Shown here in pieces: positions 1 to 53,380 of a stretch of DNA of 53,380 nucleotides. This DNA comes from Phycisphaerales bacterium (lineage in GTDB: Bacteria; Planctomycetota; Phycisphaerae; Phycisphaerales; UBA1924): NCBI GenBank assembly GCA_020831775.1, contig JAFIFZ010000037.1, positions 1 through 53,380 on the forward strand. Direction: 5' to 3'. Every line of letters begins with the position of its first letter. Positions within the stretch are counted from its first letter, which is position 1. The translations under genes were made by a program, and so were the position numbers. Under the pieces are notes generated by a model. That model searched no databases. It saw nothing but the letters and a program-made list of their open reading frames with translations, and was not told the origin of the DNA.

Positions 1-1
1 G

Positions 2-103
2 CTCTTCGCCGATGGCGACCCCAGAGCCGATTTCAACAACGACGGCGTGATCGACGCCGACGCCTTCTTCGCCTTCCTCGCCGCCTTCGCCGCAGGCTGC
101 TAA
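2..103 (+). CDS. C-terminal fragment of a GC-type dockerin-anchored protein (5' end outside window)
   Basis: The gene enters from the left edge and only its last 33 codons are present. They encode one EF-hand-like loop (DFNNDGVIDADA) followed by an aromatic/alanine helix and the terminal Gly-Cys, then a TAA stop. This matches the end of the complete protein at 1657-3585 with only three amino-acid differences. In Phycisphaerae such C-terminal dockerin-like tails ending in GC occur on exported proteins and are thought to act in surface anchoring (family knowledge). The function of the missing N-terminal part is unknown. A terminator follows at once. Confidence 0.8.
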   Translation, partial: LFADGDPRADFNNDGVIDADAFFAFLAAFAAGC

Positions 104-138
104 CCCCCTGAACCTCCGCAGAGGCTCCGCACACAACC

Positions 139-169
139 CCCCCGCCGGACTCTGCCGGGCGGGGGCGTT
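139..169 (+). terminator. Hairpin terminator after the partial GC-dockerin gene
   Basis: The GC-rich arms at 139-148 and 155-165 pair with one bulged base, and GTTCTTC follows. It aligns without gaps to the perfect terminator at 3617-3651, which supports it being a real terminator although its T-run is weak. Confidence 0.6.
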
Positions 170-211
170 CTTCATCGGGTCCGCAACCCGGGGCAAACCG
201 GCTCGAGCGTG

Positions 212-1483
212 CTACCGCGGCCGCTCCGGAAGGGGATAGCGCAACATCAACGAGGTCGGACAGGGCGGATACACAAGCTTGATCCGAAAGCCCCTGAACT
301 CGCTCGGATCCCACCCCACTCGATCGAACGCGGCCCGCGCCAGCTTGTTGTACGCCTTGACCTCGGGCGTCGCGACCGGAAGCGGCCCAGATCCAAGGTC
401 TTGCACCCGTTCGTGCAGCGGGAGCTGGATCGGGTCTTGCTCCAACGGCGGCGGCAACGCGCTCATGTGGCTCTGCCACACGGCCTCGGGGGGCATCGGA
501 AACGGCAGAGACGAGTGCACATACATGTCCATGATGAGCAGCTCAGCCGGTGTGTCGCACGATGCGATCTGACCGCCCCATTGGTTCTCGGGCGTGGCGA
601 AGAAGGGGATATCGCTCCGTTGCACGGTGCCGAAAACACAGGTCATGGCGCCGGTGTTGCCGACACGCCCCCCCGCAAGCTCGAAGCTGCTTTGCCCGTC
701 GCTCGTCCGCGTCAGGATCTCCGGCAGCGGCTGAGAGCAGAAATCGGCCATAAGCGGCGGGTCGTCCGGGCCCGAGAATCGGCCGTCGATCGCTTCGATC
801 CTGTTCGTGGTCATCTGCGTGCCGTCGTCGTTGATGGCGTGACGGACGGCAAGCGGCCAGGACGCGACCTGCCTCAGCCGTTTGAGATCGATCAGCGCGT
901 TGATCGACACAAAGTCGAGCGTTTTATGATCGCTGGGGCCGACAAGCCCCAGCTTGAGGATCGTCCGGGCCTGCACGCCCCAGATCGAACTTGCGCCCTG
1001 GAAGAACTGCTTCCGGTGTTGCTCATCGATCTGCTGGCGTGACGACGGGCTGAGCGTGCTACCCATGATCTCCATGGTTGCTCGGTCCCCCGAGTGGAGG
1101 GTGATCATCCTGTCGTACTCGGCGATCGCCTCCTTCACAGCTCCGAGGGGCTTGTCCCCGACCCCAGCCCGTTCGTTCGCTCGCACGAACATCCGCAGGC
1201 CGGGCGCGCCCGGCATCTGCTGAAGAACAACGAACGGATCCTCTGCCTGAACGATCTTCGAGATCTTCCACGCGAGACCCTTGTTCAGGCCCAAACACTC
1301 GGAGATCGCGCGAGGATCGCTCGGGTCCGCTCCTGCGATCAGAAGCACCTCTGAAAAAGCACCGCGAAGTCCTCTTACGACCTCCATCGCATGGGTTTCA
1401 AAGGTTGGCTGGCTTTGGGAAAAGACCATCTGGGCTCCTGTCGCCATCTGATAGGATTGTGTCAGCATTTGCATCGCCATCAT
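212..1483 (-). CDS. Hypothetical protein, 423 aa
   Basis: I do not recognise this gene. The 423-residue product has no signal peptide or obvious membrane segment. Its N-terminus is methionine-rich, with four Met in the first 13 residues, so the true start is uncertain; no Shine-Dalgarno sequence precedes any of these ATGs. Residues of about 35-85 contain a short-helix stretch (AISECLGLNKGLAWKIS) that looks like a helix-turn-helix, so a DNA-binding role is possible but unproven. The rest is mixed alpha/beta with no motif I can name. It lies between two GC-dockerin genes of opposite orientation and is divergent from the one at 1657, with which it shares a 173-bp AT-richer intergenic region carrying a direct repeat. 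Confidence 0.7.
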   Translation of the reverse strand: MMAMQMLTQSYQMATGAQMVFSQSQPTFETHAMEVVRGLRGAFSEVLLIAGADPSDPRAISECLGLNKGLAWKISKIVQAEDPFVVLQQMPGAPGLRMFVRANERAGVGDKPLGAVKEAIAEYDRMITLHSGDRATMEIMGSTLSPSSRQQIDEQHRKQFFQGASSIWGVQARTILKLGLVGPSDHKTLDFVSINALIDLKRLRQVASWPLAVRHAINDDGTQMTTNRIEAIDGRFSGPDDPPLMADFCSQPLPEILTRTSDGQSSFELAGGRVGNTGAMTCVFGTVQRSDIPFFATPENQWGGQIASCDTPAELLIMDMYVHSSLPFPMPPEAVWQSHMSALPPPLEQDPIQLPLHERVQDLGSGPLPVATPEVKAYNKLARAAFDRVGWDPSEFRGFRIKLVYPPCPTSLMLRYPLPERPR

Positions 1484-1500
1484 ACCAGATGCGAAGGAGC

Positions 1501-1537
1501 TGTTCCACAGAAACTTTTTTGGAATTGTTCACAGAAA
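1501..1537. promoter_or_regulatory. Direct repeat in divergent intergenic region, possible operator
   Basis: TGTTCCACAGAAA (1501-1513) recurs as TGTTCACAGAAA (1526-1537), 25 bp apart, with a T-rich stretch between them. It is in the AT-richest part of the gap between the divergent genes at 212-1483 and 1657-3585. The spacing of about 2.4 helical turns and the position fit a transcription-factor site. No regulator can be assigned, though the neighbouring putative HTH protein is a candidate. Confidence 0.35.
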
Positions 1538-1656
1538 TGATTGCAGTGACAGCCCTCACTCAGTAGTCTGAACGGATTGTGCGGCGCCTCTGATCGCGAC
1601 TGGCGCCTCAGCGCCGCCGACGCGTTCGAACGACTGATGCAAGGGAGATAGAGCAG

Positions 1657-3585
1657 ATGAAACGCAATCGATTGATTCCGGCCGCGGCCGCATTGCTGGC
1701 ATGCAGCGGCTTCGCGATGGCGAACTCGGATCTCGCCGTCGAGCTATCCAGCGATGTTGGACTGTTGATCGTCAACGGCGCCAACGAGGTGACCTTCACC
1801 GTCAACTTCGAGAACCTGGGGCCCGACATCGCCACCAATCTCGAGATCGTGTTCACCGCACCGCCGGAGCTGGACATCATCAACTCCAGCTCAGGAACAA
1901 TCGCGGGCAACACCGTGACTGTCTTGCTGAACGATCTTTCCGTGAACGGATCCGGCTCCGTGCAGATCGGTGCGCTGGCGTCGTCCGCCAACCCCGCATC
2001 GGTCGCGACCGCCGAGATTTCTCACGCCGGTCCGGATCCGGACCCCTTGAACAACACTGCAGAAGTTACGCTCCTGATCGCAGACAGCCCGGCGGACTTC
2101 CCCAAGGTCGACACCATCTTCACGAACATCGCGTCCCAGGCCAACTCGGCGGTGCCGGGCCGATCGTTCGAGCAGTTCAACAACAACCCTTCCGGCACGC
2201 TCAACTCGGCGTTCGATCGGCCTTTCGTCAGCCCGGACGGCAGCCGCTGGATCCTCCGCGCGACCACGAACGCATCGACCACGACCTCACAGGTCGTGCT
2301 CGTGGGATCGGGCACACAAGGTCAGTACGCCATCGGGCGGGGCGATCCCGAGCCGTTCGCCGGCGGAACCAGGAGCCTGAGCAACATCGATCCGTCGGTG
2401 TCGATCAACGACGCAGGAAGCTGGGTCATCCGGACACGCGATAACGGGTTCTTCCCGGACATCAGTCACTATGTGCTCAAGTTCGACGCGACCACTTCGG
2501 AGTTCTCGACTCCTATCCGCGACGGCGATCAGATCCCGACGCTGACCGATGTGTTCCACGGCGACAGCTTCATCGTGCCGGTCATCGACAATGCCGGGCG
2601 TGTCGGCGTGCAGTCGACCAACATCCAGGGAACCGATGTGACCGGCGCCAACAACGCCGCTCTCGTGCTCGGTGACCAGCTCCTGCTGCGCAAGGGCGTG
2701 GACGGTCCGACAGGCCTCAATGTCGGCCCGGACGCGACATGGCTCTCCTTCGCGCTGAACTCGTTTGAGCTCGACGCCAGCGGCGACACCTATCTCATCC
2801 GAGGAAACATCAGCGAGCCGTCGGGCAACTCCGGCGTCATGGCGATCGACAACACCGCCGTGATCCAGAACAATGTCCCGATCCCCGGTAACACTGTGCT
2901 CTCGGGCAACCCCAGCGCCGTGATCTTCGCCACGATCAGCGGCAGCGGTGACTGGATCGCCCGCGGCTTCGCCTCCGGCGCAGAGGACCGATTTGTCGCT
3001 CACAACGGAGAAGTTGTCGGATGGCTCGGCGGCCCCACCGGCCTCGCCGACGGCTCCGTATGGGACCGCACGAACTTCTCGCAGCTATTCTTCGGGATCG
3101 CGGTCAACAACATCGGTGATTTCGCGATCGGCGGCTGGACCGACAACGACGACATCGGAAGGGCCAAGGTCTTCGTCCTCTACTGCGAGAACGGCGAGGC
3201 GCACGAGATCATCCGGTCCGGCGATCCGGTCGACCTGTCTGGCAACGGCCAGCTCGATGACAACGCCTACATGGATCAGTGGCAGAACGACCGCGTGTTT
3301 CTGACCGAAACACACCTCTACTTCGTCGCCCAGGTCCGCGACCGCTTCGACGCCGGCGGCAATATCTTCGGCCAAGGCTTCTTCCGCGTCGAACTGCCCA
3401 GCTGCGACGGAACTACCCCATGCGCGCCGGATCTCAACGGTGACGGCGTGGTCGATGCGGACGACTTCTTCCTCTTCCTCCAACTCTTCGCCGCGGGCGA
3501 CCCCCGCGCCGACTTCAACAACGACGGCGTGATCGACGCCGACGACTTCTTCGCCTTCCTCAACGCCTTCGCCGCCGGCTGCTAA
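1657..3585 (+). CDS. Secreted DUF11-like, GC-type dockerin-anchored protein
   Basis: This 642-residue exported protein probably sits on the cell surface. It begins with a signal peptide (MKRNR, hydrophobic core, cleavage near residue 22 after AMA). Residues of about 24-140 resemble the DUF11 beta-sandwich repeat, with the typical NLGPD and DPDPLNNTAEVT signatures. A long beta-rich middle region of unknown function follows. The C-terminus (about 589-642) carries two calcium-binding loops, DLNGDGVVDADD and DFNNDGVIDADD, each followed by an aromatic helix, and ends in Gly-Cys. The ATG has a GGGAG Shine-Dalgarno sequence 9 nt upstream. A strong terminator follows. The gene is probably monocistronic. 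The C-terminal part duplicates the end of the gene at the left edge. Confidence 0.85.
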   Translation: MKRNRLIPAAAALLACSGFAMANSDLAVELSSDVGLLIVNGANEVTFTVNFENLGPDIATNLEIVFTAPPELDIINSSSGTIAGNTVTVLLNDLSVNGSGSVQIGALASSANPASVATAEISHAGPDPDPLNNTAEVTLLIADSPADFPKVDTIFTNIASQANSAVPGRSFEQFNNNPSGTLNSAFDRPFVSPDGSRWILRATTNASTTTSQVVLVGSGTQGQYAIGRGDPEPFAGGTRSLSNIDPSVSINDAGSWVIRTRDNGFFPDISHYVLKFDATTSEFSTPIRDGDQIPTLTDVFHGDSFIVPVIDNAGRVGVQSTNIQGTDVTGANNAALVLGDQLLLRKGVDGPTGLNVGPDATWLSFALNSFELDASGDTYLIRGNISEPSGNSGVMAIDNTAVIQNNVPIPGNTVLSGNPSAVIFATISGSGDWIARGFASGAEDRFVAHNGEVVGWLGGPTGLADGSVWDRTNFSQLFFGIAVNNIGDFAIGGWTDNDDIGRAKVFVLYCENGEAHEIIRSGDPVDLSGNGQLDDNAYMDQWQNDRVFLTETHLYFVAQVRDRFDAGGNIFGQGFFRVELPSCDGTTPCAPDLNGDGVVDADDFFLFLQLFAAGDPRADFNNDGVIDADDFFAFLNAFAAGC

Positions 3586-3651
3586 ACCCCTGAACCTCCG
3601 CAGAGGCTCAGCACACAACGCCCCCGCCGGACTCTGTCCGGCGGGGGCGTT
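3484..3651 (+). repeat. Direct repeat copy 2: dockerin tail plus terminator
   Basis: Second copy of the unit at 2-169, with no insertion or deletion. The repeat covers the second calcium loop, the Gly-Cys stop and the terminator hairpin. Confidence 0.8.
3617..3651 (+). terminator. Rho-independent terminator
   Basis: A perfect 14-bp stem (3617-3630 with 3638-3651) has the 7-nt loop ACTCTGT and runs into TTTTCTTGTTT. It ends transcription of the GC-dockerin gene 32 nt after its stop codon. Confidence 0.85.
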
Positions 3652-3686
3652 TTCTTGTTTGCTTGTAACTCGACGGCGCGGCTGCT

Positions 3687-4154
3687 TCAGTCGTCCCGAA
3701 GGCGGCGCATCTCGTCCAGCGTCCGATCAAGCTGACGCCGGAGCTGACGCACCCGCATCAACGACCGCACCCGCGTCAGGAGCTCCAGCCGATTGACAGG
3801 CTTGGTCAGAAAGTCATCCGCCCCGGACTCGACCGCACGCTCGATGTCCCCCACCTCGTTGAGCGCCGTCACCATCACGATCGGGATGTCACGCGTCGTC
3901 GGGTCGGACTTGATCTTCTTGCACGCCTGAAAGCCGCTCATCCGAGGCATCATCACATCCATCAGGACGATGTCCGGCTGGTGCTCCTCGACCATCTGCA
4001 CGGCCTCGGCCCCGTCTCGCGCCGTCAGCACCGGGCAGCCCAGATCCTCCAGATACGCCTGCATCAGCTCGAGATTCTGCTCGTTGTCGTCGACCACGAG
4101 CACCGCCGACTCTTCGAGCCCCGCGTCTGGCAATGGATCTGGAATCTGCGACAT
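3687..4154 (-). CDS. Two-component response regulator, single receiver domain plus coiled tail
   Basis: The product is a 155-residue CheY-like receiver. Visible are the acidic pair Asp22-Asp23, phospho-acceptor Asp66 in VLMDVMMP, Thr96 in MVTA and Lys118 in TKP, so all phosphotransfer residues are intact. After the receiver (about 16-130) comes a short basic helix (about 130-155) that looks like a coiled coil and not a DNA-binding domain. It is probably an output-less or protein-interacting regulator. I chose ATG 4154 because the receiver fold starts soon after it and AAAGGA lies upstream; an upstream in-frame ATG at 4250 would add 32 unstructured residues. No histidine kinase is adjacent, so the partner is unknown. 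Confidence 0.88.
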   Translation of the reverse strand: MSQIPDPLPDAGLEESAVLVVDDNEQNLELMQAYLEDLGCPVLTARDGAEAVQMVEEHQPDIVLMDVMMPRMSGFQACKKIKSDPTTRDIPIVMVTALNEVGDIERAVESGADDFLTKPVNRLELLTRVRSLMRVRQLRRQLDRTLDEMRRLRDD

Positions 4155-4231
4155 CACTGGCCCGCAAGGTCCTTTCAGCAACGATGCTAGCCGATCCGCG
4201 CCCCCGCCGTGCATCCCTACGGGGTTTCGTG

Positions 4232-4237
4232 TATACT
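4232..4237 (+). promoter_or_regulatory. Candidate -10 element upstream of the small protein at 4287
   Basis: TATACT lies 50 nt upstream of the ATG in the divergent gap next to the response regulator. The -35 position (GTGCAT, 17-nt spacer) is poor, so this is only a weak prediction. Confidence 0.3.
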
Positions 4238-4286
4238 GCCTATCGGACACCTGCGGCTGGTGTAGTTCGATGAAGGGATGCGGCGT

Positions 4287-4739
4287 ATGACTTCGATCGC
4301 GGTCGAACCGTGCATTGCGTGGAGCAACAAGTTTGACAAGCCCGAGGCCGGGGCCCTCCTCGATCCACTCGGAGAGGTCCAGACGCCCCTCGCAGAAATG
4401 GTCCGAGAAAAATTCGGCGCCATCAAGGGCATCCGCGAGGATCTCGGCTGGCTCGGCCTCCCCTGGCGATGGACCTTCGCCTATCGCCCCCGCCGCAAGG
4501 GCTCCGAACCCTTCCTCTACCTGGTTCCAGACCCCGAACGCCCCCGCGTCTGCATCCGCCTGGACGCCGATGTCGTCTGCTCGATCGAGCTGGAGAAGCT
4601 CTCCCGCACCGCCCGCGACGCCCTGGCCGGCGCCACCCGCGTGGGCACCCGCGTCTGGACCGAGATCGAGCTGACCTCCAAGACCCAGGCCGACGACGCG
4701 ATCGACCTCGCAGAGCGGGCCGCCGCCCTCGCCCTCTGA
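4287..4739 (+). CDS. Small conserved-type protein, DUF3788-like
   Basis: The product has 150 residues, no signal peptide and no membrane segment. A central Trp/aromatic stretch (GWLGLPWRWTFAYRP), a beta-rich middle and a C-terminal VWTEIELTS followed by a helix resemble the small DUF3788 family of unknown function; I could not verify this. ATG 4287 is preferred over ATG 4278 because GAAGGGA at 4272-4278 sits at the right distance from the former and overlaps the latter. It is divergent from the response regulator and 125 nt upstream of the carboxypeptidase gene. Confidence 0.6.
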   Translation: MTSIAVEPCIAWSNKFDKPEAGALLDPLGEVQTPLAEMVREKFGAIKGIREDLGWLGLPWRWTFAYRPRRKGSEPFLYLVPDPERPRVCIRLDADVVCSIELEKLSRTARDALAGATRVGTRVWTEIELTSKTQADDAIDLAERAAALAL

Positions 4740-4864
4740 GCACCCGCCCGGACCCCGTCCGTACCGGGACAGACCGCAATGCCCTCCCCGGGCGTCGGTA
4801 TTTGCACCCAGAGCTCCCCGCCGCTGTTGTTCGGATCGACCTCCTGCCGATACCCACGGGCGAA

Positions 4865-6409
4865 ATGATCCAACCGACCACCGCCGAGCACCGCCGTCGC
4901 CCGTCAGCCCTTCTGGCGGGCGTCTTCGCCCTGGTCATCCTCTTCGCGGCGGACCTCGCCTCGGCGGTCGACCATGAGCTCCAACGACGCATCGAGCGGA
5001 TCATCCGCGAGGCGGACATCGGCGGCGCCGCCGTCGGCGTGCACATCCTCGACCTGCAGACCGGACGCACGCTCAGCGCAGTCGATCCGACCGCCTCGTT
5101 CATCCCCGCGTCGAACATGAAGCTGCTGACCACCGGGGCAGCCATCGCCTCCCTCGGCCCCGAATATCAGTTCACCACCCGCCTCTACCGCAGCGGCGAC
5201 CGCCTCGTCCTCCAGGGCTCGGGCGACCCCAGCTTCGCCGACCCCGCCCTGCTCGCCATGCGCGAGCCCCCGATGTCCACCGACGACCTGCTCGAAGCGA
5301 TCGCCAAGGCCGCCGCGAAGGCCGAGATCGGCGCCGTCCGCGAGCTCGTCGTCGACGACCGCGTCTTCGACCGCGAGATGGTCCACCCCCTCTGGCCGTC
5401 CGACCAGCTCGACAGGCACTACTGCGCCGCAGTGGGCGGGGTGAACATCCACCGCAATGTCCTGGAGTTCTTCTTCAGCCCCGGCGCCGGCGACGGCGCC
5501 CTCGCCCGCTACGCCATGCAGCCAGAGTCCCCCTGGCTCACCTCCTCCGTCGAAATCAGGGCCCGGACCGTCACCGAGGGCGGCAACCGCCTCGGCGTCA
5601 TCCGCAACCTCACCCGCAACCAGTTCCAGCTCATCGGCAGCGTTCGCACTGGCGGGCAGTCCGCACGCGTCGCCCTGCACGATGTCCCCCTCTACGCCGG
5701 GCAGCTCATGGCCGATCGCCTGCGAAACGCCGGCGTCCGCCTCGAATCCGGCGCCGTCCGCCTCGCCGAGGAGGACGAGCACCTCCCCTCCGACCGCGTG
5801 CTGGCGATCGTCACCACCCCCATCGGCGAGATCATCTCGATCTGCAACAAGGACTCGGTCAACCTCTACGCCGAGGCCCTGCTTAAGCGCCTCGCCCACG
5901 AGACCACCGGCAAGCCCGGCTCCTGGCACGACGGCGCCGCGGTCATGCGCATGATCGTAACCGACCGCCTCGGCCCCGCGGCCGCCGCCAAGCTCGCCGT
6001 CAGCGACGGCTCGGGCCTCAGCCGCGCCAACACCGTCACCCCCGACCTCATGACCGCCTGGCTCGCCTCGATGCACAGCGACCGACGCCTGGTCGGCTCC
6101 TTCCTCGCATCCATACCGACCGTCGGCGAGGGCACCCTCCGCAGACGCTTCCAGGAAGTCCGCGTCCGCAACGAGGTCCGCGCCAAGTCCGGCACCATCA
6201 GCGGCGTCCGCTGCCTCTCGGGCTACATCATCGACCCCCAGACCGGACGCACCCTCGCCTTCAGCGTCCTGGTCAACGAGCTGCCCAACCGCGCCGGCAT
6301 GGGCCTCAACGCCCTCCGCCTGCACGAGCAGATCGTCGCCGAGGCCGACCGCTGGCTCACCCAGCGCCGCGTCGCCGAAGTCGAACGCCCCGAGTCCATC
6401 GGGGGCTGA
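4865..6409 (+). CDS. dacB: D-alanyl-D-alanine carboxypeptidase/endopeptidase (PBP4, peptidase S13)
   Basis: This periplasmic penicillin-binding protein would trim D-Ala from peptidoglycan stem peptides or cut cross-links. The 514-residue product has an N-terminal signal/anchor (about 15-34) and all three active-site motifs: SNMK (Ser83-Lys86), SVN (331-333, in place of the common SxN) and KSG (441-443). A long insert lies between the first two motifs, typical of class C PBPs. The reading frame is open far upstream, but ATG 4865 gives a normal signal peptide and the upstream part overlaps the gene at 4287 in another frame. Its presence agrees with peptidoglycan in this lineage. It converges on the UbiD-family gene, 24 nt away. 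Confidence 0.92.
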   Translation: MIQPTTAEHRRRPSALLAGVFALVILFAADLASAVDHELQRRIERIIREADIGGAAVGVHILDLQTGRTLSAVDPTASFIPASNMKLLTTGAAIASLGPEYQFTTRLYRSGDRLVLQGSGDPSFADPALLAMREPPMSTDDLLEAIAKAAAKAEIGAVRELVVDDRVFDREMVHPLWPSDQLDRHYCAAVGGVNIHRNVLEFFFSPGAGDGALARYAMQPESPWLTSSVEIRARTVTEGGNRLGVIRNLTRNQFQLIGSVRTGGQSARVALHDVPLYAGQLMADRLRNAGVRLESGAVRLAEEDEHLPSDRVLAIVTTPIGEIISICNKDSVNLYAEALLKRLAHETTGKPGSWHDGAAVMRMIVTDRLGPAAAAKLAVSDGSGLSRANTVTPDLMTAWLASMHSDRRLVGSFLASIPTVGEGTLRRRFQEVRVRNEVRAKSGTISGVRCLSGYIIDPQTGRTLAFSVLVNELPNRAGMGLNALRLHEQIVAEADRWLTQRRVAEVERPESIGG

Positions 6410-6433
6410 ACCCGCCATCAGTCAAAGCGCCGC

Positions 6434-8539
6434 TCACTCGACCGCGTCTCGCCCCATCTTCGGGCGAATCCCGATCGACGCGTACCGCTCCAGCACGCGA
6501 CGCCGAACCTCCGCGTCCAGCTCGATCAGGGGCGGCCACGCCCGCACCGGCATCGACCGCCCGCTCTCGGTCTCGCTCTTGGGCGTGCTGTCGAAGTAGG
6601 CCGCGCCACGCCCGTCGCGCTCGCGGACGAGCAGGTCGCGGGCCATGTCCGCGTTGGCCAGCCAGTGGAAGAGCGCCTCGTCGGGATCATCGACCCGAAC
6701 GCCCTCGCCGACCACCACCGTAAACGCCGGCGCCGGCCCGCCCCAATCGACTCCGCCGAGCGTCTCGACCAGCTCGGCAAACGCCTCGCCCCCCCGACGC
6801 TCAGTCGCCACGAACAGCCAGCCCCCCGGCGACTCCGGGTGCGCCGCGCCCGTCACGCCCTCGATCGCCCTGATCTCCGCGAGCGCGCGCTCTGTCGCGT
6901 CCTTCCCCGGGATCGCCCTCGGCGCCGAGGGCTTGCGCCCCCCGACCGCCTCCTCGCCCGGCCATTTCGGCGTGCAGTCGAACCCCATCTTCCCGCCCGA
7001 GCCGAGCCACGGCGCCGCGTGGTCGAGGATGTCAAGGGGCCCGCGCACGCGCTCGCAGTCGAACGCCGGGTCGCAGTGCTCGGCCGCCGCTCGCAGCACC
7101 GCCCTTGCGTCGTGCACATCGACCCCGCTGTCGACGACAAAGACCGTCTTCGTCCAAGCCATCTGCCCGGCGCCCCAGACCGCGTGCATCACCCGCCTCG
7201 CCTGCATCGGGTACTGCTTGCCGATCTTCACCGCGGCGCAGTTGTGAAACGCCCCGAACACCGGCAGGTCGTAGTCCTCGATGTCGTGGATCAGCGTCTT
7301 GAGGAGCGGCAAGAAGATGCGCTCGGTCGCCTTGCCCAGGAAGTAGTCCTCCTGCAAGGGCAGCCCCACCACCGTCGTGGGGTAGACCGCGTCTTTGCGG
7401 TGCGTCACCGCCGTCACCTTCACGATCGGGTAGCGGTCCGGCATCGAGTAGAAGCCGGTGTGGTCGCCGAACGGCCCCTCGAAGACCGCCTCCGGCCCGA
7501 GCTCTTCCCCGGTCCGCGGGTCGTACCCGATCGGCCCCGCCTCGTGCGAGACAAACCCCTCGATCACGATCTCCGCGTTCGCCGGCACCCACAACGGGAC
7601 CGTCTTCGCCCGCACCATCTCGATCCCGCCCCGATTCAAAAACCCCGCCATCAACAGCTCGCTGATCCCAGGCGGGAGCGGCGCAGTCGCCGCGTACGGC
7701 AGCACACTCTCGCCCCCCAGCACGATCGCCACCGGCATCGGCTCGCCCCGCTTGCCCCAACTCCGCCAGTGCGCCGCCCCGTCGTGGTGCATGTGCCAGT
7801 GCATCGCCACCCGGTCCCTGCCGAGCAGTTGCACGCGGTACATCCCGATGTTGTGGCTCGAAGGTTTCGCCACGCCCGCGTCGTCGGCGTGGATCGTGTG
7901 GATCCCCGCCAGCGTGATGTACCGCCCCCGGTACGACCGCTCCCACTCCTCGTCTTCGATCTCCGAGTGCCCGAGCCCTTCTATCCCCTGATTCACGCCG
8001 CCGGGATACCCGACCGCCTCGAAATCCCCGTCCAGCGGCCAGCAGCGGATGATCGGCAGACGCGTCAGATCGATCTCGCCCCCCGTCTTGACAACCTCCT
8101 GGCACGCCCCGTCCTTCTTGCGGCGTTTGGGCCCGACCTTCAGCAAGGGCGCGAACATCTTCGCCTTTGCGATCGCGTCCCTCATCGACCGCGGCGGCTC
8201 TGGCTTAACCAGTTCGCCGATCCGCTCGCCGATCTGCGCAAACCCGCCCCCCTCGCACCCCAGCGCCATCTCCATCCGCCGGTACGAGCCCCACCCGTTG
8301 ATGAGCAGCGGAAAGTCGCTCCCCTCGACCTTCTCGATCAGCACCGCCGGCCCGCCAAGCGACCAGAACCGCGGATCACTCTTTCTGGCAGACTCGCTCG
8401 GCCCCCGCGGCGCCTCGGACTTGGACGCCAGATCGCCGATCGCCCCGACCTCCAGCACGGGCGAAACCGGGCCGGGGATACGCTTGAGCTCGCCCTCTCT
8501 TTCGAGGGCCTCGATGAATGCGCCGAGTGACTTGTGCAT
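6434..8539 (-). CDS. ubiD: UbiD-family decarboxylase
   Basis: This is a 701-residue (de)carboxylase of the UbiD family, which uses prenylated FMN; in bacteria the relatives decarboxylate aromatic precursors of ubiquinone or menaquinone. The N-terminus (MHKSLGAFIEALEREGELK) is the standard family start. The cofactor-binding stretch SSHNIGMYRVQLLGRDR with the following HWHMHHDGA, and the EGPFGDHTGFYS segment carrying a conserved acidic residue, are visible. The length exceeds the usual 480-600 residues because of insertions and a long C-terminal region. A menaquinone role is inferred. An in-frame ATG at 8635 is rejected because it would overlap the divergent methyltransferase gene and add a nonhomologous tail. 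Start codons of the two divergent genes are only 13 nt apart. Confidence 0.88.
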   Translation of the reverse strand: MHKSLGAFIEALEREGELKRIPGPVSPVLEVGAIGDLASKSEAPRGPSESARKSDPRFWSLGGPAVLIEKVEGSDFPLLINGWGSYRRMEMALGCEGGGFAQIGERIGELVKPEPPRSMRDAIAKAKMFAPLLKVGPKRRKKDGACQEVVKTGGEIDLTRLPIIRCWPLDGDFEAVGYPGGVNQGIEGLGHSEIEDEEWERSYRGRYITLAGIHTIHADDAGVAKPSSHNIGMYRVQLLGRDRVAMHWHMHHDGAAHWRSWGKRGEPMPVAIVLGGESVLPYAATAPLPPGISELLMAGFLNRGGIEMVRAKTVPLWVPANAEIVIEGFVSHEAGPIGYDPRTGEELGPEAVFEGPFGDHTGFYSMPDRYPIVKVTAVTHRKDAVYPTTVVGLPLQEDYFLGKATERIFLPLLKTLIHDIEDYDLPVFGAFHNCAAVKIGKQYPMQARRVMHAVWGAGQMAWTKTVFVVDSGVDVHDARAVLRAAAEHCDPAFDCERVRGPLDILDHAAPWLGSGGKMGFDCTPKWPGEEAVGGRKPSAPRAIPGKDATERALAEIRAIEGVTGAAHPESPGGWLFVATERRGGEAFAELVETLGGVDWGGPAPAFTVVVGEGVRVDDPDEALFHWLANADMARDLLVRERDGRGAAYFDSTPKSETESGRSMPVRAWPPLIELDAEVRRRVLERYASIGIRPKMGRDAVE

Positions 8540-8552
8540 GAGGACTGAGCGT

Positions 8553-9233
8553 ATGACCGAGCCGACCCCGCCCGACAGACAGCCCGACAGACCGACCAGC
8601 GAGCCCGCCAGAAAGCCGCACGAATTCGCCGCCACAAGAGACTGGCCCGGCTACTTCGAAGCCGTCGCGGGCACGGGCCCCAGGGAAACGCTCCTGCGGG
8701 CGCTGGAGATCTTCGTGCCCCCCATCGACCCGGATGCCCCGCCCCTGGCCATCGACCTCGGCTGCGGCGAGGGCCGCGACACCCAGCACCTCCTGGGCCT
8801 CGGCTGGCGCGTCCTCGCCATCGACGGGCACCCCGACGCGATCAGGCGCATCCGCGAGATCCGCCGCCTCGCCGACAACCCACGCCTGACACTGCTGGAA
8901 CTCCCCTTCGAGTCCGTCGAGCAGCTCCCCGCCTGCGACCTGCTCAACAGCAGCTTCTCGCTCCCATTCTGCCCGCCCGAGCACTTCGCCCGCCTCTGGG
9001 CGGAGCTCCTGGCCGCCATGAAGCCCGGCGCGATCTTCGCCGGCCAACTCTTCGGCGACCGCGACGACTGGGCAAGCCTCCCCGACCGCGCCCACCACAC
9101 CAGAGACCAAGCCCTCGACCTGCTCAAAGACTTCGACATCGACATGTTCAAAGAAGAAGAACGCGACGGCGAAGACGCATCAGGCACGCCAAAGCACTGG
9201 CATGTCTTCCACATCGTCGCACGCAAGCGCTGA
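8553..9233 (+). CDS. Class I SAM-dependent methyltransferase
   Basis: The product has 226 residues. The SAM-binding motif I is clear: AIDLGCGEGRDTQHLL followed by WRVLAIDGHPDAI, with the acidic residue that binds the ribose. The overall layout resembles TehB-like small-molecule methyltransferases, but the substrate cannot be deduced. ATG 8553 has GAGGA 8 nt upstream; ATG 8538 is the alternative and would overlap the start codon of the divergent UbiD gene. The first 28 residues are Pro/Arg-rich and look disordered. After the stop there is no hairpin terminator, only a C-rich tract shared with the convergent proC gene. Confidence 0.85.
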   Translation: MTEPTPPDRQPDRPTSEPARKPHEFAATRDWPGYFEAVAGTGPRETLLRALEIFVPPIDPDAPPLAIDLGCGEGRDTQHLLGLGWRVLAIDGHPDAIRRIREIRRLADNPRLTLLELPFESVEQLPACDLLNSSFSLPFCPPEHFARLWAELLAAMKPGAIFAGQLFGDRDDWASLPDRAHHTRDQALDLLKDFDIDMFKEEERDGEDASGTPKHWHVFHIVARKR

Positions 9234-9310
9234 CAGGGTCACCCGCAACCTTGACGCCGACCTCTGAGCGCAGCGAAGAGTCGGGTCGCCCCCATTTCCC
9301 CTGATTCTCG

Positions 9311-9334
9311 CCTGCTCACCTGCTCACCTGCTCG
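9311..9334. repeat. Short tandem repeat, 9-bp unit
   Basis: The unit CTGCTCACC is repeated about 2.6 times just downstream of the methyltransferase gene. It is too short to be a functional array. Confidence 0.6.
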
Positions 9335-9352
9335 ACCCTCCCGCGGGGCCAA

Positions 9353-9430
9353 AGCCCCCCCCCCCACACCCCACGCCCCCCCCCACCCACCCCCGCCCCG
9401 GAGGCGCCCCCCACCCCCCCCCCCGCCCCA
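9353..9430. other. C-rich tract between convergent genes, G-quadruplex potential on the minus strand
   Basis: About 78 bases are almost pure C, with many runs of four to thirteen. The opposite strand therefore carries many G-runs with one- to few-base spacers. The tract directly follows the proC stop codon, so it would be transcribed as G-runs in the proC 3' untranslated region. It may act as a transcription block between the convergent methyltransferase and proC genes. Confidence 0.6.
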
Positions 9431-10297
9431 TCACCCCTCGCGCGCCAACTCCGCCCCCCTCGCCTTCGCCGCACGCAACGCCTCGACCACCGTCTCGAAC
9501 ATCCCCGACTCCTCCATCACCCCGATCGCCGCGGCCGTCGTCCCGCCCGGGCTCGTCACCGCCCGGCGCAACGCGCCCGGCTCCTGGCCCGACTGCTCCA
9601 TGAGCCCCGAAGCCCCCGCGACCGTCTGGCGCACGATCTGCTCGGCGGTCTCCGGGTCAAAGCCCATCCTCGCCGCCGCCGCGGCCATCGCCTCGGCCAG
9701 ATAGAACACATACGCCGGCCCAGACCCCGCAACAGCCGTAAACGCGTCCATCTGCTGCTCGCCGATCCGCACCACCTCGCCGATGGCCGAGAACAGCTTC
9801 TCCGCGACCGCGGCGTCTTCCTCCTTCGCCCCGTCGCCCACCGCCACCGCGCTCATCCCCAACCCGATCGACACCGGCGTGTTGGGCATCACCCGCACCA
9901 CACGCAGCCCCGGCCCGAGCGTCCGGTGCACCTTCCCCGAAGGCGTCCCCGCAAGGATCGAGAGCACCGCTCGCCCGGAATCCGACAGACGCCCGCCCAA
10001 CTCCTCGCCGAGCCCCGCCAGCGCCTGCGGCTTGATCGCCAGCAGCACCACGCCACGCCCCGCAGCCTGCTCGATCCCTTCCAGCCGCTCGATCGCCTCC
10101 ATCGCGGTCGGGGCGGCGTGCGCAAACCGCTCCCGCTTGGCCGGATCGGGGTCGGCGACAACCACGCGCTCCGGGTCGAGCACGCCCCGGCGCACGCCCC
10201 CGTCGTAGATCGCCCGGGCCATGTTGCCCCCGCCGATAATCGCCAACGCCGGCGTCGACCCCCGTGCGCCGCCCTTTGATCCGCGCTTTTCGCTCAT
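9431..10297 (-). CDS. proC: Pyrroline-5-carboxylate reductase
   Basis: ProC reduces 1-pyrroline-5-carboxylate to L-proline with NAD(P)H, the last step of proline synthesis, in the cytoplasm. The 288-residue product has the Rossmann glycine motif GGGNMA (22-27), the central AVAGSGPAYVF signature and the C-terminal substrate-binding region TVAGASGLM and TSPGGTTAAAI. Length is normal. ATG 10297 is used; an in-frame upstream ATG at 10360 would add 21 residues and nearly reach accA. No Shine-Dalgarno sequence is evident; TACTGT 6 nt upstream of the ATG could be a -10 element giving a leaderless transcript. It is divergent from accA (69 nt) and unlinked to other proline genes. Confidence 0.93.
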   Translation of the reverse strand: MSEKRGSKGGARGSTPALAIIGGGNMARAIYDGGVRRGVLDPERVVVADPDPAKRERFAHAAPTAMEAIERLEGIEQAAGRGVVLLAIKPQALAGLGEELGGRLSDSGRAVLSILAGTPSGKVHRTLGPGLRVVRVMPNTPVSIGLGMSAVAVGDGAKEEDAAVAEKLFSAIGEVVRIGEQQMDAFTAVAGSGPAYVFYLAEAMAAAAARMGFDPETAEQIVRQTVAGASGLMEQSGQEPGALRRAVTSPGGTTAAAIGVMEESGMFETVVEALRAAKARGAELAREG

Positions 10298-10366
10298 GGG
10301 GCGACAGTACTCCCCGCCGGAGGGGCCGGGCTCGATCTCCACCCCCGCCAGCGCCAACAATCGCCC

Positions 10367-11431
10367 ATGGCCTCGTTCTACACCCTTGATTTCGAGAAGC
10401 CCGCCACCGAAGTCGAACGCCGCCTCGCCGAGGCGCGCCGGAGGCTCGCCGACGCAGAGGCGAACCGCCTCCGTCCGCCGCCCTCCGCCCCGAGCCCGTT
10501 CCCGGCGCTCGATGAGGCGGAGGCCCCGGTCGACACCCCGGACCCCGGCCTCTTACGGACCGAGATCGACGAACTCGCCGCAGAACGCAGACGCCTCCTC
10601 GAGGCCGCCTACACCAACCTCAGCCCGTGGAACACCGTCCGCGTCGCCCGCCACCCCGAACGCCCCCACTCCCGCGAGTACATCGACGCGTTCTGCCGCG
10701 ACTTCTGCGAGCTCCACGGCGACCGGCGCTACGGCGACGACCCCGCCATCATCACCGGCTTCGGTCGCATCGGCCCCCACAAGTGCCTCATCGTCGGCCA
10801 CCAGAAGGGCCGCAACACCCAGGAAAAACTCGCCTGCCACTTCGGCTGCGCCCACCCCGAGGGCTACCGCAAGGCCCTGGCCAAGATGAAGCTCGCCGAG
10901 AAGTACGGCGTCCCGGTCGTCACCCTTGTCGACACACCGGGCGCTTACCCCGGCCTCGGCGCCGAAGAGCGCGGCCAGGCCGAAGCGATCGCCGTCAACC
11001 TCCGCGAGATGTCGCGCCTCCGCGTGCCGATCGTGAGCATCGTCATCGGCGAGGGGGGCTCGGGCGGGGCGCTGGGCATCGCCGTCGCCGACCGCGTCGC
11101 GATGCTCCAGCACGCCTGGTACTCGGTCATCAGCCCCGAGGGGTGCGCCGCGATCCTCTGGAAGCAGGCCAACGAGTCGACCAACCGGGCCGCCGCCGAC
11201 GCCCTCCGCCTCACCGCCGCCGACAACCTCCGCCTCGGGATCATCGACGACATCATCGACGAGCCGCTCGGCGGCGCCCACCGCGACAAGACCGGTGCCG
11301 CCCAGCGCGTCGAGCGGTGGATCGTCGACCAGCTCCAAGACCTCAAGACAATGGATGCGGACACGATCGTCCGCAAGAGGTACGACCGCTTCCGCAAGAT
11401 CGGCGCGTTCAGGGAGGCCGAAGGCGTCTGA
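10367..11431 (+). CDS. accA: Acetyl-CoA carboxylase carboxyltransferase subunit alpha
   Basis: AccA forms, with AccD, the carboxyltransferase that moves carboxyl from biotin on AccB to acetyl-CoA, giving malonyl-CoA for fatty-acid synthesis. The 354-residue product starts with the family-type LDFEKP and helical region, has a Pro-rich linker around residues 44-62 that makes it slightly longer than the usual 315-325, and then a crotonase-like domain. Conserved stretches seen are HGDRRYGDD, GHQKGR, DTPGAYPG, and GEGGSGGALGIA, whose glycines form the oxyanion hole, followed by WYSVISPEGCAAILW. accD, accB and accC are not in the window. Confidence 0.95.
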   Translation: MASFYTLDFEKPATEVERRLAEARRRLADAEANRLRPPPSAPSPFPALDEAEAPVDTPDPGLLRTEIDELAAERRRLLEAAYTNLSPWNTVRVARHPERPHSREYIDAFCRDFCELHGDRRYGDDPAIITGFGRIGPHKCLIVGHQKGRNTQEKLACHFGCAHPEGYRKALAKMKLAEKYGVPVVTLVDTPGAYPGLGAEERGQAEAIAVNLREMSRLRVPIVSIVIGEGGSGGALGIAVADRVAMLQHAWYSVISPEGCAAILWKQANESTNRAAADALRLTAADNLRLGIIDDIIDEPLGGAHRDKTGAAQRVERWIVDQLQDLKTMDADTIVRKRYDRFRKIGAFREAEGV

Positions 11432-11489
11432 AGCCAGCGCCGTATACGCGGAAATCCCTCCGGTAGGAACCGGACAGATGGTATCCATC

Positions 11490-11518
11490 TTGACATTGCG
11501 TCCCCGTATCTGTACGCT
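11490..11518 (+). promoter_or_regulatory. Predicted sigma-70 promoter for the DksA-like/lspA operon
   Basis: A perfect -35 TTGACA (11490-11495) is separated by 17 nt from the weaker -10 TACGCT (11513-11518). The inferred start is near 11525, leaving a leader of about 70 nt before the GTG at 11595. Confidence 0.6.
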
Positions 11519-11594
11519 CCCGCCGAAATCTCGGGCGGGGTGAAGGGTTGTGTTTGGACTCTCCCGGCCGACCCGCCATAGGTGAGTCCGCACC

Positions 11595-12554
11595 GTGTCC
11601 AAAAAGAAATCGTCCACCAGCAAGAAGACTCCCCCGAAAAAGGGTGCGTCTGCTGCGTCCGCCAAGCGTGTGACGAAGAAAAAGACCGTCTCCAAGAAGT
11701 CTTCGGTCCGGAAGGTCGGCAAGAAGTCTGCCTCCAAGGGCGCCGGCCCGGCAAAGAAGAAGGCCGGCACGAAGACCTCCGCCAAAAAGGCGACGACCAA
11801 GAAAGCCGCTTCGAAGAAGGCCGCCTCCAAGAAGACTTCAACTAAGAAGTCCTCGGCCAAGAAGCCGGCCCAGAAGAAGCCCGTCAAGGCCGCCACCAAG
11901 AAGACATCGAAGAAGGTCGAGACCAAGGCGGCCCCTCCCGCGGCCGCCAAGCAGGGTCAGGCCGCCCAGAAGGACGACCCCAAGAACCGCAAGGGCATCA
12001 CCGTCGTCCAGCAGAAGCGGTCTCGCCCCTCCCGGCCCAAGCAGACGACCAACTACGGCGCCGCCTCCGCCGGGCGCCTCAGCGGCCTGCCCCGCAAGCC
12101 CATGATCCCCTCGGGCCCCGACGCCCCGGCCCAGGTCAAACAGGGCGCCAGCGAGGCCGATGACGGGCCCCGCAAGAGCCCGTTCAACAAACGACAGCTC
12201 GCCAAGTACCGCAAGGTGCTCCTGGAAAAGCGGGCGATCCTCGTCGGCGAGCTCAACGACCTCGAAGAGGGCGCCCTGCGGGGCTCGTCGGGCTCGCTCA
12301 GCCACCTGCCCCAGCACATGGCCGAGCAGGGCTCGGAGATGGCCGACCAGTCCCTCTCGCTCAACCTCGCGGCCACCGAGCGATCCCTGATCAAGGAGAT
12401 CGACGAGGCGCTGCAGCGGATCGAGAACAAGACCTTCGGCATCTGCGAGCTGACGGGCCGGCCCATCCGCCCAGAGCGTCTGGAAGAGCTCCCATGGACC
12501 CGCTATTCGATCGACGCCGCACGAGAGCTTGAGCGCAGGTCGATGCCCCGGTGA
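11595..12554 (+). CDS. DksA/TraR-like protein with N-terminal histone-H1-like Lys/Ala-rich tail
   Basis: The 319-residue product has two parts. Residues 1 to about 115 are dominated by Lys, Ala, Ser and Thr in KK(A/T/S) repeats like the tail of histone H1 or of bacterial Hc1-type proteins, and a disordered linker continues to about 190. The C-terminal part (about 195-319) has the DksA coiled coil (LSLNLAATERSLIKEIDEALQRIE) and the start of the zinc-finger region (FGICELTGRPI). Only Cys284 of the four zinc ligands remains; the second pair reads YSIDAA. DksA proteins enter the RNA polymerase secondary channel. Here DNA binding plus polymerase binding is inferred. The start is GTG with AGGTGAG upstream. 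The stop overlaps the lspA start (GTGA), so the two are translationally coupled. Confidence 0.88.
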   Translation: MSKKKSSTSKKTPPKKGASAASAKRVTKKKTVSKKSSVRKVGKKSASKGAGPAKKKAGTKTSAKKATTKKAASKKAASKKTSTKKSSAKKPAQKKPVKAATKKTSKKVETKAAPPAAAKQGQAAQKDDPKNRKGITVVQQKRSRPSRPKQTTNYGAASAGRLSGLPRKPMIPSGPDAPAQVKQGASEADDGPRKSPFNKRQLAKYRKVLLEKRAILVGELNDLEEGALRGSSGSLSHLPQHMAEQGSEMADQSLSLNLAATERSLIKEIDEALQRIENKTFGICELTGRPIRPERLEELPWTRYSIDAARELERRSMPR

Positions 12555-13309
12555 CACCGGACCGGAATCCAAAGCCCGGGCCGTCGGATCGGCCGTCCGC
12601 CTTGACGGTCGAGACCCCCGCGTTGCGCAGCAAACGGGCCTGGGCCGTCTTCCTGAGCATCGCCGTCTTCGCCCTGATCGCCGACCTCTGGAGCAAGGAC
12701 CTCGCCTTCCGGTTCGTCCACGACCGCCCGGTCGTCGTCGAGCGCGAGGCCGTGCTCGAACTCGGGCCGCGCCGACTCAACGAGATCATCGACGCCCAGA
12801 CCGGCTACCGCGAGCCGGTCGTCGTCGTCCCCCACATCCTCGAATTGACGCTGGTGCTCAACCCCGGCGCGGTCTTCGGCATCGGCGCGGGGCAACGCTG
12901 GATCTTCGTCTTCTTCACGCTGATCGCGATGGGCTTTGTGACTTGGGCCTTTGGCACATGGACCAACGCGAAGCAGTGGCCCGCCCACGCCTGCGCCGGC
13001 CTGCTCGTCGGGGGCGGGCTGGGCAACCTCTACGACCGGCTCGTCTACGCCTGCGTCCGCGACTTCCTCCACCCCCTGCCGACCGCGACGATCCCGGGCA
13101 CGGGCGGACGCCCCCTCTGGCCCTATGTCTCCAATGTCGCCGACGCGTTTCTCATCGTCGGCATCGTCGGGCTCGTTCTCTTCGCCTGGTTCGGCGGTCC
13201 TCAGCCCGCCCGCGAGCGAGTGAACATCAACGGCGACGCCCCGAACGAGGATGACTCCAGCGCAAACGACCCACCGGACGACAAAGGCCCCGGGAACGAT
13301 CAGGCGTAG
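12551..13309 (+). CDS. lspA: Lipoprotein signal peptidase (signal peptidase II)
   Basis: LspA is the inner-membrane aspartyl protease that removes signal peptides from diacylglyceryl prolipoproteins. Hallmarks are seen in order: DLWSKDLA in the first helix, NPGAVFGI, GGGLGNLYDRL with VRDF (first catalytic Asp) and NVADAFLIVG (second catalytic Asp). Four membrane helices are evident. At 252 residues it exceeds the usual 160-190 because of an inserted extracytoplasmic segment (about 55-95), an insert between the VRDF and NVAD motifs, and an acidic, disordered C-terminal tail of about 35 residues. The GTG start overlaps the TGA of the DksA-like gene. Its 3' end overlaps the convergent gene at 13300 by 10 bp. 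Confidence 0.93.
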   Translation: MTPDRNPKPGPSDRPSALTVETPALRSKRAWAVFLSIAVFALIADLWSKDLAFRFVHDRPVVVEREAVLELGPRRLNEIIDAQTGYREPVVVVPHILELTLVLNPGAVFGIGAGQRWIFVFFTLIAMGFVTWAFGTWTNAKQWPAHACAGLLVGGGLGNLYDRLVYACVRDFLHPLPTATIPGTGGRPLWPYVSNVADAFLIVGIVGLVLFAWFGGPQPARERVNINGDAPNEDDSSANDPPDDKGPGNDQA

Positions 13310-14247
13310 CTCGTCGCCTTAGCCCGGATCTCGTCGATCACGCCCCGGACCTCCTCGGCCATCCGGGAGTTGGGGAACGACTCGATGATCCGCTCGCCCA
13401 GCTCGGCCGCGTGGCGCCAGCGCCGGTCGTGCACCGCCAGTTTGAACTGCGCCCCGAGGTTGTCGCGGGCCTTGCCGATGACGCCTCGGGCGACCTCTTC
13501 GTAGCGTTTGCCCTCCGCCTCGGTGAGGTAGGCGTCGAGCTCCTTGAGCAGGTTCATCGCGTCGTCGACGCGTTCTTCCTTGGCGGCCATGAGGAACCGC
13601 CGCTCCAGCTCGGACTTGTACTCGTGGCGGGCGCGGTGCACGCGGTGGCGGAGACCGTCGACCTTCGGCGAATCGGGGTAGAGCCGGATGATGCGTGCCG
13701 CCTCGACCTCTGCCGCGTCCCACCGGCGGGCCTGGAGGAGCTTCTCGACGCCCTCGATCGCCATCGGGATGCGTCGGTTCATCGACTCGTACCGGGCCGC
13801 CTCGATCTTCTCTCTGAACGCCTCGGCGTCGGAGCGGTAGCCGAAGCGTTCGGCGAGCTCCTTGATGAGCACCATCGCGGCGTCGTAGTCCTCGGCGAGG
13901 ATGTCCTCCTGGATCGCCTTGCGGAGCAGCTCACGCTCGTTGCGCCTGTTGAGCACGCGTCGGGCGTCCTCGCTGAGGGCCTGCTGGCGCACGAGCGAGT
14001 CCATCGCCTCTGTCAGTTTGTCGAGGTCGCGGGAGCTCCCTCCCCCCGAGAGGGTCAGGAGCAGGACCGGGGCGCACGCTCCGACGATCGCAAGTGCGAG
14101 CAGACCGATCGCGAAGATCGTCAGGTCGCGTTCGAGCGCCCCGTAGCTGAGGACCGCGACGGCGACGACCGCCGCGGTGGCGAACATCCATACCGCAGCC
14201 TTCGGGCTGATCAGTTCCGAACCCCCGCCGTTGCCGGTGCTGGCCAT
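13300..14247 (-). CDS. Membrane-anchored tetratricopeptide-like protein
   Basis: The product has 315 residues. Two hydrophobic helices near the N-terminus (about 15-35 and 42-66) anchor it in the membrane. The rest is charged and alpha-helical, with repeats of the type LLQARRWDAAEVEAARII and RRWRHAAELGERIIESFPNS that look like degenerate tetratricopeptide repeats. It is probably a scaffold for protein interactions at the membrane; no enzyme motif is seen. ATG 14247 has GGAGAAA upstream; an in-frame ATG at 14301 is less likely. The cupin gene lies 78 nt upstream on the same strand and may be co-transcribed. Confidence 0.75.
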   Translation of the reverse strand: MASTGNGGGSELISPKAAVWMFATAAVVAVAVLSYGALERDLTIFAIGLLALAIVGACAPVLLLTLSGGGSSRDLDKLTEAMDSLVRQQALSEDARRVLNRRNERELLRKAIQEDILAEDYDAAMVLIKELAERFGYRSDAEAFREKIEAARYESMNRRIPMAIEGVEKLLQARRWDAAEVEAARIIRLYPDSPKVDGLRHRVHRARHEYKSELERRFLMAAKEERVDDAMNLLKELDAYLTEAEGKRYEEVARGVIGKARDNLGAQFKLAVHDRRWRHAAELGERIIESFPNSRMAEEVRGVIDEIRAKATSYA

Positions 14248-14325
14248 CTTGGTTTCTCCGCGTTTGTCTGCGTTTGCCTGGGGGGCGCACGACCGCCCCA
14301 TCGGCTCGGGACCGCTCCGGGGCGT

Positions 14326-14691
14326 TCAACTGCCCGGGGTCGGGTCCCCGCACTGTCGTTCAACGGGAACGAGGCAGAGGAATTGCAGCCCCTGGTCTTT
14401 GGCCCGGAACTGGTGCTCGTGGTCGGCGGGGATGTACACGACATCCCCGGCCTTGAGTTCCCGGTAGGCGCCAGCGAGCAGGACCTCGCCCCCGCCGGAG
14501 ACGACGAAGACCTCGTGCTCGTAGTCGTGGGCGTGCCTGGGGGTGTGGCCCCCGGCCTCGACCTTGAAGTGTCGCAGGGCGAAATTCGCCGCGCCGTCCT
14601 CGCGCCCGACCATGACCGCCATCGACGCGCCCTTGACCCCTTCCATCTGGACGGGGCTCATCGGGGTCTCGTTGATGTTGCGGATCAGCAT
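14326..14691 (-). CDS. Single-domain cupin protein
   Basis: This 121-residue protein is one cupin barrel. Motif 1 is clear: a Gly, then His53-x-His55 and Glu60, then Gly67, which together form a metal site. Motif 2 is present in GDVVYIPADHEH with His93. Such small cupins may be metal-dependent enzymes or sensors; the substrate cannot be told from sequence. TGGAG precedes the ATG. The gene is divergent from the MBL hydrolase gene (47 nt). Confidence 0.88.
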   Translation of the reverse strand: MLIRNINETPMSPVQMEGVKGASMAVMVGREDGAANFALRHFKVEAGGHTPRHAHDYEHEVFVVSGGGEVLLAGAYRELKAGDVVYIPADHEHQFRAKDQGLQFLCLVPVERQCGDPTPGS

Positions 14692-14738
14692 GGCGGCTCC
14701 ACTTCTGGCTCGCTGGAGATTGTACTACCCTCCGCCCG

Positions 14739-15422
14739 ATGCCACCGGAAACCAACCCATCAGCCTCCCGCCCCCGTGTCGAGGGGGTCCCCCTCGGCCC
14801 GTTCCAGACCAACTGCTACCTCGTCTGGAACCCCGCCGAGGGCGGGGATCATCCCGAATGCTGGATCATCGACGCGGGGTACGACCCCTCACCCCTGCTG
14901 GCGCTGATCCGCAAGCACGGCCTCCGCCCGACGCGTCTGATCCTCACCCACGCCCACGCGGACCACATCGCGGGGGTCGCCGATGTGCTTTCGGCCCTGG
15001 GCGAGAAGATCCCGGTGATGCTGCACCCTGCAGAAGATCGTTGGCTCAACGATCCGGCCCTCAATCTTTCTGAGGGCATGGGCATCCCCATCACGGCCCC
15101 GGGCCCGGACGAGCCGCTGAACGATGGCGATGAGCTGACCCGCGGCAGCGAGACCTGGAAGGTGATCCACACGCCCGGCCACTCGCCGGGCGGGGTCACG
15201 CTCTACCACGCCGGCTCGAAGCAGGCGCTGGTGGGCGACACGCTCTTTGCCGGTTCGATCGGGCGGTACGACTTTCCGACATCCGACGCCGCGGCTTTGG
15301 AAGATTCGATCAAGCGGAAGCTCTATGCCCTGCCCGACGAGACGGTCGTCTACCCCGGGCACGGGCCGACGACGACGATCGGCGAGGAAGCGGCGCACAA
15401 CCCGTTCGTGCGTCGGGGCTGA
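14739..15422 (+). CDS. Metallo-beta-lactamase-fold hydrolase, glyoxalase II-like
   Basis: The 227-residue enzyme has the binuclear metal motif HAHADH (71-76), then HTPGHSPG, the bridging Asp in LVGDTLFAGSIGR and the final metal His in YPGHGP. The spacing and the FAGSIGR stretch resemble the YcbL/GloB-like subgroup, which hydrolyses thioesters such as S-lactoylglutathione, but the physiological substrate is not determined. Length is normal for that subgroup. There is no Shine-Dalgarno sequence before the ATG. mutS follows 30 nt downstream on the same strand, so the two may be transcribed together. Confidence 0.88.
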   Translation: MPPETNPSASRPRVEGVPLGPFQTNCYLVWNPAEGGDHPECWIIDAGYDPSPLLALIRKHGLRPTRLILTHAHADHIAGVADVLSALGEKIPVMLHPAEDRWLNDPALNLSEGMGIPITAPGPDEPLNDGDELTRGSETWKVIHTPGHSPGGVTLYHAGSKQALVGDTLFAGSIGRYDFPTSDAAALEDSIKRKLYALPDETVVYPGHGPTTTIGEEAAHNPFVRRG

Positions 15423-15452
15423 GGCACGGCGCATCTACGACAGGCAGGGCCG

Positions 15453-18137
15453 ATGGCGAAGGATCCGCGCGACACCCCGGCGATGCGTCAGTTCTTCGCG
15501 TTCAAGCGAGCGCACCCGGGCTGCGTGCTGCTCTTCCGCATGGGCGATTTCTATGAGCTCTTCGACACCGATGCAGTGGAGGTCAGCAAGGCGATCGGCC
15601 TGACGCTCACGCAGCGGTCCGCCGGGATGCCGATGGCGGGCGTGCCCCACCACCAGAAGGACATCTACATCCGCAAGCTGATCGACGCGGGCTTCCGTGT
15701 CGCCGTCGCCGACCAGGTGCAGGACCCCAAGGAGGCCAAGGGCGTCGTCGACCGGGCGGTGACCCAGGTCATCACGCCCGGCACGCTGATCGACGATTCG
15801 CTGATCGACGACGAGGCCTCGATCCGGCTGGCGTCGATCGCGTTCGCCGCGGCGGGCGACGACGGGCTCTGTGGCGTCGCGATCATCGACCCGGGCACGG
15901 GCGACTTCGAGGTCTTCGACTGCGCCGGCGACCGCCTCGGCGACGAGCTCGCCCGGCGCGGCGTGCGCGAGCTGCTCTACGCCGAGGTCGACGGGATCGA
16001 CGGCCCGCCCCCGCGCGTAGCGCGAGCGGCGGACGCCTGCGGCTCGGCGACCACGCCGCGCCCGGGCTGGCAGTTCCGGCGCGACGAGGCCTTCGAAGCG
16101 ATCAAGGCGCACTACAAGGTCAACACCCTCTCGGGGTTCGGCCTCGCCGACGACGACCCGGCGATCCCCGCGTGCGGGGCGGCGATCGCGTACCTCACCG
16201 AGACGCAGACCCCCGATCGACAGGGCGGGGCGACCCTGGCGCACCTGGCCCCGCCGCGGCGGGAGCCGGCGGGCGAGCACTGCCTGATCGACGCGATCAG
16301 CCTCCGGGCGCTGGAGGTCGAGCAGACGATCCGGGGCGGGTCGCTGGCAGGGTCGCTGCTGGGCGTGTTTCTCACCGGCTCGCCCTTGTGCAGGACGCCG
16401 ATGGGCAAACGCACGCTGCGCGAGTGGCTCAAGCGTCCCTTGGCGGTCGCCGAGCGTGTGCGCGAGCGCCAGGCGAAGGTCGGCACGCTGGTGAGCGACC
16501 GGCGCGTCGCGGCAGAGCTCGGCGACGCCCTCGACGGCGTGCAGGATGTCGCACGGATCGCCGGACGCCTGGCCCTGGGCCGGGCGACCCCTCGCGACCT
16601 GGTCGGGCTCGGGACATCGCTGGTGCGTGCCGAGGCGATCGCCGCGGCGATCGAGGGCTCGGCCTCGCTCGACGATGAGCGGCGTGCGCTCCTGGAGCTG
16701 GCCGGGAAGATCGGCCCTGTCGCCGATCGGATCGAACGCTCGTGCGTCGACTCCCCCCCGGCGCACATGCGCGAAGGCGGGCTGATCCGAGAGGGTGTGG
16801 ACGCCGGACTCGACGAGGCGCGTCTGCTGCAGCACGACGCGGGGGCGTGGCTGGCGGACTACCAGCAGAAGCTGATCGAGGAGTTCGACCTGCCCTCGCT
16901 GAAGGTCGGGTACAACAAGGTCTTCGGGTACTACATCGAGCTGCCGGCGGCCCAGGCGAGGCGGGCCCCAGACCGGCTGACGCGCAAACAGACGCTCAAG
17001 AACGCCGAACGCTACATCACGCCCGAGCTCAAGGAGTTCGAGGACAAGGTGCTGACCGCCGAGGCGAGGGCGATCGAGCGCGAGCAGGCGCTCTTCGTTT
17101 CGATGTGCGCAGAGGCGTCGGCGATCGTGCGTGAGCTGACCGCCTTCGCCGAGACCGCCGCGGCTCTGGACGCGGCGCTCGCGCTGGCCGACCACGCCGA
17201 CCGGCACGGGTGGACCCGCCCCGAGATCCTCGAAGACGACACGCTGAGCATCATCGACGGTCGCCACCCCGTGCTCGAACAGTCGATGGGTCGCAACTTC
17301 GTGCCAAACTCCGTCGATCTGGCTGTGCGCGAAGGGGTGACCGATGCTTCGCGGGCGACAGTCGCGCTCATCACCGGCCCGAACATGGCCGGCAAAAGCA
17401 CCTTCATCCGCCAGACGGCGCTGCTCGTGCTCCTCGCACAAGCGGGCTCGTTCGTGCCCGCCTCTGCGATGTCGCTGGGCGTGCGCGACCGGATCTTCAC
17501 GCGCGTGGGCGCCGACGACGCGCTGCACCAGGGCCAGAGCACCTTCATGGTCGAGATGACCGAGACGGCCAACATCCTCAACCACGCGACGCGCAAGAGC
17601 CTCGTCGTGCTCGACGAGATCGGGCGGGGCACGAGCACGCTCGACGGGCTCAGCCTCGCCTGGGCGATCGCCGAACGACTCGCCGGCGTCGGTTGCCCGA
17701 CCCTCTTTGCCACCCATTACCACGAGCTGACCGAGCTGGAAACGACGATGCCCGGGAGCGTCGTCAATCTGCGCGTGCTCGTGCGCGAGTGGGACGAGGA
17801 GATTGTGTTTCTCCACCGGATCGAGCCGGGGCGTGCGGACCAGTCCTACGGCGTGCATGTCGCGCGGCTCGCGGGCGTGCCGGGGCCGGTGATCGAAAGG
17901 GCGAAGGAGCTGCTGTCGACCTTGAGCGTGCAGCAGGCGGGGCACACGCCGCGACCTCCCCAGCCGGGCAAGGGCACCGGGAGGAAGAAACCGAAGCCTC
18001 AGCTCGCGCTCTTCGAGGAAGCGGCCGAGCACCCGGCGCTCGAGGCGCTGCGCCGGCTCGACCTGGACACGATGACACCCCTGGCGGCGTTCGACGCGTT
18101 GCGGGCGCTCCGCGAGCGGGCGCTGGAGGATGAGTGA
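15453..18137 (+). CDS. mutS: DNA mismatch repair protein MutS
   Basis: MutS recognises base mismatches and small loops and recruits MutL. The 894-residue product is of normal length. The N-terminal mismatch-binding motif is FYE in RMGDFYELF; the connector, lever and clamp domains follow. The ATPase has Walker A GPNMAGKST, Walker B LVVLDEIGRGTST and the FATHYHEL segment. Near the C-terminus QLALF is a likely sliding-clamp-binding motif, and a Pro/Lys-rich linker precedes it. The ATG lies just downstream of the MBL gene. mutL is not in the window. Confidence 0.97.
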   Translation: MAKDPRDTPAMRQFFAFKRAHPGCVLLFRMGDFYELFDTDAVEVSKAIGLTLTQRSAGMPMAGVPHHQKDIYIRKLIDAGFRVAVADQVQDPKEAKGVVDRAVTQVITPGTLIDDSLIDDEASIRLASIAFAAAGDDGLCGVAIIDPGTGDFEVFDCAGDRLGDELARRGVRELLYAEVDGIDGPPPRVARAADACGSATTPRPGWQFRRDEAFEAIKAHYKVNTLSGFGLADDDPAIPACGAAIAYLTETQTPDRQGGATLAHLAPPRREPAGEHCLIDAISLRALEVEQTIRGGSLAGSLLGVFLTGSPLCRTPMGKRTLREWLKRPLAVAERVRERQAKVGTLVSDRRVAAELGDALDGVQDVARIAGRLALGRATPRDLVGLGTSLVRAEAIAAAIEGSASLDDERRALLELAGKIGPVADRIERSCVDSPPAHMREGGLIREGVDAGLDEARLLQHDAGAWLADYQQKLIEEFDLPSLKVGYNKVFGYYIELPAAQARRAPDRLTRKQTLKNAERYITPELKEFEDKVLTAEARAIEREQALFVSMCAEASAIVRELTAFAETAAALDAALALADHADRHGWTRPEILEDDTLSIIDGRHPVLEQSMGRNFVPNSVDLAVREGVTDASRATVALITGPNMAGKSTFIRQTALLVLLAQAGSFVPASAMSLGVRDRIFTRVGADDALHQGQSTFMVEMTETANILNHATRKSLVVLDEIGRGTSTLDGLSLAWAIAERLAGVGCPTLFATHYHELTELETTMPGSVVNLRVLVREWDEEIVFLHRIEPGRADQSYGVHVARLAGVPGPVIERAKELLSTLSVQQAGHTPRPPQPGKGTGRKKPKPQLALFEEAAEHPALEALRRLDLDTMTPLAAFDALRALRERALEDE

Positions 18138-18162
18138 GGCGAGCCCTGAATCGGTCGCGGTC

Positions 18163-18498
18163 TCAGCCGCGGTCTTTGAGGCGTTCCTCGGCCTCGTGGC
18201 GGTCCTTGGTCCGCAGCACGCCGGCCATGATCGCGGGCGAGGCGAAGAGCCCCGCGAGCAGAAGCGCGACCAAGAGCACGCCGACCACCGGCCCCCTGCC
18301 CTCCACGGAGAAGAGCAGGATGATCGCCACAATCGCGCCCACGAAGAGGATCGCAAAGACCGCCCACGACATGCTGCGGGCTTCCTTCGACGGGGGCTGG
18401 CCCTCGACGGACTGGCGGGCGACCTCCCGATTGATCTTCTCGTCTGGCGGGGAAGATTCGGGCTTCTCTTTGTCGTTCTCTTGCTGAGCCTCTCGCAT
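18163..18498 (-). CDS. Small two-helix membrane protein of unknown function
   Basis: The 111-residue product has a charged, Glu/Lys-rich N-terminus (about 1-42), two hydrophobic helices (about 44-65 and 70-92) and a charged C-terminus. No family is recognised. It converges on mutS (25 nt) and is divergent from the aldo/keto reductase gene. An internal Met at residue 43 is an alternative start that would leave only the helices. Confidence 0.55.
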   Translation of the reverse strand: MREAQQENDKEKPESSPPDEKINREVARQSVEGQPPSKEARSMSWAVFAILFVGAIVAIILLFSVEGRGPVVGVLLVALLLAGLFASPAIMAGVLRTKDRHEAEERLKDRG

Positions 18499-18574
18499 AC
18501 AACAACCCTAGGGCCGCATCCCGGGCGAAGCGCCCGCCGAACCCCCCGGCCCGGCCCGAACGAAAGGACTCCTT

Positions 18575-19660
18575 ATGGCCCTCGACCATTTCGTCACCCT
18601 CGGACGCAGCGGCCTCCGCGTCAGCCCGCTCTGCCTGGGCACGATGACCTTCGGGACCGAGTGGGGCTTCGGCACCGACCCCCAGAGTTCGATCAAGATG
18701 CTCGACGCCTACGCCGACCGTGGCGGCAACTTCATCGACACCGCCAACATCTACACCAAGGGCCATTCGGAAAAGATCATCGGCGACCACCTCAAGAACG
18801 ACCCCGCCAAGCGCGAGCGGCTCGTCATCGCCACCAAGTTCATGGGCAACATGTACCCCGGCGACCCCAACGGGGGCGGCGCCGGGCGCAAGGCGCTGAT
18901 CCGCGCCTGTGAGGAGTCGCTGCGCCGCCTGCAGACCGATCACATCGACCTCTACTGGGCCCATTTCTGGGACCGCGACACGCCGATCGACGAGATGATG
19001 GCGACGCTCGACACACTCGTGCAGCAGGGCAAAGTGCGGTACATCGGCTTCTCCGACCACCCCGCGTGGGTCTGCGCCTCGGCCCAGCACCTGGCGCAGC
19101 TCAGCCGCTGGACGCCGGCGGTCGCGCTGCAGATCGAGTACTCGCTCTTGGAGCGGACGGTCGAGGGCGAGCTGATGCCGATGGCCGAAGCGTTCGGGCT
19201 CGGCGTGACGCCATGGTCGCCCCTGAAGGGCGGGATCCTCACGGGCAAGTACACCAGAGACAAGCACCCCGAGAAGGGTGATGGACGCTACAAGGAAGAC
19301 TCTCGCTATCTGACCGAGACGACCTACAAGATCGTCGACGCGCTTGGCGCGATCGGCAAGGAGGTCGGCGCGACGCCGTCGCAGGTCGCCCTGGCGTGGG
19401 TGATCGCCCGACCGGGCGTGACGAGCACCATCATCGGCGCCCGCAAACTCGAACACCTCGACGCGAACCTCGCGGCTCTTGATGTGCAGGTGACCGAGGA
19501 CCAGATCGCCACGCTCGACGAGCTCTCCAAGCCCAAGCTGAACTTCCCCCACGACTTCCTCGACGGGGTGAAGACCGCCATTCAGAACGGCACGACCGTC
19601 AACGGCGACTCGCGCGATCCGTGGCCACTGAGTCCCGAGAGCGACAAGGACCGCTACTAA
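18575..19660 (+). CDS. Aldo/keto reductase
   Basis: This 361-residue NADPH-dependent oxidoreductase would reduce aldehydes or ketones. The catalytic tetrad is Asp55 and Tyr60 (FIDTANIY), Lys88 (IATKFM) and His130 (YWAHFWD). The C-terminal NADP-binding segment IIGARKLEHLDANL is conserved. The sequence fits the AKR subgroup typified by YajO/Tas-like proteins; the substrate is unknown. AAAGGA lies 9 nt before the ATG. The thioredoxin-like gene follows 80 nt downstream on the same strand. Confidence 0.92.
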   Translation: MALDHFVTLGRSGLRVSPLCLGTMTFGTEWGFGTDPQSSIKMLDAYADRGGNFIDTANIYTKGHSEKIIGDHLKNDPAKRERLVIATKFMGNMYPGDPNGGGAGRKALIRACEESLRRLQTDHIDLYWAHFWDRDTPIDEMMATLDTLVQQGKVRYIGFSDHPAWVCASAQHLAQLSRWTPAVALQIEYSLLERTVEGELMPMAEAFGLGVTPWSPLKGGILTGKYTRDKHPEKGDGRYKEDSRYLTETTYKIVDALGAIGKEVGATPSQVALAWVIARPGVTSTIIGARKLEHLDANLAALDVQVTEDQIATLDELSKPKLNFPHDFLDGVKTAIQNGTTVNGDSRDPWPLSPESDKDRY

Positions 19661-19740
19661 GAAACACGCGGAAGACTCATTGCACCGAGGCCGTTCCCCT
19701 CTGGCGACAGATCCATCATCCAGCCATCCACGGAGTATGC

Positions 19741-20313
19741 ATGCCCTCAACCGAGTTTCTCAAGGCTAAGTTCCACGCCGCCCTGCCCTTTGACGACTAT
19801 GTCGCCACGGGCAAGCCCAACCACCGCGACGCGTGGGTCTCGTTCTTCGAGCGCGTCTCGCTCACCCCCGCCCAGACCGAGCTCATCGGGGGCTTTCAGC
19901 GGAAGCTGTACATCCTGATCTCCAGCGGGACCTGGTGCGGCGACTGCGTCCAGCAGTGCCCCATCTTCCGGCGCTTCGAGCTGGCCAACCCCGAGAAGGT
20001 CACCCTCCGCATGGTCGACCGCGACGAGCACGCCGACCTGGCCGAGCAGATCAAGCTCTGCGGCGGGCTGCGCGTTCCGGTGGTCATGATCCTGAACGAG
20101 GACTTCGATCTGCTGTCGATGATGGGCGATCGGTCGCTGAATCGTTACCGGGCGTTGGCGGCCAAGCAGCTCGGGGCGGCCTGCCCCGTCCCCGGCGCTG
20201 CGGTGCCCGACGAAGAGGTTGCCTCGACGGTGCAGGACTGGGCCGAGGAACTGGAGCGGGCGCATCTGATGGCCCGGCTGAGCACGAAGCTGCGTGAGAG
20301 GCACGGGGACTAA
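19741..20313 (+). CDS. Thioredoxin-family protein
   Basis: The 190-residue protein has a thioredoxin fold with the redox pair WCGDC (Cys66, Cys69) after a hydrophobic strand and the cis-proline in RVPVVMI. Cys73, four residues on, may be a third redox or metal residue. No signal peptide is seen, so it is probably cytoplasmic. It resembles the planctomycete/Bacteroidetes TlpA-unrelated thioredoxins that follow reductase genes; the partner is unknown. ATG 19741 has CGGAG upstream and the fold begins soon after, so the open frame upstream is ignored. Confidence 0.82.
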   Translation: MPSTEFLKAKFHAALPFDDYVATGKPNHRDAWVSFFERVSLTPAQTELIGGFQRKLYILISSGTWCGDCVQQCPIFRRFELANPEKVTLRMVDRDEHADLAEQIKLCGGLRVPVVMILNEDFDLLSMMGDRSLNRYRALAAKQLGAACPVPGAAVPDEEVASTVQDWAEELERAHLMARLSTKLRERHGD

Positions 20314-20615
20314 CCCCCCAAATCCGGCGTAACACACAATTCTGGCTTCGGGCAGGTCCAAGAACAGACAAAGTGTGGGCTCATAGGTTGACCGGACAGC
20401 CGGGATGCGTCATGCTGGAACCGCGGCGGCGGCTGCCGCGAAGTTTGTGTGTTCAGTACGCGGTATTCTGCCGCAAGGTCTGTTTTTGCAAGGGTTCGTC
20501 GGCGGGTCCGCCGAGCGGAACCCGAAAGCATCGGGGATTGGTTGAGAGCTTTGCCGCGTGTGTTGTGCGGCAGCCTTCGGGGCGAGCAGAATCGGAATAC
20601 AGGAGAAGAAGAGAG
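20314..20615 (+). other. 302-bp intergenic leader of the PEP-CTERM-like gene
   Basis: No gene is recognised here. A hairpin (GGGTTC at 20492-20497 and TCGGCG at 20499-20504 pair with CGCCGA at 20509-20514 and GAACCC at 20518-20523) is followed by a smaller one (CCCGA at 20521-20525 with TCGGG at 20531-20535). The two share bases 20521-20523 and cannot form together. The region may hold an attenuator-like or mRNA-stabilising leader; no known riboswitch consensus was recognised. No convincing promoter was identified. Confidence 0.4.
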
Positions 20616-21365
20616 ATGAAGCGCACCATCATCAGCAGCGGACTGGCCTTGGCGTTGTGCTCGGGCGTCGCCTCGGCGAACCTCGTCGGGCAGAGCGCCC
20701 AGTACGCCGGCTCGTACACGATCGACCTGAACGGTCAGGTCGTCGGCTCGCCCCGCTCGGGCGATGTGATCGCCTACAGCAACCTCAGCGGCGCAGCCAA
20801 CGCCGGCTTTGCCAACCCGGATATCACGGCGACCTACGGCGACGAGCTGACGCTCGAGGCGACCGGACGCCTCCAGGAAGTCTCGTTCGCGGTGTTCAAC
20901 GGCGGCGCGAGCGCCGGCCCGATGACCGGCGCCGTGATCGATCTGGACTTCTTCCGCGCCTCGGACGGCTCGTTCCTCGGCGGCTTTTCGGTGAACCTCA
21001 GCGGCGCCCTGACGGCCAACCCGCTGGACGCGGGGTTCTTCACGACCTTCACCGTCGGCGGCCTGGACACCGAAGAGATCGACATCGACACCAACGAGAT
21101 CATCATGCTCCAGTCCTACAGCGATGTCGCCGGCTCGACGGCGTTGGGCGTGGTCAGCCGCACCCCCCCGTCGGTCGGCTCGGCGATCCCGCAGCTGTAC
21201 ATCGACGCGATGGGCGTCGGCACCGGCCCGGGCTTCTTCAACATCGTCGACCAGTTCCAGGAGCCGATCACCTTCAACATGATCGCGGAAGTGGTCGTGC
21301 CCTCCCCCGCTGGCGCTTCGCTTCTGGCGATGGCCGGCCTGGTTGGCCTGCGTCGCCGCCGCTGA
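20616..21365 (+). CDS. Exported protein with PEP-CTERM-like C-terminal sorting signal
   Basis: The 249-residue product has a signal peptide (cleavage near residue 22 after ASA), a beta-rich body with no recognised enzyme motif, and a C-terminal tripartite sorting signal: VPSPAGA, a hydrophobic helix and RRRR. Such tails are processed by exosortases and anchor or release the protein at the cell surface (family knowledge). It is Gly/Ala/Asp-rich and poor in Cys. The start is ATG 20616, with AGGAGAA 8 nt upstream; the open frame upstream is not coding. A strong terminator follows. This is a different anchoring route from the GC-dockerin tails in the same window. No exosortase gene is present here. 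Confidence 0.85.
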   Translation: MKRTIISSGLALALCSGVASANLVGQSAQYAGSYTIDLNGQVVGSPRSGDVIAYSNLSGAANAGFANPDITATYGDELTLEATGRLQEVSFAVFNGGASAGPMTGAVIDLDFFRASDGSFLGGFSVNLSGALTANPLDAGFFTTFTVGGLDTEEIDIDTNEIIMLQSYSDVAGSTALGVVSRTPPSVGSAIPQLYIDAMGVGTGPGFFNIVDQFQEPITFNMIAEVVVPSPAGASLLAMAGLVGLRRRR

Positions 21366-21393
21366 TGCGGTCGGTCCGATTCTGAAGCTTTCG

Positions 21394-21429
21394 GTGTCCC
21401 CGGCTCTGCGGCCGGGGACACTTTTTTTT
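21394..21429 (+). terminator. Rho-independent terminator
   Basis: A perfect 11-bp stem (21394-21404 with 21411-21421) has loop TCTGCG and is followed by eight T. It ends the PEP-CTERM-like gene and lies just before the end of the convergent release-factor-like gene. Confidence 0.95.
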
Positions 21430-21431
21430 GG

Positions 21432-21983
21432 TTACTTCATCGCGTGCAGGCCGCGATCGCGACGGGCGTTGTTGACCGCTTCGAGCGCCTCGGGATGTTG
21501 GCGGAGCAGGCGGAGGAGCTGGCTCATCGAGCACCCGAGCCGCACCGAGGCCTTCTTCACATCGCTCTTGCAGGCCTCGATCATGTCCATCGCCTCGGCC
21601 AGGAGGGACGGGTAGTCGGCGTGCTTGGGGTTGCAGACGATCTTGCCGCCCTTGCAGCGTGAGCGCCAGAGCTCAGATCGCACATCGCCCGTCGGCACCT
21701 CCATGCGGACCTGGAGCGCGAGGTTCAGGCGGAGGCGCCGGATGGCGACGCGCCGGTTGGCCTCGGGGCTGCGCCGTTCGCCCGCCTGGGCGGTGACGCC
21801 CGTGGGCGTGTGGCGGAGCATGACGTGCGTCTCGGTCTTGTTGCGGTGCTGTCCCCCGGGGCCGCCGGTGCGCCCGCGCGTGAGCTCGCAGTTGTCGATC
21901 AGCTCGGCCTCGGGCAGCGAGGCGGGGTGGGGCGAGGGGGGCTCGCGGGGGGATTCGAAGAGTTCGTCGAGCGAGAACGGCAA
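21432..21983 (-). CDS. Peptide chain release factor-like protein (GGQ domain)
   Basis: The 183-residue protein has the catalytic GGQ (43-45) in TGGPGGQHRNKTET, the motif that triggers peptidyl-tRNA hydrolysis on the ribosome, but no stop-codon-recognition domain. It is thus an RF-H/ArfB-like factor, probably for rescue of stalled ribosomes (inference). The C-terminus is not the basic ArfB tail but a helix-turn-helix-like region (KKASVRLGCSMSQLLRLL). The start codon is TTG, with GAGAGGG 9 nt upstream. It lies 18 nt downstream of tsaD in the ctpA-tsaD operon. Confidence 0.85.
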   Translation of the reverse strand: MPFSLDELFESPREPPSPHPASLPEAELIDNCELTRGRTGGPGGQHRNKTETHVMLRHTPTGVTAQAGERRSPEANRRVAIRRLRLNLALQVRMEVPTGDVRSELWRSRCKGGKIVCNPKHADYPSLLAEAMDMIEACKSDVKKASVRLGCSMSQLLRLLRQHPEALEAVNNARRDRGLHAMK

Positions 21984-22001
21984 GGTCGTGCGCCCTCTCT
22001 T

Positions 22002-23036
22002 TCAGCAGGCGGTGGTCGGCACCGGCGCGAGCGTCAGGTCGTCTTCGATGCCAGCCCGCAGGCGTTCGTGGGCGAGCCCGGCGATCATCGCGCCGTTGTC
22101 GACGCAAAAACGCATCTCGGGGAGGCGGAGGTCGAGGCCACGCACTTGGGCGAAGGCCCGCAGCGCGTCGCGGAGCGGGGTGTTGGCCGTGACGCCCCCG
22201 CCGGTGAGCAGGGTGCGGCAATCGGGGTTGGCGTCGGCCGCACGCGCGAGCTTGAGCGTGATCGCGCTGATGCACGCGTGCTGGAAGCTTGAAGCGAGGT
22301 CGCGTCTGGCTTGTTCGGAGTGATCCTCGTGCGCGCGGGGGAAGTGGCCGCTTGAGTCCGGCCTGCCCCGCACGGCGTAGAGCATCGCGGTCTTGAGCCC
22401 CGAGAACGAGAAGTCCAGCGAGTCTTTGCCGAGGCGGCTGATGGGGAGTTTGTGGGCCTTCGGGTCGCCGCCCTGCGCGAGGCGTTCCAGATTCGGGCCG
22501 CCCGGGTGCTCCAGCCCGAGCACGGTCGCGGCCTTGTCGAACGCTTCGCCCACTGCGTCGTCGATGGTTGCGCCGAGTCGAACCAACTGGGTCGGCGAGT
22601 CCATGCGGTAGATCGAGCTGTGCCCCCCGCTGACGACCAGCCCGAGCGCCGGGAACGCGGGGCGGTCGCTTCCGAGCAATCCGGCGTACAGGTGCGCGTG
22701 CACATGGTCGACGCCGATGAGCGGGACGCCGAGCGTCCACGCGAGCGACTTGGCGGCCGAGACCCCAACCAGGAGCGGGCCGATCAGCCCGGGCCGGTGC
22801 CCGACGCCGATCGAGCCGATGTCGCTCTGGGAGACGCCGGCGCCGTCGAGGGCGAGTCGGAGGATCGGCACGATCCGCTCGACATGAGCGCGGCTGGCGA
22901 TCTCGGGCACCACGCCCCCGTACTCGGCGTGCAGTTCGTGCTGCGACGCGACGACGGAGGACCGGACGGATACGCCGTCTTCGACGATCGCCGCGGCCGT
23001 CTCGTCGCAGGAGGTCTCGATCCCGAGCGTCAGCAT
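22002..23036 (-). CDS. tsaD: tRNA N6-adenosine threonylcarbamoyltransferase
   Basis: TsaD transfers threonylcarbamoyl to A37 of tRNAs reading ANN codons (t6A), acting with TsaB and TsaE. The 344-residue product begins with the family's LGIETSCDET, has the metal-binding HVHAH (111-115) and the ATP-binding VVSGGH. Length is normal. The stop of the upstream peptidase gene lies 10 nt before its ATG, so they form an operon with the release-factor-like gene downstream; a translation-quality theme links the last two. Confidence 0.96.
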   Translation of the reverse strand: MLTLGIETSCDETAAAIVEDGVSVRSSVVASQHELHAEYGGVVPEIASRAHVERIVPILRLALDGAGVSQSDIGSIGVGHRPGLIGPLLVGVSAAKSLAWTLGVPLIGVDHVHAHLYAGLLGSDRPAFPALGLVVSGGHSSIYRMDSPTQLVRLGATIDDAVGEAFDKAATVLGLEHPGGPNLERLAQGGDPKAHKLPISRLGKDSLDFSFSGLKTAMLYAVRGRPDSSGHFPRAHEDHSEQARRDLASSFQHACISAITLKLARAADANPDCRTLLTGGGVTANTPLRDALRAFAQVRGLDLRLPEMRFCVDNGAMIAGLAHERLRAGIEDDLTLAPVPTTAC

Positions 23037-23046
23037 GGGGCTTCCG

Positions 23047-24726
23047 TCAAGGCGCAGACTCCTGCAGCTCTGGGCTTTCGGCGTCTTCCATCGGGCGCAC
23101 GCCCGCGTCGATCAGCCAGCGTTCGAGGCGGTTGTCGGTGATGCTGAGTGTGGCGACGCGCTCGCCGTCGGGCCCGTAGACCTCCAGGCGTCCCCCGGCG
23201 ATCTCGATGCTGTCGTCCCAGAGGTCGGCGCTGATCGCGGCATCGGGGTCCGACGCGCCGGCCTGCAGGGTCTCGAAGCGTCGTTCGAGGCCTTGGAGCT
23301 GGCGGAGCATGCGCTCGCGGGCTCGTCTGGCCTCGACGAGTTCCTCGGTGATCTGCTCGGCGCCGGTGATGCCCGGCTCGCCGGTTTCCTGCCACTGCCC
23401 GGTGTCGACGCGGGCGATCAGGGCGCGGACAGCCGCGTCGAGCTGGGGGTCCTTGAGCTGCTCGGCGATCGCCAGCGGGCCCTCGGGGGCCTCGCGTCCG
23501 TTGTCGGGCTCGGCGGCGCGGATGACATCGAGGTCGCGCCGGGCGATGAACATCTCCATCGCCTGTTCGTTGGTGACAGGGACAAAGAAGCCCTCGGTCG
23601 GGTCGACGCCCCAGACGACCGACTCGTCCTTTCGGTGCAGCAGGCGTCCGGAGGGGAGGTAGTAGTACTGCTCGGTAAGTTTCAGGCGGCTGCCATCGCT
23701 GCGGGTCGGGAGGGCGTAGACCGACTGCACGCTGCCCTTGCCGAAGCTGCGCGTGCCGATGGCGATGGCGCGGTCGTGGTCGGCCAGGGCGCCGGCGACG
23801 ACCTCGCTCGCCGAGGCGCTGGCGCCGTTGATGAGCACCACCAGCGGGAAATCCGGCAGCGTGCCCGAGGCCGAGGCGGAGTAGGCCCGCTCGCCGGCCG
23901 CGCGCCCCTTGGTCGAGACGACGACGCCACCATCGAGGAAGAGGTCGGCGACGCGGACGGCTTCGTCGAGCACGCCCCCGGGGTTGTTGCGGACATCGAG
24001 GATCAGCCCGCCGAGCGAGCCTTCGGCCGCGTTGATCCGCGTGAGCGCCTGCTTGAGCTCCTCGGAAACGCCGGGGGTGAACTGCGTGATGCGGATGTAC
24101 GCGATCCTGCGTTCGGGGTCGACGAAGTAGTTCCAGGCCTCTGGGTCTTCGGGGTCGCGGAGGACGCCCCGGACCGAGCGTGCTCGGATCTGCTCGCGGA
24201 CGATTTCGAGGGTGAAGCGGTCGCCGCCCCGTTCGATGAGCAGTTCGACGGGCGTGCCCTCCTCGCCGAGGAGGAGCTCGACGCACTCGTCGGCGGTTTT
24301 GCCGAAGGTGCTCTGGCCCTCGATCTCAACGACGCGGTCGTCGGCCATAATGCCGGCGCGGTAGGCGGGCGAGTCTTCCAGCGGGGAGACGATCGTCAGC
24401 CACCCGTCGCGGACCATGATCTGGGCGCCGATGCCGACATACTCGCCGGTGAGGTCGCGCGTGAACTGGGCGGCGGCCGAAGCGGGCACATACGACGAGA
24501 AGGGGTCGTTGAGCGCCCCGAGCATCCCGTCGATGGCGGCCCGCTGCAGCTCGTCCCCGTCGACCTCGCCGACGAAGCGGGTGTCGATGAGGTGCTTGAC
24601 ATCGATGATCGGGTCGAAGAAGGCGTAGTCCGGGGCGCGGCGGCTGAGGGCCATCGTCGTGCCCAGAACCGCGACGCCGAGCACGCCGACAAGGACCGCG
24701 TCGAGGTAGAACCGACTTTTCTTCAC
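23047..24726 (-). CDS. ctpA: C-terminal processing peptidase, S41 family
   Basis: This 559-residue periplasmic serine protease has an N-terminal membrane helix (about 6-26), a PDZ domain (about 95-170; GIGAQI, SPAYRAGIMADDRVVEI) and the S41 core with catalytic Ser in NGASASASEVVAGAL and Lys in SFGKGSVQS. After the core comes a charged, coiled-coil-like extension of about 170 residues not seen in short CtpA proteins. GTG 24726 is chosen because AAGGGAG lies 6 nt upstream; an ATG at 24801 has no ribosome-binding site and adds 25 nonhelical residues. It leads the ctpA-tsaD-RF-like operon. Confidence 0.9.
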   Translation of the reverse strand: MKKSRFYLDAVLVGVLGVAVLGTTMALSRRAPDYAFFDPIIDVKHLIDTRFVGEVDGDELQRAAIDGMLGALNDPFSSYVPASAAAQFTRDLTGEYVGIGAQIMVRDGWLTIVSPLEDSPAYRAGIMADDRVVEIEGQSTFGKTADECVELLLGEEGTPVELLIERGGDRFTLEIVREQIRARSVRGVLRDPEDPEAWNYFVDPERRIAYIRITQFTPGVSEELKQALTRINAAEGSLGGLILDVRNNPGGVLDEAVRVADLFLDGGVVVSTKGRAAGERAYSASASGTLPDFPLVVLINGASASASEVVAGALADHDRAIAIGTRSFGKGSVQSVYALPTRSDGSRLKLTEQYYYLPSGRLLHRKDESVVWGVDPTEGFFVPVTNEQAMEMFIARRDLDVIRAAEPDNGREAPEGPLAIAEQLKDPQLDAAVRALIARVDTGQWQETGEPGITGAEQITEELVEARRARERMLRQLQGLERRFETLQAGASDPDAAISADLWDDSIEIAGGRLEVYGPDGERVATLSITDNRLERWLIDAGVRPMEDAESPELQESAP

Positions 24727-24856
24727 GCCGCACTCCCTTGGATCAGAGCTTCCGGACCAGCTTCGGGGGGCCACGCACGGGGTCGCGGCTTCATGGATCA
24801 TAGTTTGGGGCGCAGCGTCGCCCCGAGACGCCCCTACACCCCGATCAGCCTACGCC

Positions 24857-24882
24857 CCGGGAGGTCCTATTGTTCCTCCCGG
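24857..24882 (+). promoter_or_regulatory. Inverted repeat abutting the hflX start codon
   Basis: CCGGGAGG (24857-24864) and CCTCCCGG (24875-24882) form a perfect 8-bp inverted repeat with a 10-nt loop, ending right before the ATG at 24883. GGGAGG, the only Shine-Dalgarno-like sequence, lies within the left arm and too far from the ATG unless the RNA folds. TATTGT in the loop could instead be a -10 element. RNA hairpin or operator: undecided. Confidence 0.45.
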
Positions 24883-26277
24883 ATGCCACCACCTACAGAA
24901 CGATCTGAAATCAAGGTCCGTGCCGAGCGAGCGGTGCTGGCCGCCGTCCGCCTGCCCGGCTCGGAGTACGACCCCGCCGACCCGTTCGGCGAGCTGCGCG
25001 ATCTGGCCGAGCAGGCCGGGGCGACGGTCGTCGGTGAGCTCGAACAGCACCGCCAGAGCCCCGAGGCGGGCACCTACATCGGCAAGGGCAAGCTCGACGA
25101 GCTCAAGGGCCTGTGCGAGCGTCTGGAGGCCCAGACGGTCATCTTCGACCACGACCTCTCGCCGAAGCAGATCGCCAACATCGAGCAGCACATCGAGCGG
25201 AAGGTGGTCGACCGGAGCGAGTTGATCCTGGACATCTTCGCGGGTCGCGCGAGCACCCACGAGGCCCGGCTGCAGGTCGAGCTGGCGCAGCTGGAGTACA
25301 CCTACCCCCGCCTGCGCGCGATGTGGAGCCACTTGGAGCGCATCGTCGGCACCGGCGGGATCGGGGGCGTGGGCACGCGCGGGCCTGGCGAGCAGCAGCT
25401 CGAGATCGACCGTCGCCTCGTCCAGCGCCGCAAGACGATGCTCCAGCGCGAGCTTGCGCAAATCCAGGCGCGTCGCTCGCGCGAGGTCGCCGAACGCAAG
25501 AGCCGCCACTTCACCGTCGGCATCGTCGGCTACACCAACGCGGGCAAGAGCACGCTCTTCAACACGCTGACCGCCGGCGGCGCCTACGCCGACGACCGGC
25601 TGTTCGCGACGCTGACCACCCGCACGCGCAAGTGGGACATGGGCGACGGTGTCGAGGCGATGCTGTCGGACACCGTCGGGTTCGTGCGCGACCTGCCCCA
25701 CCACCTCGTCGCGTCGTTCCGCGCCACGCTGGAAGAGGCGACGCACGCGGACCTGTTGCTGGTCGTCGTCGATGTCGCGGATCCCGACGCCGAGGGCCGC
25801 CTGCACACCGTCGAGAAGACGCTCGACGAGATCATCGACCGATTCGCCGGAGGCGGGAGCGAGGAGCAGGAAGGTCGCGGCTGGGAAAAGACCACCACCA
25901 CCCAGCCCCCCAAACGCCTCATCCTGCTCAACAAGGCCGACAAGCTCCCCGACAACCGCGAGCTGCTATACTGGAAGTCGAAGCTGCAGGACAGCATCAC
26001 GATCTGCTCGCTCTCGCCCGAGAAGGGCGGGACCGGCCAGGGGCTCGACGAACTAACCGAACGGGTGAGGTCGATCATCGCGGGCGAGGTGCGTGAGGTT
26101 CGGATGACGCTGCCGCTGGCCGCGTCCCGGCTGGTGCACGAGGTCGAGAGCAAGGCGGAGATCCTGGGGCGCGACTACGCCGACGCGACGGTGACCTACC
26201 ACGCGCGGATGGGCGCGAACCTGATCGGCGACATCATCGCCTCGGGCGGCGGCGAGGTGCGCGTCGAGAACGCGTGA
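24883..26277 (+). CDS. hflX: Ribosome-associated GTPase HflX
   Basis: HflX binds the large ribosomal subunit and splits or rescues ribosomes under stress. The 464-residue product has the N-terminal HflX domain (to about 205, with the glycine-rich GTGGIGGVGTRGPGE loop) and then the G domain: G1 GYTNAGKS (216-223), G2 region FATLTTRTR, G3 DTVGF and G4 NKAD. A C-terminal alpha/beta extension follows. The frame is open for 1.8 kb upstream, opposite ctpA, but homology starts at ATG 24883. No ordinary Shine-Dalgarno sequence is present; an inverted repeat abuts the start. It converges on the phosphatase gene (21 nt). Confidence 0.95.
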   Translation: MPPPTERSEIKVRAERAVLAAVRLPGSEYDPADPFGELRDLAEQAGATVVGELEQHRQSPEAGTYIGKGKLDELKGLCERLEAQTVIFDHDLSPKQIANIEQHIERKVVDRSELILDIFAGRASTHEARLQVELAQLEYTYPRLRAMWSHLERIVGTGGIGGVGTRGPGEQQLEIDRRLVQRRKTMLQRELAQIQARRSREVAERKSRHFTVGIVGYTNAGKSTLFNTLTAGGAYADDRLFATLTTRTRKWDMGDGVEAMLSDTVGFVRDLPHHLVASFRATLEEATHADLLLVVVDVADPDAEGRLHTVEKTLDEIIDRFAGGGSEEQEGRGWEKTTTTQPPKRLILLNKADKLPDNRELLYWKSKLQDSITICSLSPEKGGTGQGLDELTERVRSIIAGEVREVRMTLPLAASRLVHEVESKAEILGRDYADATVTYHARMGANLIGDIIASGGGEVRVENA

Positions 26278-26298
26278 CGCTCCCGGTCACACAATCCT

Positions 26299-27102
26299 TC
26301 ATCCCTGCAGCGCGGGCTTAAGCATCGAGAGCAACTCTGCGCTCACGCGTCCGTTGCTCGACACGCCGTGGGGCGAGTTGGTATCGCAGACGCCCTTCCA
26401 GTCGGTGTACTCGCCGCCGGCCTCGCGCATGATGATGGGCATCGGGGCGACATCCCAGAGGCTGATCTCCGGCTCGATGGCGGCCTCGGCTCGCCCGGTC
26501 GCGACGAGCAGGTGGGCGTAGCAATCGCCCCAGCCCCGGAAGAGCCCGCAGCGGTCGGCGAGCGCGTCGAACACGCCGCCCATCCCCTTGCGCTGCATCA
26601 GCGCAAGGGAAGTCGTGCAGACGCAGGATTCCTTCAGCGAATCGATCTCCGAGACCCGCGCCGGCTCTGGCCTGTGTTCGCCCAGCCCGTGCCACGCGCC
26701 CTGGCCCCTGCCCGCGTAGACATACTCGTCGAGCGCCGGCATGACGATCGCGCCGGCGATGCTCTCCTCTTCGAGCTGAGCGGCGAGCAGTGTGCCGTAG
26801 AGAGGCACCCCGTGCACGAAGGACTTGGTCCCGTCGATCGGGTCGATGATCCACCGATAGCCGGTGATGCCCGGCTTCTCGGGCATCTCCTCGCCGAGGA
26901 TCGCGTCGTCGGGGAAGGACGCTTCGATCAAGCGTCGGAGGGCGAGCTCGCAGTCGCGGTCGGCCTCGGTGACGGGGGTGCCGTCGCGTTTGGTCTCGAT
27001 GCGGAGCGCGTTGTTGTTGAAGAGCGAGAGCGTGCGCCGGCCGGCCTCGCGGGCCGCGTCGATGCAGAACCGAGTTCTCATCCGGATCGCTTCTTCTGTC
27101 AC
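26299..27102 (-). CDS. Inositol monophosphatase-family phosphatase, HisN/histidinol-phosphatase-like
   Basis: The 267-residue enzyme has the Li+-sensitive, Mg2+-dependent phosphatase motifs: GEE near residue 70, WIIDPIDGTKSF (metal-binding Asp pair and Asp-Gly-Thr-Lys) and SLWDVAPM (third metal Asp). The sequence style is closest to the HisN type that dephosphorylates histidinol phosphate, but related enzymes act on inositol phosphates or PAP, so the substrate is inferred. The GTG start at 27102 has GAAGGAG 8 nt upstream. It lies 24 nt after addA on the same strand and probably ends that operon. Confidence 0.88.
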   Translation of the reverse strand: MTEEAIRMRTRFCIDAAREAGRRTLSLFNNNALRIETKRDGTPVTEADRDCELALRRLIEASFPDDAILGEEMPEKPGITGYRWIIDPIDGTKSFVHGVPLYGTLLAAQLEEESIAGAIVMPALDEYVYAGRGQGAWHGLGEHRPEPARVSEIDSLKESCVCTTSLALMQRKGMGGVFDALADRCGLFRGWGDCYAHLLVATGRAEAAIEPEISLWDVAPMPIIMREAGGEYTDWKGVCDTNSPHGVSSNGRVSAELLSMLKPALQG

Positions 27103-27126
27103 GCGCCGGCTCCTTCTCGCTGCGGG

Positions 27127-30100
27127 TCAGGGCCGGTTGGCGCCGACCGCTTCGGCGGCGACCCCGGGCCCGAGGAAGACCAGCGTGCCCCGCACGCGAT
27201 CGGGATCGAGGCCGAAAAGCCTCGCCGCGGCTGCACAGTACGCTCCGAGCTGGGGGCGGTAGCGTTCGACCCTCGCGCCGACCTCGCCCTGGTCGATGCG
27301 GTCGGTTTTGAAGTCGATGACCTCGGCGGATTCCGGCCCGCCGGATCCAGAGACGACGACGAGGCGGTCGAAGCGGCCGGTGACGAGGCGTTCGCGTCCG
27401 TCGAGCTGCAGCCTCACAGCGAAGGCCCGCTCCAAGTGGAGCTCAGGCGTGCCCTCGTAGCGAGAGCGGAGGAAGACGGCGTGGAGGGCGTCTTGCTCGA
27501 CCAGCCCGATCAGCTCATCGGCGATCGCACCTGGATCTTCGGCGCCGAGTGCCTCGGCCTGCATGACGAGCTCGTCCCGGTCGGGCGGGGCGTCGTCGAG
27601 CCAGCGGACCTTTTCGAGCATCGCGTGGACGATCGACCCGCGCCCCGCGGCGCCGCCCTTGTCGAGCGAGAGGATCGAGCGGACCATCGAACCGTCGTGG
27701 GCGTGCAGCGAGGAGGGCGCGCCGCGTGCGAGCTTGTGGCCGGCCGTTCGCTGCAGCGGCGCCAGACGGAGTTCCACCGCCTCGAAGCACTTTGCGGGCT
27801 CGTCGGTCGACCCAACGCCCTTGTGCCAGACGCCCGACGCGTTCGTCCACACGACCTCGCCCGGACTGCTCTGTTCACCCGGGATCAACGCCTCGCGGAC
27901 AAGGCCTGCGCCCGTGCCCGGGAGCTCGCCGGGGTCGGGCCACGGGTCGACAACCATCTCAAGCAGACGCTCGGAGCGCGTCATCGCGACATAGAGCGTG
28001 CAGAGCGCCTCGTCGACCGCGGCGGCCGTCACCTTGCCGTGCAGCGTTTTGCACTCGGGGCTGATCGTCCGCAGCGCCTCGTTGGGGAACTTGCTGACGG
28101 CGTCGAGCTTCTCGAAGGGCGAGGGCCGCGAGCCGATCGCGCCCTTCGGCATCGGTTCGAGCTTCTCGTCGAGCGTCGGCAGGACGACGGCGTCGAACTG
28201 CAGACCCTTCGACGCATGGATCGTCATCACGCGCACGCCGGCGCGGTCCGGGCGTTCGACGCGCTCGGCCTCGATGCGGTCGGCGAGGTGAGAGGGGCGG
28301 AGCGGCGAATCTTCGGCGAAGCGTTGCACGATGCGGAGCATCTGCGCGTACCGCTCGCGCTCGAAGGGGTCCATGCCGGCCTCGCAGCGCCGGCCGAGGC
28401 GAGAGAGCAGCCGCAGCGCGCCCCTCCCCACAAACTCCCGGCGCAGCTTCGACGCGATCGCCCGGCCCCCGCCCGGCATTTCGGCCAGGGGCAGACGCAG
28501 CCCGACGGTCCGTCCAAGAGGCGTCGCGGCCGCGTGGAACTGCGAGAGCGTGTCGCCCGGATGGTCGATCCAACGCAGCAGGCTGACCGCGGCGGCGACG
28601 GGCGCCGCGTCGGTCAGGTGCGCCCCGCCTTCTTGGCTCGCCCGAACGCCTCTGAGATCGAGTTCCTCGATCATCGCCTGCACATGACGGTTCTTTCGCA
28701 CCAGCACGCCGACCGACGCGCGGGGGCACTCTTGGACGATCTCCTCGACACGCTCTGCGGCGAAGGCGAGGCGGGCTTCGAGTTTCTGCGTGGCGGTCGG
28801 CTTCTTCGGCGTGCCGTCCTTCTTGGGCTTGGTCTCGCAGATCGGGGCGCAGACGATCCTCGCCTCGCCCGGACGGCCTTTCAGGTGCGGCGCGGGCTCG
28901 TGGAGCTCGAAGCGGTGCTTCCACGCCTGCTCGGCGCCGCAGCCGATCTCCGCCATTACGGCGCTGGTCGGCATGGCGGTGAAGACCTCGTTGACGCAGT
29001 CGAGCACGGGCTTCGAGGAGCGGTAGCTCCGCGAGAGCTGCTCGGTCTGCATGTGCTCCCATCGCTCGGTGAGCCCTTCGAGCAAAGCCGGCTCGGCCTC
29101 GCGCCAGGCGTAGAGGGACTGCTTGGCGTCGCCCACGCAAAAGAGCGTCTTCTCGCCCCCGGCCATCACCTCGTCGAGCACGGGTTCGAGCAGCGAGAAC
29201 TGCAGCACCGAGGTGTCCTGGAACTCGTCGAGCAGCACATGGTCGTAGCGTGTGTCGAGGCGGTAGTAGAGCTCGTCGAGGCGGCCCTGTGCGCCCGCTT
29301 CGAGCAGCAGGCGAGGCACATCGGCGAACGAGCAGGCGCCTTCCTGCCGCTTGGCTGCGCGAAGCTCCGCGTCGTACCGTTTGAGCAGGTCGCGGGCGGC
29401 GAGGTTCTGCTGTCGCAGCCTGCCGAGGATCGAGGCCCTCGCGTCGGCGATGAGGCGTTCGAGCAGGTCGGCGATGGGGCCGGGGATCTCGGCCCTTGAA
29501 AAGCTGTTGTTTCCCTTCATCACGGCCGAAGCGACGCCGCCCTCAAGAAAGGCCTCCCAGTTGCGAGCTCTGGCCGCGTCGATGTGCTTCTCGATCGCGC
29601 CCTGCCAAGCCTTGTACGGCGTACCGGACTTGGTCGTGGGGAGCTCGATTCGTGCGAGCTCGTCGATGTCGGCGTCGATCTCGGCCGCTTCTCGCCCGCG
29701 ATCGGTCTTGGGCGGGAAGTCCCACGCCGACTCTTCGGAGTTCAGCAGGAGGTTGTGGGCGCTCTCGATGGTTCTCATCAGCGCGTCGTGCACATCCCGC
29801 CTCGCATCGCCCCCGTGCAGCATCTCGATCAGCGCGAACATCTCCTGCGGATCGATCAGGCGCAGCGTCTCGCCCGCGGCGTCTTCGACGAACTCCTTCT
29901 CCTCGAATGGGTCGATCAGACGCCAGCCCGGCGGCAGGCCGAGCTCGAGCTGGAACGCGCCGGCCATCTTCACAAACAGCGCGTCGATCGTCGAGACCGA
30001 GAGCCGGTCGAGCGACCCCAGCAACCCCCGCAGCATCGCGGCGCAACGCTCGGGCGACAGCGGCGCCGGCACCGAACCCTTTCTGAACTGCTCGCGGATG

Positions 30101-30363
30101 TCGCGGTCGAGCTGCGCTCTGGCCCGATCGTCGAGCGCCGCCTTGGCCAGCCGCTGCACGATCCGTTCGAGGATCTCGCCCGCGGCCTTTCTCGTAAAGG
30201 TCGACGCGAGGATCGACTCGGGCGCGGCGCCCCTGGTGAGCAACGCCAGATAGCGCGTCGCGAGGGCGTAGGTCTTGCCCGTGCCCGCCGAGGCGAGGAT
30301 CGTCAGCCGGGGTTTGTTGAGCCCCAGCCCGCCGACGCTTGCGTCGAATTCGGTGACGCTCAT
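27127..30363 (-). CDS. addA: AddA-type double-strand-break repair helicase-nuclease
   Basis: The 1078-residue protein is a UvrD-family helicase with a C-terminal nuclease, as in AddA/RexA, which resects DNA ends for RecA. Helicase motifs are visible in order: Walker A ASAGTGKT (24-31), Ia FTRKAAGEI, II LLDEFQDTS, III GDAKQSLYAWREAE, IV LSRSYRSS, V VMTIHASKGLQFD and VI LYVAMTRSERLL. The C-terminal PD-(D/E)XK nuclease shows GRFDRLVVV and EVIDFKTD. All catalytic residues appear intact. Its ATG overlaps the TGA of the upstream addB-like gene, so the two subunits are translationally coupled. Confidence 0.93.
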   Translation of the reverse strand: MSVTEFDASVGGLGLNKPRLTILASAGTGKTYALATRYLALLTRGAAPESILASTFTRKAAGEILERIVQRLAKAALDDRARAQLDRDIREQFRKGSVPAPLSPERCAAMLRGLLGSLDRLSVSTIDALFVKMAGAFQLELGLPPGWRLIDPFEEKEFVEDAAGETLRLIDPQEMFALIEMLHGGDARRDVHDALMRTIESAHNLLLNSEESAWDFPPKTDRGREAAEIDADIDELARIELPTTKSGTPYKAWQGAIEKHIDAARARNWEAFLEGGVASAVMKGNNSFSRAEIPGPIADLLERLIADARASILGRLRQQNLAARDLLKRYDAELRAAKRQEGACSFADVPRLLLEAGAQGRLDELYYRLDTRYDHVLLDEFQDTSVLQFSLLEPVLDEVMAGGEKTLFCVGDAKQSLYAWREAEPALLEGLTERWEHMQTEQLSRSYRSSKPVLDCVNEVFTAMPTSAVMAEIGCGAEQAWKHRFELHEPAPHLKGRPGEARIVCAPICETKPKKDGTPKKPTATQKLEARLAFAAERVEEIVQECPRASVGVLVRKNRHVQAMIEELDLRGVRASQEGGAHLTDAAPVAAAVSLLRWIDHPGDTLSQFHAAATPLGRTVGLRLPLAEMPGGGRAIASKLRREFVGRGALRLLSRLGRRCEAGMDPFERERYAQMLRIVQRFAEDSPLRPSHLADRIEAERVERPDRAGVRVMTIHASKGLQFDAVVLPTLDEKLEPMPKGAIGSRPSPFEKLDAVSKFPNEALRTISPECKTLHGKVTAAAVDEALCTLYVAMTRSERLLEMVVDPWPDPGELPGTGAGLVREALIPGEQSSPGEVVWTNASGVWHKGVGSTDEPAKCFEAVELRLAPLQRTAGHKLARGAPSSLHAHDGSMVRSILSLDKGGAAGRGSIVHAMLEKVRWLDDAPPDRDELVMQAEALGAEDPGAIADELIGLVEQDALHAVFLRSRYEGTPELHLERAFAVRLQLDGRERLVTGRFDRLVVVSGSGGPESAEVIDFKTDRIDQGEVGARVERYRPQLGAYCAAAARLFGLDPDRVRGTLVFLGPGVAAEAVGANRP

Positions 30364-33206
30364 CGGGCACCCCCCCGCCCTTCGGGGCCGGGCTGGCGGT
30401 CGACGATGGTCGGCTCGCCGAGGTCCATGATGTATCCGGCGGCGCCCTCGGGAGAAGACCCTTCATCGCCGAAGAAATCGCAGGCGAGGATGCGTTCGGC
30501 GACATCGGCCGCGACGAGGTCCGCCTCGTGCAGCTCATCCGCGTCCCATTCCGCGAAGGCGAAGCCGATCTCTTTGCGCTTGGCGCCGATCCGTCCGTAG
30601 CCCAGCAGGGGCGCGCCCGGGCCGACGATGCTCTTTGCGAGGTGGCGGTAGAGCGGGAGCTGGAGGTCCTTCCAGCCGTTGCGTCCGACGTGGGTCTTGC
30701 CCGGCGGGTCGACGCGCTGGCCTGTTTTGTAGTCGATGATGGCGTGCTCGCCGGTTTTGTCGTTGCGGTCGATGCGGTCAATGCGGCCGCGCAGGCCGAT
30801 CAGTCTCCGCCCGTCGACGATCAGCGCCGCGTCTTTGAAGTACTGCTCGCAGTGCACGATGCGCCAGCCATCGCACCGGCGCTCGGCCTGGCGCTCGGCG
30901 AAATCGCTGAGGCGGCGCTTGGCAAGGTCCGCCTGCACACGGACCGTGGCCGGGAGGCGCGAACCGACCTCCGCCGCGAGCTCTTCGTCGAAGAACGCGT
31001 GCAGCGCAAGCTCGATGCGATCGGGATCGGCGTCGTCGCGATCATCCGACAGGCCGAACTTCTCCAGCGCCCCGTGGATCAGGTTGCCGAAGACGAGCGC
31101 GTCGAGCTCGCGCTGCGGGCGGTCGTCCGCCTCGTCGAGCCGCAGGATGTCGGTCAGGTAAAACTTGTACGGCGATTCGAGGAACCGCTTGAACGCCGTC
31201 ACACTCACGCTCACCGGCGGCGTCGGTCGCTCCAGCACTGGTGCGCAGAACGGTTCTGAACTCCCGCTCTCCCGGCGTGCGATGCGTCTGCGGTCGCCCG
31301 GCGCATGCTCGGCCCATCGCAGCACCCTCGCCGCCATCGAGGCGTCCTCGTCAATCAAGAGCAGACGCGAGGGCCTGAGCGGGTCGCCCGCCAGATCCCG
31401 CCGCCCCGCGATCGCGACCACGCGCCTTCTGCCCGAGACCGCGGCGTGCAGCCTGAACGCATCAAGCCCCAGCCTCGCCCTGCGCCCGGGCAGACCCAAG
31501 TCGGCCCGAGTCTGCTCGTTGAGCAAGGGGTGCGGACGCGGGCCGGGGGGGACGACGCCCTCGTTCATCCCCGTCAGCACGAGCACCGGCGAAGGGTCGA
31601 GCGCCAGCTCCAGCCAGCCCACGAGCTCGACCGCACCCGCGCCCGACTCCTCACGCACAGCCCCGCCCCTCAATGCGTCGAGCACGAGCCCGATCGCATC
31701 GGGCGCGTCCATCAGCAGGGGCGGCTCGTCGTGGGTGCAGGAAGCCAGGTCGGCGCACGCCGCGGCGATCTGACGGAGCGCATCGAGGTCGCGGTCCTTC
31801 AGCCATGCGGCCCGGTGTTCGTCGCTGTAGAGCTCGGCGAGCGCGTCGAGGATGCTCTGGGCGAGGTCGTCGGGCCTTCTGTCGCGCAGGCCGCGGGTCG
31901 CGCCAGGGGCGTCCAGCGGCTCCAGCCACTTTGAAACAGCGCCGAACACCGTTGCAAGCACTTCGATCTGATCCGCACGCTCGTCGCCCTCCTGGTCTTC
32001 GGGCGGGAGCGAGGTGGAGAGGTAGCGGTCGAGCGCCAGAAGCCACCGCTCGGTGCGCCCCAGCCCGAGCTCTTTCGCCAGCCAGCGTTCGACCTCCGGG
32101 TGGCGGATCAGGTCGGCCGCGCTCCGCTGGTCGCGTTGCAGGAGGTACACGCGCATCGCCTCCAGCAGACGGACGGGCGGGGTCGCCTCGATCGGGAGGC
32201 CCCGCGCGTCGTGCACGCGCAGCCCCTCGACGCTCGCCGAGAGCAGCACCAGCGCGTCGGTGACTTGCGGGTCGGGCGTGCCGATGACGATTTCGTCGGG
32301 AGCGGGCGCTGGGTCGAGCTCGGCGATCGCGACGAGCGCCCGCTCGGCCTGGTCGTCCGCGCCCTCTGCAAAGACGATCGCGTCGTCGGCAAGCGGGCAT
32401 GGCCGATCCGCCCAGCGATCGAGCACCGGACGGCCCAGCGCGTCGAACGCCTCCGCCTCCCCTTCGTCGAACGCGATGAGGCTCCACACGGGCGCGCCGG
32501 CTTCGGCGATCACCCGCTCGGCGTCGGCCGTGAGCTCCGCGGGCGAGACCAGGACGATCGCCCCGAGCCCGTGGTCGGCACGGACCGACCGCCCGATGCG
32601 GGCGAGCTCGGGATCGCACAGCCCGCGATCTTCCAGCAGCTCGATGTACGCCCGCTGGGCCGCCGCGGCGGCTCGCCACCGCTCCGGCGCAGGGTCCTTG
32701 CCGGCCTCTTCCACACGCTCAGCCGCGGCTTGCATGGTCAGGCCGAACGAGGCGAGCTCGCTGGACGCCTGCGCCAGCACCTCGCCCAACGCCCGCCACG
32801 CCCCGAGGTCCTCGTGCTTGGGCGGGTGGGGCACCAGCGGCGACAGGATCTCGGCGTCGACCATCCGCAGCGCTTCGGCCCACGCGACCGTCCGGGCGAT
32901 CCCCCCGGCCTCGGGCAGTTCGGCGGGCTCGAGCAGCCGATCGGCGAGCGACCCGGGCGTGAGCAGCTCGGGCGGAAACAGCTCCATCTGCTCGCTGTCG
33001 CACGCATCGACGAGCGCTCCCAGGAGCAGACGCCCCGCCCTCGCCCCGGGCGTGACGACCGCGACGCCAGAGAGATCCAACCGGCCGAGATCGAGCCGGC
33101 CATCGCCCCCAAACCGATCGATCAGCCAACGGCAGGCCGAGACCAGCGCCGGGCGATCGCGCCCGAGGAAGACCCGCGTCGCGGCTTGTGGATCCGGGAG
33201 CGTCAA
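30360..33206 (-). CDS. addB: AddB-like nuclease subunit (PD-(D/E)XK)
   Basis: The 948-residue product is the partner of AddA. The C-terminal nuclease is clear: SVTAFKRFLESPYKFYL, FGNLIHGALEKFG, then GLRGRIDRIDR and IIDYKTGQ with the catalytic Asp and Lys. The N-terminal helicase-like part lacks a Walker A lysine (RVFLGRDRPALVSA in its place), so it cannot be a motor. Cysteines that hold the Fe-S cluster in Bacillus AddB are not seen around the nuclease. It therefore resembles AddB of proteobacterial type. The start codon is TTG at 33206, strongly supported by GGAGG 7 nt upstream. It is divergent from the kinase gene (74 nt). Confidence 0.85.
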   Translation of the reverse strand: MTLPDPQAATRVFLGRDRPALVSACRWLIDRFGGDGRLDLGRLDLSGVAVVTPGARAGRLLLGALVDACDSEQMELFPPELLTPGSLADRLLEPAELPEAGGIARTVAWAEALRMVDAEILSPLVPHPPKHEDLGAWRALGEVLAQASSELASFGLTMQAAAERVEEAGKDPAPERWRAAAAAQRAYIELLEDRGLCDPELARIGRSVRADHGLGAIVLVSPAELTADAERVIAEAGAPVWSLIAFDEGEAEAFDALGRPVLDRWADRPCPLADDAIVFAEGADDQAERALVAIAELDPAPAPDEIVIGTPDPQVTDALVLLSASVEGLRVHDARGLPIEATPPVRLLEAMRVYLLQRDQRSAADLIRHPEVERWLAKELGLGRTERWLLALDRYLSTSLPPEDQEGDERADQIEVLATVFGAVSKWLEPLDAPGATRGLRDRRPDDLAQSILDALAELYSDEHRAAWLKDRDLDALRQIAAACADLASCTHDEPPLLMDAPDAIGLVLDALRGGAVREESGAGAVELVGWLELALDPSPVLVLTGMNEGVVPPGPRPHPLLNEQTRADLGLPGRRARLGLDAFRLHAAVSGRRRVVAIAGRRDLAGDPLRPSRLLLIDEDASMAARVLRWAEHAPGDRRRIARRESGSSEPFCAPVLERPTPPVSVSVTAFKRFLESPYKFYLTDILRLDEADDRPQRELDALVFGNLIHGALEKFGLSDDRDDADPDRIELALHAFFDEELAAEVGSRLPATVRVQADLAKRRLSDFAERQAERRCDGWRIVHCEQYFKDAALIVDGRRLIGLRGRIDRIDRNDKTGEHAIIDYKTGQRVDPPGKTHVGRNGWKDLQLPLYRHLAKSIVGPGAPLLGYGRIGAKRKEIGFAFAEWDADELHEADLVAADVAERILACDFFGDEGSSPEGAAGYIMDLGEPTIVDRQPGPEGRGGAR

Positions 33207-33280
33207 ACAAGAGCCTCCGCCGGCGCGGCCCTGCCGCCCCGGATCTTGTAGTCTTAGCAGAAACCCCCGCCCCGATCACC

Positions 33281-36200
33281 ATGGACCACCCACCGACACC
33301 CCCAAACCCCCGCGCCGCTGACAGCACGCCGTCACCCAGAGACCTCTCGGGACTGGCGTGGGAGGTCTCCGGGGGCGATCTGGAGTTCAAGGTCGGCGAC
33401 CGCATCGGGCCCTACCGCCTCGTCGAGCTGATCGGCGAGGGCGGGTTCGGGCTGGTCTATCTGGCCGAGCAGACCGAGCCGGTGCAGCGCCGCGTGGCCC
33501 TCAAGCTCCTCAAGCTCGGGATGGACACGGGGCGCGTGGTGCGCCGGTTCGCCTCCGAACGCCGCCTGCTGGCGATGATGGAGCACCCGGGCGTCGCGCA
33601 GATCTACGACGCGGGTGCGACGCCCACAGGTCGCCCCTACTTCGTGATGGAGTTGGTCCGGGGCGAGCCGATCACCTCGTACTGCGACTCGCGACGGCTC
33701 GGCGTGCCCGAACGCCTGGCCCTGATCGCCGAGGTCTGCGACAGCGTGCAGCACGCCCACCAGAAGGGCGTCATCCACCGCGACCTGAAGCCATCGAACA
33801 TCCTCGTCGCCGAAGAGGGCGGGCGGGCGCGACCGAAGATCATCGACTTCGGCATCTCCAAGATCATCGAGGCCGAGGACGGCGCCTCCCTCGCGACCGA
33901 GGACGGCGTGCTGATCGGCACCCCCGAGTACATGAGCCCCGAGCAGGCCTCGGGCGCTCCCCACGAGGTCGACACACGCACCGACATCTACTCGCTTGGC
34001 GTGGTACTTTACGAGCTGCTGGTCGGGCGCGTGCCGCTGGACGCTTCGGGATTGAGGCGTGCGGGCCCGACGCGCGTGCGCGAGGCGATCGCGTCGTCGG
34101 CGCCCTCGCGCCCCATCTCGGTGGTGCGGGCCGACGCGGCCAAACTCCCCGAGATCGCGATGGCGCGCGGCGCCGACGCGTCGCAGCTCGTCCGCCAGCT
34201 CAGAGGCGACCCCGAGTGGATCGTGATGAAAGCGATCGACCCGGACCGCTCCCGCCGCTACGCCTCCGCGTCGGAACTCTCGGCCGACATCCGGCGTTTT
34301 CTCGCCAGCGAGCCGATCCTCGCCCGCCCGCCCTCGGTGGCGTACCGCGTCTCGAAACTCGTGCGCCGCAACCGGGCCGCGTCGGTGCTGCTCGGTCTGT
34401 TGCTGCTCGGCGCGATCGGCGCGGGTGTTGGCGCTGCGGTCCAATACGCCAACACCGTCCAAGCCCGCCAGCGCGCCGAGGCGTTCGCCCAGAGCGAGGC
34501 CGAAGCCCGCAGGCTCGCCGATCTGCGCACCTACCTGAATCTCGTCTCCGTCGCCGACTGGGCGACCCGCGCCGGCGAGGTCGCCCTCGCATGGGAGCAC
34601 ATCGAGCGGGCGCAGGATCTGCAAGACGCCGCGGGGTGGGAGCTCGGCCTGATCGCCGCGAGGCTCGACCAGAGCGAGCGTGTGCTCGCGAGCGGGCTCG
34701 GGGCAGCGCCGAAGCTCGACGCAACGCGCGAGCGACTGCTGCTTGTCGACGCGTCGGGTGCGCCCGTGCTCGGCGGACCGGGCTGGGGTGCGCCGCAAAC
34801 GGACGCTCCCGGCCGCGCATTCGCGTTCGCCCGAGACTCTGGCGCCGCCTGGACCGCAACGCGAGACAACGAGCTGATCCGCTGGGACACCAGCAACGCC
34901 TCCCCCGAGCCCGCGACGAGGTTCAGTCTTTCCGCACCCCCGAGCGCCTTGGCGGGCGACGCGCAACGCGCCCTCACCGGCGATGGCTGGGGTCGCGTCG
35001 GCTTCTACGCCGCAAAGGGCGCGCGCAGCGTCGAAGCGCACGAAGCGCCGGTGACCATCGCCGCCTTCTCCCCAAACGGCGCCGTCGCGATCACCGGCGA
35101 CGCGACGGGCGTCGTGATCGTCTGGGACGCAAGCTCCGGACGCCCGACGCACTCGTTCAACGCCCACACCGGCGCCGTGCTCGCTGCAGACATCGGCGGA
35201 CGCATCCTCGCCACCGGGGGCGAAGACGGGCGCATCTGCCTCTGGGATCTGCGCACAGGCCGACGCTTGGGCGCGCTGGCGGGGCATCGCGGCGAGGTGC
35301 TCTCGCTCGGTTTCCGCCCCGAAGCCTCGGGCGATCCGGAGTTCCTGCTCAGCGCCGGCTCGGATCTCACCCTCCGGCTATGGGACGCGACCAGCCAGTC
35401 GCAGATGGCCCTGATGCTCGGGCACCGATCCCCCGTCCGCGAGATTGCCTGGAGCGATCAGGGCCCGGTCACCGCCGACGAGTCCGGCGAGGTCAGGCTC
35501 TGGAACCCCGCCCGCGTGATCGCACCGGCGCTGGGCGTCCGCGCGATCTGGGGCAGGCCCATCGATATCGCGTTCGCCGACAACGACACGATCATCGTCG
35601 CCGGCGAGCACGGCTTGAACTTCGTCGACTCACACACCCTCGCCCCCCTCGGCGAGGCAGAGCCCGCAAGCAGCCCGACACACGACCCTCGCGAAGCGCA
35701 GGGTCCCGGCGGCGTCCGCTACCGCGCTGGCTCCTCGGGCGTGACCGCGACCGACGAGACCGGCGCCGAACGCTGGCGTGCCGATGCACGCAGAGCCCCG
35801 CCCAGCGCGATTGCGCTCTCGCCGGACGGGGCAAGACTTGCGATCGCCGACCGATCGGGCGTCGTCCGTCTCCTGCACGCACAGACAGGCGAAGGGGTCA
35901 TGACAATCGCCGAGGTCGGCCTCCCCGTTGAGGCGCTGGCGTTCTGCTCTGAAGGCGAAACGCTCGTCGCGGCGCTCGCCGACGGCGTGGTGCGTCTCTG
36001 GAGCGCAAGGCCGAACGCGGCAGAACCCGCCACGGGACCCGAGCCGCTCGACCCGCCCGCCGAGCCAACCGTCTGGATCGCCGACGCGCACCTCGCCGAC
36101 GCGTCGGGCTCGCGCACCAGATCGCCGGGGCCCGAGGGCGTGTTCGTGCTCGTGTCGCTGTATTGCGCCGGTCCGTTGCCGCGTGAGCCCGTCCGCGTCG

Positions 36201-36376
36201 AGGTCCGCTCGGGCGACGCTTCGGTCTCGGGCGAAGCGGTGTGGACGGAGATCCTTCGCGCCCCGCTGGCCGACGCGTTCCTGCTGCTCGGGCCGCTCGA
36301 CATCAGCGATGATTCAGGGCCGGTCGAGGTGCTCGCACGGACGCTGGACCGCGAACACAGCTTTATCCTGCGTTGA
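33281..36376 (+). CDS. Ser/Thr protein kinase with C-terminal WD40 repeats
   Basis: This 1031-residue, Hanks-type kinase is membrane-anchored. The cytoplasmic kinase domain (about 45-345) has GEGGFG (52-57), Lys75, HRDLKPSN (166-173), DFG (189-191) and GTPEYMSPEQ, so it looks active. A transmembrane helix (about 368-390) follows, then a short helical linker and a WD40-like region (about 560-960; blades such as GVVIVWDASSG, ICLWDLRTG, TLRLWDATSQ, EVRLWNPA) in the periplasm, presumably a sensor or interaction domain. Kinases fused to WD40 are typical of planctomycetes. It converges on a gene coupled to a sigma factor, suggesting a shared pathway. ATG 33281 is chosen; no strong ribosome-binding site is seen. 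Confidence 0.93.
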   Translation: MDHPPTPPNPRAADSTPSPRDLSGLAWEVSGGDLEFKVGDRIGPYRLVELIGEGGFGLVYLAEQTEPVQRRVALKLLKLGMDTGRVVRRFASERRLLAMMEHPGVAQIYDAGATPTGRPYFVMELVRGEPITSYCDSRRLGVPERLALIAEVCDSVQHAHQKGVIHRDLKPSNILVAEEGGRARPKIIDFGISKIIEAEDGASLATEDGVLIGTPEYMSPEQASGAPHEVDTRTDIYSLGVVLYELLVGRVPLDASGLRRAGPTRVREAIASSAPSRPISVVRADAAKLPEIAMARGADASQLVRQLRGDPEWIVMKAIDPDRSRRYASASELSADIRRFLASEPILARPPSVAYRVSKLVRRNRAASVLLGLLLLGAIGAGVGAAVQYANTVQARQRAEAFAQSEAEARRLADLRTYLNLVSVADWATRAGEVALAWEHIERAQDLQDAAGWELGLIAARLDQSERVLASGLGAAPKLDATRERLLLVDASGAPVLGGPGWGAPQTDAPGRAFAFARDSGAAWTATRDNELIRWDTSNASPEPATRFSLSAPPSALAGDAQRALTGDGWGRVGFYAAKGARSVEAHEAPVTIAAFSPNGAVAITGDATGVVIVWDASSGRPTHSFNAHTGAVLAADIGGRILATGGEDGRICLWDLRTGRRLGALAGHRGEVLSLGFRPEASGDPEFLLSAGSDLTLRLWDATSQSQMALMLGHRSPVREIAWSDQGPVTADESGEVRLWNPARVIAPALGVRAIWGRPIDIAFADNDTIIVAGEHGLNFVDSHTLAPLGEAEPASSPTHDPREAQGPGGVRYRAGSSGVTATDETGAERWRADARRAPPSAIALSPDGARLAIADRSGVVRLLHAQTGEGVMTIAEVGLPVEALAFCSEGETLVAALADGVVRLWSARPNAAEPATGPEPLDPPAEPTVWIADAHLADASGSRTRSPGPEGVFVLVSLYCAGPLPREPVRVEVRSGDASVSGEAVWTEILRAPLADAFLLLGPLDISDDSGPVEVLARTLDREHSFILR

Positions 36377-36394
36377 TCGGCGCGCGAGCCCGCG

Positions 36395-36874
36395 TCACCG
36401 CTCGCCCGAGGCGTTCGCCGCGGCGTTTGTGCACAGCCCCGCCCACGGGTCCGGGCAGACCGCCGCGAGATCCAGAAGCACCGGGTGCAGCTCATCCCTC
36501 GTGCGGCTGCAGATCACCGTGTCGTGGTGGGCCAGCGCCGAAGCGACAGCGAAGAAGTAGATCGCCAGCCCCGTCAGGCGCTGGTCCTCCGTCCCCGCAT
36601 CGGCCAGCAGCATCTTGCCGGTGTTTTTGATGCGGCTGAGCGTGTCGGCGTCGGCGCCGCGAAGCATCGCGCCCGTAAGCTCCAGCTCGCCGACGCGTGG
36701 GGCCCGCTCCATCGCGCGCCCAAGCCACGCCTCCGAATCGGGCGCGCCAAGTCGATCGATCAGCGCGTCGACAGGACGCCGAGGCCCGGAGAGGCCGAGG
36801 CGGAACAGGCGGGTGATCGTGCCGGCCTCCAGCTCCGCGCCGGAGCTCGAGGGGTTGGGCGTGTTGTTGTTCAC
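36395..36874 (-). CDS. Unknown protein coupled to the ECF-type sigma factor
   Basis: I do not recognise this 159-residue protein. It is helical, begins Asn/Ser-rich, and has the stretch AIYFFAVASALAHHD, too short and mixed to be a sure membrane helix, and two later cysteines. It starts with GTG, overlapping the sigma-factor stop codon (GTGA), so both are made from one mRNA. That position is usual for anti-sigma factors or sigma-modifying proteins, but no anti-sigma motif is visible. It ends 18 nt from the end of the convergent kinase gene. Confidence 0.7.
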   Translation of the reverse strand: MNNNTPNPSSSGAELEAGTITRLFRLGLSGPRRPVDALIDRLGAPDSEAWLGRAMERAPRVGELELTGAMLRGADADTLSRIKNTGKMLLADAGTEDQRLTGLAIYFFAVASALAHHDTVICSRTRDELHPVLLDLAAVCPDPWAGLCTNAAANASGER

Positions 36875-37554
36875 GCGAGTGCCTCCACGAGTGCGCGGAT
36901 CTGGTTGTCGATGTCCTCTCCACCCTCAGAAGCGGCGCTGTCACGCGCCAGGAGCTCGCGCAGCGTCATGCGGAATCGCCGCGTCGCCGTGCGGGCCATC
37001 ACCGCCGCCCGCGCCGCGTCGATGCCGAGGTCCGTTGCGATATCCGCGTAGGGCCTGGCGCGGCAGTGGTGCTCCTCGAAGACCCGCCAATGGTTGTCCA
37101 TCCCGTCCTTCTCGCACCCCTCGCGGGTCAGGTCCATCGCCCGCTGCACGAGCGAGGCGACGAAGGCCCGATCGATCGCCCGGTCGGGGTCGCCGCTGAA
37201 CGCGATCGGGTCGTCGCCGAGGGCCGAGCCCCGGTTGTCGCGCCGGTGGCGCCGACGCTGCTCTTTGAGGTAGAAGCAGAAGGCGTTCATCAGCCAGCGC
37301 CGCAGCGGCATCCCGCTCTGCTGCCACGCGGCGAAGAAGTCGTTACGCGCCAAGCGATCTGCGAAGAACCCCTGCACGATGTCGTCGGCGTCGCCCAGCC
37401 AGCGTTCGGAGGTGCCCAAGAAGTACGCCCGCAAAGGCAGGGCGTAGACCGTCATCACATGGCGGTTGACCTCGGCGCGACCGGTGTCGTCACACCGGAG
37501 TTGGTCGCCGATCCAAGTCGATCTGGTTGCCGGGAAGAGGTCTTCCTTGGCCAC
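36871..37554 (-). CDS. ECF-type RNA polymerase sigma factor
   Basis: The 227-residue protein has a sigma region 2 (RAYFLG, then DADDIVQGFFADRL; ending in the basic KEQRRRHRRDN) and a C-terminal region 4 helix-turn-helix (YADIATDLGIDAARAAVMARTATRRFRMTL). It lacks the longer sigma-70 domains, so it belongs with the extracytoplasmic-function group; the DIVQGFF form is of planctomycete style. The start is GTG with GGAGGG 9 nt upstream. It is translationally coupled to the unknown gene downstream and lies near the kinase-WD40 gene, fitting the planctomycete pairing of ECF factors with Ser/Thr kinases. Confidence 0.88.
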   Translation of the reverse strand: MAKEDLFPATRSTWIGDQLRCDDTGRAEVNRHVMTVYALPLRAYFLGTSERWLGDADDIVQGFFADRLARNDFFAAWQQSGMPLRRWLMNAFCFYLKEQRRRHRRDNRGSALGDDPIAFSGDPDRAIDRAFVASLVQRAMDLTREGCEKDGMDNHWRVFEEHHCRARPYADIATDLGIDAARAAVMARTATRRFRMTLRELLARDSAASEGGEDIDNQIRALVEALA

Positions 37555-37638
37555 GCGTGCTGCCCTCCGAGCTTCTCTCCAATCCGAGCGAGACCCGGAC
37601 GGGCCGGACCGGCGCTGGGCGGGGCCCGGAAATCGCGA

Positions 37639-37875
37639 TCAGGCGTCGCGGGCGGCTTCCTCGGGGTGCTCGCCTTCGTTGAGCGCCTCGGCCAGACGCT
37701 CGGCCGCCTCGCGGGTATCGCAGCGACGCATCGTCGCCCATCCCTTAGCGCTCACCCGACGCCAGACCCACCAGTCGCCACGCTGATCCTCGGCCGCCTT
37801 GAACTGCGGGCCAGTGGATAGATCAAGCGGGGAGATCTCCGGCGATCCGCTCTGCTGGTGGCGGCTTGTGGTCAT
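37639..37875 (-). CDS. Small hypothetical protein, 78 aa
   Basis: A short charged protein with the compact core DWWVWRRVSAKGW followed by a helix rich in Ala and Glu. No family is recognised. ATG 37875 has GGAG at 9 nt; ATG 37923 and TTG 37950 are in-frame alternatives without a ribosome-binding site. It lies 84 nt upstream of the sigma-factor gene on the same strand and could be co-transcribed with it. Confidence 0.5.
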   Translation of the reverse strand: MTTSRHQQSGSPEISPLDLSTGPQFKAAEDQRGDWWVWRRVSAKGWATMRRCDTREAAERLAEALNEGEHPEEAARDA

Positions 37876-38201
37876 GGCGTCGTGCTCCGGCGGCAAGACC
37901 GAGTCCGGCCGTCCGCCGCTCATTACGCCGTCTTTTTGGTGCTGGGTCAAGCGTGAACCGCTAAGTTAGCATGAACAAGCCGCATATCGGGCATGACTAT
38001 GCGATTGTGTTCTGGTCGCCGAACGCCGAGATTATCGGCCGATTCGCAGGGTCCCGCTGGCCCAAAGCAGCCCGCCTGCCGATCGAAACACCGCGACAAC
38101 CGGGCCGCTCGCCGGTAGGGTGGATCAGATCGACCGCCCGACGCGGCAGGCGGTCGGAGCCGACACAACCCGGGACGATGGCATATTCACGGAGGATCTC
38201 G

Positions 38202-40799
38202 ATGCGCAGTCGAATCAGGATCGCCGTCGCCGCTCTGGCGGCGGCCTGCACGCTGGGGGCCCAAGGTTCCCCCTGGCCCACGCACACCCACCACCCCGAC
38301 CGCCCCTTCGAGTACCTGGAGAACTCGACCTACGACGCGAAGGTCCCGACCCCCAAGTCGGTGATCGGGCACGAGGTCGGGAAGTACTTCACCCGCCACG
38401 CCGACATCGTCCGATACGCCGAAGCGCTAGCCGAGTCCTCCGACCGGGTTGTCGTCGAACGCTACGGGCAGAGCTGGCAGCGCCGGCCCCTGATGACACT
38501 GACCATCAGCGACCCGGCCAACATCGCCCGCCTCGACGAGATCTACGAGGCCAACCGCGAGCTGGCCGACCCGCGCACCCTCAGCGCCGATCGCCTCGAC
38601 GAGATCGCAGAGCACAACCCCGCGATCGTCTGGCTCAGCTTCAATGTTCACGGCAACGAAGCCTCGGCCGCCGAGGCGGGCATCGCGACCGCCTACGAGT
38701 TGGCCGCCAGCACGCACCCGGATGTGAAGGCGTGGCTGAAAGATGTGGTCGTGGTGATCGACCCGATGCTCAACCCCGACGGGCACTCGCGCTATGTCTC
38801 GTGGTTCGAGAACACGATGGGCGTCGAGCCCAACCCGAGCCACGACGCGGCGGAGCGGCGCGAGCCCTGGCCCGGCTCGCGGACGAACCACTACCTGTTC
38901 GACCTGAACCGGGACTGGCTCTGGCTGAACCACGCCGAGAGCCGCAACCGCCTGCCCGCTTATCGGCGCGTGCTGCCCCACCTGCACATCGATGTGCACG
39001 AGCAGGGCTGGAACCGGCCGTTCTTCTTCGGCCCAGGCGACACGCCCTACAGCGCAAACATCCCCCAGAGCACCAAGGACTGGCTCGAGCTCTACGGGGA
39101 CCACAACGCCGAGATCTTCGACAAGCGGGGCCTCGTCTACAGCACCAAGGAACGCTTCGACTACCTCTACCCAGGCTACGGCAAGGTGCTGCCGGTCTAC
39201 CACGGCGCCGTCGGCCTGCTCACAGAGAAAGGCGGGCACAGCTTCGCGGGTCTGGCCCTCGAGTTCTCCGACCACGAGGTGCTCACGCTCGAAGAACGCG
39301 CCCACCACCACTTCCTGATCTGCATGAGCTATGTCGAGACGACCGCCAAGCACCGCGAGGCGCAGATCCGTCGATTCGCCAAGTACTTCAAGGAAGCGAT
39401 GGACAAGGCGGCAGAGTCGCCCCTGATCGTCCTCGTCGCTTCAGACAACGACCCGGCCCTGATCGCCAAGTTGCACGACCTCTGCCGCGAGCACGGGATC
39501 GAGATCGGCCTGCTCACGGGCTACGAGGGGCGACCGTCACTCAGGAGCTTCCGTGACAACAACGACGCCGGCCGGCAGCCGCTGCGCCGGGCGCCGTGGG
39601 TCATCAGCGCCAACCAGCCGATGGGGTTCCTCGTCCGCACGCTCTTCGAGCCGGAGACCTATGTCGAGGACAAGGACACCTACGACATCACCGCGTGGAA
39701 CGCGATCGTCGCCTTCGGGCTCGAAGCGTGGTACACGACCGACGAGTTCAACGTCGAGACGATGGACCTTCCCACCGCCGGCAAGGCGATGGGAGAGTTC
39801 ACCGGCGAGGGAGATGTCGCGCTGGTGATCGACGCCGCACAGCACAAGCTGCCCTCGGTCGTCGGCCTCGCCGCAAAGCACGACCTCTTCCTTCGCCACG
39901 CCGGCTCCTCGATCCGCGTGGATGGCAAGAGCTTCGAGAAGGGCTCGCTGATCATCCATCGCGTGCGCAACCGGCACGCGGACCTCGAAGCTTTCGTGCG
40001 CGATGTGCGCGCGATCGGTGTCGATGTCCACCGGGCCTCGACGGGCGTCACCGAGGAAGGCCCGGTGCTCGGCGCCAACGCCAACGACCGCCTTCCCTTG
40101 CCCAAGATCGCGCTGGTGCGCAACCGCCCCGCCAGCCTGCTCTCCTACGGACAGCACTGGTGGCTCCTCGATGTCGAGCAGCCGATCCCCTACACCGCCA
40201 TCGACCACGACCGCCTCGGGAGTGTCGACCTCAACCAATACAATGTAATCGTCCTGCCCGACGGCGCACGCCCGGGCGACGCCGATGCGATCCGCGACTG
40301 GGTCCGCGCCGGCGGCACGCTGGTCGCCACCGGCTCGGCCGCGATCTGGGCCGAGCGCTCCGTGCTGAACATCGAAGCCGTCAAGGACCCCGAAGACCTC
40401 GAAGAACGCAAGAAGCTGCATGAACTGAGCTTCGAGGAGCGCGAGCAGCGGGGCGTCGAGGACCGCGTACCGGGACCGGTGCTCAGGGCGGTGGTCGACA
40501 CAACCCACCCGCTCTCGGCTGGCCTGCCCGACTGGCTCGGCGTGATCGTCCGCGGGGACCGGCGCCTCGGCGTCGGTGAGAACACCTTCGTCGTCGCCCG
40601 GTTCGACTCCGAGCCGCTGCTCAACGGCCTCATGAGCGAGCGCAACCAGAAACGCTTCGCCGGCACGCCGATGTGCGCGCACGACCGCCTCGGACGCGGG
40701 CATGTCGTCCGCTTCGCCCACGATGTGACGATCCGGGGCTTCCAGCACCGCCCGATGCGGCTGCTGCTCAACGCGATCGTCTACGGGCCCGGGCTGTAA
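38202..40799 (+). CDS. Secreted M14-family zinc metallocarboxypeptidase with C-terminal amidotransferase-like domain
   Basis: The 865-residue protein starts with a signal peptide (about 1-21). The peptidase domain has zinc ligands His150 and Glu153 (NVHGNEAS) and His266 (LHIDVHEQG), and the NPDGHSR segment typical of M14. The second half ends in a Rossmann-like domain (NVIVLPDGARPGDADAIRDWVRAGGTLVATG) that resembles class I glutamine amidotransferase-like domains found fused to such peptidases in planctomycetes and Bacteroidetes. It is expected to act on peptides in the periplasm or outside. ATG 38202 has GGAGG 6 nt upstream, better than ATG 38178 or 37971. A double hairpin terminator follows. 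Confidence 0.9.
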   Translation: MRSRIRIAVAALAAACTLGAQGSPWPTHTHHPDRPFEYLENSTYDAKVPTPKSVIGHEVGKYFTRHADIVRYAEALAESSDRVVVERYGQSWQRRPLMTLTISDPANIARLDEIYEANRELADPRTLSADRLDEIAEHNPAIVWLSFNVHGNEASAAEAGIATAYELAASTHPDVKAWLKDVVVVIDPMLNPDGHSRYVSWFENTMGVEPNPSHDAAERREPWPGSRTNHYLFDLNRDWLWLNHAESRNRLPAYRRVLPHLHIDVHEQGWNRPFFFGPGDTPYSANIPQSTKDWLELYGDHNAEIFDKRGLVYSTKERFDYLYPGYGKVLPVYHGAVGLLTEKGGHSFAGLALEFSDHEVLTLEERAHHHFLICMSYVETTAKHREAQIRRFAKYFKEAMDKAAESPLIVLVASDNDPALIAKLHDLCREHGIEIGLLTGYEGRPSLRSFRDNNDAGRQPLRRAPWVISANQPMGFLVRTLFEPETYVEDKDTYDITAWNAIVAFGLEAWYTTDEFNVETMDLPTAGKAMGEFTGEGDVALVIDAAQHKLPSVVGLAAKHDLFLRHAGSSIRVDGKSFEKGSLIIHRVRNRHADLEAFVRDVRAIGVDVHRASTGVTEEGPVLGANANDRLPLPKIALVRNRPASLLSYGQHWWLLDVEQPIPYTAIDHDRLGSVDLNQYNVIVLPDGARPGDADAIRDWVRAGGTLVATGSAAIWAERSVLNIEAVKDPEDLEERKKLHELSFEEREQRGVEDRVPGPVLRAVVDTTHPLSAGLPDWLGVIVRGDRRLGVGENTFVVARFDSEPLLNGLMSERNQKRFAGTPMCAHDRLGRGHVVRFAHDVTIRGFQHRPMRLLLNAIVYGPGL

Positions 40800-40805
40800 A
40801 CGAAA

Positions 40806-40832
40806 CACGCCCGGCGTTTCCGCCCGGGCGTG
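40806..40832 (+). terminator. First hairpin downstream of the M14 gene
   Basis: Arms 40806-40816 and 40821-40832 pair with one bulge around a short loop. There is no T-run. It may protect the mRNA end or assist the following terminator. Confidence 0.5.
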
Positions 40833-40849
40833 AAATGCGTTCAAGTTCG

Positions 40850-40881
40850 AAACGCCGGCGGTCGCTCCGCCGGCGTTTTTT
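40850..40881 (+). terminator. Rho-independent terminator, stop codon of convergent gene inside its T-run
   Basis: A perfect 12-bp stem (40850-40861 with 40867-40878) has loop TCGCT, and the T-run continues to 40881. The left arm starts with AAA, so the same element may also terminate the minus-strand gene, whose TAA is at 40882-40880. Confidence 0.9.
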
Positions 40882-41407
40882 ACATCACCGGGCCGAGCCC
40901 CATGCACCGGCGCCAGAAGCTGACCTGGCCGAGGTGCATCATCGTGTGGGCGCTGAGCGTGAAGGCGAACATCGTGCCCTTGGTCGGGAAACGAGTCTTC
41001 ATGTCGCCCTCCATCGGGTTCTCCTGCAAGAGCAGGTCGTCGCTCGCCTCCTCTAGCGCCGCGAGCAGGACGCGGTGGCCTTTGAAGAAGTGGTCGACAA
41101 CATTCTGCATCGGCGGGTAGATCGTTCCCTCCGGATCGTCCTTGCAGTCTTGGCCTGCGGCAAAGACCTCGGCGAACCCCTCGGGCGACTTGGCATCGCC
41201 CGGCTCGCGATCGAGCATGCCCATCAGCTTCTCGGGATAGATCGAGAGGTGGCCGAAGGCGAAGGCGGGGTGGATGCTGTTGATCGGCTTGCCGTCGATC
41301 CGCACCATGCGGGCGAACCGATCGGGCTTGATGTCCTTGAGCAGGAGCTCGGCGTATCCAAGGGTGACATGGCCGCAGGGCACGATGGTGCGGGCGATCG
41401 GCTGCAT
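40880..41407 (-). CDS. DinB-like (YfiT-type) four-helix protein
   Basis: The 175-residue product has the pattern of the DinB superfamily: an N-terminal helix, HPAFAFGHLSIY with a metal-type His, and a C-terminal TLSAHTMMHLGQVSFWRR with the HxxxH-like pair. Members are metal-binding four-helix bundles, often thiol-dependent transferases; the substrate is unknown. AGAGGAG precedes the ATG by 9 nt. Its stop codon lies inside the terminator of the M14 gene. The MoeB-like gene lies 50 nt upstream on the same strand. Confidence 0.75.
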   Translation of the reverse strand: MQPIARTIVPCGHVTLGYAELLLKDIKPDRFARMVRIDGKPINSIHPAFAFGHLSIYPEKLMGMLDREPGDAKSPEGFAEVFAAGQDCKDDPEGTIYPPMQNVVDHFFKGHRVLLAALEEASDDLLLQENPMEGDMKTRFPTKGTMFAFTLSAHTMMHLGQVSFWRRCMGLGPVM

Positions 41408-41457
41408 CGGGGGTTCTCCTCTTTCGTTCTCGTGTCGCAGAAGCGTTGCCGCAAAGG

Positions 41458-42519
41458 CTAGCCACCAATGTAGCGGTCGCGGATCGCCCGGGCCCGCTCG
41501 GGGCGGGTGGTGCCCCCGACGATCGTTCGCCCGTCGGCGAAGACGGTGAGTTCGATCCGGCCGCCGGCGTCGCCCGGTTCGCCCTTGAGTTCGCCCCGCA
41601 GCAGGAAGCGGGTGACGCGGAAATCGCCGTGGGGGGCCATGCGTCGCCCGAGGGCTTCGAGCTCGACGCCCGCTCCGGGCGGGGCGGCGAGTTGGATCGC
41701 GTCGCGCCCGCAGAGCGCCGCCTCAACCGCCCCCGATCGATCGAGGAACTCGAACACTCTCTGAGCACAGCACGCGCAGGAGTCGTCCTTCGCGGGCGCA
41801 AGATCGACCCGCCTGAAGCGCAGCGGGCGGAGCTCGAACTCGACCAGCGGCCCGGGCGCTCTGTCGCCCGCGAGGATCCGGATCGCCTCGGAGGCCTGGA
41901 TCCCCCCCACGATCGCGGGGCCGGGGCCGAGCACGCCGACGGTGTCGCAGGTGTCACCCCCGCCACCGGGGGGCTGCGGCCAGAGACACCGAAGACACGG
42001 CCCGCCGGGAAGAAACGCCCCGGCCATGCCGCGGGTTGAGATCGCGCCGCCGTAGATGAAGGGGAGGCCCTCGCGGACGCAGTGGTCGTTGAGCAGGTAT
42101 CTGGTGAGAAAATTATCGGTCCCATCGACCACCAGATCCGGTGATCCCTCCAGCACCCGGCTGATCGTCGCCGGCGTCAGGTCGGCGATCCGGGGTTCGA
42201 TCCGGATGTCGCTGTTGACCTGCTGGAGGCGGGCGGCCGCGGCGGCGGCTTTGGGGAGGCCTTCGGCGGCGTCGGCTTCTGTATAGAGGGATTGGCGTTG
42301 CAGATTGGTAGGCTCGACGGTGTCGCGGTCGACGAGGATCAGCCGCCCGATGCCTGCCCGGGCGAGCAGATCGGCCGAGGCGCACCCGAGGGCGCCGCAG
42401 CCGACGATGGCGACCGTCGACCCGAGCAGGCGTTGCTGCCCCTCCTCGCCGACGCTCTGCAGGAGCGTCTGGCGGTGGTAGCGCGAGAGGTCGGGGTGGC
42501 TCTGGTCGGGCGTGGTCAT
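41458..42519 (-). CDS. MoeB/ThiF-family E1-like adenylyltransferase
   Basis: The 353-residue enzyme would adenylate the C-terminus of a ubiquitin-like sulfur carrier (MoaD or ThiS). Seen are the nucleotide-binding GCGALG (40-45), NLQRQSLY, the Asp in DGTDNFLTRYLLND, the segment CDTVGVLGP with the candidate catalytic Cys, and two zinc-binding CxxC pairs (CLRC and CACC). The last 80 residues form a short extra domain that is not a rhodanese. Whether it serves molybdopterin or thiamine synthesis cannot be told; no carrier gene is nearby. It is divergent from the flagellar cluster. Confidence 0.85.
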   Translation of the reverse strand: MTTPDQSHPDLSRYHRQTLLQSVGEEGQQRLLGSTVAIVGCGALGCASADLLARAGIGRLILVDRDTVEPTNLQRQSLYTEADAAEGLPKAAAAAARLQQVNSDIRIEPRIADLTPATISRVLEGSPDLVVDGTDNFLTRYLLNDHCVREGLPFIYGGAISTRGMAGAFLPGGPCLRCLWPQPPGGGGDTCDTVGVLGPGPAIVGGIQASEAIRILAGDRAPGPLVEFELRPLRFRRVDLAPAKDDSCACCAQRVFEFLDRSGAVEAALCGRDAIQLAAPPGAGVELEALGRRMAPHGDFRVTRFLLRGELKGEPGDAGGRIELTVFADGRTIVGGTTRPERARAIRDRYIGG

Positions 42520-42627
42520 GCGGTAGATGGAGGGTAGAGCGTCGGTTTGTGCGCGAGGGACGAGGGCGGTGTTTGCGCCCGGGTGCTCGCAGGGTTCCCG
42601 GGGGGGCGCTCCGGCGGGCTGGGGGTG

Positions 42628-42644
42628 TTGGCACGCGGATTGAT
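42628..42644 (+). promoter_or_regulatory. Candidate sigma-54 (-24/-12) promoter for flgF
   Basis: TTGGCACG-CGGA-TTGAT has a perfect -24 element and the right spacing; the -12 element has A where C is expected. It lies 48 nt upstream of the flgF GTG. See the better match before flgI. Confidence 0.5.
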
Positions 42645-42691
42645 CTGGTCTCTTGCACGGCGTGCTGATTGCGCGCCGGCGGAGGCGAATC

Positions 42692-43471
42692 GTGCACTAC
42701 GGCATGTACATCTCGGCGACCGGGGCGATGACCTCGATGTACCGCCAGGATGTCTTCACCAACAACCTGGCCAACACGGGCACCCCGGGGTACAAGCCCG
42801 TGACCCCCTTCACCCGCCAGCGGGACGATGTGCGCACCGAAGACGGGCTGTGGCACATGCCCTCGAACGCGATGCTCGAACGCCTCGGCGGGGGCGCCCA
42901 TCTGAACAAGAACCATGTCGCCTTCAAGCAGGGGCCGATCGATTCGACCGGCAACCCCCTGGATCTGGCGATCAACGGCGACGGGTTCTTCGTCGTGCGT
43001 TCCGGTGGCGGGGCCGAGGGCGAGGAGCTGCGCTTCTCCCGCGACGGCCGCCTGACACGCGACCGCGAATCGAGGCTGGTCCGCGTCACCGACGGTCTGC
43101 CTGTGCTCGACGAGATGGGTCGCGAGATCCGCCTGCCCAACGACGGCGATGTGGTGATCGACGGGGACGGGGCGATCCGCAGCGGCGGACGCCTGATCGC
43201 GCGGCTTCAGATCGTGGATGTGCCCGACCGCTCGCGCCTGACGCCGGCGGGCGAGACGCTGCTCAAGCCCAGCGCCAACGCGCTGGCCAACGCGGCGCCG
43301 GCCTCGGGACGGGTGGTGCAGAACGCTGTTGAAGGATCGGCCTCGACTGAGATCTCTGCGTTGATGGAGCTGACGGGCGCGAGCCGCGCGGCACAGTCGA
43401 ACCTCGGGATGCTTTCGTACTACGACCGGATGATGGACCGGGCGATCAACACCTTCGGGCGTGTGGCCTAA
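42692..43471 (+). CDS. flgF: Flagellar basal-body rod protein FlgF
   Basis: FlgF forms part of the proximal rod in the periplasm and is exported by the flagellar type III system, so no signal peptide is expected. The 259-residue product has the rod-family N-terminal signature TNNLANTGTPGYK, the GDGFFVV segment and the C-terminal helix with MMDRAINTFGRVA. GTG 42692, encoding the typical HYGMYIS start, has GGAGG 6 nt upstream; the ATG at 42653 is less likely. First gene of the flgF-flgG-flgA-flgH unit behind a sigma-54-like promoter. Confidence 0.92.
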   Translation: MHYGMYISATGAMTSMYRQDVFTNNLANTGTPGYKPVTPFTRQRDDVRTEDGLWHMPSNAMLERLGGGAHLNKNHVAFKQGPIDSTGNPLDLAINGDGFFVVRSGGGAEGEELRFSRDGRLTRDRESRLVRVTDGLPVLDEMGREIRLPNDGDVVIDGDGAIRSGGRLIARLQIVDVPDRSRLTPAGETLLKPSANALANAAPASGRVVQNAVEGSASTEISALMELTGASRAAQSNLGMLSYYDRMMDRAINTFGRVA

Positions 43472-43521
43472 AGCCTCGCGCTAAATCGTCGGGGGCGACC
43501 CGGCAGGAGACGGCCTGAACC

Positions 43522-44325
43522 ATGGCGAACCTTGCGCTGCAATCCTCCTCGACCGGCCTGAACGCGCTGAACACCAAGCTGGATGTGATCGCGCACAACC
43601 TCTCGAATGTGAACACCTCGGGGTTCAAGGCGAGCCGCGCGAACTTCCAGGACCTGATCTATGTCGAGCGTGCCCAGCCTGGCACGGAGAACGCGCTGGG
43701 CGACAGCCGCCCGACGGGGCTGTATGTCGGCCTCGGCGTGAAGGTGTCTGGCACACAACTCGACCTGGCGCCGGGCGCGTCGCTGGCGACCAACCGCCCG
43801 CTGGACCTGCGGATCGACGGCTCGGGCTTCTTCCAGGTGCAGATCGAGGACGACGAGGGCGCGGTCGGCTACACGCGCTCTGGCAACTTCGCGGTCAACC
43901 GCGACGGTGAGCTCGTGCTGGCCAACGACCAGGGCCGGCGCGTGCTGCCGATCGTGAACATCCCCGACGACGCCGACGAGGTCGACATCACCAGCGACGG
44001 GCGGGTGTTTGTGCGTCTGCCCGGCGACAACCAGCCGCAGGAAGTCGGGCAGTTGGAGATCAGCACCTTCATCAACCCCGCTGGTTTGAAGCCGATCGGC
44101 GAGAACCTGTTTGTCGAGACGGCGGGCTCCGGCCCCCCCACGACCGGCGCTCCGGGCGAGGAGAACCGGGGGCGGATGACCCAGGGGATGCTGGAGGGAT
44201 CGAATGTCGATCCGACCTTCGAGCTGATCGAGTTGATCCGCACGCAGCGCGCGTTCGAGATGAACAGCCAGGCGATCAGGGCGGCCGACGAAACGCTGCG
44301 GGCCATCGGCCAGTTGAGGCGGTAA
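43522..44325 (+). CDS. flgG: Flagellar distal rod protein FlgG
   Basis: FlgG builds the distal rod that crosses the peptidoglycan and outer membrane. The 267-residue product has the HNLSNVNTSGFKASRANFQDLIY signature, the GSGFFQV segment, and the C-terminal VDPTFELIELIRTQRAFEMNSQAIRAADETL characteristic of the family. Length is normal for FlgG (about 260). AGGAG lies 12 nt upstream of the ATG. The gap to flgF is 50 nt; flgA follows after 3 nt. Confidence 0.95.
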   Translation: MANLALQSSSTGLNALNTKLDVIAHNLSNVNTSGFKASRANFQDLIYVERAQPGTENALGDSRPTGLYVGLGVKVSGTQLDLAPGASLATNRPLDLRIDGSGFFQVQIEDDEGAVGYTRSGNFAVNRDGELVLANDQGRRVLPIVNIPDDADEVDITSDGRVFVRLPGDNQPQEVGQLEISTFINPAGLKPIGENLFVETAGSGPPTTGAPGEENRGRMTQGMLEGSNVDPTFELIELIRTQRAFEMNSQAIRAADETLRAIGQLRR

Positions 44326-44328
44326 TCG

Positions 44329-45378
44329 ATGACGACGGTGCAAAGAAAGATCGCGCCGCGGCGGGTGGTCGTGTTCATCGCGGCGGCGACGGTCGTGCTG
44401 CTGTCGCTGGCCAGGCCCTCCTTGGGACAGACGGTGACGCTGCTTGGCGCCGCGAGGATCGATCCTTCCGGACCGGTGTTGCTGGGCGACATCGCGCACA
44501 TCGAGGGCGAGGGCGCCGAAATGCTGGCGGGCGTGGTGATTGTCGAAGACCCGGCGCGGGAGCTGGCGCTCTCGAACGGGCCGCTGATGGTCCGGCTGGA
44601 CCGGGTGCGCGAGTCGATCGAGCGTTCGGGCAAGGCGAGGCGTTCGACGCTGGCCCTGCAGGGCAGGTCGTGCATGATCGTGCCGATCAGACGGGCCGAG
44701 GCCGGACCGAGCGTTGACAAGGAAGAAGAAGACAAGCCCGAGCCCTCGCACCTCGGACGCCCGACGGTGCGGGGCGGGATCGAGCGGTATCTGCTGGACA
44801 TTTTCGGCGTTCGGGCATCGGAAGCCCGCTTCAGCTTCGAGGACCGCGACGAGGCATTTCTGGCCGAGACGACGATCGGGCGGCACATGGCCGTGCGTCG
44901 TGTGGGCAGCTCGGCCCGCGTGCCGATGGCGGTGACGGTGTACGACGGCGATTCGATCGTCGCATCGGGGACGGTGCGCGTCAATGTGCTGCTCAAGCGT
45001 GATGTGCTGGTGGCGACGCGTCCGGTCTCGCGTGGCGTGCGGCTTGACAGCGGCGTGGTGCGGGCCGAGACGAGGTGGGTCCCCCCCACCATCGACCCGG
45101 CCCCGGCCGACGAGGCGATCGGGTCGGTGCTGGTCGATCCCAGGGTCGAGGGCCAGATCGTCGAACGCAGGAACCTCGAACCGCCGGTGATGGTGCGCCG
45201 GGGCGACATCGTGAAGATCCACTGCGTCGCCGGGACGGTGGTAATCGAGCTGGACGCCCGGGCGAGGACCGACGGGCGCGAGGGCGATGTGATCGAATTC
45301 GAACCGATGGACGGCACGCGCCGGCGGATCAACGCCAGAGTCAGCGGGCCGGGCCAGGCGGTTGTCAACGCGCGGTGA
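44329..45378 (+). CDS. flgA: Flagellar P-ring assembly chaperone FlgA
   Basis: FlgA is the periplasmic chaperone for P-ring assembly by FlgI. The 349-residue product has a signal peptide (cleavage near residue 34), an unfamiliar middle region and a C-terminal SAF-like domain (VATRPVSRGVRLDSGVV, VRRGDIVKI, DGREGDVIEF). It is longer than the usual 220 residues because of the N-terminal half. Its position directly before flgH and flgI fits the role. Confidence 0.85.
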   Translation: MTTVQRKIAPRRVVVFIAAATVVLLSLARPSLGQTVTLLGAARIDPSGPVLLGDIAHIEGEGAEMLAGVVIVEDPARELALSNGPLMVRLDRVRESIERSGKARRSTLALQGRSCMIVPIRRAEAGPSVDKEEEDKPEPSHLGRPTVRGGIERYLLDIFGVRASEARFSFEDRDEAFLAETTIGRHMAVRRVGSSARVPMAVTVYDGDSIVASGTVRVNVLLKRDVLVATRPVSRGVRLDSGVVRAETRWVPPTIDPAPADEAIGSVLVDPRVEGQIVERRNLEPPVMVRRGDIVKIHCVAGTVVIELDARARTDGREGDVIEFEPMDGTRRRINARVSGPGQAVVNAR

Positions 45379-45422
45379 GCGGGCCGAGGCCCGATCCGGG
45401 CCGGCCAGAACGGACAGAGACA

Positions 45423-46121
45423 ATGTCGAACGCGAAGATCATCAAGACAGTCACGGCGTGCGGGGTGCTTTCGAGCCTTGGCGGGATGTCCGCAGCGCAG
45501 AGCCTGCTGATCGATCCGCCGCAGATCCCGATGACGGCCGCGGGCGACCCCGACCCGGCGGGGCCGATGCGCAGCTTCAGCATGATGGCGGTGGATCCGC
45601 CCGCGCCGAGGACTTTCGCGGTCAACGACCTGATCACGATCGTCATCGACGAGACGAGCCGGAGCTCGGTCTCGCAGTCGCTTGAGACAGAGCAGAGGCA
45701 CCGGACCGACGCGACCCTGGGCCGGGTGCTCGACCCGCTGCAGCTGCTGCAGCTCCGCCTGCGGATGGGCGACAGCGAGGACATCAAGCTGCTCGACGCC
45801 CAGGCGAGGCGCGATTTCGAGGGCGACGGCGACTACCGGCGCGACGAGCGGTTCAACACACGGATCACGGCACGCGTGATCGATGTCAAGCCCAACGGCA
45901 CGATGGTGCTGGAGGCGAGGCGCCAGATCGGGCGTGACGACGAGATCTCGACGCTGGTGCTGACCGGGATCTGCCGCAGGCAGGATGTCACCCGGGCCAA
46001 CACCGTGCTGAGCAGCCAGCTGGCGGACCTGCGCCTTGTGCAGCACAACCACGGGCATGTGAAGCGAGCGGCGAGCAAGGGCCCTGTGACGACGATGCTC
46101 GACCGGTTGTTCAACTTCTGA
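45423..46121 (+). CDS. flgH: Flagellar L-ring protein FlgH
   Basis: FlgH forms the outer-membrane L-ring bushing around the rod. The 232-residue product has an N-terminal export signal, the family segment VNDLITIVIDETSRSS, and the conserved FNTRITARVIDVKPNGTMVLEARRQI. VTAC at 10-13 is lipobox-like but the hydrophobic stretch before it is too short, so signal peptidase I cleavage after SAA-Q is as likely. The presence of this gene implies an outer membrane. It is the last gene before a 200-bp gap with a palindrome and a sigma-54 site. Confidence 0.9.
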   Translation: MSNAKIIKTVTACGVLSSLGGMSAAQSLLIDPPQIPMTAAGDPDPAGPMRSFSMMAVDPPAPRTFAVNDLITIVIDETSRSSVSQSLETEQRHRTDATLGRVLDPLQLLQLRLRMGDSEDIKLLDAQARRDFEGDGDYRRDERFNTRITARVIDVKPNGTMVLEARRQIGRDDEISTLVLTGICRRQDVTRANTVLSSQLADLRLVQHNHGHVKRAASKGPVTTMLDRLFNF

Positions 46122-46182
46122 CCGTTTGGGGTGTGGGGCGTCGGGCGTGGGGTGTGGGACGCCGACATCTGCATAGACCTGT

Positions 46183-46209
46183 GACACTGGCGGCTTGTCC
46201 GCCAGTGTC
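46183..46209. promoter_or_regulatory. Perfect 11-bp inverted repeat between flgH and flgI
   Basis: GACACTGGCGG (46183-46193) and CCGCCAGTGTC (46199-46209) flank a 5-nt loop. No T-run follows. It lies about 47 bp upstream of the sigma-54-like promoter, so it may be an enhancer site for a sigma-54 activator or a weak terminator of flgH. Confidence 0.5.
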
Positions 46210-46255
46210 TGCTTGCATTGGTGAGCCGCCATCTCGCCACGCCCCACTCCCCTCT

Positions 46256-46272
46256 CTGGCACGCCGGTTGCG
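46256..46272 (+). promoter_or_regulatory. Sigma-54 (-24/-12) promoter for flgI
   Basis: CTGGCACG-CCGG-TTGCG matches the sigma-54 consensus in both the -24 (TGGCAC) and -12 (TTGC) elements with 4-nt spacing. It lies 50 nt upstream of the flgI ATG and drives, by inference, flgI through flgL. No rpoN gene is in the window. Confidence 0.75.
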
Positions 46273-46321
46273 ACTGATCCGTTGTCGACGCGAACGAAAC
46301 GGCTGCGCGGAGGTCGAGCCG

Positions 46322-47419
46322 ATGAATCGATGGATCAGCATCACGACGCTTGCGCTGCTTTGCGCTCTGTGCGCCGCGGCTTCGGGCGTGACGGTGCGGG
46401 ATGTCTGCCGCATCGAGGGGCAGGGCGAATCGATCCTGCAAGGGCTGGGGCTCGTTACCGGCCTGCGCGGGACGGGCGACTCGGGCGAGGACCTGATCGT
46501 GGCGCGTCCTCTTGCGCGGGTGCTTGAGAACAACGGGCTGCCGGTTGGCTCACTCGAAGAACTCGGCAACAGCAAGTCTGTGGCGCTGGTGCTGGTCTCT
46601 TGCGTGATTCCCCGCGAGGGCGCCCGCGTCGATGACCGCTTCGACATCACGGTCACGGTGCTCAACAGCGCATCGAGCCTGGAGGGCGGGCGGCTGTACC
46701 TGTCTCCCCTGACCGGCCCCTACCCGGGCAGCCCGGTCTTTGCGATCGCCGAGGGTGATGTGGAGCTCGAAACGCTCCGGACGCCGACGCGGGGCAAGGT
46801 TCGCCGGGGCGCACGGCTGCGCCAGGCGATCCTGCCTCCGGACATCCGTGACGAATTCAACCTGATCATCGAGCCGCGCTACGCGGGGCAGCAGACCGCC
46901 CGCCATGTGGCCCAGCGGATCGAGGACGAGTACCGCCTGAGCCCGGAGGGCGCGTTCGATCGCGAGTCGCGCCCGATCGCCGAGGCGATCGACGACCGGA
47001 CGGTGCGTGTGCGCGTGCCCGACGACCTTGCCGACAGCATCGCGGGGTTCATCGCGGATGTGATGACCACAGAGGTCGATCCGGCGCAGATGCGCTTGCC
47101 GGCGCGGGTGATGGTCAGCCGCTCTGCGGGGTCGATCGTGGTGACGGGGGATGTGGAGATCAGCCTCGTTGCGATCTCGCACCGAAACCTTGTGATCCGT
47201 CGCGTCGAGCCGCCCCCGGTGCCCAACGAGATGAACCCGCTGATCACCAACGAGCGCGTGGTGGGGATCGGCACGCGGGCGAGGGCGAGCGAGCGGGCGA
47301 AACTCGACGACCTGCTCGAAGCGTTCAAGGCGCTGGATGTGCCGGTGGACGACCAGATCACGATCGTCGAGATGCTGCACAAGGTCGGGCGTCTGCACGC
47401 TGACCTGGTGGCTGACTAA
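46322..47419 (+). CDS. flgI: Flagellar P-ring protein FlgI
   Basis: FlgI forms the peptidoglycan-associated P-ring in the periplasm. The 365-residue product has a signal peptide (cleavage near residue 20), the family start VTVRDVCRIEGQGESILQGLGLVTGLRGTGDS, and the conserved end VDDQITIVEMLHKVGRLHADLV. Length is normal. GGAGG lies 8 nt before ATG 46322. First gene of the flgI-flgL unit. The chaperone gene flgA is nearby. Confidence 0.95.
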   Translation: MNRWISITTLALLCALCAAASGVTVRDVCRIEGQGESILQGLGLVTGLRGTGDSGEDLIVARPLARVLENNGLPVGSLEELGNSKSVALVLVSCVIPREGARVDDRFDITVTVLNSASSLEGGRLYLSPLTGPYPGSPVFAIAEGDVELETLRTPTRGKVRRGARLRQAILPPDIRDEFNLIIEPRYAGQQTARHVAQRIEDEYRLSPEGAFDRESRPIAEAIDDRTVRVRVPDDLADSIAGFIADVMTTEVDPAQMRLPARVMVSRSAGSIVVTGDVEISLVAISHRNLVIRRVEPPPVPNEMNPLITNERVVGIGTRARASERAKLDDLLEAFKALDVPVDDQITIVEMLHKVGRLHADLVAD

Positions 47420-47456
47420 ACGGTTGTTCTCATATAGACGCGGGAGGTCACAGACC

Positions 47457-47888
47457 ATGCTCGGCATCGGAACAACCGGCACCAACCCCCTGATGAACGA
47501 CCCCACGGCGTCGCTCTCGAACGCCCGCCCCCGCCCCGACGCCGACGACGGGCGCCGGTTCAGAGAGCTCATGGGCCAGGGCCCGACACGGGCCGACACG
47601 CGCAAGCCCGAAGAGCAGGCGCGCGAGGCGGCCGAGCAGCTTCTGAGCGTTTCGTTCATCCAACCGGTGCTCAAGCAGGTGCGCGAGATGAACGACGCGC
47701 CGCCCCCCTGGGGCCCGACGCAGGCCGAGAAGCAGTTCGGCCCGATGCTCGACGCGAAGCTGGCGGACCAGCTGATCAAGGCGGCCCGCCTGCCGATCGT
47801 CGAGCGGCTCTCGCGTGACCTGAACCGTTCGGAGTTGCTGAACAACCTCGGGCCGCAGATGCCCGAGAAGAAGGGGTTCCGCTCATGA
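47457..47888 (+). CDS. FlgJ-like rod-binding protein (no muramidase domain)
   Basis: The 143-residue protein resembles the N-terminal rod-binding half of FlgJ (EQLLSVSFIQPVLKQVREMN, with the following GPTQAEKQFGPMLDAKLADQL). The C-terminal peptidoglycan-hydrolase half found in enterobacterial FlgJ is missing, as in many phyla, so another hydrolase must open the wall. GGGAGG lies 9 nt upstream. The stop overlaps the start of the flgN-like gene (ATGA). Confidence 0.78.
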   Translation: MLGIGTTGTNPLMNDPTASLSNARPRPDADDGRRFRELMGQGPTRADTRKPEEQAREAAEQLLSVSFIQPVLKQVREMNDAPPPWGPTQAEKQFGPMLDAKLADQLIKAARLPIVERLSRDLNRSELLNNLGPQMPEKKGFRS

Positions 47889-48427
47889 ACACGCCGGCGG
47901 CACAGACCACAGCTTGGGCGGATGCGATCGAGGGCTCGCTTGGGGACCTCCTGATGCTACACGAGGCGATGCTCGAGATCACCAGGGCGCAGCGCCGGGC
48001 GATCTCGCAGGCCGATCCGCGATCGATGCGCCCGATCCTCGACCGGCAGGCGGCGCTGCTCCGCGAGATCGCCGAGGCCGAGCACCGGCGGCGCGAGGCG
48101 GTGCGTCTGGCGATCGAGTCGGACGCGGAGCTTCGGCGTGAGGACCGGGCGGGTTCGCCCCCGCCCCGGATCGAACGCCTGCTGCCCCTGATCGAGGAAG
48201 GCCGGCGCGAGCGGATTGAAGAGTTGGCAGGGCGTTTGCGAGAGACGGTTGACCTTGTGCGGCGTGAACAGTCGAGCGTGCGCACGGCGGCGGAATCACT
48301 GGCGAATCACATGCGCGGGCTGATGCAGCAGATCGGTAGAAAGCTCTCAGGCGTGGGGACCTACTCGCCGCGGGGCGAACTGGCCTCGGCACGCCCGATG
48401 CCCGCCGGGGTGGATGTGACGCGATGA
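47885..48427 (+). CDS. flgN: FlgN-like export chaperone
   Basis: FlgN is the cytoplasmic chaperone for the hook-filament junction proteins FlgK and FlgL. The 180-residue product is helical, starts with a long coiled-coil-like segment, and has the C-terminal GTYSPRGE motif of the family. It overlaps by ATGA both the rod-binding gene before it and flgK after it, so its supply is coupled to its client FlgK. The family match is by pattern and position. Confidence 0.75.
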   Translation: MNTPAAQTTAWADAIEGSLGDLLMLHEAMLEITRAQRRAISQADPRSMRPILDRQAALLREIAEAEHRRREAVRLAIESDAELRREDRAGSPPPRIERLLPLIEEGRRERIEELAGRLRETVDLVRREQSSVRTAAESLANHMRGLMQQIGRKLSGVGTYSPRGELASARPMPAGVDVTR

Positions 48428-50157
48428 GCCTCAACAGCGCCATGCACATCGGCGCTTCGGCGCTGCGGGCCAGCCAAGTCGGGCTGCAGGTCACGGGCAA
48501 CAACCTGGCCAATGTCTCCACGCCCGGGTACTCGCGCCAGGTGGTCGGTCTTGCGCCGATCCAGGGGCAGAACTTCGGGGCGCCCTACATCCTCGGGCGG
48601 GGCGTGGGCGTCACAGGCGTGACCCGGCAGATCTCTGAATCATTGAACGCGCGGCTGCGGACTGGCGTCTCCGACGAGTCTGCCGCCCGAGGCCAGCTCG
48701 ATGTGCTCAGCCAGCTCGAGAGTGTGCTGGGCGAGCTCTCGGGCAGCGACCTTTCTTCGGCGATGGACCGCTTCTTTGGCGCATGGTCTGAGCTTGCGAA
48801 CCTGACCGAATCCGGGGCGGCGGTGATCGCCAGCGGGCGCGAGCTCGCGGGTGTTTTTCACCGGATCTCCGGCGATCTGAAGACGCTGCGGGCGCAGGTG
48901 GACCGTGAGCTCGGCGTCTCGGTGACCAAGGCGCACGAGCTGGCGCAGAGCGTCGCGGACCTGAACCGCCAGATCGTGGCGTCGGAGGTCGGCTCGGCCA
49001 AGGCGAACGGGCTCCGGGACCAGCGCGACCAAGTGCTCAGCGAGCTGTCGCAACTGATGGATGTCTCGGTGGTCGAGCTCGGCGATGGGGCGATGGATGT
49101 GCTCGTCGGCTCGACGCCGATCGTGCTCGGGGCGTCGGCCAGGAGGCTGACCCTGGAGACCGAGACGGTCGACGGCGTGACGCGGGCGTACATCGCCGCG
49201 GGCGCAGACGGGCGGGAGATCCCCATTCGTTCGGGTCGCATCGGCTCCATGATGGACGCCCGCAACGGGGAGATCGACGGGGCGCTCGATCGGATCGACA
49301 CGCTGGCGGCGAGGCTGATCCACGAGGTCAACACGCTGCACGCGACGGGCTCGTCCAAGGCCGGGCTCACGCAGGCGACCTCGCAGCTGGCGTTCCCGAT
49401 CGGCGATAGATCGCTGCCCCTGAACAGCCCAGAGAACGCGTCGATCGCGGGCCTGCCGATCAAGCCGACCAACGGCGGGTTCTACATCGAAGTGAAAGAC
49501 TCGTCGGGCCAGACGACCAGGACGCGGATCAATGTCGACCTCGACGGGATCACCGGCGCGGGGGGATCCGGCGTCGGCGATGACACAACGCTGGAGGGAC
49601 TGATCGCATCGATCGACGCGGTCGAGGGCGTGAGCGCCTCGTTCGGGCCCGACGGCAAGCTTCGGATCAACGCCGACTCGGGATACACCTTCGGCTTCGC
49701 CGACGACACCTCGGGCGTGGTCGGGGCGCTGGGGTTCAACGCGTACTTCACGGGGAACAACGCGTCGAACATGGATGTGCGTGCCGACCTCTCGCGGAAC
49801 CCGGGGCAGCTGAGCATCGGGCGGTCGGTGCGGGGCGAGTTTGTCGCCAACGGGACGGCGATGGAGATCGCCGGGCTTCGGGAGAAGCCGCTCGATGCGC
49901 TCGGCGGCGCCTCGCTGCGGGGCTACTGGCAGGACGGGGCGCAGAGCATCGGCGTGGCGACGCAGGCCGCGAGGTCGAACTTCGACGCGGCGGTCACCGT
50001 CCGCGAGAGCCTGCAGGCGCAGCGGGACTCGGTGAGCGGCGTGAGCATCGACGAGGAATCGATCAACCTTCTGAACTTCCAGCGTCAGTACCAGGGCGCG
50101 GCGAGGCTGATCGCCGTCGCCGACGAACTGATGCAGACCCTGATGTCGCTTGTGTAA
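48424..50157 (+). CDS. flgK: Flagellar hook-associated protein FlgK
   Basis: FlgK (HAP1) joins hook and filament. The 577-residue product begins with the rod/hook signature NNLANVSTPGYSRQ, has a long coiled-coil-like N-terminal part (to about 290), a Gly/Asp-rich beta insert (about 340-460), and the C-terminal helix with EEESINLLNFQRQYQGAARLIAVADELMQTLMSLV-like pattern of the family. It has no signal peptide, as expected for type III export. Length is within the normal range. Confidence 0.95.
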   Translation: MSLNSAMHIGASALRASQVGLQVTGNNLANVSTPGYSRQVVGLAPIQGQNFGAPYILGRGVGVTGVTRQISESLNARLRTGVSDESAARGQLDVLSQLESVLGELSGSDLSSAMDRFFGAWSELANLTESGAAVIASGRELAGVFHRISGDLKTLRAQVDRELGVSVTKAHELAQSVADLNRQIVASEVGSAKANGLRDQRDQVLSELSQLMDVSVVELGDGAMDVLVGSTPIVLGASARRLTLETETVDGVTRAYIAAGADGREIPIRSGRIGSMMDARNGEIDGALDRIDTLAARLIHEVNTLHATGSSKAGLTQATSQLAFPIGDRSLPLNSPENASIAGLPIKPTNGGFYIEVKDSSGQTTRTRINVDLDGITGAGGSGVGDDTTLEGLIASIDAVEGVSASFGPDGKLRINADSGYTFGFADDTSGVVGALGFNAYFTGNNASNMDVRADLSRNPGQLSIGRSVRGEFVANGTAMEIAGLREKPLDALGGASLRGYWQDGAQSIGVATQAARSNFDAAVTVRESLQAQRDSVSGVSIDEESINLLNFQRQYQGAARLIAVADELMQTLMSLV

Positions 50158-50172
50158 AGGAACGGAACGGCG

Positions 50173-52257
50173 ATGAGCTCTTTCCCGGCGGGGATCACCC
50201 GCGTGCCCAATCTGATGCTTTCGCAGCTGACGGTCGGCCGCCTCGGGCGGACGGGCGTCGAGATGGCGCGTGTGCAGGAGCAGCTCGCGACGGGGCTGCG
50301 GGTCAACCGCCCCAGCGACGACGCCGTCGGCGCTGCGATCATCGCCGAGCTCAACGCGCGTCTGGGCCGGGCCGAGCAGACGAAAAGAAACCTCCAGCAC
50401 GCCGACTCGGCGCTGGCCGAGGCCGACTCCGCCCTCAACGAGGCGTACGAACTGCTGCTGCAGGCCAAGAGCATCGCGGGCGATCAGGTCAACTTCCCCA
50501 GCTCCGCCGACGAGCGTGCGGCCCAGGACCGGATCATCGACTCGATCATCACGGGGCTGGTGCACATCGGCAATCGGCGGGGCGTGGCGGGGCACATCTT
50601 CGGGGGCTCGAACCCGACCTCGCCCCCGATCGAGCAGTTCCTGACCGGCTTCCGCTTCAAGGGCGAGGGGCAGGGGCTGCTGACCGACCTGGGCGTCGGC
50701 TCGAGCATCCCGATCACACTCGGGCCGGAGAACGCGCTGGGCTCGGTCTCGGCCCGCGTCAACGGCACGCGCGACCTCGAGCCGGGCCTGACAACCGACA
50801 CCCGCCTGGCGGACATGCACGGCGCCCGGGGGCTCGGCGTCGGCGACGGGCCGATCGCCCTGAAGATCAACGGCGCCGACCCGATCACGATCGATCTGGC
50901 CAACGCCGACACCATCGGCGATGTGCTCAAGCGGATCGAAGCGGCGATCAAGCGCTACGAGACCGACAACGAGATCGATGTGCTCGGCCCCGGCGGGGTC
51001 TCCCTCGACGGGCGCTCGATCAGCATCGATGTCCTCCCCGCCCCCGCGGGCGAGCCGGCGTACGAGCTGGCGTTCAGCGGGGTGGGCGGCGCCAAAGCGG
51101 CGGCCGACCTGGGCCTGGAGGGCGAGTCCGGGCCGGTGGTCTTCGACGCCGCCTCGGCACTGGGGCTTGAGACCTCGCCCCGGCTGACCATGACCACCCC
51201 ACTCGCGGCGCTGGGCGCACTCGAGGACGACCTGCCCCTGGGCACGATCAGATTGCGCTCCCTCGGCAGAACGGCGCTGGTGGACCTCTCCAACGCGCAA
51301 AGCCTGCAGGATGTCGCCAAGGCGATCGAGGGAACGGGCCTGGGCCTGCGCGTCCGGATCGACCCCGAGACCGATCGGTTGATGGTCGTCAGCGAGGTCT
51401 CGTCGTCGAGGGGACAGGCACTGTCGATCGAGGACGCCGACGATTCTCTGACCGCCGGCCTGCTGGGCATCCGGTCGTTCGACCACCAGACCAAGGCGGC
51501 CGACCTGAACTTCGGGCGCGGGGTCTCGGTCGTCAGCGGGGCGACCCACCCCGACACGGGCGCCGCCGACCCCTTGCGCGACATCGACTTTCTGATCCAC
51601 CTGGGCGACGGCACCCCCATCGCCATCAACCTCTCGCCCTCGGACACCGCGACCGTCGGATCGATCGCTTCGGCGATCCAGGCGCAGCTGGAGCAGGGCC
51701 TGATCGAGGCGGGGCACGACCCGGCCGTGGCCCGCGTCGAGCTGGGGACGGGCCCCAACGGGCTGCGGATCGTGCAGGACACGACGACCGCGGGCATGGA
51801 CGCTGCGATCCGGGTGGAGGCGAAGAACAACAGCAGCGCCGCGTACGACCTCGGGCTGGTCGGGGGCGAGTACGACCCGGGCGATGGCGTACTGCGCGGG
51901 GCGGATGTCTCGAAGGTCCGGCCGGAGAACGCGCTGACGGCCCTGATGGATCTTCGCGAGGCCCTGATGGCCAACGACACGGCTGGCATCACCTTTGCGG
52001 GAGAGCGTCTAGAGCGAGCACTCTCGGATGTGGCAGACGCACGGGGCGTCGCCGGGGCGCACGCCAGACGGGTGGACTCGGAGCTCTGGCATCTGGAGGA
52101 CCGCAGGGTGGTCGACGAAACGCTCCGGAGCGACATCCGGGACACGGACTTCACGAAGGCGGCGACCCGCATGGCCATGCTGCAGACGCAGCTCCAGGCG
52201 GGGTACCAGAGCACAGCGAGCATGCAGAACCTCTCGCTGCTTGATTTTCTGGGTTGA
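50173..52257 (+). CDS. flgL: Flagellar hook-associated protein FlgL, very long
   Basis: FlgL (HAP3) links FlgK to the filament. The flagellin-like N-terminus (about 1-150: QEQLATGLRVNRPSDD) and C-terminus (about 585-694: TKAATRMAMLQTQLQAGYQSTASMQNLSLLDFLG-type end) are intact. The product has 694 residues, more than twice the usual 300. The inserted middle holds three stretches like the flagellin IN motif (ALKINGADPITIDLANADTI; TIRLRSLGRTALVDLSNAQS; FLIHLGDGTPIAINLSPSDT), each followed by a small domain. AAGGA lies upstream of the ATG. Gap to flgK is 15 nt. Confidence 0.9.
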   Translation: MSSFPAGITRVPNLMLSQLTVGRLGRTGVEMARVQEQLATGLRVNRPSDDAVGAAIIAELNARLGRAEQTKRNLQHADSALAEADSALNEAYELLLQAKSIAGDQVNFPSSADERAAQDRIIDSIITGLVHIGNRRGVAGHIFGGSNPTSPPIEQFLTGFRFKGEGQGLLTDLGVGSSIPITLGPENALGSVSARVNGTRDLEPGLTTDTRLADMHGARGLGVGDGPIALKINGADPITIDLANADTIGDVLKRIEAAIKRYETDNEIDVLGPGGVSLDGRSISIDVLPAPAGEPAYELAFSGVGGAKAAADLGLEGESGPVVFDAASALGLETSPRLTMTTPLAALGALEDDLPLGTIRLRSLGRTALVDLSNAQSLQDVAKAIEGTGLGLRVRIDPETDRLMVVSEVSSSRGQALSIEDADDSLTAGLLGIRSFDHQTKAADLNFGRGVSVVSGATHPDTGAADPLRDIDFLIHLGDGTPIAINLSPSDTATVGSIASAIQAQLEQGLIEAGHDPAVARVELGTGPNGLRIVQDTTTAGMDAAIRVEAKNNSSAAYDLGLVGGEYDPGDGVLRGADVSKVRPENALTALMDLREALMANDTAGITFAGERLERALSDVADARGVAGAHARRVDSELWHLEDRRVVDETLRSDIRDTDFTKAATRMAMLQTQLQAGYQSTASMQNLSLLDFLG

Positions 52258-52342
52258 GAGAGACCTCGGCCGGCGGACCGAAAGGCCCGCGCGAGCCGGT
52301 TGACACAGTCAGGCACGCCCTCCCGAACGACGGCCACGGGAC

Positions 52343-52357
52343 GGGCACGCTGGAAGC
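52343..52357 (+). promoter_or_regulatory. Weak sigma-54-like site before fliW
   Basis: GGGCACG-CTGG-AAGC keeps the invariant GG and GC with the right spacing but deviates elsewhere. It lies about 60 nt upstream of the fliW ATG in a 159-bp gap. Confidence 0.25.
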
Positions 52358-52416
52358 GGGACGCTCGGAGCGTCGCGCCTGGGCAGGTATAGGGCCGGAA
52401 AGACGGGAGCGCACCG

Positions 52417-52875
52417 ATGGAAGTGCGGACGACTCGCTTCGGGGTGATCGAGATCGCGGAGGACCGCGTGATCACCTTCCCCAAAGGTCTGCTGGGATTC
52501 CCCGAGAGGACGCGGTTCTGTCTTCTCGAACCCGGCGACGACGCGTGCTTTTTCTGGCTGCAGTCCCTGGACGAGCCGAGCCTCGCGTTCGTGGTGACCG
52601 ACCCGGCACTCTTCGTGCCGGACTACTCGGTGCCGATCCGCAAGGAGCAGATGGGTGAGCTGGAGCTCTCCCGTCTTGAGGACGCGCAGGTTTTCGTGAT
52701 CGTCAACCGCGTCGAGGATCACCTGACGGGGAACCTTCAGGGCCCGCTTGTGGTCAACACGCTCAGCCGCGTCGGCGAGCAGGTTGTGCTCGCGGAGAAG
52801 CGCTGGACGACGCGCCACAAGCTCGTGAAGGTGGCCGCGGTCGAAGAGCCGGAGCGCCGCGCCGCGTCGGCCTGA
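52417..52875 (+). CDS. fliW: Flagellar assembly factor FliW
   Basis: FliW binds CsrA and flagellin; in Bacillus, free FliW blocks CsrA until flagellin titrates it, which couples filament protein synthesis to export. The 152-residue product has the family stretches [33 protein letters not shown] and [17 protein letters not shown]. Length is normal. It lies 145 nt upstream of csrA, the partner. Confidence 0.95.
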
Positions 52876-53020
52876 ATCTACGGGACGGCCCGTACTTACC
52901 CCTTGTGTCCCGGCCAGAAGCGCCGGGGCGGTCACGGGTGCGCTCCGCGCGTTCCCGGTCACCAGTCATCTTCCCGCGCCGACGCCGGCGCGGGGGGCAG
53001 GGTTCAAAGGAGCCGACACC

Positions 53021-53329
53021 ATGCTGGTGCTGTCCCGTCAGCGAGACGAGACCATCATGATCGGCGACGACATCGAGATCACTGTCGTCGACATCCGGGG
53101 CGACAAGGTGCGACTCGGCATCAACGCCCCGACCCGGATCGCGGTGCACCGCAAAGAGGTGTACGAAGCGATCCGCCGAGAGAATGAACAAGCCGCCAAG
53201 GTCCGCGGCGATGACATCGGAGTACTCACCCAGACCATCCGCCCCGGCCCGCAGAAGAGCGGCCAGGGCCCATCCAGACTCTCGTCGCCGGCGCCGCAGA
53301 ACGGCGCACGGATCAAGCCCTCTGCTTGA
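53021..53329 (+). CDS. csrA: Carbon storage/translational regulator CsrA, extended
   Basis: CsrA is a dimeric RNA-binding protein that blocks translation by binding GGA motifs, notably in the flagellin mRNA leader. The first 57 residues are a standard CsrA core ([26 protein letters not shown] and the RNA-contacting [10 protein letters not shown]). The product has 102 residues; the extra 45 form a Pro/Ser/Lys-rich, disordered tail. AAAGGAG (53006-53012) lies 8 nt before the ATG; its GGA could allow self-binding. It follows fliW. Confidence 0.95.
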
Positions 53330-53339
53330 GGGCCCACGG

Positions 53340-53375
<36 letters not shown>

Positions 53376-53380
53376 CGGCG

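Follow-up and report, generated by a model that had tools for sequence, protein, structure and literature searches.

An H1-like tail, a linker, and a DksA-type domain are encoded by one gene upstream of lspA

The window analyzed here is the whole 53,380-nucleotide stretch (contig JAFIFZ010000037.1, assembly GCA_020831775.1) from a bacterium of the order Phycisphaerales (Planctomycetota, class Phycisphaerae). Between accA and lspA it carries a gene for a protein in which a Lys-rich N-terminal tail is followed by a linker and a DksA-fold domain (Table 1). A preliminary description of this DNA had placed about 115 Lys/Ala/Ser/Thr-rich residues before a DksA-type coiled coil, which the composition, the Pfam match, and the predicted fold bear out. 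Its layout of tail and domain was thus right, but it missed the linker of about 75 residues, with conserved motifs, that lies between them. The GC3 of the tailed DksA frame is 0.88, and that of the other 19 listed frames ranges from 0.76 to 0.94. At 77 of the 79 loci from the order a same-strand lspA was identified (L132 and L151 gave none). In a scan of positions 11300–13500 no site resembled a promoter, and the terminator-like sites, 4 in number, were weak and lay on the minus strand.

Table 1. Positions of the tailed DksA gene, its parts, and its neighbors in the window.
Feature	Position	Strand	Remarks
accA, upstream neighbor of the DksA-type gene	10367..11431	+	same strand
Shine-Dalgarno-like AGGTGAG	11580..11586	+	8 nt upstream of the GTG start; seen in the sequence
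DksA-type gene with H1-like tail	11595..12554	+	319 aa, GTG start, TGA stop, frame open throughout
Basic tail, Lys/Ala/Ser/Thr-rich, aa 1–118	11595..11948	+	composition, conserved lysines
Linker, aa 119–195	11949..12179	+	predicted disordered, yet sequence conserved in near relatives
Linker motif RKGITVVQQKRSRPSRPK, aa 132–149	11988..12041	+	family pattern KG[IL][TSK][IVLA][VAPST]
Linker motif RKPMIPSGP, aa 167–175	12093..12119	+	family pattern P[LM]I[PAS]S
DksA-fold domain, aa 196–319: coiled coil, degenerate zinc-finger region, C-terminal helix	12180..12551	+	profile matches, predicted fold
Coiled-coil tip H241-x-x-E244-x-G246 in place of DxxDxA	12315..12332	+	alignment to E. coli DksA; residue numbers counted by hand
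Cys284, sole zinc-ligand position left	12444..12446	+	kept in 79/79 loci of the order
lspA (signal peptidase II)	12551..13309	+	start overlaps the stop of the DksA-type gene by 4 nt

The basic tail is kept throughout the order and is patchy outside it

Residues 1–115 contain 41 Lys, 20 Ala, 18 Ser, and 13 Thr and have a net charge of +42. When we ranked the 1267 six-frame ORFs of at least 100 residues in a total of 359 kb from this genome, the window among them, by lysine count per 60 residues, the tailed DksA came out on top; four further ORFs reach 14 to 21 lysines per 60, one of which, in L193, is perhaps not a true gene. To score tails in other genomes, we required at least 40 residues with at least 10% Lys and a net charge of at least +10 in some 60-residue stretch. 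DksA was present in 79 of the 81 genomes of the order that were searched, giving a set of 79 loci (the window and 78 others). The preliminary description had named absence of the tail from orthologues as the observation that would speak against it, and had suggested a survey of tail length and cysteine loss. We looked for tail-less orthologues and found the opposite: 76 of the 77 order frames uncut by a contig end passed the test, the exception being L132 with 8% Lys. Because these orthologues carry it, a local frameshift or artefact as the source of the tail is ruled out. One or two zinc cysteines are left at all 79 loci. Tails have a median length of 188 residues (range 79 to 428, possibly overlong since each was counted from the earliest start codon following a stop), with a median Lys+Arg fraction of 0.30 and a median Asp+Glu fraction of 0.03.

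A closer comparison was possible with L032 and L033, two relatives whose domains are 99% identical. Aligned tail lysines were kept at 40 of 41 and 39 of 39 positions, respectively, and 25 of 117 and 33 of 112 tail codons carried amino acid changes. Lysine retention differed from the other tail changes with Fisher p values of 1e-4 and 3e-8, which are inflated as the aligner favors placing Lys on Lys. The dN/dS ratios (divided from computed values) were 0.27 and 0.23 for the tail and 0.15 and 0.20 for the linker, and about 0.02 for the domain, the most conserved part of the protein.

Beyond the order, tails occur unevenly, at 23 of 53 other loci of the class and at 12 of 53 loci from other classes of the phylum. 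These counts are not frequencies, and neither set is random: the class loci were the best Pfam scorers plus places picked by family, and the phylum loci were the best scorers, one per family, plus a second set partly picked for long frames. Eight of 189 loci were dropped as they gave no domain hit (L002, L009, L012, L014, L023, L027, L031, and L188), and L001 and L082 as the window itself. We then built a tree of 224 domains over 135 columns, omitting the named loci before L043, whose species are those of the order rows or close to them, along with frames that run off a contig, five doubly fetched loci, and L076, L077, L132, and L179. Explaining the tail label on this tree takes at least 20 changes, compared with a mean of 75 for shuffled labels. 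This indicates that the tail is clustered by kinship, yet appears to have been frequently gained or lost. With 89 of its 218 inner branches unresolved, long branches joined together, and the order not recovered as one clade (4 changes), the tree cannot date the tail. The wide range of tail lengths and the repeated label changes are what would be expected if the tail were low-complexity drift with a function limited to solubility. We consider this very improbable, since the lysines are kept while their neighbors change (with the alignment bias noted above), the label changes are far fewer than the shuffled mean, and the linker is conserved.

The domain belongs to a wide DksA lineage with few zinc cysteines and a changed tip

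The domain scored 33.7 bits with the Pfam zf-dskA_traR profile (PF01258, cut-off 24.9), which places it in the DksA/TraR family, and it was the sole PF01258 match found in the genome; the Pfam DksA_N match was below the cut-off. Among NCBIfam models the best score was that of yteA (TIGR02890, 67.5 bits, cut-off 134.4), followed by the canonical DksA equivalog (TIGR02420, 48.7 bits, cut-off 115.5), both too low for membership. For the tail, the Pfam HC2 profile (PF07382, Chlamydia histone H1-like) gave 15.9 bits against a cut-off of 40, below Hc2 membership, and a Burkholderia histone H1-like NCBIfam model covered it weakly (24.2 bits versus 80). Structure prediction against DksA, the check proposed earlier, returned a DksA coiled coil for the domain (pLDDT 85), close to Pseudomonas aeruginosa DksA2 (4ijj, the best fold match, TM-score 0.82), E. 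coli DksA (1tjl, 0.83), and also Chlamydia Dks. From profiles and predicted fold together, the assignment of residues 196–319, which have a net charge of 0, to DksA is sound.

In the alignment to E. coli DksA, the four zinc cysteine positions read C, T, S, and A, and the tip residues D71, D74, and A76 correspond to H, E, and G. The preliminary description had noticed the reduction to a single zinc cysteine, Cys284, and, by eye, the loss of the acidic DxxDxA tip, and both are confirmed. Across the 79 loci of the order the first cysteine is always kept, the second and fourth are always lost, and the third is kept at 21, so that 58 loci have one cysteine and 21 have two. The first tip position is H and the last G at every locus, with D (68 loci) or E (11 loci) between them, and Arg125 is likewise kept in 79 of 79. 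Because the pattern H-x-x-[DE]-x-G holds at all 79 loci, the tip is constrained even though it is unlike that of E. coli.

These features are not peculiar to the tailed form. The best PDB sequence match was the DksA of Chlamydia trachomatis (6ptg, E 1.8e-13), a member of the PVC superphylum, which also has one zinc cysteine left (C, S, T, S) and an HxxDxG tip compared with HxxExG in the window, but is without a Lys-rich tail: its solved chain has 132 residues, and the match begins at residue 10. The P. aeruginosa DksA2 structure likewise keeps two of the four zinc cysteines in its aligned sequence and differs in being a 136-residue chain without the tail. This protein is reportedly zinc-independent, and it works in a RelA/SpoT organism. 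Furthermore, among 34 named loci from other phyla (L048 onward), 24 have no basic tail, read CTSA (23 loci) or CTCA (1 locus) at the zinc positions, and carry at the first tip position a Lys, as in Flavobacteria and their kin. We could thus rule out zinc loss as a trait peculiar to the tailed form. Since the changes are shared with tail-less relatives, they have no bearing on the fusion: judged by sequence, cysteine loss and the changed tip mark a wide DksA lineage and are not bound to the histone-like tail. DksA copies with four cysteines and DxxDxA occur in two families of the class, at six loci of f7 and three of f11, and 5 of the 6 f7 copies (L004, L010, L013, L022, and L180) pass the basic-tail test, the other, L179, having 8% Lys. 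By this test, a second DksA type has also been joined to a basic tail.

The E. coli ppGpp contacts are lost, and RelA/SpoT matches are scarce in the class

DksA is usually taught as the partner of ppGpp. No match to the RelA_SpoT profile was found in the genome of the window, which is 95% complete, and matches were obtained in 23 of 298 genomes of the class, of which two belong to the order. The RelA_SpoT domains of the class are scattered, some of them in long frames (842–1569 residues). A gap in RSH proteins in the PVC superphylum is reported in excerpts of an earlier survey of 19 genomes, one of them from a planctomycete (PMC3153485). According to excerpts of a study on the E. coli protein (PMC7676912), DksA touches ppGpp with R91, K98, R129, K139, and L95, the substitutions K98A or R129A abolish ppGpp binding at site 2 and not polymerase binding, and N680 of the β′ subunit contacts ppGpp at the DksA interface.

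The window protein has T, E, L, and A at the positions of R91, K98, R129, and K139, respectively, and keeps only L95. In the order, R91, K98, and R129 are retained at none of the 79 loci and K139 at one; L95 is kept at 55, and the R129 position is a Lys, a conservative change, at 54. Chlamydia DksA (6ptg) has K, Q, I, and Q at the same four positions. All five contacts are kept at six loci from Nitrospirae and deltaproteobacterial records (L063, L072, and L078–L081). Contact loss as a marker of ppGpp absence is nevertheless unsupported, because all six DksA loci analyzed from the 23 RSH-bearing genomes of the class lack R91, K98, and R129 (K139 survives in L029), and in Flavobacteria K98 and R129 are lost and R91 and K139 remain; the loss therefore does not track the absence of ppGpp.

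The RpoC of the genome keeps β′ N680 and D684, and K681 is replaced by Q. Among the residues that we take to form site 1 in RpoC, R417, K615, and Y626 have been substituted, R362 has become K, and D622 is kept. The genome also has a GreA-type match, a protein that could serve the secondary channel. Together with the altered zinc ligands (three of four), the altered pair of acidic tip residues, and the lost ppGpp contacts, this match would suit a nucleoid protein in which the DksA fold is a mere scaffold that no longer enters the channel. Such a protein seems improbable to us: the domain is the part under the strongest constraint, the HxxD/ExG tip is invariant in the order, and Chlamydia DksA, which the PDB names an RNA polymerase binding protein, has the same tip type and a single zinc cysteine.

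The linker carries motifs that differ between families

Residues 116–195 have a net charge of +10, and a folded linker is unsupported by the prediction (pLDDT about 40–60). In the family of the window protein, 11 of 23 sequences contain KG[IL][TSK][IVLA][VAPST] and 17 contain P[LM]I[PAS]S (e.g., KGITVV and KPLIPSGP), with 0.15 and 0.03 sequences expected from composition-shuffled sequences, and a third, A-rich motif type occurs in 4 of 23. Other families have other motifs: [NS]GR[RK][VI]R is present in 19 of 20 f4 sequences, mostly inside GYVxINGRRVRxIS, with the KG motif in 8 of 20 (0.13 expected), [LP][KR][KR][VIAL][KR][ST][GD][LMI] in 18 of 21 f3 sequences, and GMLDPxPxHPND in 5 of 6 f5 sequences. 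The 8 loci of family f2 and the single f28 locus had none of the linker motifs tried. Shuffled expectations ranged overall from 0 to 0.15 sequences; the counts are descriptive because the patterns were picked after viewing the sequences. When the linker was searched against the 81 genomes of the order, 5 matched, each time adjoining a DksA match, and sharing with other proteins was not found. From their sequence conservation, the family-specific motifs are probably docking motifs for a partner, RNA polymerase being the first candidate.

Lys-rich stretches occur on other nucleic-acid proteins of the genome

A sample of 306 kb of the genome outside the window held further Lys-rich frames: an RNase E/G with a Lys-rich N-terminal stretch (L199:5628-8948), an endonuclease III-like HhH-GPD glycosylase with a similar stretch (L196:10964-11764), and a 253-residue frame with no Pfam match at E 0.01 (L209:16603-17361). 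Elsewhere in the genome, one of two HU family matches has a Lys-rich N-terminal tail (L213, G000 contig C64, 10455-10724), and there are two H1/Hc2-like frames (L289, G000 contig C56, about 12316-12963, and L291, contig C28, about 20773-21060), one of which scores over the Pfam HC2 cut-off. The tail is therefore neither unique nor special to the DksA protein, which is one of several Lys-tailed nucleic-acid proteins in this genome, and because HU, the glycosylase, and RNase E/G bear Lys-rich stretches, chromatin and transcription need not be coupled wherever a tail is present. The tail may instead have a broader, less specific function.

Folded proteins with disordered basic tails are known from other bacteria. 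In Myxococcus, CarD combines a folded part with a disordered HMGA-like DNA-binding tail. AlgP and PhaF are described, in excerpts of PMC9239181, as a folded part with a disordered Lys-rich (KPAA) DNA-binding tail, and the H1-like AlgP of Pseudomonas is said there to bind DNA and to associate with polyphosphate granules. The tailed DksA resembles all three in its plan and differs in that their folded domains are unrelated to DksA and the AlgP tail is C-terminal. The case of AlgP, the presence of a polyphosphate kinase match in the genome, and the Lys-rich stretches on HU, RNase E/G, the glycosylase, and the 253-residue protein would all suit a tail that is a general polyanion tether (to RNA, ribosomes, or polyphosphate) on a DksA domain that is an ordinary polymerase factor, with no special coupling of nucleoid and transcription. 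We regard this as unlikely, although it deserves weight, given that the tail is kept on the DksA protein in nearly every member of the order and that a similar fusion, DdbA of Streptomyces, is described as DNA-binding in the available excerpts.

A nucleoid-anchored, ppGpp-independent DksA is the best reading

Because no RelA/SpoT synthetase was found and four of the ppGpp-contact residues are missing, we favor, with a probability of roughly one in two, a nucleoid-anchored, ppGpp-independent secondary-channel factor of the DksA type. In this model the disordered Lys-rich tail would anchor the protein on DNA (or on other polyanions) through charge, while the coiled coil would enter the secondary channel of RNA polymerase from the β′ rim and alter open-complex stability or pausing. 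The conserved linker motifs would dock on a partner, in the first place polymerase, and protein level and DNA occupancy, rather than ppGpp, would determine the effect. We thus infer binding to DNA and to polymerase, an effect on transcription, and a role for the linker from the anatomy of the protein. The predicted DksA fold, the conserved tip, the kept tail lysines, N680 and D684 in the cognate RpoC, and the precedent of DdbA all point this way. The replacement of K681 by Q, the frequent Lys at the R129 position, a contact loss that does not track ppGpp, the tails on other proteins, and the patchiness outside the order appear to weigh against it.

The combination of an H1-like with a DksA-like part is already known. 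In Streptomyces coelicolor, DdbA (SCO2075) has an H1-like N-terminal and a DksA-like C-terminal part and is described as a DNA-binding protein proposed to link DNA conformation and transcription (excerpts of PMC9043899, PMC11942623, and PMC11229371). By these published descriptions, both proteins join a Lys-rich or H1-like N-terminal part to a DksA-like domain; one review, as far as excerpted, ties DdbA to ppGpp, whereas the planctomycete genome has no RelA/SpoT match. The original account of the DdbA fusion and its proposed role is reportedly that of Aldridge et al. in 2013. Simultaneous binding of DNA and polymerase, put forward in the preliminary description, is thus the putative reading most consistent with the anatomy, but to judge from the excerpted sources it was published for DdbA in 2013, and the presence of a tail is insufficient to infer a coupling. 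The planctomycete form follows the idea of DdbA in another phylum, is near-universal in the order as sampled, stands in genomes that mostly have no RelA/SpoT match, and has conserved linker motifs. Among the open-licence papers searched, none had a title dealing with a histone-tailed DksA from planctomycetes, and PMC3784963 makes no mention of DdbA, SCO2075, or DksA.

That DksA is kept in an order mostly without a RelA/SpoT match, with its contacts missing, raises the question of what DksA does without ppGpp. The conserved histone-like tail makes coupling to DNA a directly testable answer, which, if true, would mean that the proposal made for Streptomyces DdbA also applies in a distant second phylum. 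More speculatively, and in our estimate doubtful, the order may run a ppGpp-free DksA control in which the protein is fixed to the chromosome by its H1-like tail, reads the state of the nucleoid or a modification of the tail, and docks through linker motifs that change from family to family. As a separate observation in Streptomyces, a plasmid of S. goshikiensis (L248:1069-2246) carries a small TraR/DksA gene immediately after a Ku gene.
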